Shown one piece after another: positions 1 to 37,074 of a stretch of 37,074 nt of DNA. The notes under the pieces are model-generated. The model made no database searches and was not told the DNA's origin. It saw only the letters and a program-made list of their open reading frames with translations. Positions within the stretch are counted from its first letter, which is position 1; each line of letters begins with the position of its first letter. This DNA is from Opitutales bacterium (GTDB lineage: Bacteria > Verrucomicrobiota > Verrucomicrobiia > Opitutales > Oceanipulchritudinaceae). Made by a program: the position numbers and the translations under genes. The stretch is from NCBI GenBank assembly GCA_020831525.1, contig JAFIGH010000049.1, positions 1 to 37,074 on the forward strand. The letters run 5' to 3'.

Positions 1-78
1 TTGGGTTTGGCTATCGTGAGCCCATAGACAACTGTCCCGAAAGCCCCTCCCCGAACCGACGTGTGCGTCCCGGGGAGT

Positions 79-100
79 TGACAAATGGGTCAGGATGACC
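79..100 (+). promoter_or_regulatory. Possible promoter and operator of the toxin-antitoxin pair
   Basis: A perfect -35-like hexamer TTGACA lies at 78-83, but no convincing -10 follows at 16-18 bp. Overlapping it are small inverted repeats: TGAC/GTCA (79-82 and 89-92) and GGTCA/TGACC (88-92 and 96-100). Phd-type antitoxins normally bind palindromes at their own promoter, so this is a plausible autoregulatory operator. The arms are short and chance is not excluded. Confidence 0.3.
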
Positions 101-112
101 AGATTTCTTGGT

Positions 113-355
113 ATGCAAGTAAGCGTGCATGAAGCGAAGGCAAAGTTTTCGGAGTTGCTGGCGACTGTGGAGTCGGGCGGCGAAGTGGTGGTGGCGCGGC
201 ACAAGAAGCCGGTGGCGCGGATGGTTCCGGCGGCAGGTCCGAAGGTGGCGCGCATCGGGGGACTGGCCGGGCGGCCTTTCCAAATGGGCCGGGGTTTTGA
301 CGCAGCCTCCGCAAACGAAGTGTTCGCGGATGACTTCGGTGTCGGGAAAGCATGA
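113..355 (+). CDS. Phd/YefM-family antitoxin (VapB-type)
   Basis: A small protein of 80 residues from the ATG at 113. Its N-terminus, MQVSVHEAKAKFSELL followed by VESGGEVVVARHKKPVARMVP, is the typical Phd/YefM antitoxin DNA-binding fold (strand, helix 'EAKAKFSELL', then 'GEVVVARHKKPVA'). The C-terminal half is the unstructured toxin-binding tail. An in-frame ATG at 95 would add six residues, but family members begin close to the 'VSVHEAK' segment, so 113 is preferred. Neither start has a clear Shine-Dalgarno. The stop overlaps the toxin start (ATG at 352), as usual for translationally coupled antitoxin-toxin pairs. Its expected role is to neutralise the PIN toxin and repress the operon. Confidence 0.85.
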   Translation: MQVSVHEAKAKFSELLATVESGGEVVVARHKKPVARMVPAAGPKVARIGGLAGRPFQMGRGFDAASANEVFADDFGVGKA

Positions 356-759
356 CGCCTACCGTCGTCAACGGGTGGCTGCTGGACACGCATGCGATGC
401 TCTGGATACTGTATGGAGACAGTCGGCTGTCGGCGGCGGCGACCGCCGACATTGAGGGCGAGCTGCCCGTTTATTATTCGACGGTGAGTTTCCTTGAGGT
501 GGCGCTCAAACGATCCGCCAAGGGGTTCGATTTTTTCATTGAGGACGACTGGGATCTGCTCCTGCCGCGGGAGTTGAAACGGGTCGGTGTGATCCGGTTG
601 GACCTTGAGTCAACGGACTGCCGGAAACTGGAAGATCTCCCCCTGCACCACCGCGACCCCTTTGACCGCGTGCTCATCGCCCAGGCAATGCAGCGGCGTC
701 TGGGTATCCTCTCCAAAGATGGGGTGTTCGACACCTATGACGTGCTGAGGCATTGGTGA
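352..759 (+). CDS. vapC: VapC-type PIN-domain ribonuclease toxin
   Basis: A 135-residue single-domain PIN protein. The acidic metal-binding residues expected of a PIN nuclease are present: Asp12 in LLDTHAMLW, Glu49 in VSFLEVAL, Asp102 in HHRDPFDRVLIAQA, and Asp123 in ILSKDGVFDTY. The motif set HHRDPFDR and ILSKD marks the subgroup that pairs with Phd-type antitoxins. VapC toxins are Mg-dependent RNases cleaving tRNA or rRNA and are held inactive by the upstream antitoxin. The gene overlaps the antitoxin stop by four bases. Length is normal and no residue seems lost, so it is probably functional. The specific RNA target cannot be read from sequence. Confidence 0.9.
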   Translation: MTPTVVNGWLLDTHAMLWILYGDSRLSAAATADIEGELPVYYSTVSFLEVALKRSAKGFDFFIEDDWDLLLPRELKRVGVIRLDLESTDCRKLEDLPLHHRDPFDRVLIAQAMQRRLGILSKDGVFDTYDVLRHW

Positions 760-884
760 GGTGGTCGTCAGACCAAGCCACGCAGACGCAGCACCCGAAG
801 GCGGTAGGGTTGCTTGCAAGTGCCTGCGGAGCCTGAAGAGCGGCGTGTGGCGGGCGGGTTGTCGCGCGGTCCCGTTCGTATCCT

Positions 885-1823
885 GTCGGGCGATAAATCA
901 GCCCGACTACCGAGGGCGTCGGCGCTTGGCGTAGCCGGGGTGCTTTAGCCCCCGGTTGGCGGCGGGCTGGGGCCCATCGGATCTGCTGGAGCGTAGGGCG
1001 TCGGCGGGATCGGAGGGTTGTTGCAGGATCCCGGCCGTATCCTGTCGGGCGATAAATCAGCCCGACTACCGAGGGCGGTTGCTTGGCGTAGCCGGGGTGC
1101 TTTAGCCCCCGGTTGGCGGCGGTTGGGGCCCATCGGATCTGCTGGAGCGTAGGGCGTCGGCGGGATCGGAGGGTTGTTGCAGGATCCCGGCCGTATCCTG
1201 TCGGGCGATAAATCAGCCCGACTACCGAGGGCGGTTGCTTGGCGTAGCCGGGGTGCTTCAGCCCCCGGTTGGCGGCGGTTGGGGCGTTCCGGAGTGCGGG
1301 CGCGTGGGGCGTCGATGGCAGGTGGCGGGTTGTCGCGGGACCTCGGGCGCTTCGTGTCGGGCGATAAATCAGCCCGACTACCGAGGGCGGTTGATTGGCG
1401 TAGCCGGGGTGCTTCAGCCCCCGGTTGGCGGCGGGTTGGCGGAGTTCCGGAGTGCGGGCGCGTGGGGCGTCGATGGCAGGTGGCGGGTTGTCGCGGGACC
1501 TCGGGCGCTTCGTGTCGGGCGATAAATCAGCCCGACTACCGAGGGCGGCGCTTGGCGTAGCCGGGGTGCTTCAGCCCCCGGTTGGCGGCGGGGTGGGGCG
1601 TTCCGGAGTGCGGGCGCGTGCGGCGTCGATGGCAGGTGGCGGGTTGTCGTGGGACCTCGGGCGCTTCGTGTCGGGCGATAAATCAGCCCGACCCCGAGGG
1701 CGGTTGATTGGCGTAGCCGGGGTGCTTCAGCCCCCGGTTGGCGGCGGGGTGGCAGAGGTTTCGTGTCGGGCGATCCTGCCGTCGCTCTGTGGGCTATGGC
1801 GGATAGGAAATCAGTCCGACTAC
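885..1823. repeat. Tandem array of head-to-head REP pairs (BIME-like), 6 complete units plus a broken one
   Basis: Each unit holds two hairpins. The first, GTCGGGC-(9 nt GATAAATCA)-GCCCGAC, starts at 885, 1044, 1200, 1356, 1514 and 1670, a period of 156-159 bp. Read on the minus strand it is preceded by GTAG. The second is on the plus strand: GTAG, CCGGGG, loop TGCTTYAGC, CCCCGG, with GTAG at 931, 1088, 1244, 1400, 1557 and 1713. The two loops, read in their own orientation, are TGATTTATC and TGCTTYAGC, so they match at six or seven of nine positions. GTAG plus an imperfect palindrome, in inverted pairs, is the known layout of REP/BIME elements moved by RAYT transposases. Spacers fall in two types: 956-1043 and 1113-1199 are alike, and 1269-1355, 1425-1513 and 1582-1669 are alike. 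Open frames across the array are a by-product of repetition. Confidence 0.9.
1765..1823. repeat. Degenerate, interrupted seventh REP copy at the array end
   Basis: The left part of the first hairpin (GTCGGGCGAT, 1765-1774) is separated by about 33 unrelated bases from a slightly mutated right part (AAATCAGTCCGACTAC, 1808-1823). The partner plus-strand REP is missing. This looks like a decayed array edge. In unit six the minus-strand GTAG is also damaged: CTAC has become CC after 1692. Confidence 0.6.
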
Positions 1824-1955
1824 CGGTGGCGGCGGTTGGTTTGGGCGAGGGATCGCAAAGGTTGCGGGCCTTCGCGCACCCTCGGTCGACCGCCAGGATG
1901 GCAGTCGGCTACGGCCGGGCCGGTTCGCCTTGCATTGCTGTGCGCGATTACCGGC

Positions 1956-1984
1956 TTGTCACGTCCGTGAATGTGCGCGACATT
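1956..1984 (+). promoter_or_regulatory. Candidate promoter of rnpB
   Basis: TTGTCA (1956-1961) is followed after 17 bp by GACATT (1979-1984), which matches the -10 consensus at three of six positions. The expected transcription start is then about seven bases downstream, where the first base of the RNase P RNA P1 helix lies (1992). Position supports it more than sequence does. The rest of 1824-1955 shows no gene or repeat. Confidence 0.4.
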
Positions 1985-1991
1985 GCGGATC

Positions 1992-2372
1992 AGTCTTCGG
2001 GGAGCGGGCGTCCGCGGCGTTGTTTCGGCAGCGTCGAGGAAAGTCCGGACACCACAGGGCGGGATTCCCCGTGAAAGCGGGGGCGGGCGGCTTCAAGGCC
2101 GTTCGACGGAAAGTGCCACAGAAAATATACCGCCCCGCGCCCGTCGCGGGGTAAGGGTGAAATGGTGGGGTAAGAGCCCACCGCCCCGAGAGCAATCGAG
2201 GGGGCAGGGTAAACCCAATCCGGTGCAAGGCCGAATAGGGGACCGGGCGGCCCGTCCGATGGTCCCGGGTAGGCCGCACCCGCGCGAGCGGGACTCCGCG
2301 CAAGCGGGGTAGATAAATGGGCGCCGCCGCCGCAAGGCGGCACAGAATCCGGCTTACAGCTCCCCGAAGACT
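1992..2372 (+). ncRNA. rnpB: RNase P RNA, bacterial class A
   Basis: This is the catalytic RNA of ribonuclease P, which removes 5' leaders from precursor tRNAs. The ends pair perfectly as helix P1: AGTCTTCGGGGAGC (1992-2005) with GCTCCCCGAAGACT (2359-2372). Conserved cores are all present and in order: GAGGAAAGTCC (2036-2046, P4 5' strand), ACAGAAA (2118-2124), GGTGAAA followed by GTGGGGTAAGAGCCCACC (2156-2182), AGAGCAA, the P15 loop GGTAAA (2208-2213) that pairs with the tRNA 3' CCA, GTGCAAGGCCGAATAGGGG, and AGAATCCGGCTTA (2344-2356, P4 3' strand). Length of about 381 nt is normal for type A. Its 3' end lies only three bases before the stop codon of the convergent gene at 2376. The protein subunit gene rnpA is not in the window. 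Confidence 0.97.
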
Positions 2373-2375
2373 CTA

Positions 2376-3629
2376 TTACTCGTAGTGCCCGTGCATCTGG
2401 TCCCATGAGGCGGTTCCGGGCATAAAGAGCGGGATCTCGGTCCACCCGGCGTCGGTCTCGTCGAGGGCCGTGCCTCCGGGAGCGCGGACGGCGCGGATTT
2501 CCGCCTCGGGATGGTCGCCGAGGGAGAGGGTGACCGGCTGTGAGACGTAGTGGTGGCGGGCGCCGACACCGCCGGAGTGAACGGCGAAGGCCACCGTGTA
2601 TTCTCCGCCGGGACGCAGCTCCTTGCTGTCGAGAGGGTCCGGACTGGCGAGTGAGCGGGTGAGGCGGATGCGCCATGCGCCGTCGCGGTAGTCGCCGTCG
2701 GCGCGGATGGCGCCGCGGCTGCCCGAAGGTTCGCGCAAGAACCGCTGCGGGATGGCGTCGCCCGCCTGCCAGTCGAGGTCCGGATCGAAGGGAGCGGCGT
2801 GTGCTTCGGTCAGGTAAAAGAGGTCGTCCTGACCGTATTCGCGGTCTTTCAAAGCTTCGAAGCGCAGGGCACGGAATCCGGCCACGGCCGGATCGAACAT
2901 CCACGCCGGATGGCCCTCTTCGTCGAGCGCATTGGTTGTGTAGGGGCCGGTGCCCGCCGATGAAAGGCGGTAGTCGAGGACGTAGCCGTTGTCCGCGTAG
3001 CCCACCGGATGCGAGCGGTGCGCCCGCCATTGCCAGAGATCGAGGAAAACACCGTCGGCACGGAGTTGCTCGAGATCTTCGGGTTCGCGCACCTGCTTCC
3101 AGTGGTCTTCCCCGGGTTCGCCGTAGCGCGAGGCCGATATGAACTTGCGCACATCGCTTTCGCCGAGGCGTTCACCGAGGTGCGGGTGGGCGCGCACCTC
3201 GTCCGGATCGGCTTCCGAGGGGAGCGAACGCATGCCGTGGTGGACCGTGACAAAGCCCCCGGCTTCGCCGAAATGCTCCACCGAGCCGTCGTCGAGCAGC
3301 ATGGAAATGCGGTCTTCGTAGAGGCCGTGTTCGTCGGGACCGTCGGCACCGGAACCGTGTCGCACCCACTCGTCGCCGTCGTAAACCCAGTATTGGTGGT
3401 ACCAGACCGGATTGTCGGTGGGGAATTCGAAGCGGATCTGGATTTCCTCGTCGTTGTAGGCGGCCGCCACACGCAGCACAGGTGGTCCGAAGCCATCCGC
3501 GGAAGCGGCACCGTCTGCAGGAGCCTCGCTCTCGTCGGGCCCGCCGCAGGCGGCGAACAGCAGTGCCGGGACGGCAAGAACGGCCGGCAGGTGAAAACGG
3601 AGGCGGTGGAGCGTGCGCTTTGAGTCCAT
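2376..3629 (-). CDS. Lipoprotein with ethylbenzene-dehydrogenase-type haem-binding domain
   Basis: A 417-residue protein starting at the ATG at 3629. The N-terminus is a lipoprotein signal: basic residues, a hydrophobic run, then LLFAAC with Cys28. Residues of roughly 50-330 resemble the haem-binding gamma-subunit-like domain of the DMSO-reductase/ethylbenzene dehydrogenase family (PF09459-type). The clearest stretch is 'GVFLDLWQWRAHRSHPVGYADN', which matches the usual 'D.W.WKA.RS.PVGYA' segment, followed by further beta-strand-rich sequence. Such domains bind b-type haem in the periplasm and pass electrons to or from c-type cytochromes. No molybdoenzyme or cytochrome partner is adjacent, so the electron partner is unknown. 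It is separated by 155 bp from lipB upstream and may have its own promoter. The fold call is fairly sure; the physiological role is not. Confidence 0.75.
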   Translation of the reverse strand: MDSKRTLHRLRFHLPAVLAVPALLFAACGGPDESEAPADGAASADGFGPPVLRVAAAYNDEEIQIRFEFPTDNPVWYHQYWVYDGDEWVRHGSGADGPDEHGLYEDRISMLLDDGSVEHFGEAGGFVTVHHGMRSLPSEADPDEVRAHPHLGERLGESDVRKFISASRYGEPGEDHWKQVREPEDLEQLRADGVFLDLWQWRAHRSHPVGYADNGYVLDYRLSSAGTGPYTTNALDEEGHPAWMFDPAVAGFRALRFEALKDREYGQDDLFYLTEAHAAPFDPDLDWQAGDAIPQRFLREPSGSRGAIRADGDYRDGAWRIRLTRSLASPDPLDSKELRPGGEYTVAFAVHSGGVGARHHYVSQPVTLSLGDHPEAEIRAVRAPGGTALDETDAGWTEIPLFMPGTASWDQMHGHYE

Positions 3630-3675
3630 GCGGGCAACCTGCCACTTTCCCCGCGGTAAGGCAACCCCCGCGCAG

Positions 3676-3695
3676 TCCGGGGCCGCAGCCCCGGA
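3676..3695. repeat. Short GC-rich hairpin between lipB and the lipoprotein gene
   Basis: TCCGGGG (3676-3682) and CCCCGGA (3689-3695) form a perfect 7-bp stem with a 6-nt loop. No T-run follows on either strand, so it is not a standard intrinsic terminator. It could stabilise the 3' end of the hflK-hflC-lipB transcript or be a solitary REP-like relic. Confidence 0.4.
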
Positions 3696-3784
3696 ATGCC
3701 TTTCGACCGGCTCAAGGCCCTGAGCAATGCCGAAGGGCGGTGATCCTTCGCCGCCTTGGTTGCGCAACATTGTGCCCGGAGCCC

Positions 3785-4480
3785 CTATTCCAACCGCGCG
3801 GCCCCGGCGCGGAACTCCGCGAAGCGCCCGGTAAAGGCTTGGGCGAGGGCGGTTTTGACGTCGGCGGGGTCGGGGGCGGCGCGGAGTTCGGCGGCCATGG
3901 AGGTGACGGTGCCGTCGGTGATGCCGCAGGGGACGATGCCGCCGAAGTGGGCGAGGTCGGGGTCGAGGTTGAGGGCGAAGCCGTGGTAGGTGATCCATGA
4001 GGAGACGGCGACGCCGATGGCGGCGATTTTGCGGGTGCCGGTCCAGATGCCGGTTTTGCCCTCGCGGCGCGCGGCGGGGATGCCGAACGCGGCGACGGCG
4101 TCGATGAGGACCTGCTCGAGGAGGCGGAGGTAGGCGTGGAGGTCGCGTCGCTCCCGCAGGCTGACGACGGGGTAGCCCACGATCTGCCCGGGGCCGTGGT
4201 AGGTGATGTCGCCCCCGCGGTTGGTGCGCGCGACTTCGATGCCGGCGGCGCGCAGGGCGGCTTCGTCCCATACGAGGTGACGGTCCGCCCCCGGGCGCAC
4301 GCCGACGGTGTAGACCGGATCGTGCTCGGTGAAGACGAGGGTGTCGGGCGCAGCCCCGGCCTTGCGCTGGGCGACGAGCGCTCGCTGCCGGGCGAGGGCG
4401 TCGGCATAGCGGGTGCGTCCCCAGTGGAGGACGCGCGGGGCGGCGGGGTCCGCCGCGGCGGCCTCCCGGATTGTGTTCAT
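3785..4480 (-). CDS. lipB: Octanoyl-[acyl-carrier-protein]:protein N-octanoyltransferase
   Basis: LipB moves the octanoyl group from acyl carrier protein to lipoyl domains of 2-oxoacid dehydrogenases and the glycine cleavage H protein, the first step of de novo lipoate synthesis, in the cytoplasm. The 231 residues contain the family signature RGGDITYHGPGQIVGYP (from about residue 88), the catalytic lysine in TRKIAAIG (Lys151), and the catalytic cysteine in HFGGIVPCGI (Cys185). Length is normal and all key residues are present. The start at 4480 lies five bases after the hflC stop, so it is the last gene of an hflK-hflC-lipB transcript. LipA, which would insert sulfur next, is not in the window. 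Confidence 0.96.
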   Translation of the reverse strand: MNTIREAAAADPAAPRVLHWGRTRYADALARQRALVAQRKAGAAPDTLVFTEHDPVYTVGVRPGADRHLVWDEAALRAAGIEVARTNRGGDITYHGPGQIVGYPVVSLRERRDLHAYLRLLEQVLIDAVAAFGIPAARREGKTGIWTGTRKIAAIGVAVSSWITYHGFALNLDPDLAHFGGIVPCGITDGTVTSMAAELRAAPDPADVKTALAQAFTGRFAEFRAGAARLE

Positions 4481-4485
4481 GGGTG

Positions 4486-5565
4486 TTACTCGGCGGGAGC
4501 GCTGCCGGGTTCAAGGCGCTTGAGTAGTTGGTAGAGCGGGCTGTCCGTGCCCATGATGAGGCGGGTGTTGGAGCCGAGCGCCTTTTCGTAGACTTCGAGC
4601 CGCCGCAGGAGGAGGAAGAAATCCGGATCGGCGTTGAAGGCGTCGGCGTATATCTTGGTGGAGTCCGCCTCGGCCTGGCCGCGGATGCGCTGCGCCCGTT
4701 CCACCGCGCTGCTCTCGATGATGGCGAGTTCGCGCTCCATTTCGCCGAGGCGCTGCTCGGCGCGCTGCCGGCCGGTGGAGCGGAAGCCCGCCGCGATTTT
4801 CTGCAGCTCGGCGTTCATCTGCGCGTAGACGTTGGACTCGATCTCGCGGATGTAGCTGAGCTGCTTCACGAGGATGTCCTCGAGTTCGATGCCGAGGTTG
4901 ACTTGGGCGAGCCGCCGCCGCGCTTCCGTGAGCATGTTTTGCAAGACGATGGGCCGACCGGCCTCGTATTCGTCGTCGCGGCCCACGGCGAGGCGGGGAA
5001 GGACGCTGCCGAGGGTGCGCAGGGCGTCGGCGTCGATGTCGTCGACCTCCTCGTCGTCGATATCAAAGGAGAGTTCCATATCCTCATCGGCTTCGAGGAT
5101 GCGGTTGGAGCTGCGGACGACCTCGTAGAGGTTGAACTTGGCGATCTCGTCTTTGACGGCGCCTTCGAGAATGCCGTTGAGGCGGCGCTCCGCTTGGTCG
5201 GTGCTGCGGATCGTCTCGCGGAAGCGGCGGGCGTCGGCGATGCGCCAGCGCGCCGTCACGTCGATGTGGACGGTGCGGCGGTCGCGTGTGATGGCGGTCG
5301 TCTGGCTGCCGTCCCAGCGCAGGAGGCGGCGTTCGAACCGCTCGACTGTCTGGTAGGGCATTTTGAAGTGCAGACCGGCCTCGGTCACGGGGTCGCCGCG
5401 CACCTCACCGAACTGGAGGATGATGGCCTGTTCCCACTCCGAGACGGTGTAGACGCAGAACTTGGCGAGGACGCCGAAGACGATGATGAGGACGAGCAGA
5501 CCAATGATGGCCGGCGAGACGTTGCCGCGGCGGGGGCGGCGGTCGATGCGGATGACGTTGCTCAT
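4486..5565 (-). CDS. hflC: HflC, SPFH-family regulator of FtsH protease
   Basis: HflC forms with HflK a large membrane cage around the FtsH protease and modulates degradation of membrane proteins. The 359-residue protein has one N-terminal transmembrane helix (about residues 18-38), then the SPFH/Band 7 domain beginning 'YTVSEWEQAIILQFGEV' and a long C-terminal helical region rich in Glu, Arg and Ala ('EMERELAIIESSAVERAQRIRGQAEADSTKIYADAF'), which is diagnostic for HflC. An unusually acidic segment at about residues 158-183 (EADEDMELSFDIDDEEVDD) extends the usual Band 7 domain. Its ATG overlaps the hflK stop by four bases, indicating translational coupling, and lipB follows after five bases. 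Confidence 0.93.
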   Translation of the reverse strand: MSNVIRIDRRPRRGNVSPAIIGLLVLIIVFGVLAKFCVYTVSEWEQAIILQFGEVRGDPVTEAGLHFKMPYQTVERFERRLLRWDGSQTTAITRDRRTVHIDVTARWRIADARRFRETIRSTDQAERRLNGILEGAVKDEIAKFNLYEVVRSSNRILEADEDMELSFDIDDEEVDDIDADALRTLGSVLPRLAVGRDDEYEAGRPIVLQNMLTEARRRLAQVNLGIELEDILVKQLSYIREIESNVYAQMNAELQKIAAGFRSTGRQRAEQRLGEMERELAIIESSAVERAQRIRGQAEADSTKIYADAFNADPDFFLLLRRLEVYEKALGSNTRLIMGTDSPLYQLLKRLEPGSAPAE

Positions 5566-6512
5566 TGGTGGCTTCCTCCGAGGTTGAGAAGGGGCAGGAT
5601 GGACCGGAGGTCTTCGTCGACGACGATGACTTCCTGAATCCGGGGCAACTGCTGCTCCATCTTTTCAAGATAGAGGCGGTTGCGGGTGATCTCCGGGGCC
5701 TGGCTGTAGGCCTCGAGCATGGTGGTGAAGCGGTCGGCTTCGCCGCGGGCGGTGCGCACCCGGCGTTCGAGAAAGCCCTCGGCCTCGAGAACCACGCGCT
5801 CCGCCTGACCGCGCGCCCGCGGGACGCGCTCCTGGTACTCCCGCGAGGCTTCCTCGAGGAAGCGCACGGCGTCCTGCTCGGCCTTGTTGAGGTCGTTGAA
5901 GGCCCCCTGTACCTGCTGGGGCGGACTGGTGAAAATGAGGTTCACCTCGTTGATGCGGATGCCCATGTCGAAACGGTCGACGTAGTCCTGAATGATCTGC
6001 CGGGCGCGCAGCTGGATCTCGCTGCGGCCGATCGTGAGGATGGGGATGCTCGCGCGGTCGCCCATAATCTCACGCATGACCGACTGCGAGATGTCGCGCA
6101 GGGTGTCGACCGGATTGTGCACGTTAAAGGCGAAGTCGTCGGGCTGTTCACGGGAGAACTGCACGTCGAATCCGGCGAGGACAATGTTGAGGTCGCCGGT
6201 AAGCATCGACGCCTCCTCTTCCATGATGGAGGAGCGCACGCCGTCGCGGGTGCGGTAGCCGAACTGCTCGACGTCGACCCGGCGCGTCGGCACCTTGATG
6301 ACTGAGTCAATCGGGTAGGGCAGCTTGAACTGGAGGCCGGGACCGACCGTCTCGATGTGGCGGCCGAAGCGCAGGACGAGACCTTCCTCGTTGGCGTCGA
6401 CTTGGTAGACGCTCGTGCTCACCGCGAGCAGGGCAAGCGCCGCAAAAGGCACCCAGAGGTAGCGCAGGATGGGGATATCAATGATTTGGCCGTCAGGCAG
6501 TCGTATTCTCAT
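5562..6512 (-). CDS. hflK: HflK, SPFH-family regulator of FtsH protease
   Basis: This is the partner of HflC in the FtsH-associated membrane complex. From the ATG at 6512 it is 316 residues: a short cytoplasmic segment MRIRLPDGQIIDIPILRY, one transmembrane helix (about residues 18-35), then the SPFH domain starting 'YQVDANEEGLVLRFGRHIETVGPGLQFKLPYPID', typical of HflK. The C-terminal coiled-coil region ends with 'YLEKMEQQLPRIQEVIVVDEDLRSILPLLNL', also characteristic. It lacks the Gly-rich cytoplasmic extension seen in proteobacterial HflK. An alternative ATG at 6536 would add eight residues; neither start has a strong ribosome-binding site. It is the first gene of the hflK-hflC-lipB operon and is divergent from mgtE with 172 bp between. 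Confidence 0.93.
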   Translation of the reverse strand: MRIRLPDGQIIDIPILRYLWVPFAALALLAVSTSVYQVDANEEGLVLRFGRHIETVGPGLQFKLPYPIDSVIKVPTRRVDVEQFGYRTRDGVRSSIMEEEASMLTGDLNIVLAGFDVQFSREQPDDFAFNVHNPVDTLRDISQSVMREIMGDRASIPILTIGRSEIQLRARQIIQDYVDRFDMGIRINEVNLIFTSPPQQVQGAFNDLNKAEQDAVRFLEEASREYQERVPRARGQAERVVLEAEGFLERRVRTARGEADRFTTMLEAYSQAPEITRNRLYLEKMEQQLPRIQEVIVVDEDLRSILPLLNLGGSHQ

Positions 6513-6684
6513 GTTGGCGCCAGCCTTGCATGTCATCCGGCGGCGTCAACCGCATTGGGCTATCCGGTCGATTGACAGCGGCGGACTCACCGGGCATGCG
6601 TATCGTTCCAGCCCCGGTTCCGCGGCGCGACGCCCGTCCGCGCGGTCCGGGCCGCCGCGAATCCTCTGTGTCCCTTTCAAAGCC

Positions 6685-8058
6685 ATGCGAAAAGTAAAGA
6701 GCAAGAGTCTGCCGCACCGTCTCCGCGCCATGCTCAACCAGCAGAAACCCGGCGAGGTGAAAAAGGCACTCGAACACGTCCACCCGTCGGAGGCCGCCGA
6801 GGCGCTCATGCAGTTGCCGCGCTACCAGCTCATGAGCGCGCTCACGCAGGTCGCCATCCGCGACCAAGCGGAAATTTTCAGCTTTCTTCCGCTGGAAGTG
6901 CAGGTCGAGGTCATCAGCGAGCTGACGCAACGCGACGTCGTGCGTCTCGTCACCCACCTCTCCCACGACGAGCGGGCCGACCTCGTCGCCGAGCTGCCCG
7001 ACGCCCTCAAAGAGGCTATCATCCACAAGCTCGATCTCCGCGAACAGGAAGACATCCGCAAACTGGAAGCCTACGAGGAGGGCGAAATCGGGGCGATCAT
7101 GACGTCCGACTTCGCCGCCCTCGACCCGAACCTGACGGTCGAGCAGGCCATCGACAGCCTGCGCCGCCGCGCCGCCGATTCGGAGACCATCTACTACGCC
7201 TACGTTCTCGACCCCAACCGGCATCTCCTTGGTGTCATCACCCTCAAACGGCTGATCACCACCCCGTCCGACCGGCGTATCGCGGATATCATGACGCGCG
7301 ACCCCATCGTCTTGCACACGCGCGATCCGCAGGAAGAGGCCGTTCGCGTCCTCCAGCGCACGGACCTCATTGCCCTGCCCGTCCTCGACCGCGAGGACCG
7401 TATGGTCGGCATCGTCACCTACGACGACATCCAGGACGTCGCCGAGGAAGAGAGTACCGAGGACTTCCACCGCATGGGGGGGACCGGCGGCGACGGGACC
7501 GTCAACCTCAGTCTCGCCAACCCCTTCCAACTCATCCGCATGCGCCTGCCGTGGCTCATGGTCCTCGTCTTTGTGAATCTATTTTCCGGAGCGGGCATCG
7601 CCTTCTACGAAGCCACCATCGAAGCCGTTGTCGCGTTGGTGTTTTTCCTGCCGCTCCTCATCGCCAGCGGGGGCAACGCGGGATCGCAGTCCGCCACGCT
7701 CATGGTGCGCGCCATCGCCATCGGCGATGTGCAGCCGCGCGACTGGTTCCGCCTCCTGCGGCGTGAATTCCTCACCTCGCTTATCATGGGAGTGATGATG
7801 GGCGTGCTCATCGCCGCCATCGGCGTCTTCCGCGCCGATCAGGGGGTCGCCGTCGTCGTCGCCGCTACCATGATCTCCATCGTCATGGTGGGCAGCCTCA
7901 TCGGCATGCTCCTGCCGTTCATTCTCAACCGCCTCAAAATGGACCCCGCCACCGCCAGCGCCCCCCTCGTCACCTCCCTCTGCGACATCGCCGGCGTGCT
8001 CATCTACTTCGCCATCGCCACCGCCTACCTCAGCGAGCGCATCCCGGCGGCGGCGTGA
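6685..8058 (+). CDS. mgtE: MgtE-family magnesium transporter (copy 1)
   Basis: A Mg2+ channel/transporter of the inner membrane, 457 residues from the ATG at 6685. Domains in order: the helical MgtE N domain (about 1-130), a CBS pair (about 135-255; 'IGAIMTSDFAALDPNLTVEQAI', 'DIMTRDPIVLHTRDPQEEAVRVLQ', 'LPVLDREDRMVGIVTYDDI'), a connecting helix 'DVAEEESTEDFHRM', and five membrane helices (about 290-450) with the pore signature SGGNAGSQ (328-335) and the conserved pore aspartate in SLCDIAGVLIYF (Asp424). In this family the cytosolic domains bind Mg2+ and close the channel when internal Mg2+ is high. No M-box or other leader structure is seen upstream. It is divergent from hflK and paralogous to the copy at 16727-18076. 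Confidence 0.95.
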   Translation: MRKVKSKSLPHRLRAMLNQQKPGEVKKALEHVHPSEAAEALMQLPRYQLMSALTQVAIRDQAEIFSFLPLEVQVEVISELTQRDVVRLVTHLSHDERADLVAELPDALKEAIIHKLDLREQEDIRKLEAYEEGEIGAIMTSDFAALDPNLTVEQAIDSLRRRAADSETIYYAYVLDPNRHLLGVITLKRLITTPSDRRIADIMTRDPIVLHTRDPQEEAVRVLQRTDLIALPVLDREDRMVGIVTYDDIQDVAEEESTEDFHRMGGTGGDGTVNLSLANPFQLIRMRLPWLMVLVFVNLFSGAGIAFYEATIEAVVALVFFLPLLIASGGNAGSQSATLMVRAIAIGDVQPRDWFRLLRREFLTSLIMGVMMGVLIAAIGVFRADQGVAVVVAATMISIVMVGSLIGMLLPFILNRLKMDPATASAPLVTSLCDIAGVLIYFAIATAYLSERIPAAA

Positions 8059-8073
8059 GGGGTCAACGGCACC

Positions 8074-8131
8074 CGGATAAGCTTGGACCGCATAAAACGG
8101 TTGCTCCGCTCTTTGCTTACGGGCTTATCCG
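8074..8131. repeat. Inverted repeat downstream of mgtE copy 1
   Basis: Perfect 9-bp arms CGGATAAGC (8074-8082) and GCTTATCCG (8123-8131) are separated by 40 nt, starting 15 bases after the mgtE stop. It could fold in the mgtE 3' end. There is no downstream T-run, so a role as terminator is doubtful. Confidence 0.45.
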
Positions 8132-8198
8132 AGCGCCATTGGGGTGAAGAGCGTCGGCACCGAATCGAATGTAAAAGGTCGGTGATCTTGCTGTGGAC

Positions 8199-8315
8199 GT
8201 AGAGGAGCCGCGTTCTTCAGACGCGGGCGCATCGCAACGCTGGGTAGGATTGTGACGTCCGCGCGCCTCCTTCGTGCCGCCAACCGCATGACCGCGGCTA
8301 AAGCACGCGGCTCCT
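8199..8315. repeat. Head-to-head REP pair, second subfamily
   Basis: On the plus strand GTAG (8199-8202) precedes AGGAG and the hairpin CCGCG-(TTCTTCAGA)-CGCGG (8208-8226). On the minus strand a matching hairpin occupies 8310-8292: CCGCG-(TGCTTTAGC)-CGCGG, also preceded by AGGAG. The outer parts give an 11-bp perfect inverted repeat, AGGAGCCGCGT at 8203-8213 and ACGCGGCTCCT at 8305-8315. The minus-strand loop TGCTTTAGC is identical to the loop in several units of the array at 885-1823, although the stems differ. Confidence 0.75.
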
Positions 8316-8405
8316 GTGGCTAAATTCTCCTGTGAATGCCTTGAACGCCGGGCGCGGGTGGGTCGGAGCCGCTTAACAAATCGTTTGGCCTATCACCGAA
8401 ATATC

Positions 8406-8436
8406 TTGCTGTAGCCTCCGCGCGTCTGACTATACG
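8406..8436 (+). promoter_or_regulatory. Weak promoter candidate for the subtilase gene
   Basis: TTGCTG (8406-8411) and TATACG (8431-8436) are separated by 19 bp, a longer spacer than usual, with four of six matches at -10. Apart from the inverted repeats already listed, the rest of the 466-bp gap 8059-8524 shows no gene. Confidence 0.25.
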
Positions 8437-8524
8437 ATTGAAGATCAATATCCGGAAACTCGGACATCAAGCGCGGTCGCGACGATCTGCCGCTGTGGAA
8501 GCCGAAGAGGTAGGGTGGTTTTTT

Positions 8525-11500
8525 ATGGCCTCTGTCATTCGTAACTCAAAATCGCGTTTCATTGCCGTTTCAATCCTCGCCGCAGTCGGGGTGCTGATGC
8601 TCTTTGCTTTGTGGAAAGGGGCGGACACGGCGATGCCCGGGCGGGAAGAGGTCGCTCCGGTGGAGAGAACAGTGCCCGCGCCCGATACACGGGAACGCCT
8701 CGGAACGGTTGACGGGCCGGATCCGGAAGCTCCTCCCGGCGGGACTGCGCATGGCGAAGCAGTCGGCAGGGACAACGAACTGCAGGAAGAGATTTGGGAG
8801 GACTTTGCCTATCCGGCGGTGCTTTCGAGAGAAGTGAACGGACGCACGGTGCACAAGGTGGCCAACCACCTCGTCATTACGGAACGTGACGGCGACGTTT
8901 CCGGTCTTTTGGACGCGTGGGCATCCGGGGAGCCGGGCAGGTTCGTCCACACCCTTGCCGTCGGTACTTACCTCGTCGGGTGGTCGGAGACCTCGGCAGA
9001 GGCCCACGCTTCCCACCGCACGGTGCTTGCGGAACACCTGCGGGGTGCCGCCGTGGTCGAACCGGATTGGATCGTGCGCACGGCGTCCGTGCCAAACGAT
9101 CCACTTTACCACACCCTGCAGCGCCATTTTGATGTGATTTTCGCGCCGGAGGGATGGGCCGTGCGCACCGACGCGCGGGAGATTGTCGTTGCCGTTCTCG
9201 ATACTGGCGTTGAACGCACCCACCCGGACTTGGTGAACCGTGTGCGGGCGCGCCCCGGTGAAATCCCCGGGACCGGAGTGGATAACGACGGCAATGGATT
9301 CATCGACGACGTTTTCGGCTGGGATTTCGTGGATGGAAACAACGATCCCTCCGATCCCGCAGGCCACGGCACTCATGTCGCGGGCCTGATCGGGGCGGAA
9401 GGCGACAACGGGCTCTGGGGGACAGGGGTGGCATGGGACGTGACATTGCTGCCGGTCCGCTTTCTTGATCACAACGGTGTCGGAACGACCTCCGATGAAA
9501 TCCGCGCGCTTGATTACGCCCGGGTCTCGGGAGCGCGCATCGTGAACGCCAGCTACGGTGGGCCGGGTTTCAGCGAAGGTGTGCTGGCGCGGTTGCGTGC
9601 CCTTGAAGATGCGGGTATTTGGGTGGTCGCCGCAGCCGCAAACGACGGTGCCTATTGCCCCAGCGCGCCGGTGTACCCGGCCGCGCACGACTCGGATAAC
9701 ATCATTAGTGTGGGTGCGGGTGATCCGGAGCGAGGCAAGGCCGGATTCAGCAATTTCGGGCGGAATTCCGTCGATCTCTTCGCACCGGGGAGCGGGATTT
9801 TTTCGATTGAGCCGAACGGTCGTTTTCCCAGCCGAAGCGGGACATCCTTTTCGACCGCCCTTGTGACGGGTGCGCTTGCCCTCGTCGTCGCGGAATACCC
9901 GAATGACCCGATGTCCGCGGTGCGCTCGCGCATTGTCGACCGAGTGCGCTTTTCGAGCGCCTTGGCCGGACAGTCGCGTTCGGAAGGCGTCCTTGATCTC
10001 GGTCATGCCCTCGCGCCGGGACCGGGACGCCCGCCGGAGATCACCCGTTCGCCGGAGTCCGCCCTATTGCTGCCCCGCGTCGCCGCGACACTTGTTGTCG
10101 AGGCCGTTTCATCGGCCGGCACCACCGTGCAGTGGCTGCGCAACGGCGAGCCGATTCCGGGAGCGACGAACTTCCACTACAGCATCTACGCGTTCACCGG
10201 TCATGAGGAAGGCACTTACCAAGCCCGTGTGACGGACGTGTTCGGAGTAGCGTTGAGTGCGCCGGCGGAGATTTTATTGGACCGTCGTCCGCCGTCTATA
10301 GTGCGTATGCCGCGAGCGGCTTCATTCGTCCCGGGAGGTGAATTGCGTCTTTTAGTGGAAGTCGAAAGTGCGGTCGAGGTAGACTTTCAGTGGTTCTTCA
10401 ACGGTGAACCGATTTCCGGTGCGACATCGCCGGAGCTGGTGATTCCCTCCGGTCGCCCGGAGGACGCGGGCGAGTATTTTCTGCGGGCTTCCAATCCTTA
10501 CGGCTCCGTCGATTCAAAGGTCATTCCGGTCGGCTTCGGACCCGTATCGGAAGACGCGTGGGAAACCGTCCTGCAGACGTCCGTAAAGGTCTCGCGGCGG
10601 GAGGGGGACTATTATCTGGCCACGGCTCCGGGACAATTGCTTGTCAGCCGCGACCTGTTTTCCTGGGAGCCTCTCCCCCGCGGAGGGCGGGCGTTTGCCT
10701 ATCTTGGCGGCGAGTATTTTCTCCTCGACCGCGACCGGCGGCTTTTCCGCGGTGACTCACTGGCCGGGCTCGAGCCATGGGTGGAAACCGGTCTGCCGGT
10801 TGTCGACAATTACTCCATCGTCAAGGGCAACGGGCATTTGCTGGTGCAGGCCTTGGGCGAACGCCCCTATCTCCTCATCGATCTGGCAAGCGGTGAGATG
10901 TCCGCAGCGGAGCCGCCGGACAGCGTCCCTTTTTCACGGATAACCTCCGGTGCGGGTGCATTCTGGACCGGTTCCACATCTGCGGGACTCTGGAAATCGG
11001 GCGACGGGGTGGCATGGGCGGAAGCGCCGGGACCGCCGATCCTCCCCATCCATGAGGACGGCGAGACCGGATGGGTCGTTGGCAAGGTGCTGGCCTCATC
11101 CGCGTCCGGCGAGCGTCTCTATCTGCGGCGCCCCGGCGGCGACTGGGAGATTCTCGACTCGGAGAGGAACATTCTGGATGCATGGGTCGCGAATGATCTC
11201 CGCGCAATTTTCCCCGGCGGATGCGTCGTCGCCCGGGACTTCGGGGGATGGAGGGTCGACTTTCACTCAGGTGAACTCCATCCCGTCTCCGGCAACTTCT
11301 CAAACGACCGCAGACGGCCCCTCTTCACATGGTATGACAACGAGCGTTCACTTTCATGGAAGGAAGAGAGCGGGACGGATGTCCTCGTTCTCGAGGAATT
11401 CACCGACGGTTCGCATTGGACGCTGTTTCCGGGAAGCGGGAGGGAAAGTGTCCCCACACTTTCAGGCAGCACGCTCTTTTCCCTCGGCAACACCGTATTC

Positions 11501-12022
11501 CGCCACCACACGGATCACGGGATTTTCCGTGTCGACAGTTCCGGACGACACCATCGCGTCGAGACGCCGGAGCTCGGTCTTCACTTTGTGGGAAGCAACG
11601 GGCGCGAAGCGGTTTTTGTCCCTCAATGGGGAGATGATACCCGGGTCTTTCGCCTTGATGCGGACGCGCGCCTGAGCTACCGTATGGACGCGGGTTTTGA
11701 AGAGCCCATCTATTATTGGGGGAGGAGGGGAACAGGCTTCATCGCCCGCGAGACCTTTCCTCCGCCGGTTGCGGACGGCGAGCCTCTCTGGCTATCCGCC
11801 GACGGAATAGACTGGGAAGTGCATGAGGACCTCCCGTTTACGCCGGACCAGGTCGTGCGGGGGCCCGGCGCGTGGGTTGCTGTTTTTTTTGATAGTGGCG
11901 ACGGGGACAGGCGCGTCAGGGTCTTATGTCGTCCGGATGCTACGAGGATTTGGGAGGATGTTCTTGAATTATCTTTGCCGTCCGGAGTGCCGTCCCCCCC
12001 CGGCACCGCAGTCCAATGGTGA
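8525..12022 (+). CDS. Secreted subtilisin-like serine protease, N-terminal part of a frameshifted gene
   Basis: From the ATG at 8525 (AGGTAGGG lies about 14-21 bases upstream) the frame runs 1165 residues. An N-terminal signal or anchor helix (about 11-30) is followed by an inhibitor-like propeptide and an S8 catalytic domain (about 215-510) with an intact triad: Asp226 in VAVLDTGVERTHPD, His281 in GHGTHVAGLIG, and Ser441 in SGTSFSTALVTG. Oxyanion Asn373 lies in AAAANDG. Two Ig-like domains follow (about 533-700, each with 'W..NGEPI.GAT'), then a long region of repeated short beta strands ('SRDLFSWEPL', 'SGDGVAWAEAP', 'SADGIDWEVHEDLPF') like sialidase/BNR-type propeller blades. The frame ends at 12022, just after a run of eight C; removing one C would join it to the next frame, giving about 1947 residues. 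A TTG at 8438 would extend the N-terminus but hides the signal helix. Confidence 0.85.
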   Translation: MASVIRNSKSRFIAVSILAAVGVLMLFALWKGADTAMPGREEVAPVERTVPAPDTRERLGTVDGPDPEAPPGGTAHGEAVGRDNELQEEIWEDFAYPAVLSREVNGRTVHKVANHLVITERDGDVSGLLDAWASGEPGRFVHTLAVGTYLVGWSETSAEAHASHRTVLAEHLRGAAVVEPDWIVRTASVPNDPLYHTLQRHFDVIFAPEGWAVRTDAREIVVAVLDTGVERTHPDLVNRVRARPGEIPGTGVDNDGNGFIDDVFGWDFVDGNNDPSDPAGHGTHVAGLIGAEGDNGLWGTGVAWDVTLLPVRFLDHNGVGTTSDEIRALDYARVSGARIVNASYGGPGFSEGVLARLRALEDAGIWVVAAAANDGAYCPSAPVYPAAHDSDNIISVGAGDPERGKAGFSNFGRNSVDLFAPGSGIFSIEPNGRFPSRSGTSFSTALVTGALALVVAEYPNDPMSAVRSRIVDRVRFSSALAGQSRSEGVLDLGHALAPGPGRPPEITRSPESALLLPRVAATLVVEAVSSAGTTVQWLRNGEPIPGATNFHYSIYAFTGHEEGTYQARVTDVFGVALSAPAEILLDRRPPSIVRMPRAASFVPGGELRLLVEVESAVEVDFQWFFNGEPISGATSPELVIPSGRPEDAGEYFLRASNPYGSVDSKVIPVGFGPVSEDAWETVLQTSVKVSRREGDYYLATAPGQLLVSRDLFSWEPLPRGGRAFAYLGGEYFLLDRDRRLFRGDSLAGLEPWVETGLPVVDNYSIVKGNGHLLVQALGERPYLLIDLASGEMSAAEPPDSVPFSRITSGAGAFWTGSTSAGLWKSGDGVAWAEAPGPPILPIHEDGETGWVVGKVLASSASGERLYLRRPGGDWEILDSERNILDAWVANDLRAIFPGGCVVARDFGGWRVDFHSGELHPVSGNFSNDRRRPLFTWYDNERSLSWKEESGTDVLVLEEFTDGSHWTLFPGSGRESVPTLSGSTLFSLGNTVFRHHTDHGIFRVDSSGRHHRVETPELGLHFVGSNGREAVFVPQWGDDTRVFRLDADARLSYRMDAGFEEPIYYWGRRGTGFIARETFPPPVADGEPLWLSADGIDWEVHEDLPFTPDQVVRGPGAWVAVFFDSGDGDRRVRVLCRPDATRIWEDVLELSLPSGVPSPPGTAVQW
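11994..12001 (+). other. Run of eight C at the frameshift point
   Basis: Eight consecutive C lie where the upstream frame ends within 21 bases and the downstream frame takes over. With seven C the reading would continue as PSGVPSPPAPQSNGERF and on to the stop at 14369. It could be a sequencing error, a true indel, or a slippage-prone tract. Confidence 0.8.
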
Positions 12023-14369
12023 GCGTTTCGTGTTTGTGAAGAACAATGTGGTTTACTCATCCGCGGACGGTTTCTCGTGGGAGACTTCCAACACGGCCTT
12101 TTTCACCGTTACACTGTTCGAGTTCGACGAACTTGCGTCGAAGCTTTTCTTTGCCAGTGGAATTCTTGAAGGTTCGGGGACACAGACCACATTTGCCTCG
12201 CGCGACGGGCTCGACTGGTTCCTGACCGATTGGGACGCTTACCCCCGCGCCACAGGTGATGGCGCGGGCTTTCGCATCAGAAACGGCTGGTCTCTCCAAC
12301 GTGCTCGGCTCGACGGCGCCGAATTTCCGGCTCCGCTGCGCGTACGCGTCGAAGGGGACGGTCTCGTGCGGGAAGCACCCGCGCGTTGGGAAGTCCACGC
12401 CGCTGTGGAGGAGCCGGAGGAGGTCGTGCGCATCGAGCTTTGGCGTGACGACGCTCTTGTCGCGACGCGCGGCGCGCGGGACGCCCGCTTCACCGTGGAG
12501 GCGGCGGAACCGTTCATCGGTCTCTACACTGTGCGGGCGTATTACGAGGATGGATGGGTGAGCGTCTCCGGCGAGATTCCGCTCCGAGTCCTCGGAGGTC
12601 GGCTTTCCACAGTCAAAGACCTGCCGGGTTTGACCGGCGGAAGGATGGAATCCGTCCATTACTATCCCGTCGGCGGGTACCTCTACGCCCGTCCGGTCAA
12701 TTCCCTCACACACCTTCAGGACGGTCCCTTCCAGCGGACTGCCGACGGTGTCGATTGGACGCCGCTCACATCCGGGCTGGAGCAAGGAAGGCACTTTCCG
12801 AAACTCCTCCTTCCCGATTCGGGAACGCCCCTGCTGTTGCGGAACCTTACGAGCACGCATCCGCTGATCGGAAGCCTTGTGACAGCGTCCGCTGTCGTCG
12901 ATTTGCATGCTCCCGAAGCCGCCGTGGGTTTTTCGCGGGCTCTTTTTGTCTTCGAAGGAACCATCCACCTGCTCGCGCTCTCCGGCGATCTCTTTCGAAT
13001 GCGCAGCGACCGGAGCTGGGAGTTTCTCCGCAATACCCGCCCGACGGCGGACTTCTATCCGGAGCGCACCGGTTCGCAGATCCCCATCAGGGTCGATTCG
13101 GGGAAGGGGCTCCACGTCCTCACCGTCGGCGATACGAGTGGGAGCGGCAGCACTCTCCCGCCGTCCGCCCGTTTGCTCACACGCGATTTCCGGGAGTATC
13201 GACCCGTGCCTCAATTGGAGCACCGTGGCTTCGGCGGCATCACCTCCGACGGCTCTGAATTGCTCTACAGAAGCAACGACAAGCGCGCCCTCGCCTTCGT
13301 CGACGAAGACGGCCGAATCCTGCGCGAGATCGTCTTTCCCCTTCCTGTCGACGCATGGCATTATATCGGCGACGGAACTCTGGTCGCCTCCGCGGCCGGT
13401 GTCGCGTTTCTCACCTCGCGCCACGGAGGTCTGTGGCCCATCGAATCTCCGCCTTTCGATCTTGTCACTTTCTGGCGGGACGCGACCCGGCTGGGTATAT
13501 TCGGGAACCGAGGGGAGATCCGCATGCTCGCCGTCCAGGACTTCCGGGTCGCCGCCGTCCGCGATCCGGACATCAAATACGGACCTGAAAACCGGCTCCG
13601 CGGCAACGTGACCTTGCGCCATGCGGGGGGCATGTCGACGGGGGAGGTCGTGAACCTCGCTGTGCGTGCGTTTCTCCAACCGGCGGATGCCGACGGGGAT
13701 GCCGTCCCGCTCGGCAATCAATCCGTCGATGCCTCCCGCTGGCTCCCGGGCCGCAACCGCACCTTCCAATTGGAGTGGACGGTGCCGGCGGCAGCGCGGC
13801 TGGGAGAATACACGCTGGCGGTCGAGGTGAACTACGACGGCGCGGTGGATGAAGCGGACACGAGCGGCAACATCGCCCAGTCCGCGCGCTTCACCTACAT
13901 TCCCAGCCCTTCCGTGGTCTTGGAATCCGCTCCCTTCGGCACCGCCTATACCGATCAATTGGGGACTCACATTCCCTATGGATCCGTGATCCGCGTCGAG
14001 GCCCGACCCGAGCCGGGCTTTATCTTCGTCGGCTGGGACAGAATGCAGGCGGGCAGCCAACCTATTCTGGACGTGACGATGGACCAACCGCACCGCCTGC
14101 GCCCGCGCTTCGTGCATGAATCCGTTGCCGCCGCTTTTCCATGGATTGAGCCCGTGGCCGGCGAAGATTGGTTTGCGGACGCCTCCGGCTTGTTTTTCGC
14201 CACAGTGACGCCCGACTGGAACTACCACGACGGGCGCGGCTGGTTCCGGATCGGTGAAGTTTTCGAGGCCGGGTCATGGCTCTGGTTTCCCGGATTCGGC
14301 TGGCGATTCCGGCCGCCGGGCATCGAAGTCTATTTCGATCCCGTCGACCAATCGTGGGAGATGGATTGA
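12000..14369 (+). pseudogene. C-terminal part of the subtilase gene (out of frame with its start)
   Basis: About 789 codons with no start codon or ribosome-binding site of their own near 12000. The first residues (NGERFVFVKNNVVYSSADGFSWETSN) continue the same 'SADG.SW' propeller-blade motif as the upstream frame, so this is the same protein. Later regions are more beta-propeller-like sequence, a CARDB-like adhesive domain (about 13590-13910; 'VTLRHAGGMSTGEVVNLAVRAF' to 'YDGAVDEADTSGNIAQS'), an InlB-type B-repeat-like domain ('YGSVIRVEARPEPGFIFVGWD'), and a Trp/Phe-rich C-terminus (about the last 60 residues). Its base composition and open length of 2.4 kb argue that it was selected as protein until very recently. 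If the poly-C count is a sequencing error, the gene is simply intact. Confidence 0.8.
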
Positions 14370-14399
14370 GGGGGAAAGAAAACCGGTCCGGTAAAACGA

Positions 14400-14412
14400 G
14401 TCCCGAAGGGAC
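14400..14412. repeat. Small hairpin between convergent genes
   Basis: GTCCC (14400-14404), loop GAA, GGGAC (14408-14412), between the subtilase stop and the stop of the minus-strand gene. It has no T-run. It could be a weak bidirectional 3'-end structure or a REP-like remnant. Confidence 0.3.
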
Positions 14413-14423
14413 GGCTGAATGGC

Positions 14424-15692
14424 TCACCTGGGAACGGGGGCCGAGCGCTCGAGGATTTCACCGGAGCGCAAGTGGATACGTGCACTCCATTCATTGTCAT
14501 CGGATTGGGTTTCGACTGCGCCCTGGCTGTAATTACAATGCCAGTCCACCATGAAGGGTTCGTCATAGCACGTGTAGTAATGCTTTCCATTGCGAAGGAA
14601 TTCAACGAAATCAACGGCTTCGGGATAGAGGCAGGCGAGGCGGATCCAGCGTTTGCCTTGGTATTCTGTTTCGGGTTCCAGTCCCTGCAGGACGAACTGA
14701 TCCGCCTCCGGGACCGGGTCGAGGGGAATCCCGATCCCTTCCGCCATGCGGTGGGCAAAGAACTGGTCATCGCCTGGCAGCACGCCCCAGTTGGTGGGGG
14801 GTTCCTGTTTAGAGAAGTTGTTGTAATATCCCCATGAGGTCCCGGTTGCGTAGGCAACCTTGAGTTGGCCGATGGCATGGGAGTCCTCATTGCAGAGGAC
14901 GGGGCGGCCGGGCGCCAATGACTGCACGCGGTGAATGAGATTGTAATAGCACTGTCTGGAAAGCCCGTTGCCGTGGATCAGCACCACGTCACTGGCCTTC
15001 ACGATTTGCGGGAACGCGGTGCCGCCTCCCCCGGAGCATCCAACCGGCATCCCGCCGGACTCGGTCCGGGCAAGATCCATCAAGAGAACCATCGACTCTT
15101 CATTCGAAATCACGGGCCGTGTGCGGAACTGGCCGATTTCATTCTCATTGGCCACTTCAATCATGACATTGGTGTAGCCGTTTTCCTTAAGGAAGCGGGA
15201 TGCGGTGATCGTGGCGTCGCGGAAAGCCCGGCCATCGCGCATCCGTTGGGCCTGGCCATTGTAAAAGTAGCTCACGATAACAACCATTCCAAGGGCGTCT
15301 GCGGCCCGGATCAGGCGGTCCATGCGGGCGAGATACTTCGGGTCGATGCGCTTGCCGTCCTCTCCAAAGGGGTTGTTGTCGATCCCGGGGTTCGGGATGG
15401 TATAGACGGGCCCCCCGCCTTGGAAACCAACCGTGAACGCCCGCAAACCATAGCGATACCATTCCGGAAGTGCCGCGATCAGATCATCCGTATTGGCCTC
15501 CGGATCCCAACGGTCCCGCCCCCACCGGATGAACCGGGAGGGATCGGCCGCATCATCAAAAACTCCCTGGATGAAGCGGGCGTTCATGAGCAATCCGTGG
15601 GCGATGGGATTGCTCTTGGGAATCTCAGAATAAACGAGTTCCCCATTGATCGTGAAACGGGTGCCTTGGATGCCGAGAGTGGTTTTGCTCAT
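14424..15692 (-). CDS. Glycoside-hydrolase-like (clan A TIM barrel) protein
   Basis: 422 residues from the ATG at 15692. The sequence reads as a cellulase/GH5-like (beta/alpha)8 barrel: 'YRYGLRAFTVGFQGG' then 'ARMDRLIRAADALGMVVIVSYFYNGQ', 'FLKENGYTNVMIEVANENEIG' with the Asn-Glu pair expected for the acid/base residue, and 'APGRPVLCNEDSHAIGQ' with a later Glu suited as nucleophile. The last 80 residues form a small beta domain. No signal peptide is visible, which is odd for a polysaccharidase; it may act on imported oligosaccharides or be a divergent non-secreted member. The substrate cannot be predicted. A longer start at 15779 adds 29 residues without a signal. A REP pair lies upstream at 15855-15911. 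Its 3' end converges with the subtilase gene. Confidence 0.65.
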   Translation of the reverse strand: MSKTTLGIQGTRFTINGELVYSEIPKSNPIAHGLLMNARFIQGVFDDAADPSRFIRWGRDRWDPEANTDDLIAALPEWYRYGLRAFTVGFQGGGPVYTIPNPGIDNNPFGEDGKRIDPKYLARMDRLIRAADALGMVVIVSYFYNGQAQRMRDGRAFRDATITASRFLKENGYTNVMIEVANENEIGQFRTRPVISNEESMVLLMDLARTESGGMPVGCSGGGGTAFPQIVKASDVVLIHGNGLSRQCYYNLIHRVQSLAPGRPVLCNEDSHAIGQLKVAYATGTSWGYYNNFSKQEPPTNWGVLPGDDQFFAHRMAEGIGIPLDPVPEADQFVLQGLEPETEYQGKRWIRLACLYPEAVDFVEFLRNGKHYYTCYDEPFMVDWHCNYSQGAVETQSDDNEWSARIHLRSGEILERSAPVPR

Positions 15693-15854
15693 GTTTCTTG
15701 GGATGATTCTGAGGGGTGTATTCTCCGGTCCGGGAATGATTTTCACTGCAAATTGCAGCGAAGCGACTTCGGATCGCAATCGTTCCCGCCGGCCGGGTCA
15801 ATGCAAATGGTGGCTCAATGGGGCCCGGAGGGTGTGATTAAGAGCGCGGGGTAT

Positions 15855-15911
15855 GTGGAAGCGGCTTCCAGCCGCTTATTCCGAGTCAAAGCGGCAAGAT
15901 GCCGCTTCCAC
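15855..15911. repeat. Head-to-head REP pair, third subfamily
   Basis: Two hairpins in mirror orientation. The plus-strand one is GTGG-AAGCGGC-(TTCCA)-GCCGCTT (15855-15877); the minus-strand one is GTGG-AAGCGGC-(ATCTT)-GCCGCTT (15911-15889). The whole 57-bp element can also fold as one long hairpin, since the outer 11 bases are perfectly complementary. It sits between the stop of the outer-membrane gene (15967) and the start of the hydrolase-like gene (15692). Confidence 0.85.
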
Positions 15912-15966
15912 AATAAATCAACCCCGCACTTTTGATCGGACCCGCGCCCGGACAAGACCGGAGCTT

Positions 15967-16683
15967 TCAGAAGGCCACCGAGACACCGGCTTCGAGCCAC
16001 GAGACGTCGCCTTCGCCGGCGCGGCGGAGGTTGGAGAGGCGGAAGCTGTGGTGGGCGCCGGCGAAGAGAACGGCGTTGGGCGCGGCGGCGTATTCGACGT
16101 GGACCCCAGCCTGGAAGTTGTTCGCACGGAGACGACGTGAGTCGCTGACGTATCCGAAATCCGTGCCGAGAAGAGCGTAGGGAATGACTTCGAAGCCGTC
16201 GCCGGCCGCGACCGCGTAGGCCGCGCCCGCTTCGATGAACCCGCCGTTGATCTCGTCGAACCCGTAGTAGGCTTCACCGAAGAAAAGGATTTCCGGTTCG
16301 GTTTCGTATTCAAATCCAAGAAACCATTCCCATTCATCGGGGTCCCCGGTGGCGGGAAAGGCCAGGTAGTTCAGTCCGGTGAAGAGTGCGACGCCGAGTG
16401 TCTCCCAGCCGAACCCGCCGAAGGCATTCACTTCGTTGAACGAACTGCCGCGCAGTGACTGCGCGTACATTGCGCCGAAGGTAAAGACGTCGAGCGTCGC
16501 GGTGGCCTCGGTGAAGAGGTAGCCGGAACTGTCCGGATCGTTGTCGACGCCTTCCGTTACGTAGCGGGTGGCGAATGTCGCGGTGAGATCCGCTGTGAAA
16601 TCCGGAGGAGCGGCGTATGCGAAGGGGGCGGCGGCAAGCGCGGCGAAAAGTATCCCGTTGCCGGTGTGTGTGCGTGTGTGCAT
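15967..16683 (-). CDS. Outer-membrane beta-barrel protein (TorF-like porin), downstream of mgtE copy 2
   Basis: 238 residues from the ATG at 16683. A signal peptide of about 24 residues ends at AYA|A. The mature protein is made of alternating aromatic and polar beta strands ('ATFATRYVTEGVDNDPDSSGYLFTEATATLDVFTFGAMYAQSL', 'FLGFEYETEPEILFFGEAYYGFD', 'NFQAGVHVEYAAAPNAVLFAGAHHSF') and ends in VSVAF, a terminal Phe suited to the BAM insertion signal. The start of the mature part resembles putative porins of the TIGR02001/TorF type, but this is from memory of the pattern only. It begins 43 bp after mgtE copy 2 on the same strand, so the two are probably co-transcribed, which suggests a role in letting cations or their ligands through the outer membrane. 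No good ribosome-binding site is seen. Confidence 0.75.
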   Translation of the reverse strand: MHTRTHTGNGILFAALAAAPFAYAAPPDFTADLTATFATRYVTEGVDNDPDSSGYLFTEATATLDVFTFGAMYAQSLRGSSFNEVNAFGGFGWETLGVALFTGLNYLAFPATGDPDEWEWFLGFEYETEPEILFFGEAYYGFDEINGGFIEAGAAYAVAAGDGFEVIPYALLGTDFGYVSDSRRLRANNFQAGVHVEYAAAPNAVLFAGAHHSFRLSNLRRAGEGDVSWLEAGVSVAF

Positions 16684-16726
16684 GGTGGGTTCTGTTTTAT
16701 GATGATCTTTCGGGGGTTTGCTGTGC

Positions 16727-18076
16727 TCAACCGCCGAGGCCGAGCCACCATGTGGCGATGCTGAAGTAGATGAGCACGCCGCAGATATCAGCAAGCGATG
16801 TGATCAGCGGGGCGCTCGCCGTGGCGGGATCGAGTTTGAGCTTCGTGAGGATGAAGGGCAGGAGCATGCCGATGAGGCTGCCGGTTAGAACCGTGAGGGT
16901 CATCGTCATGGATACGATCATGATGACCTCCGGTGCACGGAAGGTCGCGACGAGGGCGACGGCGCAGCCCATGACGACACCCATGACAAGGGAGATGCCG
17001 ACTTCCCGGCGCAGGAGGGAGAACCAGTCTCGCATGCGGACGTCGCCGGTCGCCAGTGCGCGCACCATGAGCGTGGCGGCCTGTGATCCGGCGTTGCCTC
17101 CGCTGTCGATGAGGAGCGGAAGGAAGAACACGAGCGCCACGACGGCTTCGATGGTGTCCTCGAAGTAGGCGATTCCGGCCCCGGAGAATATGTTGATGAA
17201 GACGAGAAGAAGAAGCCACGGGAGACGCTTGAGAAGGACTTGCGGGATGGTCGCGTCGCGCATCGCGAGAGTGGACAGGCCGGGTGCCGCCGCCATGCGG
17301 TGGAAGTCCTCGGTGCTGGCTTCTTCGGCGACATCGGCGAGGTCGTCGTGGGTGACGATACCGACCATTTTGCCCTCGCGGTCGTGCACGGGGAGGGCAA
17401 GGAGGTCGGCTTTGGCCAGTTCGCGCACGGCGGTTTCCTCAGGATCGCGCGTGAAGACGCTGATGACCGGTTTGCGCATGAAGTCGCCGACAACGGCGTC
17501 GGGCTTGGCGAGGATGAGCTGTTTCAGGGAAACAACGCCGACGAGCCGTCGTTCCTCGTCGAGGACATAGGCGTAGTAGATTGTCTCGGCGTCAGGTGCC
17601 TCGCGGCGCAACTGCTCGAGGGCCTCGCGCGCGGTGACGCCGCGCGGCAGGGAGGCGTAGTCGGACGTCATGATCGCGCCGATCGTGCCTTCGTCGTATC
17701 GGTCGAGCTTGCGGATGTCCTCGCGCTCCTTTTGGGCAAGCTTGCGCAGCACGGCCTCTTTTCGTTCCTCCGGCATCTCCGAGAGAAGGTCGACGCGTTC
17801 GTCGTGGGAGAGAACAGTGACCAACTCGGCGAGCGGCCCCTCTTCCATGAGAGCGGCGACGTCAAGCTGTTGCTCGAATGGAAGGAAGGAGAAGAGGTCG
17901 GCGCGCCGGCGCGCATCGACAAGCGCGAGCATCGCGTTGACCTCGAAGGTGCTGAACGCCTCCATTGCTTCGGCAATCACGGAGGGGTGGAGTTCTCCAA
18001 GAAGCTTTTTCAGTTCGCCGGCGTCCTGGGTGTCCAGGTATCGGCGCATGTGATTACGCAGGGTTTCTCTATTCAC
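16727..18076 (-). CDS. mgtE: MgtE-family magnesium transporter (copy 2)
   Basis: 449 residues from a GTG at 18076, chosen because GAGGTC sits at ideal distance (AAACGAGGTC-AATCA-GTG); the next ATG (18049) lacks one. Domain order is as in copy 1: N domain (about 1-125), CBS pair (about 130-250; 'IGAIMTSDYASLPRGVTAREAL', 'LPVHDREGKMVGIVTHDDLADVA'), plug helix 'EEASTEDFHRM', and five membrane helices with SGGNAGSQ (325-332) and the pore aspartate in SLADICGVLIYF (Asp420). The two copies are closely similar along their whole length but clearly diverged, so the duplication is old. The first 18-110 nt upstream of the start form a three-way-junction leader that covers the ribosome-binding site. A beta-barrel gene follows after 43 bp. 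Confidence 0.95.
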   Translation of the reverse strand: MNRETLRNHMRRYLDTQDAGELKKLLGELHPSVIAEAMEAFSTFEVNAMLALVDARRRADLFSFLPFEQQLDVAALMEEGPLAELVTVLSHDERVDLLSEMPEERKEAVLRKLAQKEREDIRKLDRYDEGTIGAIMTSDYASLPRGVTAREALEQLRREAPDAETIYYAYVLDEERRLVGVVSLKQLILAKPDAVVGDFMRKPVISVFTRDPEETAVRELAKADLLALPVHDREGKMVGIVTHDDLADVAEEASTEDFHRMAAAPGLSTLAMRDATIPQVLLKRLPWLLLLVFINIFSGAGIAYFEDTIEAVVALVFFLPLLIDSGGNAGSQAATLMVRALATGDVRMRDWFSLLRREVGISLVMGVVMGCAVALVATFRAPEVIMIVSMTMTLTVLTGSLIGMLLPFILTKLKLDPATASAPLITSLADICGVLIYFSIATWWLGLGG

Positions 18077-18081
18077 TGATT

Positions 18082-18172
18082 GACCTCGTTTGTATTTTAC
18101 GGCGGAAGGGCGATGCCTTCCGCTTGGTTGTGTTTTCGCCCGGTGCGGTGGTGCGGGCGGTCAAACGAGGTC
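18082..18172 (-). promoter_or_regulatory. Structured leader of mgtE copy 2: three-way junction sequestering the ribosome-binding site
   Basis: In the mRNA sense (minus strand) the closing helix P1 is a perfect 11-bp pair, GACCTCGTTTG (18172-18162) with CAAACGAGGTC (18092-18082). Inside are two hairpins. The first is CGCCCG/CGGGCG (18159-18154 and 18142-18137, 11-nt loop). The second is GCGGAAGG/CCTTCCGC (18123-18116 and 18109-18102, 6-nt loop). Linkers are 2, 13 and 9 nt, the longer two A-rich. The 3' strand of P1 contains the Shine-Dalgarno GAGG, seven bases before the GTG start, so forming P1 would block translation. I do not see the conserved M-box (ykoK) sequence. A Mg2+-responsive translational switch is inferred from the gene it controls. 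Confidence 0.65.
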
Positions 18173-18211
18173 TTCTGTGCCAGCTTCCGGAGAAGGCGGG
18201 CGTCAGCGAAC

Positions 18212-18252
18212 CCGGTTGTCCACCCGTGCCGCCGTGTCGGCGCGACAACCGG
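18212..18252. repeat. Second inverted repeat upstream of mgtE copy 2
   Basis: CCGGTTGTC (18212-18220) and GACAACCGG (18244-18252) are perfect 9-bp arms around a 23-nt loop that itself holds GCCG/CGGC. It lies 39 nt upstream of the three-way junction on the mgtE side and 208 bp before the ATPase start on the other side. It could be part of the mgtE leader or an operator in the divergent promoter region. The rest of 18253-18460 shows no gene; a run of eight T at 18395-18402 follows only a poor stem. Confidence 0.45.
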
Positions 18253-18460
18253 TGCGGGTATGCGCGGGCAACGTCCTGATTCTAGGCCCAGGGTCGCCGT
18301 CCATCGCGCATGTCTCCTTTCCGGTTGGGTGGTTTGTGTTCATCGAAGGGCAGAAAAAGATGCGGTTTCGGAGGCCGGTCAAGGGCAAAGGCCGTTTTTT
18401 TTGCGGATTGCATGAAGGCGGCGCAAGGTGTTGGATTGTTGTCGAAACGAGTTTGAGGTA

Positions 18461-20761
18461 ATGCGACCGATAAAACGGAATCAAAATAAAGGAAGCGACA
18501 GCGCGGCGGACAGCCATGCCCGCTGGATTCCGGCACTGGCGGATTTTCTGCGGCAGACGGCGCGCGCGCAGGCGGTGGAGTGGGACGACGCCCGCACGGA
18601 GATCTCCGTGGCGACGCTGGGCCGGGTGGACGAAGCGGTCCTGCGCCAGTGCCTTGAGGCGACGCTCGCGGCGGCGGACGATCCCGCTCGGGTGGTCGGC
18701 GGCGGGGTGCCGGTGCAGCCGGGCCTGCGGTTGCGCCGGACGGAGGACAGGGTGTCGCTCGAGAAGGAACGCGGTTGCGAAGAGGTGGCGACGCTATGGA
18801 CGTGGCGCCGCATTCCGTGGCCGACGCCCGCCGAGGTCGCCGGACTGGACGCGGGCGAGGAGGCGGAGTGGAGGGTCCTCGCCGCGCTCGCGGGGACGTG
18901 CGGTGTTCTCGGCCTTGCGGGCTTTGCGGCGGATGTGAGCGGCGCAGGCCCGCCGTGGCTTGCGCCCGCGCTCTACATAGCGGCGATGACCGCGGGTGGT
19001 TGGGACGCCGCGAAGGATGCGCTGCCCAATCTGCCGAAGGGCAAACTCGACATCCACTTTCTCATGCTCGCGGTGGCGGTCGGGGCGAGCTTTATCGGAG
19101 CGTTCGGCGAAGGGGCGCTGCTCCTCTTTCTATTTTCGTTCGCAGGGGCGCTGGAGCATTTCGCCCTCTACCGCACGCGGCGGGAGATCCACGCGCTTTT
19201 CCGCGCCGCGCCCAAGACGGCCACACTTGTCGATTCCGGCGGTGCGGAGCGTGTCGTGCCCGTGGAACAGGTTGCGCCGGGCGACCGCGTGCTCGTGCGC
19301 CCGGGCGACACCTTTCCGGTCGACGGCATGGTTCTCGCGGGCGAGAGCGCAGCGGATGAGTCGTCTCTCACGGGCGAAGCGCATCCGGTTTCGAAGCGGA
19401 CGGGTGACGAGGTCTACAGCGGAACAGCCAACCTGTGGGGCGCGGTGGAGGCGAGTTGTATCCGCCCCGCCAGTGAGAGCGCCTTGCAGAAGGTGATCCG
19501 CCTTATTCAGGAGGCGCGGCACCTCCGTGCGCCCAGCCAGCGGTTCACCGATAAATTTGGTCCGCGCTACACCGTCGGCGTCCTCGCGGTGACGACACTC
19601 ATGTTTTTTGTGTGGTGGCAGGGTTTCGGGGTGGCACCGTTTCTCAATGTCGAAGGGGAGGGGCAGACGCGCTATTCCGCCTTCTACCGGGCGATGACGC
19701 TACTCGTCGTGGCGAGTCCCTGCGCTCTCGTTCTCTCCATTCCCTCGGCGATCCTCGCGGCCATTGCGTGGGGAGCGCGGCACGGCATCCTCTTCCGCGG
19801 CGGCGCTGCCATCGAGCAACTCGCCGCGGTGGACGTCGTGGCGCTCGACAAAACGGGTACGCTGACAACCGGTGACCTGCGGGTGGTGTCGGTGGAGAGT
19901 TTTCCGCCCGGTAGCGAGCGCGATGTCGCGGAAATCGCCTTCACACTGGAGCGGCGGGCGAGCCATCCCATCGCCCGCGCCATACAGCGCTACGGCGAGA
20001 CGGAGGACCTGCAACCGCGTGAATTTGCGGATTTTCGTTCCCTCACGGGCAAAGGCGTGCGCGCGGAGGTCGGTAGGAGCACGTGCCTGCTCGGGCGGCG
20101 CGAGTTGTTCGATGGCGGGCCGCTGGCGGAGTGGGCGCGGGACCTGCCCGACCCGCCGCCCGGGCTCTCCGAAGTGTGGTTCCTGCACGGCGCGCTCGTC
20201 GGGCGGATCCTCCTTGAAGACATGGTGCGCGACGAGTCGGCGGATGTGTTGCGCCGACTGCGGGAAGCGGGGCTGCGTACCGTAATGCTCACGGGCGACC
20301 GCGTCGGCAGCGCCGAGGCTGTGGCGGAGCGGCTCGGTCTCGACGAGGTGCGCGCGGGGCTAAGCCCGGAAGGCAAGGTCGAGGCCGTGCGTGGACTGAC
20401 CGCGGGCGGGAAACGGGTCGCCATGGTGGGCGACGGCGTGAACGACGCTCCGTGCCTTGCCGCCGCCGATGTCGCCGTGGCCATGGGCGCGCGGGGCAGC
20501 GACGCCGCCCTTGAGCAGAGCGACGTCGTCCTCATGAACGACCGCATCGAGAATTTCTTCGAGGCCTTCCGACTCAGCCGCCGCGCCCGCCGTGTCATCC
20601 GGCAGAATATCGTTATCTCCCTTGGTACCATCGTTGTCATGGTGGCCGCCGCCGTCTTCGGGATCGTGCCCATTACCCTCGGCGTCCTTGCGCACGAGGG
20701 CTCAACCGTAATCGTGTGCCTCAACAGCATGCGCCTCCTGCGCGGCGGCGTGCGTCGTTGA
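18461..20761 (+). CDS. P1B-type heavy-metal translocating ATPase (P1B-4-like metal exporter)
   Basis: 766 residues from the ATG at 18461 (GAGGTA directly before it is rather close; GTG at 18428 is an alternative). An ATP-driven inner-membrane metal pump. Seen in order: an N-terminal 110-residue domain without any CxxC, membrane helices from about residue 135, the actuator motif SLTGEAHPV, the metal-binding SPC motif in helix 6 (419-421), the phosphorylated Asp463 in DKTGTLT, the HP motif in RRASHPIA, LTGDR, GDGVNDAP, and a last helix with HEGSTVIVCLNSMRLL (His745). The SPC plus HEGxT pair is the known mark of the P1B-4 group (CoaT/CtpD), which exports Co2+, Fe2+, Zn2+ or Ni2+; Cu and Zn/Cd pumps carry CPC. 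The substrate cannot be fixed further. It is divergent from mgtE copy 2 over 384 bp. Confidence 0.92.
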   Translation: MRPIKRNQNKGSDSAADSHARWIPALADFLRQTARAQAVEWDDARTEISVATLGRVDEAVLRQCLEATLAAADDPARVVGGGVPVQPGLRLRRTEDRVSLEKERGCEEVATLWTWRRIPWPTPAEVAGLDAGEEAEWRVLAALAGTCGVLGLAGFAADVSGAGPPWLAPALYIAAMTAGGWDAAKDALPNLPKGKLDIHFLMLAVAVGASFIGAFGEGALLLFLFSFAGALEHFALYRTRREIHALFRAAPKTATLVDSGGAERVVPVEQVAPGDRVLVRPGDTFPVDGMVLAGESAADESSLTGEAHPVSKRTGDEVYSGTANLWGAVEASCIRPASESALQKVIRLIQEARHLRAPSQRFTDKFGPRYTVGVLAVTTLMFFVWWQGFGVAPFLNVEGEGQTRYSAFYRAMTLLVVASPCALVLSIPSAILAAIAWGARHGILFRGGAAIEQLAAVDVVALDKTGTLTTGDLRVVSVESFPPGSERDVAEIAFTLERRASHPIARAIQRYGETEDLQPREFADFRSLTGKGVRAEVGRSTCLLGRRELFDGGPLAEWARDLPDPPPGLSEVWFLHGALVGRILLEDMVRDESADVLRRLREAGLRTVMLTGDRVGSAEAVAERLGLDEVRAGLSPEGKVEAVRGLTAGGKRVAMVGDGVNDAPCLAAADVAVAMGARGSDAALEQSDVVLMNDRIENFFEAFRLSRRARRVIRQNIVISLGTIVVMVAAAVFGIVPITLGVLAHEGSTVIVCLNSMRLLRGGVRR

Positions 20762-20972
20762 CGCGACCGGAACCTGGCGCACACCGGCGTTACGGCATTG
20801 AAAGACTCCATCCGATGCCCGTGATCGAGTCGACCCGAGGGCGCGGTTGCGTGATCGACGCGAACCACGGTTATCACGGCGACTCGAAAGTGCAGCGGGC
20901 GGCTCGCCCTCTGTCTGCGCGGAAACTCCTTTGCAACGACGGTTTATCCGCCATTTGGGTACGGCGGAATGT

Positions 20973-23033
20973 TCAGTCAGCCGCACCGTCCGTCGGGGGA
21001 TCGGTCCAGCGGTTGTTTTCCTTGATGAGCTTGATGAGTTCGTCGACGGCGTCGGCGGCGGGGATGTGGAATTTCACGCAGGTCTTGCCGACGTAGAGGT
21101 TGATCTTGCCGGGAGAGCCGCCGACGTAGCCGAAGTCGGCGTCGGCCATTTCGCCCGGTCCGTTGACGATGCAGCCCATGACGGCGATGGTCACGCCTTT
21201 GAGGTGTCCGGTGGCGGCGCGTATGCGCTGTGTGGTCGACTGGAGGTCGAACAATGTGCGGCCGCAACTCGGGCAGGCGACGTATTCGGTTTTGGTCGTG
21301 CGCGCCCGCGCGGCCTGGAGGATGTTGTAGGCGAGGGTGAGCGACTGCGCCGGATCGGCCACAGTCTCGATGCTTAGGAGGTCGCCGAGCCCGTCGCAGA
21401 GGAGCGGGCCGGCGAGGAGGCTGGCCTCGAGGAGTTGGTCGCCGAACCATGGGCGCGGGTCCACTGCATTAGCCGCCGTGGCGCGTATCCAGAGCGGCGC
21501 GCGGAGGCCGAGGCTATCGACGGTTTCGGCGAGCTGGCGGTAGACCCCGAGGGGATGGATGTCCCCGTCGGCCGGAGGGGCGGAAAGGGTGAAGACGAGG
21601 CGCTCCGCGTGCGGGGCGAGGACATCGGCGAGGGACGGGAGGTCTTCGGGGGGCAGGTCGAGGGCGGCGAACATGCGGCGGCGCTCCGTGACGGCGAGGA
21701 TGCGGTCGACGCGGCCGGGTTCGTCAGCACGGGCGCCGAAGAGGAGCATGTCACCCGCGCGGGTACTTTCAGCGACTGCTTCGACGGCGGGAAGCGGCAG
21801 GGCGGAGACGTCCCACACGCAGAAATTCACATGCTTGCGGACGGACTCGCCGAGGGCGGCGATGTGTCCGGCGGAAGTGCCGGCGGCGACGCGGATGAGG
21901 AGCCCCTCCAACGGCGTGTCGGGGAGGCGGCGGCGGAGGTTGGCGAGGCCGGTGCCGAGGGCGGCGGGGTCGGCGAGGGCGGCGGCAGGTACCGGTTGGA
22001 TGACGCGCGGCGGTTCGAGCGGCGCGATCACGCACTCCGGCCCGAGGGAAACGGTTTCGACGGGGCGTCGGGTGTAGCTGTAGGGATCGACGGGATCGGG
22101 TGCGGTGCGGTGCGCGCTCTCCCGCCACAGCCGCGCGGCTTTGTCGGCGAGGTCTCGCGCGACGGGGATTTCGTAGACCGGGTCCTCGGTGAGGGAGACG
22201 CGGATGGTGTCGCCGAGGCCGTCGTAGAGCAACGCGCCGATGCCGGCGGCGCTCTTGATGCGGGCGTCATCGCCGTCGCCCGCCTCGGTCACGCCGAGGT
22301 GAAGGGGGTAGTGCATCCCGGCGGCGTCCATGCGCGCGGCGACGAGCCGGTAGGCATGGATCATCACCTTGGGGTTGCTCGCTTTCATAGAGAGGATGAT
22401 GTCGCGGAAGCCGTGGCTCTCGGCGATGCGGATGAACTCAAGGGCGCTCTCGCACATGCCTTCCGGCGAATCGCCGAAGCGGTTCATGATGCGGTCGCTG
22501 AGGGAGCCGTGGTTGGTGCCGATGCGCAGGGCGCGTCCAAGGTCTTTGGCGCGCAGGACGATGGGGGAGAAGGCCTCGTGCAGGCGCTCCAACTCGGCGT
22601 TGTATTCGCCATCCGAATACTCGTGTGTCTGGAACCGCTTCTTGTCGGCGTAGTTGCCGGGGTTGATGCGCACCTTCTCTACATGCTCCACGGCCTCCAT
22701 TGCCGCCTGCGGCAGGAAATGGATGTCCGCGACGAGGGGCACGGCGGAAAAGCCCGCCGCGCTGAACTTTTTCCGGATGTCCTTCAGCGCCTTCGCGGCG
22801 GCGACGTTCTGCGCCGTCACGCGCACGATTGCACACCCGGCTTCGGCGAGGGCGATGCATTGCGCCACGGTGGCCTCCACGTCCTGCGTGGGTGTCGTCG
22901 TCATTGACTGCACAACGACCGGGTGGGTTCCGCCCACGGGCACCTCGCCCACGCCGACGACGCGGGTCGGGCGCCGTACGGTGGTGAAACGGCTGGCGCA
23001 GTAGGAAAGCGATTCGCTAGCGGTGAGAGTCAT
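20973..23033 (-). CDS. ispG: 4-hydroxy-3-methylbut-2-enyl diphosphate synthase, long insertion type
   Basis: IspG makes HMBPP from MEcPP in the methylerythritol phosphate pathway of isoprenoid synthesis, using a [4Fe-4S] cluster. The N-terminal TIM barrel begins 'TRVVGVGEVPVGGTHPVVVQSMTTTPTQDVEATV' and holds 'RINPGNYADKKRF' and 'TNHGSLSDRIMNRFGD'. The C-terminal cluster domain has CPSCGRTLFD (Cys587, Cys590) and VMGCIVNGPGE (Cys621, Glu628), so all cluster ligands are present. At 686 residues it is far longer than the roughly 370-residue proteobacterial enzyme; the extra A* domain between about 290 and 560 is the type known from plants, Chlamydiae and Bacteroidetes. It seems to be a single-gene transcript, with 211 bp to the ATPase end. 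Confidence 0.95.
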   Translation of the reverse strand: MTLTASESLSYCASRFTTVRRPTRVVGVGEVPVGGTHPVVVQSMTTTPTQDVEATVAQCIALAEAGCAIVRVTAQNVAAAKALKDIRKKFSAAGFSAVPLVADIHFLPQAAMEAVEHVEKVRINPGNYADKKRFQTHEYSDGEYNAELERLHEAFSPIVLRAKDLGRALRIGTNHGSLSDRIMNRFGDSPEGMCESALEFIRIAESHGFRDIILSMKASNPKVMIHAYRLVAARMDAAGMHYPLHLGVTEAGDGDDARIKSAAGIGALLYDGLGDTIRVSLTEDPVYEIPVARDLADKAARLWRESAHRTAPDPVDPYSYTRRPVETVSLGPECVIAPLEPPRVIQPVPAAALADPAALGTGLANLRRRLPDTPLEGLLIRVAAGTSAGHIAALGESVRKHVNFCVWDVSALPLPAVEAVAESTRAGDMLLFGARADEPGRVDRILAVTERRRMFAALDLPPEDLPSLADVLAPHAERLVFTLSAPPADGDIHPLGVYRQLAETVDSLGLRAPLWIRATAANAVDPRPWFGDQLLEASLLAGPLLCDGLGDLLSIETVADPAQSLTLAYNILQAARARTTKTEYVACPSCGRTLFDLQSTTQRIRAATGHLKGVTIAVMGCIVNGPGEMADADFGYVGGSPGKINLYVGKTCVKFHIPAADAVDELIKLIKENNRWTDPPTDGAAD

Positions 23034-23172
23034 GGCGGTTGCAACGGCGCTGCGGCGGCGGGCGCGGGATTACGTGCAACCTAGGCCGAAGGACGGCGCG
23101 GTCAAGCGTGGCTGAAGCGACGGACCGCTGCTGGGTCGGGAGGCGCTTTTTCCGGAGTCCACTCCGCCCATC

Positions 23173-23210
23173 AAAGGAAAACGCCGACGGAACCCCCCGG
23201 TCCGTCGGCG
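23173..23210 (-). terminator. Intrinsic terminator downstream of the repeat-protein gene
   Basis: On the minus strand, CGCCGACGGA (23210-23201), a 9-nt loop, and TCCGTCGGCG (23191-23182) form a perfect 10-bp stem followed by TTTTCCTTT (23181-23173). It lies 138 nt past the stop at 23348 and upstream of ispG, so it isolates ispG from the gene before it. The rest of the 314-bp gap 23034-23347 shows no gene. Confidence 0.8.
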
Positions 23211-23347
23211 CGCCAAGACTTTAGCCTGGCTTTGGATTTCCCCAAAAAAGTGCAGGCAAGTTGAGTGGGCGCGTGTGGAATAGCAAGGGCTTTTTACTCC
23301 GGAAGGCACTCTTGTCCGGATTAATGCGACCGCCGGTTGTGTGGTTC

Positions 23348-25912
23348 TTATCCGCCGCGCTGGATTTCCGTCCATCCGGCGGGTGCTTCGAAGCGGTAGA
23401 AGGCGCGTGAAGCGATTCCGCTTTCGCCGAAGCGGAGCCAGCCGAGTTCGTGGGAGAAGATATCGGGGTAGACGGTTTCGCCGGTCCAGATCCAGCCGAG
23501 ATCGGGGTCGTGGTTCCATGAGGCGCGGCCTCCGGTGGCGGTGCCGGCCCACCACCACGCCGCCTGCTCAAATGAATAGATCCAGCGGTTGGCGGCGTCG
23601 AAGCCCGCGACATGGAAGGAACCGAGCCAGCCGGAGCGGACGATGCGGTCGTTGAGGACGGCCACGGGTCCGTAAAACGACTCCACGAGGGAGCGGTCGA
23701 AGGGCGCGCTGTCGTCGAATGCGAAGTCGCGCCAGAGCGCGAGATTGTTGGCGAGTTTGCGTCCGGAAGAGGCGAAGGAACCGCCCACGAAGAGGCCCTC
23801 GCGGGTTCCAAGCAGGGCGTTGACCTGTCGCGCGGCGGGACCGTGCAAGCTGATCAGCCCCGTTCCGAGTGGGTGCCATGCGGTGCCGTCCCAGCGGGCG
23901 ACTCCCTGTGCCTCGATTCCGCCGATCACGGAGAAGTCGCCGGCGGCGTAAAGGTATTCCCCGGCGGCAAGGAGGGCATTTACGGAACCGTTGGCACCGC
24001 CGCCGAACTCGTGCCACGACTCACCGTCCCAGCGGGCCAGATTCGCGGCGGCCACCTGTCCTGCCTCCTCAAAATCCCCGCCGACGATGATGTCATCTCC
24101 GTAGGCCGCGATGGCTCGCGGGGGGCCGAACCGGGTGCCCACGCCGCTCCCGAGGGCCGACCACGACTCGCCGTCGAAGACGGCGACGTTTGTTGCCTCG
24201 GCGGTATCAAAGGTACCGGAGATGAACCCTCCCACGACGTAGAGCCTGTCGCGGGAGCGGATCATGTCGAAAATGCCCGCGCCCGCACCGCCGACGTGCA
24301 GACCGCTGCCGAGGGCATGCCAGTCATGGCCGTCCCAGCGGCCCACGCCAAAGATCGCCTTTCCGTCCAGTTCCGAGAAGACACCGCCCGCGTAGAGATC
24401 GCTTCCGTCGGCCAACAACGCCGTGACGGCTTCGATATTGGTGGAGAAGGACGGGTCGCCAACGACATGCCATGAAGCGCCGTCCCACCGTCCGATGCGG
24501 TAAGCCGGTGTATCCCCGAGACTACTGAAGCGACCGCCGACATAGACATCGCCGCCCATGTGGGCCACGGCATGCACGGTACTGTCCGGCGGGGGCAGGG
24601 GCCGCCACGTCTGTCCGTCCCACTCGGCGATGGCTTGCGCGTCGCCGGTGAAGCGGTGGGCTCTTGCGCCGACGGATGAAAAATTTCCCACAGCGTAGAC
24701 CTTGCCCGCGCCGTAAGCGAAGTCGTCGACGGCGGACGCCGCCGCTTGGCTGCCGAGTGTCTGTACCAGCGGATGCCACCGCTGCCCGTCCCACATGCCG
24801 ATGCCGCGCAGGTAGAGCCCGTCCGCGGTGGATTCCACCCGCGCGTAGATGTTCTCGCCTTCGCCGACAAGGGCTTGCGCGGATGCGTCGGTATCCGCTC
24901 CGCCGACCGGCTCCCAGAGCGTTCCGGTCCACATGCCGAAGCGGTAGGGACCTTCTTCGTTCTCGAATTGGCCGTAGGCGTAAAGCCGCGACGGGCTGGC
25001 GTGGATACTTCCGATGTTGGTGTAGCCGTCGCGCGCTACCGGTTGCCAGCCTTCGCCCGTCCATGACCACCGAGATAACTGGTGCATCTCGATCTCGTCA
25101 TTCGGCCAGGCATCCAGTCTGGAAAAGGTCCCGCTGGCGAAGAGGTATTGCGAATGTCCTGTGAGGGAGTGGACGGTGGAATTGAACCCCGGACCGAGGC
25201 GTCCCCACTCGTTGGTCGTGCGGTTCCAGCGCGCGATACGGTTGGCCCCCGTCAGGCCGCCCGCGACCGAGAATTGTCCCCCGACAATCAGTTCGGAGGG
25301 GCCTCCCGTGATGGCTGACACCGCGCCGCCGACCCCGATGGCATTGCCGGGCGTATCGCCTCCGTGGACGAGCAGTTCCCACGAGGCGCCTGTCCAGAGC
25401 GCGATGTTTCTCGCCGTCGACCCGCCGATGCTCCCGAACGCCCCGCCGACATAGATGCCCACTTCGGTCGGAAAGAGCACGTTGACTTGACCGCTCAGTT
25501 CGGCCCCGGGAGCGTTCCATGACGTGCCGTCCCAGAAGGCTAGGTAAGGATGATCAAAGTCACCGATCGCGGTGAAGTTGCCGCCGACATAAATCCGTTC
25601 TCCCTGGACGGCGATTGCCCGGAAGAGGTGGTTGATGTTCATGTGCCCGGGGCCTGTGATTGACCATTCACTGCCGTCCCATACCGCGATCTGATATTGC
25701 TCGCCGCCGGGACCGCGGAAGTTTCCGCCCATGTACAATCGGCTGTTCACCACCGTGGCGGCTTGCTGCAGCCTGCCGGGATGGCCGAAACGGCCGTCCC
25801 AGTGTTCGTTGCCGTCGTCCGCCTGCGCGGAAAGGGGCAGGGCCGGAGCCGCCGCGAGGGGAAGGATGGACAGCAGAGGCCGTCCGCAGAGGAGCGGAAG
25901 ACGGATGCGCAT
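23348..25912 (-). CDS. Secreted propeller-like repeat protein
   Basis: 854 residues. A strong ribosome-binding site, AAAGGAGT (25928-25921), and a signal peptide ending near LSAQA support the start at 25912. The body is about a dozen degenerate repeats of 40-60 residues with the core 'YVGGxFxxxGxxxAxxIARWDGxxWxxLG', for example 'YVGGNFTAIGDFDHPYLAFW', 'YVGGRFSSLGDTPAYRIGRW', and 'YAAGDFSVIGGIEAQGVARW'. These look like Kelch/Rax2-type beta-propeller blades. The last 60 residues are Trp-rich ('WNHDPDLGWIWTGETVYPD', 'ELGWLRFG', 'AGWTEIQRGG') and resemble the C-terminus of the subtilase at 8525-14369. It is probably exported and surface-attached; binding partner unknown. A 12-bp palindrome lies 80 bp upstream. 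It is separated by 174 bp from the rhomboid gene, so probably has its own promoter. Confidence 0.8.
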   Translation of the reverse strand: MRIRLPLLCGRPLLSILPLAAAPALPLSAQADDGNEHWDGRFGHPGRLQQAATVVNSRLYMGGNFRGPGGEQYQIAVWDGSEWSITGPGHMNINHLFRAIAVQGERIYVGGNFTAIGDFDHPYLAFWDGTSWNAPGAELSGQVNVLFPTEVGIYVGGAFGSIGGSTARNIALWTGASWELLVHGGDTPGNAIGVGGAVSAITGGPSELIVGGQFSVAGGLTGANRIARWNRTTNEWGRLGPGFNSTVHSLTGHSQYLFASGTFSRLDAWPNDEIEMHQLSRWSWTGEGWQPVARDGYTNIGSIHASPSRLYAYGQFENEEGPYRFGMWTGTLWEPVGGADTDASAQALVGEGENIYARVESTADGLYLRGIGMWDGQRWHPLVQTLGSQAAASAVDDFAYGAGKVYAVGNFSSVGARAHRFTGDAQAIAEWDGQTWRPLPPPDSTVHAVAHMGGDVYVGGRFSSLGDTPAYRIGRWDGASWHVVGDPSFSTNIEAVTALLADGSDLYAGGVFSELDGKAIFGVGRWDGHDWHALGSGLHVGGAGAGIFDMIRSRDRLYVVGGFISGTFDTAEATNVAVFDGESWSALGSGVGTRFGPPRAIAAYGDDIIVGGDFEEAGQVAAANLARWDGESWHEFGGGANGSVNALLAAGEYLYAAGDFSVIGGIEAQGVARWDGTAWHPLGTGLISLHGPAARQVNALLGTREGLFVGGSFASSGRKLANNLALWRDFAFDDSAPFDRSLVESFYGPVAVLNDRIVRSGWLGSFHVAGFDAANRWIYSFEQAAWWWAGTATGGRASWNHDPDLGWIWTGETVYPDIFSHELGWLRFGESGIASRAFYRFEAPAGWTEIQRGG

Positions 25913-25991
25913 GGCGGGTGACTCCTTTCAATGAGTTTACATCCGTGGCTGGAACAACCGAAGAGAGGGCGGCTGAAAACACGGACAATTG

Positions 25992-26003
25992 GAAAGCGCT
26001 TTC
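25992..26003. promoter_or_regulatory. LacI-family-like operator palindrome upstream of the repeat-protein gene
   Basis: GAAAGCGCTTTC is a perfect 12-bp palindrome with the central CG-containing core typical of LacI/GalR-family operators. It lies 80-91 bases before the start at 25912. On the minus strand a TTGACT (26032-26027) lies about 24 bases upstream, so the site would fall near a transcription start; no good -10 is visible. CTTGCAAACAAG (26003-26014) next to it is a second small inverted repeat. Confidence 0.45.
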
Positions 26004-26086
26004 TTGCAAACAAGAATCGCTAATAGGAGTCAATAACAATCCGAATCATGCCGCGGGTGTCGTGCACGCTCCGGAATCCCGCTGCC

Positions 26087-26668
26087 TCAGCGCGAGCCGA
26101 GCCATTTGAAACCGAAGAAGCCGCCGGCGATGCCGCCGATGATGTGGGCGAAGCGGGCGACGGAGGCACCATCGTCGCGCTGCTGGAGGGCGAGATAGAT
26201 CTCGTTGCCGAGGAAGAGGACGGCGATAAGAATGAAGGTGAGGGGAATGGTGCGCGCCTTTGCCTTGGCGAAGCTGGAGAGGATGATGAAGGCGAAGGCC
26301 ACGCCGCTGGCCCCGAGGAGAAGGCCGGGAAAGACGAGGAGCTTGACGACCGCCGTGACGACGGCGGTGACGGCGGCGACGGTGAGCAGCCTGTATGAAC
26401 CGTATTTCTCCTCCAGCATCGGTGTGATGAGGAGAATGACCGCCATGTTGAGGACGAGGTGCTGCATGGAGCCGTGCCCGAGAACATGGACGAAAAACCG
26501 CGCGTAGGTGAGCGGGTTGCTCCAGCTCATATCGCCGCCAATGCTGAATATGTAGCGGTTGCTCCAGCCTTGTGTGGCAAGGGCCAGCAGATAGGCGGCG
26601 ACACAGACGAGGGCGAAGGACAACGCGAAAGGTGCGTTGTAGGAAACGGGCCAGGTTCGGTTCGGCAT
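26087..26668 (-). CDS. Rhomboid-family intramembrane serine protease
   Basis: 193 residues with six hydrophobic helices and almost no soluble extension, the minimal bacterial rhomboid layout. The catalytic Ser121 is in LLGASGVAFAF (GxSG motif on helix 4), His175 is in ARFAHIIGGIAGGFFGF (helix 6), and the conserved helix-2 pattern HxxxN is present (His70-Asn74 in QHLVLNMAV). All active-site residues are intact, so it should cleave single-span membrane proteins within the membrane. The loop-1 WR motif is not visible. Substrate unknown. It is divergent from the ribonucleotide reductase gene and precedes the repeat-protein gene by 174 bp. Confidence 0.9.
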   Translation of the reverse strand: MPNRTWPVSYNAPFALSFALVCVAAYLLALATQGWSNRYIFSIGGDMSWSNPLTYARFFVHVLGHGSMQHLVLNMAVILLITPMLEEKYGSYRLLTVAAVTAVVTAVVKLLVFPGLLLGASGVAFAFIILSSFAKAKARTIPLTFILIAVLFLGNEIYLALQQRDDGASVARFAHIIGGIAGGFFGFKWLGSR

Positions 26669-26916
26669 GCTGGGAGACGATGAGACTTTTCATGCGGAAG
26701 GCAACCCGCGGCGGAGAGCTTTTCGTATTTCCGTGAATGATCGGGCGCATGAGGCCGTCTAATTATACATAGGCGAATGCAGCGGGATGTGGACGGGCGG
26801 GCCGCGATTTCTCTTGATCTGGATCAATGGCGGCGGCGGCGCTACCTGTTACGCTTGACCCGCTCTCCCGGATTCGCCGGTTCCTTTCAGAATTCATCCC
26901 ACACCATAGACACCTC

Positions 26917-29900
26917 ATGCCTACAGAATCGCCTCTCCTTGAAACCCGTTTCGGCCCTGCCATCAACCTGCCCGAGCGCAAAAACCTGCTCGGCGGCCTG
27001 CAGTTCGAGCGCTGCCTCTCCTCGCCGGGGCAGCATCCCTACGAGGAGTGTCACTGGGAGCGCCGCGACATCCGCATCCGCGACTGGGCGACGGGGGGCG
27101 TGCGCTTTGAGCGGCTCGGCGTGGAGGTGCCCGCGCACTGGGACGAAAACGCCGCCACCATCGTGGCCGACAAGTACCTCTTCGGGCGCGAGCCGGAGAG
27201 CCCGGAGTACGAGGACTCGTTCAAGAACGTCTTCGACCGCATCGCCAATACCTACACGGTTTGGGGCTGGGAGGAGGGCTACTTTGCCACGCTGGAGGAC
27301 GCGGTCGTCTTCAACGAAGAGCTGAAGGCTATGCTCGTGCGCCAGATGTGGGCGCCGAACAGTCCGGTGTGGTTCAACATCGGGCACTGGGAGCAGTGGC
27401 GCTGGGGCCGGCCCGACCTGCGCGGCGTCCTCGGCAACCGCGGCAACCGTGCCTACTACGCCACCGGGCACGAATCGATCGAGATCCACGAGGACGACAA
27501 CGTCTACGCCCACCCGCAGTGTTCGGCCTGTTTTCTCACGCAGGTCGACGACGACATGGAGTCCATCCTCAGCCATATAACGACGGAAGGGCGGGTCTTC
27601 GCGAGCGGCTCCGGCGTGGGGATCAATGTGTCCTCCATCCGCTCTTCGCGCGAACCGATCACGGGCAAGGGGCGCTCCTCCGGGCCGGTGTCCTTCGACC
27701 GCGGCTGGGACCGCATGGCGGGCGCGATCAAGAGCGGGGGCAAGACCCGTCGCGCCGCGCGCATGGTCATCCTCTTCGGCGACCACCCGGACATCTTCCG
27801 CTTCATCCGCGCCAAGAACGACCAGGAGGAGCTGGCCAAGATCATCCTGCGCGAGCACAACGTGCGGGTGAAGCTCGTCGAGTTGGCCAAGACCAAGCGT
27901 GTCGAGGGCACCCCCGCCGAGCGCATGGCGGCGGAACTCATCCTCAACCTTCCCGCCGCCAATGAGACGGCTTACGACAGCCACATGGATGGCATGCTCT
28001 ACGGCGACACGCTCGCCCACCAGAACGCGAACCACTCTGTCTCGCTAAAGGGTGATTTCTGGCAGGCCTACCATGCCAAGGGCGAGTACGCCACCCGCTG
28101 GGTGACCAAGCCGGAGCATGTGGAGGAGACTTTCAAAGCGGAGGAACTGCTCCGCGCAATGGCGCAGAGCGTCTGGAACAACGGCGAGCCCGGCCAGCAC
28201 AACAACGACTGGATCAATCTCTGGAACCCCGTGAAGCACGACGGCGACATCACCACCTCCAATCCGTGCAGCGAATACCTCCACGTCAACAACACCTCCT
28301 GCAACCTCTCCAGCTTCAACGCCTTCCGTCTCCTCGATCCCGAGACGCAGACATTCGACCCCGACCTACTCGTTCACATGGCGCGGCTCGCCATGGTCTG
28401 CGCCGACCTCAATATCGAGCGCGGCGGCTTTCCCATTCCGGAGATCGCGCGCGGCACGCGCACCTACCGCACGACCGGTGTGGGCTACGCCAACGTCGGC
28501 GGGGCGCTCATGGCCCTCGGCCTGCCGTACGACTCCGACGAGGGGCGGTGGGTGGCCGGGCAGATTGTGAGCCTGCTCACCGCCGCTTGCTACCGGGCGA
28601 GTGCGGAAATGGCGCGCGAACTCGGTCCCTACGCGGCCCACGAACGCACCGCGGACGACCTGCGCGAAGTCGTCAACCTGCACGCGGCCTGCCAGGAAGT
28701 GGCCGCCGCCATTCCCGTTTCTTCGCGCGAAAGTATTCTCGAAAAGATAGAAAGTCTCTGGCGCGCGGAAGGCAAATCGCTGCCCAAGGCGCAGGGCCTC
28801 ACCGGGCGCGACGCCCTTGTCGCCCTCACACGGGCATTCGTCGACCCGGAAGGGATGGACGGAAAGAAGCTCGACTGTATCGAAAAAGTCAGTGCGCGGG
28901 CGACGGAACTTTGGAAGGAAGTGCGCTCCGCCGATGCCTTTCGAAACTCATTTGTCACCGTCATGGCGCCGACAGGGACGATCTCCGCCCCGCTCGGTTG
29001 CTACGATGAAGGAACGACCTCGGTCGAGCCGGACTACAGCCTTGTCAAATACAAGCAACTCTCCGGCGGGGGCTCCCTCAAGATGTTCAACCGCCTCGCC
29101 CTACGGGGGTTGTCCTACCTCGGTTACGACGCCGCCACGGTGCGGGAAGCGGCGCTCGAATGCGCCGGTCTCGACGGCCTCATCACCGCGTGCGGCGGCG
29201 TCACGCAGGCGGCAGAGCACCTTGCCCGCCCGTGGGCGGCGGAGAGGCAGGGTCCCGTTCGCATCGGCTGGAGCAAACTCGCCGGGGACGAGCACAACAC
29301 GCAGGCGCTCGAAAACATCATCCTGCAACTGCGCCACCGCGCGCACGAGCCGTCGCTCACGCCCGCCGAGAGCCTCGTTCTCAACGGCTCCAACCACCTC
29401 GAAAGCACCCCTTTCCTGCGCGCCGAAGACCTCGCTGTCTTCGACTGCTCCGTGACCAACGGCGACGGCAAACGATCCATTGCCCCGGAAGGGCACATGC
29501 GCATGCTCGGGGCGATCCAGCCCTTCATCAGCGGGGCCAGTTCCAAGACCGTCAACCTGCCCTACAGCGCCACCGTCGAGGACATCGGCGGCTGTTTTGT
29601 GCTCTGCCACGATCTCGGCGTCAAGTGCATCGCCCTCTTCCGGGCGGAGAGCAAGGCCAACTCCGTCTTCCGCGTCGATACACCGGAAGGCCGGCGCTAC
29701 GATCCGTCCACCGTCTGGGACGGCCTCGTGCGTGCCGCCGACCGGCAGATGCGTGATTCGCTCGCCGACGCCGCCAAACCGCGCCGGCGCAAACTGCGCG
29801 GCCGCCGCGCGGCGCAAACGGTCAAATTCACCATCGGCGGAGCCATCCGTGGCTACCTCACCGTCGGTGTCTACCCCGACGGGCGCTGCGGAGAAATCTT

Positions 29901-30429
29901 CGGCCGGGTGGGGCAGACGGGCACGTTCGCCAGCGGCCTCCTCGAAGCCTACTGCAAATCGATTTCCGTCGCCCTGCAATACGGCGTGCCGCTCGACGAA
30001 ATCATCAACGACTTCCGCTACATGGCCTTCGAGCCGTCCGGATTCGCCATGGTCGGTGACGACGGCGACGGCGAGCGCACCGACGAAATCAAGTCGTGCT
30101 CCAGCCTCGTCGACCTCATCACACGAATCCTCGACTGGCTATTCCCCGCACCGAATCGCCGCCTCATCGACATGAGCGGCGCGGAAGTCCCCGCACAATC
30201 GTGGCCTTCCGAAGCGGGCGTCATGCAGGCGGCGGTGGCGCCCGCGCCCGCGCCGGAGTCCTCCGCCCCGGCGGCACCCGGCAAGAACGGAACCGCCGCC
30301 TCCGCCCTCCAGCGCAACAGTGCCAACCTCTGCCCCAAATGCGGCCAGATGACCTACATCCAGGACGGGAAATGCCGCCAGTGCCGCAACACCGCCTGCG
30401 GTTACAAGGAAGGCGGTTGCGGGGAGTAG
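26917..30429 (+). CDS. nrdJ: Class II (adenosylcobalamin-dependent) ribonucleotide reductase
   Basis: It reduces ribonucleotides to deoxyribonucleotides with a radical from adenosylcobalamin, independent of oxygen. The 1170 residues carry the long bacterial NrdJ pattern: 'MWAPNSPVWFNIG', 'HPQCSACFLTQVDDDMESI' (redox Cys), 'GSGVGINVSSIRS', 'TSNPCSEYLHVNNTSCNLSSFN' (the N-x-C-x-E radical site), 'APTGTISAPLGCYDEGTTSVEP', 'PEGHMRMLGAIQPFISGASSKTVNLP', and the TSCPD-type domain 'TIGGAIRGYLTVGVYPDGRCGEIFGRVGQTGTFASGLLEAY'. The C-terminus is a Cys-rich ribbon 'NLCPKCGQMTYIQDGKCRQCRNTACGYKEGGC' that should reduce the active site. The start at 26917 is chosen over 26827 because the added 30 residues look non-conserved; neither has a good ribosome-binding site. 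No cobalamin riboswitch or NrdR box was recognised upstream. It converges with the ABC-F gene, 15 bp apart. Confidence 0.95.
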   Translation: MPTESPLLETRFGPAINLPERKNLLGGLQFERCLSSPGQHPYEECHWERRDIRIRDWATGGVRFERLGVEVPAHWDENAATIVADKYLFGREPESPEYEDSFKNVFDRIANTYTVWGWEEGYFATLEDAVVFNEELKAMLVRQMWAPNSPVWFNIGHWEQWRWGRPDLRGVLGNRGNRAYYATGHESIEIHEDDNVYAHPQCSACFLTQVDDDMESILSHITTEGRVFASGSGVGINVSSIRSSREPITGKGRSSGPVSFDRGWDRMAGAIKSGGKTRRAARMVILFGDHPDIFRFIRAKNDQEELAKIILREHNVRVKLVELAKTKRVEGTPAERMAAELILNLPAANETAYDSHMDGMLYGDTLAHQNANHSVSLKGDFWQAYHAKGEYATRWVTKPEHVEETFKAEELLRAMAQSVWNNGEPGQHNNDWINLWNPVKHDGDITTSNPCSEYLHVNNTSCNLSSFNAFRLLDPETQTFDPDLLVHMARLAMVCADLNIERGGFPIPEIARGTRTYRTTGVGYANVGGALMALGLPYDSDEGRWVAGQIVSLLTAACYRASAEMARELGPYAAHERTADDLREVVNLHAACQEVAAAIPVSSRESILEKIESLWRAEGKSLPKAQGLTGRDALVALTRAFVDPEGMDGKKLDCIEKVSARATELWKEVRSADAFRNSFVTVMAPTGTISAPLGCYDEGTTSVEPDYSLVKYKQLSGGGSLKMFNRLALRGLSYLGYDAATVREAALECAGLDGLITACGGVTQAAEHLARPWAAERQGPVRIGWSKLAGDEHNTQALENIILQLRHRAHEPSLTPAESLVLNGSNHLESTPFLRAEDLAVFDCSVTNGDGKRSIAPEGHMRMLGAIQPFISGASSKTVNLPYSATVEDIGGCFVLCHDLGVKCIALFRAESKANSVFRVDTPEGRRYDPSTVWDGLVRAADRQMRDSLADAAKPRRRKLRGRRAAQTVKFTIGGAIRGYLTVGVYPDGRCGEIFGRVGQTGTFASGLLEAYCKSISVALQYGVPLDEIINDFRYMAFEPSGFAMVGDDGDGERTDEIKSCSSLVDLITRILDWLFPAPNRRLIDMSGAEVPAQSWPSEAGVMQAAVAPAPAPESSAPAAPGKNGTAASALQRNSANLCPKCGQMTYIQDGKCRQCRNTACGYKEGGCGE

Positions 30430-30444
30430 TCGGCGCGCGGGCGC

Positions 30445-32391
30445 TCAGGAATCGCCGTCAGCGGTGAGGCTCTCGATTTCGGTGTGGATTGTCTCCCAGG
30501 CCGCGAGCGCTTCATCGAGGTCGCTCTTGCTTTGTGCGTGCTCCCCGGCGCGGGCTTTGGCGGCGTCGGCGTCGCGGTAGGACTCCGGATCGGCCATGGC
30601 CTCTTCGAGCGCGGCGATGTGCTCCTCCAGTTCGGTGACGCGGCGTTCGAGCCGGGCGGCTTCGGTGCGCAGGGGGGCGAGACGGCGGCGGACCTCGGCG
30701 CGGTCTTTGCGACGGCGGACACGTTCGCCCGCCGACTGCGGGCTGTCGCTGTGGCGGGAGGCGGACTCGCGGGCGCGGTCCTCCTCGTCTTTCCGCGTGA
30801 GGTATTCGGAGAGCGTGCCGGGAAGGTGGCGCACCTTTCCCTGTCCGATTTCAATGACTTTTTCGACGAGGGGATCGAGGAAGGCACGGTCGTGCGAGAC
30901 CACGAGGAGCGTGCCTTCGTAGCCGAGAAGGGCCTGTTGGAGGACCTCCTTGGCGCGCATGTCGAGGTGGTTGGTGGGTTCGTCGAGGATGAGCAGGTTG
31001 GCCGGGCGCACGAGCATGCGGCAGAGGGCGAGGCGGTTTTTCTCGCCCCCGGAGAGGACGCTGACGCGCTTGTCGACATCGTCGCCGCGGAAGAGAAAAC
31101 CGCCGAGCAGGGTGCGCAGCGGAATAGGGTAGCCGGCGGGCGCGGCCTCTTCGAGCGTCTTCAGGACCGTGAGGGAGGGGTCGAGTGTCTCGCTCTGCTC
31201 CTGGGCGAAAAAACCGGCTTCGATATTGTAGCCGAGGGCGGTGCTGCCCGCCGTGGCTTCGATCTGGCCGGCGGCGATGCGGCAGAGGGTGGATTTGCCC
31301 GCCCCGTTGACACCGACGAGGGCGACGCGCTCGCCGCGGCGAAGGGTCACCTCCACGCCTTCGAGCACGCGTTTGGCGCCGTAGTTTTTGTGAATGCCCT
31401 CCATGCGGAGGACTTCCTCGCCGCCGCGCAGCGGCGGAGGGAAGGCAAAGGAGAATGTGTCGTCGCCGGGGTCGAGTTCGATGCGCTCGACTTTGGCGAG
31501 GGCTTTGACGCGGCTTTGCACCTGGCGCGCCTTTGTCGCCTTGTAGCGGAAGCGTTCGATAAAACGTTCAGTCTGCGCGATTTGCCGCTCTTGGTTGCGG
31601 GCAGCTTGCTCGAGTGCTTCGCGGCGCACGCGGCGGGCACGCGCGAAGTCGGTGTAGTTGCCGGTGTAGGTGTCGACGCGGCCGTTGTCAATGTGGAGGA
31701 TACGCGTGCAGAGCCGGTCGAGAAACCAACGGTCGTGCGACACGAGGACGAGTGCGCCGGGGTAATCCTTGAGGAAGCGCTCCAGCCAGCGCAGTGAGTC
31801 CATGTCGAGATGGTTGGTCGGCTCGTCGAGAAGGAGGTAGTCGGGCTTGCCGAGGAGCAGGCGGGCGAGCGCCACGCGCATGCGCCATCCGCCGGAAAAG
31901 ACCCGCCCGGGCTGATCGAGTTCTTCCACGCCGAAGCCCAGCCCGAGGAGGACGGCCTCGGCGTCGGCCCGGAGCCGGTAGCCGCCCATGGCCTCCCACG
32001 TGGTTTCAAGTTCGCCGACCGCACGCACAGCGGCGGCTTCCTCGGCGGAACCACGGGCGGCGCGGGCGAGCGCGTCGCGGGCGGCTTCGAGCCGCCTCCC
32101 GGTCTCGGCGAGGGCCGCCGCGCCGTCCGCGGCCACTTCGATGACGGGGCGGTCGAGGTCGATGACGGTTTCCTGCGCAAGGACGCCGATGCTTGTGCCG
32201 CGGGCGGTTTCGATGGAGCCGCTGTCGGGCGCGAGTTCTCCGGTGACGAGCTTGAAAAGGGTGGACTTGCCCGCCCCGTTTGCGCCCACGACGCCCGTGC
32301 ATCCGCCGCGCTCCAGTTGCAGGGAGACCTCCTTGAAGAGATGCCGCCCGCCGTAGGCCAGGGAGATGGAGTCGAGACGGATCACGGTCAA
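30445..32391 (-). CDS. ABC-F family ATPase (ribosome-associated type)
   Basis: A soluble tandem ATP-binding-cassette protein of 648 residues with no membrane span. First cassette: Walker A GANGAGKSTLFKLV, signature VFSGGWRMRVALARLLL, Walker B PDYLLLDEPTNHLD. Then a basic helical linker ('QAARNQERQIAQTERFIERFRYKATKARQVQSRVKAL'), the ABC-F 'P-site' arm. Second cassette: GVNGAGKSTLCRI, VLSGGEKNRLALCRM, NLLILDEPTNHLD. The C-terminal 120 residues are a coiled coil rich in Arg and Glu, as in Uup/YdiF-type members. Family proteins act on the ribosome during translation or resistance; subtype is uncertain. The start is TTG (32391) or GTG two codons later (32385), both without a clear ribosome-binding site. 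Confidence 0.9.
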   Translation of the reverse strand: MTVIRLDSISLAYGGRHLFKEVSLQLERGGCTGVVGANGAGKSTLFKLVTGELAPDSGSIETARGTSIGVLAQETVIDLDRPVIEVAADGAAALAETGRRLEAARDALARAARGSAEEAAAVRAVGELETTWEAMGGYRLRADAEAVLLGLGFGVEELDQPGRVFSGGWRMRVALARLLLGKPDYLLLDEPTNHLDMDSLRWLERFLKDYPGALVLVSHDRWFLDRLCTRILHIDNGRVDTYTGNYTDFARARRVRREALEQAARNQERQIAQTERFIERFRYKATKARQVQSRVKALAKVERIELDPGDDTFSFAFPPPLRGGEEVLRMEGIHKNYGAKRVLEGVEVTLRRGERVALVGVNGAGKSTLCRIAAGQIEATAGSTALGYNIEAGFFAQEQSETLDPSLTVLKTLEEAAPAGYPIPLRTLLGGFLFRGDDVDKRVSVLSGGEKNRLALCRMLVRPANLLILDEPTNHLDMRAKEVLQQALLGYEGTLLVVSHDRAFLDPLVEKVIEIGQGKVRHLPGTLSEYLTRKDEEDRARESASRHSDSPQSAGERVRRRKDRAEVRRRLAPLRTEAARLERRVTELEEHIAALEEAMADPESYRDADAAKARAGEHAQSKSDLDEALAAWETIHTEIESLTADGDS

Positions 32392-32422
32392 CCGGCGCTA
32401 CCCGCGGTGCGCGGAGACCGCA

Positions 32423-33286
32423 TTAGCGTTTGGACGGGCGGGACCCGTCGTCGTCATCGTCGCCTTCTTCGCCGTCCTTCTGGTCATCGTCGTCCTCGTC
32501 CTCCTCGTCATCGTCTTCGCCGTCCTCCTGGTCATCGTCGAGCGCGTCCTCCTCCTCGTCATCGTCGAGCGCGTCCTCCTCCTCGTCATCGTCGAGGGCG
32601 TCCTCACTGTCATCGTCCGGCTCTTCCTCCTCGTCGTCATCCCAACGCATGGTTTCGTCTTCCTCGATCTTCTCATCGTCTTCGTCTTCGAAGTCGGGGA
32701 GGTCGTCGATTTCTTCGTCGCCGCTCTTCGGAGTGTCCTCGTCCTCCAGTTCGTAGCCCTCGGGCACGTAGTCGAGGATAGCGGTGATCTCGTTGAACGG
32801 ATGCACCGCGCGGCCTTCCATATACTCTTGGTTCTGCCGCTCGCGGATGTCCTCCTCGATTTCGTCGACAGTGATGTTCTCGTCGAAATCGATGAGGTCG
32901 TTGAGCAGTTTCACGCGGAATTTAGTGATCTGGTCGAGGAAATCCGCGTAGGGCCCCTTTTCCTCGTCAATCACATCGGGCAGGCAAAAGAGCACGGTGT
33001 CGTCCTCGAGGAGCGAATCGCGGGTGCGGACGATCCGCACCGTGCCGTCCTTTTCCTCCCGGTCGATGCCGAAGGCGAAAAACGCCTCGTCGAGGAGATC
33101 GGCGTCGAACCCGTATTCGCGCAGGAGATCGCACTGCTCGAGGATATAGCTCATCTGGCGCGGATCGATCACACCGAGCCCGTCCACGTCCCAGTGGACG
33201 GGGTCGGAGATCTCGGTCACCCACCAGTTGAGGTCTTCGCCGAGGCGCACGACGCACCATTCGAGTTTCGGATTGCTTTGCGACAT
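32423..33286 (-). CDS. Conserved-looking protein of unknown function with a very acidic repeat tail
   Basis: 287 residues from the ATG at 33286. I do not recognise the family. The N-terminal 190 residues look like a folded domain ('LEWCVVRLGEDLNWWVTEIS', 'PRQMSYILEQCDLLREYGFDADLLDEAFFAFG', 'GPYADFLDQITKFRVKLLNDLI'), without a signal or membrane span. The last 90 residues are almost all Asp and Glu, with a nine-residue repeat DALDDDEEE near 240-265, and end in a basic GSRPSKR. Such tails can mimic nucleic acid or bind basic proteins, or act as metal sinks; none is shown here. It follows the ABC-F gene's start by 31 bp on the same strand, so it may be transcribed with it, and is divergent from pyrD. 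Confidence 0.7.
   Translation of the reverse strand: MSQSNPKLEWCVVRLGEDLNWWVTEISDPVHWDVDGLGVIDPRQMSYILEQCDLLREYGFDADLLDEAFFAFGIDREEKDGTVRIVRTRDSLLEDDTVLFCLPDVIDEEKGPYADFLDQITKFRVKLLNDLIDFDENITVDEIEEDIRERQNQEYMEGRAVHPFNEITAILDYVPEGYELEDEDTPKSGDEEIDDLPDFEDEDDEKIEEDETMRWDDDEEEEPDDDSEDALDDDEEEDALDDDEEEDALDDDQEDGEDDDEEDEDDDDQKDGEEGDDDDDGSRPSKR
32537..32617. repeat. 27-bp tandem repeat inside the acidic-tail gene
   Basis: The segment beginning GTCGAG and ending CGTCATC recurs at 32537, 32564 and 32591, the last copy being imperfect. It encodes the nine-residue period DALDDDEEE in frame, so a change in copy number would lengthen or shorten the acidic tail without a frameshift. Confidence 0.85.
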
Positions 33287-33441
33287 TGGGTCTATGGAAG
33301 AAAAACGTTGAAAATTGGAGACCCTTCCCAATGGCGCGCAAGAGCAAAGTCAAAGGGAATCCGCGCCTTCGCGGCGGGTGTCCGCGGGTCCCGCCACATG
33401 ACGCTTGAAAATACGGCCCGGTTCCCAATGATGCGCCCCCC

Positions 33442-34506
33442 ATGGGATTCTATTACGAGAAGGTTGTGCGTCCGGTTCTCTTCCGCCTGGATCCGGAGAA
33501 GGCGCACGACCTCGGCGTCACCGCGCTCGACTACCTCGGGCGTATGACCGGGCTCTGCCGCCTCATGGAGCGCTTCAACCAGCCTGCCCACACACGCCCG
33601 ATCGAGCTGTTCGGCCTGCGCTTTCCCAATGCCGTTGGACTCGCCGCCGGGATGGACAAGGACGCGAAATTCTGGCGGGCCGCGGCCGCCCTCGGTTTCG
33701 GGCACATTGAGATCGGGACGGTCACGCGGCACCGCCAGCCGGGCAACGACCGGCCGCGGGTCTTCCGCATCCCGGAGCACGGTGCCCTCATCAACCGCAT
33801 GGGCTTTAACAACGAGGGCTGCGAAGCCGTCGCGAAACGGCTGCGTGCCACCCGGCGCTCCCGCAAGGGATACATCCCCGTCGGCATCAACATCGGCAAG
33901 AGCCGCATTGTTCCTCTCGATCAGGCCGTCGACGACTACGTCGAATCCTTCAACGCGCTCGTCGATTTCGCTGACTACGTGAGCATCAACGTGAGCAGCC
34001 CGAATACACCGGGTCTGCGCGAACTCCAGGGCCGGGACAGCCTCAACAGCCTCCTCGGCGAGTTGACCCGTCTCAACCGGAGCCGTGCCCGCAAACTCGG
34101 GCACCGTCCGACGCCCCTCCTCCTCAAGATCTCTCCCGATCTCGATTTCCGGCAGATCGACGAAATCCTCGGCGTCATCGCCGACCATGAAATCGACGGC
34201 GTCATCGCCACCAACACCACCATCGCGCGTCCCGCTTCCCTTGCGCGGGTGGGGGAATCCGGCGGACTCAGCGGCCGTCCGCTGCATGCGCGTTCCGTCG
34301 AAGTCGTTAATTTCATCAGCCGCTCCACCGGCGGCAAGTTGCCGATCATTGGTGTGGGCGGCATTTTCAGTCCGGAATCCGCGGGTGCCATGGTCGACGT
34401 CGGCGCGCACCTCGTGCAAGTATACACCGGCATGGTCTTCCGCGGTCCCTTTATCGCCAAAACGCTCGCCCGCGCACTCGCCCCGCGTCACAGTGAGTGG
34501 ATCTGA
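33442..34506 (+). CDS. pyrD: Dihydroorotate dehydrogenase, class 2 (quinone)
   Basis: It oxidises dihydroorotate to orotate in pyrimidine synthesis and passes electrons to quinone at the inner membrane. 354 residues. The N-terminal amphipathic helices (MGFYYEKVVRPVLFRLDPEKAHDLGVTAL) form the quinone-tunnel segment found only in class 2. FMN-barrel motifs: 'FPNAVGLAAGMDKDAKF', 'IEIGTVTRHRQPGNDRPRVFR', 'NRMGFNNEG', 'VSINVSSPNTPGLRELQ' (with the catalytic serine), 'GVIATNTTI', 'SGRPLHARS' and 'IIGVGGIFSPE'. Everything expected is there and length is normal. It is divergent from the acidic-tail gene; other pyr genes are not in the window. Confidence 0.96.
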   Translation: MGFYYEKVVRPVLFRLDPEKAHDLGVTALDYLGRMTGLCRLMERFNQPAHTRPIELFGLRFPNAVGLAAGMDKDAKFWRAAAALGFGHIEIGTVTRHRQPGNDRPRVFRIPEHGALINRMGFNNEGCEAVAKRLRATRRSRKGYIPVGINIGKSRIVPLDQAVDDYVESFNALVDFADYVSINVSSPNTPGLRELQGRDSLNSLLGELTRLNRSRARKLGHRPTPLLLKISPDLDFRQIDEILGVIADHEIDGVIATNTTIARPASLARVGESGGLSGRPLHARSVEVVNFISRSTGGKLPIIGVGGIFSPESAGAMVDVGAHLVQVYTGMVFRGPFIAKTLARALAPRHSEWI

Positions 34507-34535
34507 CGGGGCACGTGGCGGCATCCGGAGCCTTC

Positions 34536-34561
34536 ACGGCATGACGACTGCCGTTTCTTCC
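34536..34561 (+). terminator. Possible intrinsic terminator after pyrD
   Basis: ACGGCA (34536-34541) and TGCCGT (34549-34554) form a 6-bp stem with a 7-nt loop, followed by TTCTTCC. It lies 30 nt past the pyrD stop. The T-run is weak. The remaining part of 34562-34696 shows nothing else. Confidence 0.4.
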
Positions 34562-34696
34562 AACCGCATCCATGCCTTGCTGAAGCGTCCGCCTTCGCCG
34601 GCACACCGACACCGGCACCGTCGTAGCGTGAAGCTTTTGCGAACGTGCGCCGCGATTGCGGTAAAGGATTGAACCGCGCGCGGCGGATGGCGGACG

Positions 34697-36802
34697 ATGG
34701 CTGCCATGAAGGAATGGAAGAGAGTTCGTTGGCTCGCGCTGGCAACTGCCGGGCTCCTGGCGTGCGCTTCGGCGGCGGGGCATCCCGAGCGGCGGGCGCA
34801 CGCGCAGCAGTTCCGCAGCGCGCAGGCGGAGCGACTGGCGACCGTCCCCGTGGAGGGGGCGCCGCCGGAGCGCTGGTTCATGCCGGGAGCGTTGGGGCAC
34901 GTGCCTGGCGCGCCGCCGCCGGAACCCGGGAGACACGCCTTCCGCTCGCGGGCTATCGGGGGGACGCACGCAGGCGCGGCGAGGGAGTGGGCGCAAGCCA
35001 ATCACCTCACCCCTCGGCTCGCCCGCGGGCATAATCTCGACCGGATCCTCACGCGGGAGATGTTCGCCGAACGTCCGGAGCTGTTTCCGCTTGTCGGCGG
35101 AAAGCGTTACGAGCCGCCGGTGCGGAGCCGCTCGAACTGGAACCCGGATCTTGGGTCGGAGGCAGTCGTGGAATTTGTCGCGGACGCGGCGGAAGCGTTT
35201 TTTGACGAGAATCCGGAAGCGGAAGCCTTTTCCGTGGGAACGAACGACGGACTCGTCTTCGGGGATTCGGAGGATACGTTGCAGTGGGTCTACCCGCCGC
35301 GCTGGTTCCGGCAGCGGCCCGACTACAGCGATCTCGTCTCTCAGTTCACCAACCGCGTGGCGGAGCGCCTCGAAGCGAGCCACCCCGACCGCTATGTGAC
35401 GCAGCTCGCCTACTACTGGTCGGAGAACGTGCCGTCGTTTCCGGTTCATCCGCGTGTTGTTCCGATTCTCACGGCGGACCGCAGCCAGTTCTACGACGCC
35501 GCCTTCCGGGAGGAAGAGCTCGCCCTTGTGCGGGCGTGGGGAGATTCCGGAGCTGAGCGGCTGTCATTGTATGACTATTCCTACGGCAGGAATTTCCTGA
35601 TACCGCGCATCTACGTGCGCCATTTCGCGGAGCACCTGCGCAACGCGCGCGACGCCGGCTTTACGGACTATTTCACGGAGATGACGCCCAACTGGGGACT
35701 CGACGGTCCGCAGCCGTGGATCGTCGCGCGACTTCTGTCAGACCCGCGGAAGGACGTGGAGGCGCTGTGGGCGGAGTATTTTGCGCGATTCTTCGGTCCG
35801 GCCGCCGTGCCCATGGAGCGTTTTTTCGCTCTTGCCGAGGAGTTGTGGCGCACACAGGAAGGACCGCCGTATTGGCTGAAGCACTTCCGCAATGAGTCGC
35901 AGGCGCTCGTCATACCGCCGGGGGCGCGGCGGGCCTTGCGCGGCTACCTCGACGCCGCGGCGGAGGCGGCGGGTGCCCGGTCTCCCTACGCGGAGCGGGT
36001 GGGGTTGACTTCGCGGGCCTTCGCGCTCTCGGAGCGGTTTCTGGAGATGGTCGAGTCCCGGCGCGAGGTCGTCGACGCGCTCTTCGCGGAGGCCCCTCCC
36101 GGCGCGCCCTTCCGCGCGGCGCTCGAGCGGTATACGGAGGCGCGCCCGGCGTTTGAGGAATATGTGGAAAGGCTTTGGGACGAGGCGCCTCTGGCTGTCG
36201 CGCGGGCCGACCTCGCGGCCTATCTCTTGCACGATCCCGCGCCGACGGCGAAAGCGTGGCTGGAGGGTCGGCTCGACCCGCCGGTGGCCGCCGTAGAGGC
36301 GCTTGTTGAAACACAATGGCCGTCCGGAGACCTCGTGGGGATGCGCGTCGCGGGATTGCCTTACCGGCTCGACCTTCCGGAGCCGTGGCGCAGCCAGGCG
36401 GAACCGTGGGAAGGCCTTGGAGCCGAGGGGCGCGAGGGACCGGACGGCAGCCCGGTCCTGCGCATGGAGAACCACAAAATCTCGTCGTTTTGGCAGTGGA
36501 CGCCGGTGCGCGCCGGCCATGTGGGGCGTGCCGAAGTGTCCGTGCGCGGAGAGTTGAGCCCTGGGGCCTACGCGCTGCTCTCCGTCCGCTGGGGCAGTGC
36601 GGCCGGCTCACTTGTCGGGCCGCAAACCGACGTGCGTCTGCCTGAAGGACGGCATTGGCGGGCCGTGCCGTTGCGCCAGTTCATCGAGCCGCCGCCGGAT
36701 GCGGATTACGTCCTCGTGCGCATCCTCGTCGCCCACCAGCAGCCGGACGACTGGCTGGAGTTCGGGCGGCCTTCGCTCCTCTGGTGGCAGGAGGAGGGGT
36801 AA
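34697..36802 (+). CDS. DUF4838-like lipoprotein, possible glycosidase-type protein
   Basis: 701 residues from the ATG at 34697, or 698 from 34706. The N-terminus MKEWKRVRWLALATAGLLAC is a lipoprotein signal with a cysteine at the lipobox (position 20 from the second start). Residues of roughly 90-350 look like the DUF4838 barrel ('FAERPELFPLVGGKRYEP', 'AFSVGTNDG', 'PRIYVRHFAEHLRNARDAGFTDYFTEMTPNWG'), followed by the helical part 'WAEYFARFFGPAAVPMERFFALAEELW' that is typical of DUF4838 proteins. The last 150 residues form a beta-sandwich-like domain. DUF4838 proteins occur in polysaccharide-degrading bacteria and resemble alpha-glucuronidase-type barrels, so carbohydrate binding or hydrolysis is the likeliest role; catalytic residues cannot be assigned. 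Confidence 0.75.
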   Translation: MAAMKEWKRVRWLALATAGLLACASAAGHPERRAHAQQFRSAQAERLATVPVEGAPPERWFMPGALGHVPGAPPPEPGRHAFRSRAIGGTHAGAAREWAQANHLTPRLARGHNLDRILTREMFAERPELFPLVGGKRYEPPVRSRSNWNPDLGSEAVVEFVADAAEAFFDENPEAEAFSVGTNDGLVFGDSEDTLQWVYPPRWFRQRPDYSDLVSQFTNRVAERLEASHPDRYVTQLAYYWSENVPSFPVHPRVVPILTADRSQFYDAAFREEELALVRAWGDSGAERLSLYDYSYGRNFLIPRIYVRHFAEHLRNARDAGFTDYFTEMTPNWGLDGPQPWIVARLLSDPRKDVEALWAEYFARFFGPAAVPMERFFALAEELWRTQEGPPYWLKHFRNESQALVIPPGARRALRGYLDAAAEAAGARSPYAERVGLTSRAFALSERFLEMVESRREVVDALFAEAPPGAPFRAALERYTEARPAFEEYVERLWDEAPLAVARADLAAYLLHDPAPTAKAWLEGRLDPPVAAVEALVETQWPSGDLVGMRVAGLPYRLDLPEPWRSQAEPWEGLGAEGREGPDGSPVLRMENHKISSFWQWTPVRAGHVGRAEVSVRGELSPGAYALLSVRWGSAAGSLVGPQTDVRLPEGRHWRAVPLRQFIEPPPDADYVLVRILVAHQQPDDWLEFGRPSLLWWQEEG

Positions 36803-36844
36803 GCCGCGCTCCCATTTTGACAGGCTCGGCTTCACCGATACTGT

Positions 36845-37074
36845 GTGAGCATTGTGAGTAATGCGGACGCAGTCGTGCCGCCGCCGGCCGGTTACTGCGA
36901 CGGATCAACGGGGTCCGGCGTGTCGACGGCAAGCGGATGGGTGGCATTCCTTGCGCACCTGCTGTTTATCCTCGCGGCGTGGACGGTGGTCGTCAAATAC
37001 CTCTTCCCCGTCGCGTTTGCGTCCCCAATCGTTAGCGACGGTCTTGGGCAGGGATCGGCCGACGGTTTTGCGGC
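36845..37074 (+). CDS. Partial membrane protein of unknown function, cut by the window end
   Basis: The frame is open from GTG at 36845 (or GTG at 36854) to the window end, 76 codons. It reads a polar N-terminus, then a hydrophobic helix 'WVAFLAHLLFILAAWTVVVKYLFPVAFA' (about residues 38-65), then a polar segment. It follows the DUF4838-like gene by 42 bp in the same direction. Family not recognised; no ribosome-binding site seen. It is too short to say more. Confidence 0.5.
   Translation, partial: MSIVSNADAVVPPPAGYCDGSTGSGVSTASGWVAFLAHLLFILAAWTVVVKYLFPVAFASPIVSDGLGQGSADGFA

Follow-up and report, generated by a model that had tools for sequence, protein, structure and literature searches.

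The locus analysed here raises the question of how an Opitutales bacterium (genome G000) controls its second mgtE gene, and of which part of the leader of this gene would act as sensor. An earlier note on the window (the whole stretch of 37,074 nt that was analysed, contig C106 of G000) had described a three-way junction closing over the Shine-Dalgarno (SD) sequence of mgtE copy 2, and had proposed the junction as a possible new regulatory RNA. The gene and the elements of the fold are the following.

16727 to 18076, minus strand: mgtE copy 2, 449 aa, GTG start at 18076, with the domains MgtE_N, two CBS stretches and MgtE.
18162 to 18172, minus strand: region 3, the 5' strand of helix P1 (anti-SD strand), GACCTCGTTTG.
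18082 to 18092, minus strand: region 4, the 3' strand of P1, CAAACGAGGTC, containing the mgtE copy 2 SD, GAGGT, at 18087-18083.
18137 to 18159, minus strand: P2 hairpin of 6 bp, CGCCCG/CGGGCG, pairing 18159-18154 with 18142-18137.
18102 to 18123, minus strand: P3 hairpin of 8 bp, GCGGAAGG/CCTTCCGC, pairing 18123-18116 with 18109-18102.

Comparison at the protein level supports the GTG at 18076 as the start of mgtE copy 2, the N-terminal length being equal in the 60%-identical protein of locus L012 (29 residues before HPSVIAE in both). A divergent P-type ATPase gene (18461-20761; E1-E2_ATPase and hydrolase domains) adjoins mgtE copy 2, and no metal-binding domain was reported by Pfam in its product.

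The three helices were found exactly as the earlier note had drawn them. P1, a perfect 11-bp helix (GACCTCGTTTG, 18172-18162, with CAAACGAGGTC, 18092-18082), P2 and P3 together make up the structure predicted for the 97-mer as MFE and also as centroid (-41.6 kcal/mol; z -7.88, with 0 of 200 shuffles as stable), and the same structure still forms in a 261-nt fold. The SD at 18087-18083 sits in the 3' arm of P1, as claimed, and lies 6 nt before the GTG, not seven. The mgtE copy 2 SD is very probably masked by the leader structure, and the predicted fold supports the translational off-state that had been proposed. The fold as a whole ranked second when 97-nt windows were scanned on the two strands of the 37-kb window (4934 in all, dinucleotide-corrected). 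As for P1 alone, 28 perfect repeats of 11 bp or more with arms 20-100 nt apart, some of them nested, are present in 413.5 kb of G000, so that P1 by itself is unremarkable genome-wide. Conservation, and not the rarity of P1, is what counts. The P1 arm word CAAACGAGGTC occurs six times in G000, two of these occurrences being P1 itself. A mobile or repeated element was considered and rejected, no second copy of the leader being present in G000 (other matches, E of at least 0.35). On the plus strand, the P3 hairpin followed by a T-rich stretch (18101-18124) scores as terminator-like; it faces transcription antisense to mgtE.

Other structures were observed in the window. Its strongest hairpin after correction for composition is a 24-nt inverted repeat between ORFs at 15854-15912 (TGTGGAAGCGGC.../...GCCGCTTCCACA, 88%), which resembles REP-type or terminator hairpins; sampling about 376 kb of G000 gave no second copy. 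A long imperfect hairpin (8056-8152, ...GGCGCTCGGATAAGC...GCTTATCCGGGTGCC...) lies immediately downstream of mgtE copy 1. Copies of it with 79-80% similarity are present in L075 (contig C54) and in L062 (contig C87), and it is therefore probably a dispersed repeat. A Pro-rich ORF of 33 codons (MRIVPAPVPRRDARPRGPGRRESSVSLSKPCEK and a stop codon; 6596-6697), without SD, overlaps the start of mgtE copy 1 (ATG 6685) and may have arisen by chance in GC-rich DNA.

Covariance searches were run with the M-box (RF00380) and with all Rfam models. In agreement with the earlier note, no M-box was matched in the window at the gathering threshold, nor in 17950-18500 at E up to 10. At the gathering threshold Rfam gave nothing in the window except an RNase P RNA located elsewhere (bacterial class A, 1996-2372), and at E up to 10 it gave four low-scoring, unrelated matches. 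The M-box was likewise absent at E 0.01 from 89 genomes (G000 plus 88 related ones), 2 of 14 control genomes being positive. A covariance model of the junction leader, R1, was built from one sequence given twice and run on 273 genomes with a cut-off of E 1. Six matched, among them G000; the remaining five matches (E 0.0022-0.57), read as sequence and, for the two best, with a list of ORFs, look like unrelated hairpins, although chance is not proven. No convincing relative was found in the 272 other genomes. Over 34 sources R1 retrieved itself only, and on L079 (the leader of genome G799, which holds the closest mgtE copy 2 ortholog found, with 66% identity) and 11 other orthologous loci it gave no match at E up to 10, and the Balneolaceae-related leaders were not recovered either.

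Close orthologs of mgtE copy 2 are scarce. At strict cut-offs they were detected at class level in 2 of 384 genomes (G000 itself and G006), at phylum level in 3 of 387 (G000, G006 and G799), among relatives of G799 in 2 of 288 (G799 itself and one other), and among relatives of the Balneolaceae genome G849 in 9 of 293 (G849 included). Named relatives are those of a Verrucomicrobiales MAG (L012, 60%), a Balneolaceae MAG (L013, 54%) and a Verrucomicrobia MAG (L014, 49%). In an MgtE tree, which left out L082, G000 copy 2 and G799 are sisters (support 97/96), and four Balneolaceae-related proteins form one clade (100/99). The genes of these four share with G000 and G799 an element absent from the earlier note, an upstream ORF (uORF).

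18314 to 18319, minus strand: strong SD of the uORF, AAGGAG, 9 nt before the ATG; part of AACCGGAAAGGAG, which is identical in the G799 leader.
18203 to 18304, minus strand: uORF of 33 aa, MDGDPGPRIRTLPAHTRTGCRADTAARVDNRVR and a stop codon, with a head MD-x(1,2)-P-G common to five orthologous leaders.
18287 to 18304, minus strand: codons 1-6 of the uORF, ATG GAC GGC GAC CCT GGG, the acidic-proline head and proposed ribosome drop-off site.

The reading frame of the uORF is open further upstream in G000, to 18517, and likewise in G799; hence, the start was placed by means of the SD and the shared head. An alternative start, ATGCGC (9 aa), was rejected, as it lies only 2 nt from the SD. The G799 leader reads AACCGGAAAGGAG then ATGGACGAAGATCCTGGAAGT, and that of G000 (L016) AACCGGAAAGGAG...ATGGACGGCGACCCTGGG; translation gives MDEDPGSSRLFVTVTNRVPPGKPVRVVALR and a stop in the former and MDGDPGPRIRTLPAHTRTGCRADTAARVDNRVR and a stop in the latter. 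The heads are MDGDPGP in G000, MDEDPGSS in G799, and MDDLPGSC..., MDEPGSYC..., MDEPGSCF... and MDEPGSCR... in the four Balneolaceae-related leaders; L092 has a partial form, MDESSS. The acidic residues and proline are D2, D4 and P5 in G000; the five other heads have D2 together with E3 or D3, and their proline is P4 or P5. Each of the six heads has Pro-Gly after its acidic residues, and in five of them Ser comes next. Since the heads differ at third codon positions and by one extra in-frame codon (MDEPGS / MDEDPGS / MDDLPGS / MDGDPGP), they appear to be under coding constraint. Defined strictly as ATG-GAY-NNN(1-2)-CCN-GGN, the motif was present in 6 of 103 mgtE upstream stretches, all six within the clade of this MgtE; these stretches, oriented by hand from match tables, represent about 101 distinct genes (L082/L087 and L096/L152 appear to be duplicates) and include one, L146, of only 184 bases. 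Its background is 2 occurrences in 752,862 strand-nt of G000, or about 0.001 per 350-nt leader, one of the two in a short ORF. On these comparisons, we hold it highly probable that the uORF is conserved among orthologous leaders.

Six of the 14 MgtE rows in the two sister groups carry the uORF, one has the partial form (L092) and seven, mgtE copy 1 of G000 among them, are without it; therefore, losses of the uORF or two gains are needed. An SD precedes it in two of the six leaders (G000 and G799), the four Balneolaceae-related uORFs having none. When L016 and L079 are compared, the uORF tail shows no conservation (486 of 500 shuffles equally good). A consensus promoter was not found upstream of the G000 leader; in G799 a 10-of-12 promoter match lies about 76 nt upstream of the uORF. 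Upstream of mgtE in L094, the sequence AAA GAC AGC AAC GGC AGC TAC TGC (xDSNGSYC, no start codon) was noticed by eye; it is possibly a decayed uORF.

The SD helix was compared in seven leaders, namely the six uORF carriers (L016, L079 and L088-L091) and the partial form L092. In each of them the strand after the uORF stop can pair with the mgtE SD region. When the segment from the uORF stop to the SD was shuffled 250 times, pairing as high was reached by 0 shuffles for L016, 1 for L079, 8 for L088, 9 for L089, 9 for L090 and 0 for L092, whereas L091 was ordinary (87); the helix thus exceeds shuffles in six of the seven leaders (Fisher 1.6e-6, over rows that are not independent). The post-stop leaders of G000 and G799 can be aligned (0 of 500 shuffles as good), the P2 core and the linker after it among the aligned parts. 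The SD helix of G799, CCGTTTTCGACC/GGTCGAAAATGG (L079 1395-1406/1481-1492), includes the start codon, and so its register is shifted with respect to G000. Compensatory change in P1 among orthologs, which the earlier note had named as evidence to look for, could be sought in this one homologous leader: GTTT/AAAC in G000 against GGTT/AACC in G799 is a single such change in an alignment read by hand, which is suggestive and does not amount to a covariation test. Two inner hairpins were found elsewhere in L079 only, with a different P3; in the five other leaders of the uORF type the SD helix is simple. These comparisons do not support the junction itself as the sensor in the form proposed; the leader peptide, its uORF common to six leaders, is the likely sensor.

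A second pairing can form in the G000 leader, involving two further regions.

18244 to 18252, minus strand: region 1, CCGGTTGTC, within the uORF, complementary to 18220-18212 (1:2 hairpin).
18209 to 18226, minus strand: region 2, where the uORF ends (3' part); it can form 16 bp with 18172-18154 (-23.1 kcal/mol), a pairing that would disrupt P1 and P2.

Duplex 2:3 has -23.1 kcal/mol, against -16.8 kcal/mol for P1 alone. On transcripts ending just before the SD strand, pairing of the anti-SD strand with the 3' part of the uORF was computed as 0.80 in L016, 0.63 in L088, 0.72 in L089, 0.63 in L090, 0.79 in L091, 0.25 in L079 and 0.49 in L092. With a ribosome on the uORF stop this value dropped to 0.00 in L016, and in L079, L089, L090 and L091 it did not exceed 0.03; it remained at 0.67 in L088 and 0.45 in L092. 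With the ribosome at codon 6, pairing as high was seen in 0 of 250 codon shuffles for L016, 1 for L088, 6 for L089 and 9 for L091; it was weak in L090 (46 of 250) and no better than codon shuffles in L079 (125 of 250) and L092 (105 of 250). Hence, 2:3 beats codon shuffles in four of the seven leaders (Fisher 1.9e-4, rows again not independent), and in three of these four it is abolished by a ribosome at the stop. In the full G000 leader at equilibrium, the SD was closed for every ribosome position (0.00-0.01 open). An equilibrium model of ribosome position therefore fails for this leader, and a switch would have to be kinetic, set during transcription. The pattern of an SD open early and closed late was obtained at equilibrium in L088 and L091 only.

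The recurrence of the uORF head in orthologs, the sequestration of the SD and the 2:3 alternative of the G000 leader, all three shown by computation, can be joined by analogy with enteric leaders. We consider it probable that the mgtE copy 2 leader is a translation switch of the MgtL/MgtQ kind, with the peptide and not the junction as sensor, and Mg2+ would likely be sensed by ribosome drop-off. We infer that the leader is transcribed and that a ribosome initiates on the uORF, the first codons of which encode Met-Asp-Gly-Asp-Pro-Gly. When Mg2+ is plentiful, the uORF would be read to its end and the ribosome would cover region 2; region 3 would then pair with region 4, forming P1 capped by P2 and P3, and mgtE would be off. 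Under scarce Mg2+, the ribosome would be destabilised by the acidic-proline start and drop off early, leaving region 2 free to capture region 3 during transcription, so that the SD would stay open and the importer would be made.

In the case of MgtL, which precedes the Mg2+ importer gene mgtA of E. coli and Salmonella, ribosomes are described to dissociate at low Mg2+ on the EPDP sequence (Glu2, Asp4), and the proline matters (PMC11282234). The G000 uORF resembles it in the acidic-proline head after the start and in its place before an importer gene; as reported, the output of MgtL is Rho-dependent termination and not SD masking, and the transporter belongs to another family (PMC11282234, PMC11552253). 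Beyond the type of head, no sequence kinship between MgtL and the G000 uORF is evident. Salmonella mgtQ is described as having a strong SD, Asp2, Pro4 and Glu5, with 2:3 versus 3:4 stems controlling the mgtB ribosome-binding site; Asp2 and Glu5 control mgtB, whereas ribosome destabilisation itself was not demonstrated in that study (PMC8092293). The likeness to mgtQ, as described there, consists of a short ORF with strong SD and early acidic codons before a Mg2+ transporter, and of stems, predicted in the case of G000, that exclude each other (1:2/3:4 versus 2:3), 3:4 masking the transporter ribosome-binding site (PMC8092293). In G000 the short ORF lies at 18304-18203 on the minus strand with AAGGAG at 9 nt, the first codons contain D2, D4 and P5, and 2:3 is above shuffles in 4 of 7 leaders, yet the G000 SD is closed at equilibrium. 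The parts of the G000 leader thus correspond to those of mgtQ and are arranged alike, but stand before MgtE. The two differ in length (8 aa for mgtQ, 23-33 aa in the mgtE leaders), in that mgtQ is intergenic within an operon and its target is the P-type ATPase MgtB, not MgtE, and in that 2:3 is the more stable form in mgtQ (-16.4 versus -12.26 kcal/mol) whereas P1-P3 wins at equilibrium in G000 (PMC8092293 for mgtQ).

Among structured mgtE leaders, the motif SRC-65-1 of Thioalkalivibrio also places the SD and the start codon at a stem base; it has been reported from Thioalkalivibrio only, and its P4 is large and imperfect, with numerous nucleotides conserved in the motif and no mention of a uORF (PMC11109978). 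The M-box is likewise a Mg2+-responsive leader of mgtE-type genes, and the M. tuberculosis M-box with uORFs is described as having anti-SD/anti-anti-SD pairing around a uORF (PMC12810186); the G000 leader differs in having no M-box aptamer, none being found in the 89 related genomes either. A report of a uORF of this kind before mgtE was not found in the literature available under CC0, CC BY and CC BY-SA.

Other explanations have to be weighed against the peptide switch. If the junction bound Mg2+ or another metal and thereby stabilised P1, the uORF would be incidental; the great stability of the junction, its A-rich linkers and the homologous post-stop leader of G799, where two inner hairpins again stand over the SD and the P2 core and linker align, speak for such a riboswitch. 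Beyond G799, however, no conserved junction was seen, R1 missing L079 itself, the other orthologous leaders and the 272 other genomes; the simple SD helix of five other uORF-type leaders and the recurring MD-x-PG head, which a riboswitch leaves unexplained, make this reading distinctly unlikely. Control of Rho-dependent termination by the uORF, as in E. coli MgtL, with the SD helix setting basal translation only, would agree with the action of MgtL and corL via Rho (PMC11282234, PMC11552253) and with a P1 too stable for a ribosome to open at equilibrium in G000. We regard it as unlikely, because SD sequestration above chance in six of seven leaders and anti-SD/uORF pairing in four of seven would be superfluous for a pure transcription mechanism.

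The head might also be an arrest signal for a cue other than Mg2+ (charged tRNA-Pro, the state of an ABC-F factor, polyamines) acting through the SD helix. Pro-Gly after acidic residues in six of six heads and Ser in five of six are consistent with this, as are the reports that, in the Salmonella mgtCBRU operon, leader ORFs of the MgtP/MgtM type answer to other signals (PMC8092293) and that EttA acts on such heads (PMC11282234); the downstream gene belongs, however, to a Mg2+ transporter family, and Mg2+ sensitivity is documented for acidic-proline heads, so that we consider it very unlikely. Finally, GC-rich DNA, the 28 P1-type repeats in 413 kb and the absence of the elements from most clade members of the order would fit chance hairpins with a chance short ORF, but head and SD helix recur in orthologs from other genomes; as for an RNA thermometer without metal sensing, a fold of -41.6 kcal/mol is in our judgement too stable for a usual one. 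Chance or a thermometer is highly improbable.

Acidic-proline destabilisation of the ribosome is already known as a Mg2+ sensor in MgtL, with a related form in mgtQ, in enteric bacteria. We hold it an evenly balanced matter whether the peptide switch proposed here represents a class of Mg2+-sensing leader peptides not described before, which has the head M-D-[E/D/G]-(x)-P-G-S and controls MgtE importers, probably in two phyla (Verrucomicrobiota-like and Balneolaceae-related), drop-off deciding which of the two, uORF or mgtE SD, captures the anti-SD strand. If so, recruitment of the translating ribosome to sense Mg2+ would extend beyond Enterobacteria and to an unrelated transporter family, and the same chemical kind of uORF before MgtE in distant bacteria would suggest either great age or convergence. 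The uORF would supply a Mg2+ sensor where the M-box was not found, in the form of a short, testable head sequence.
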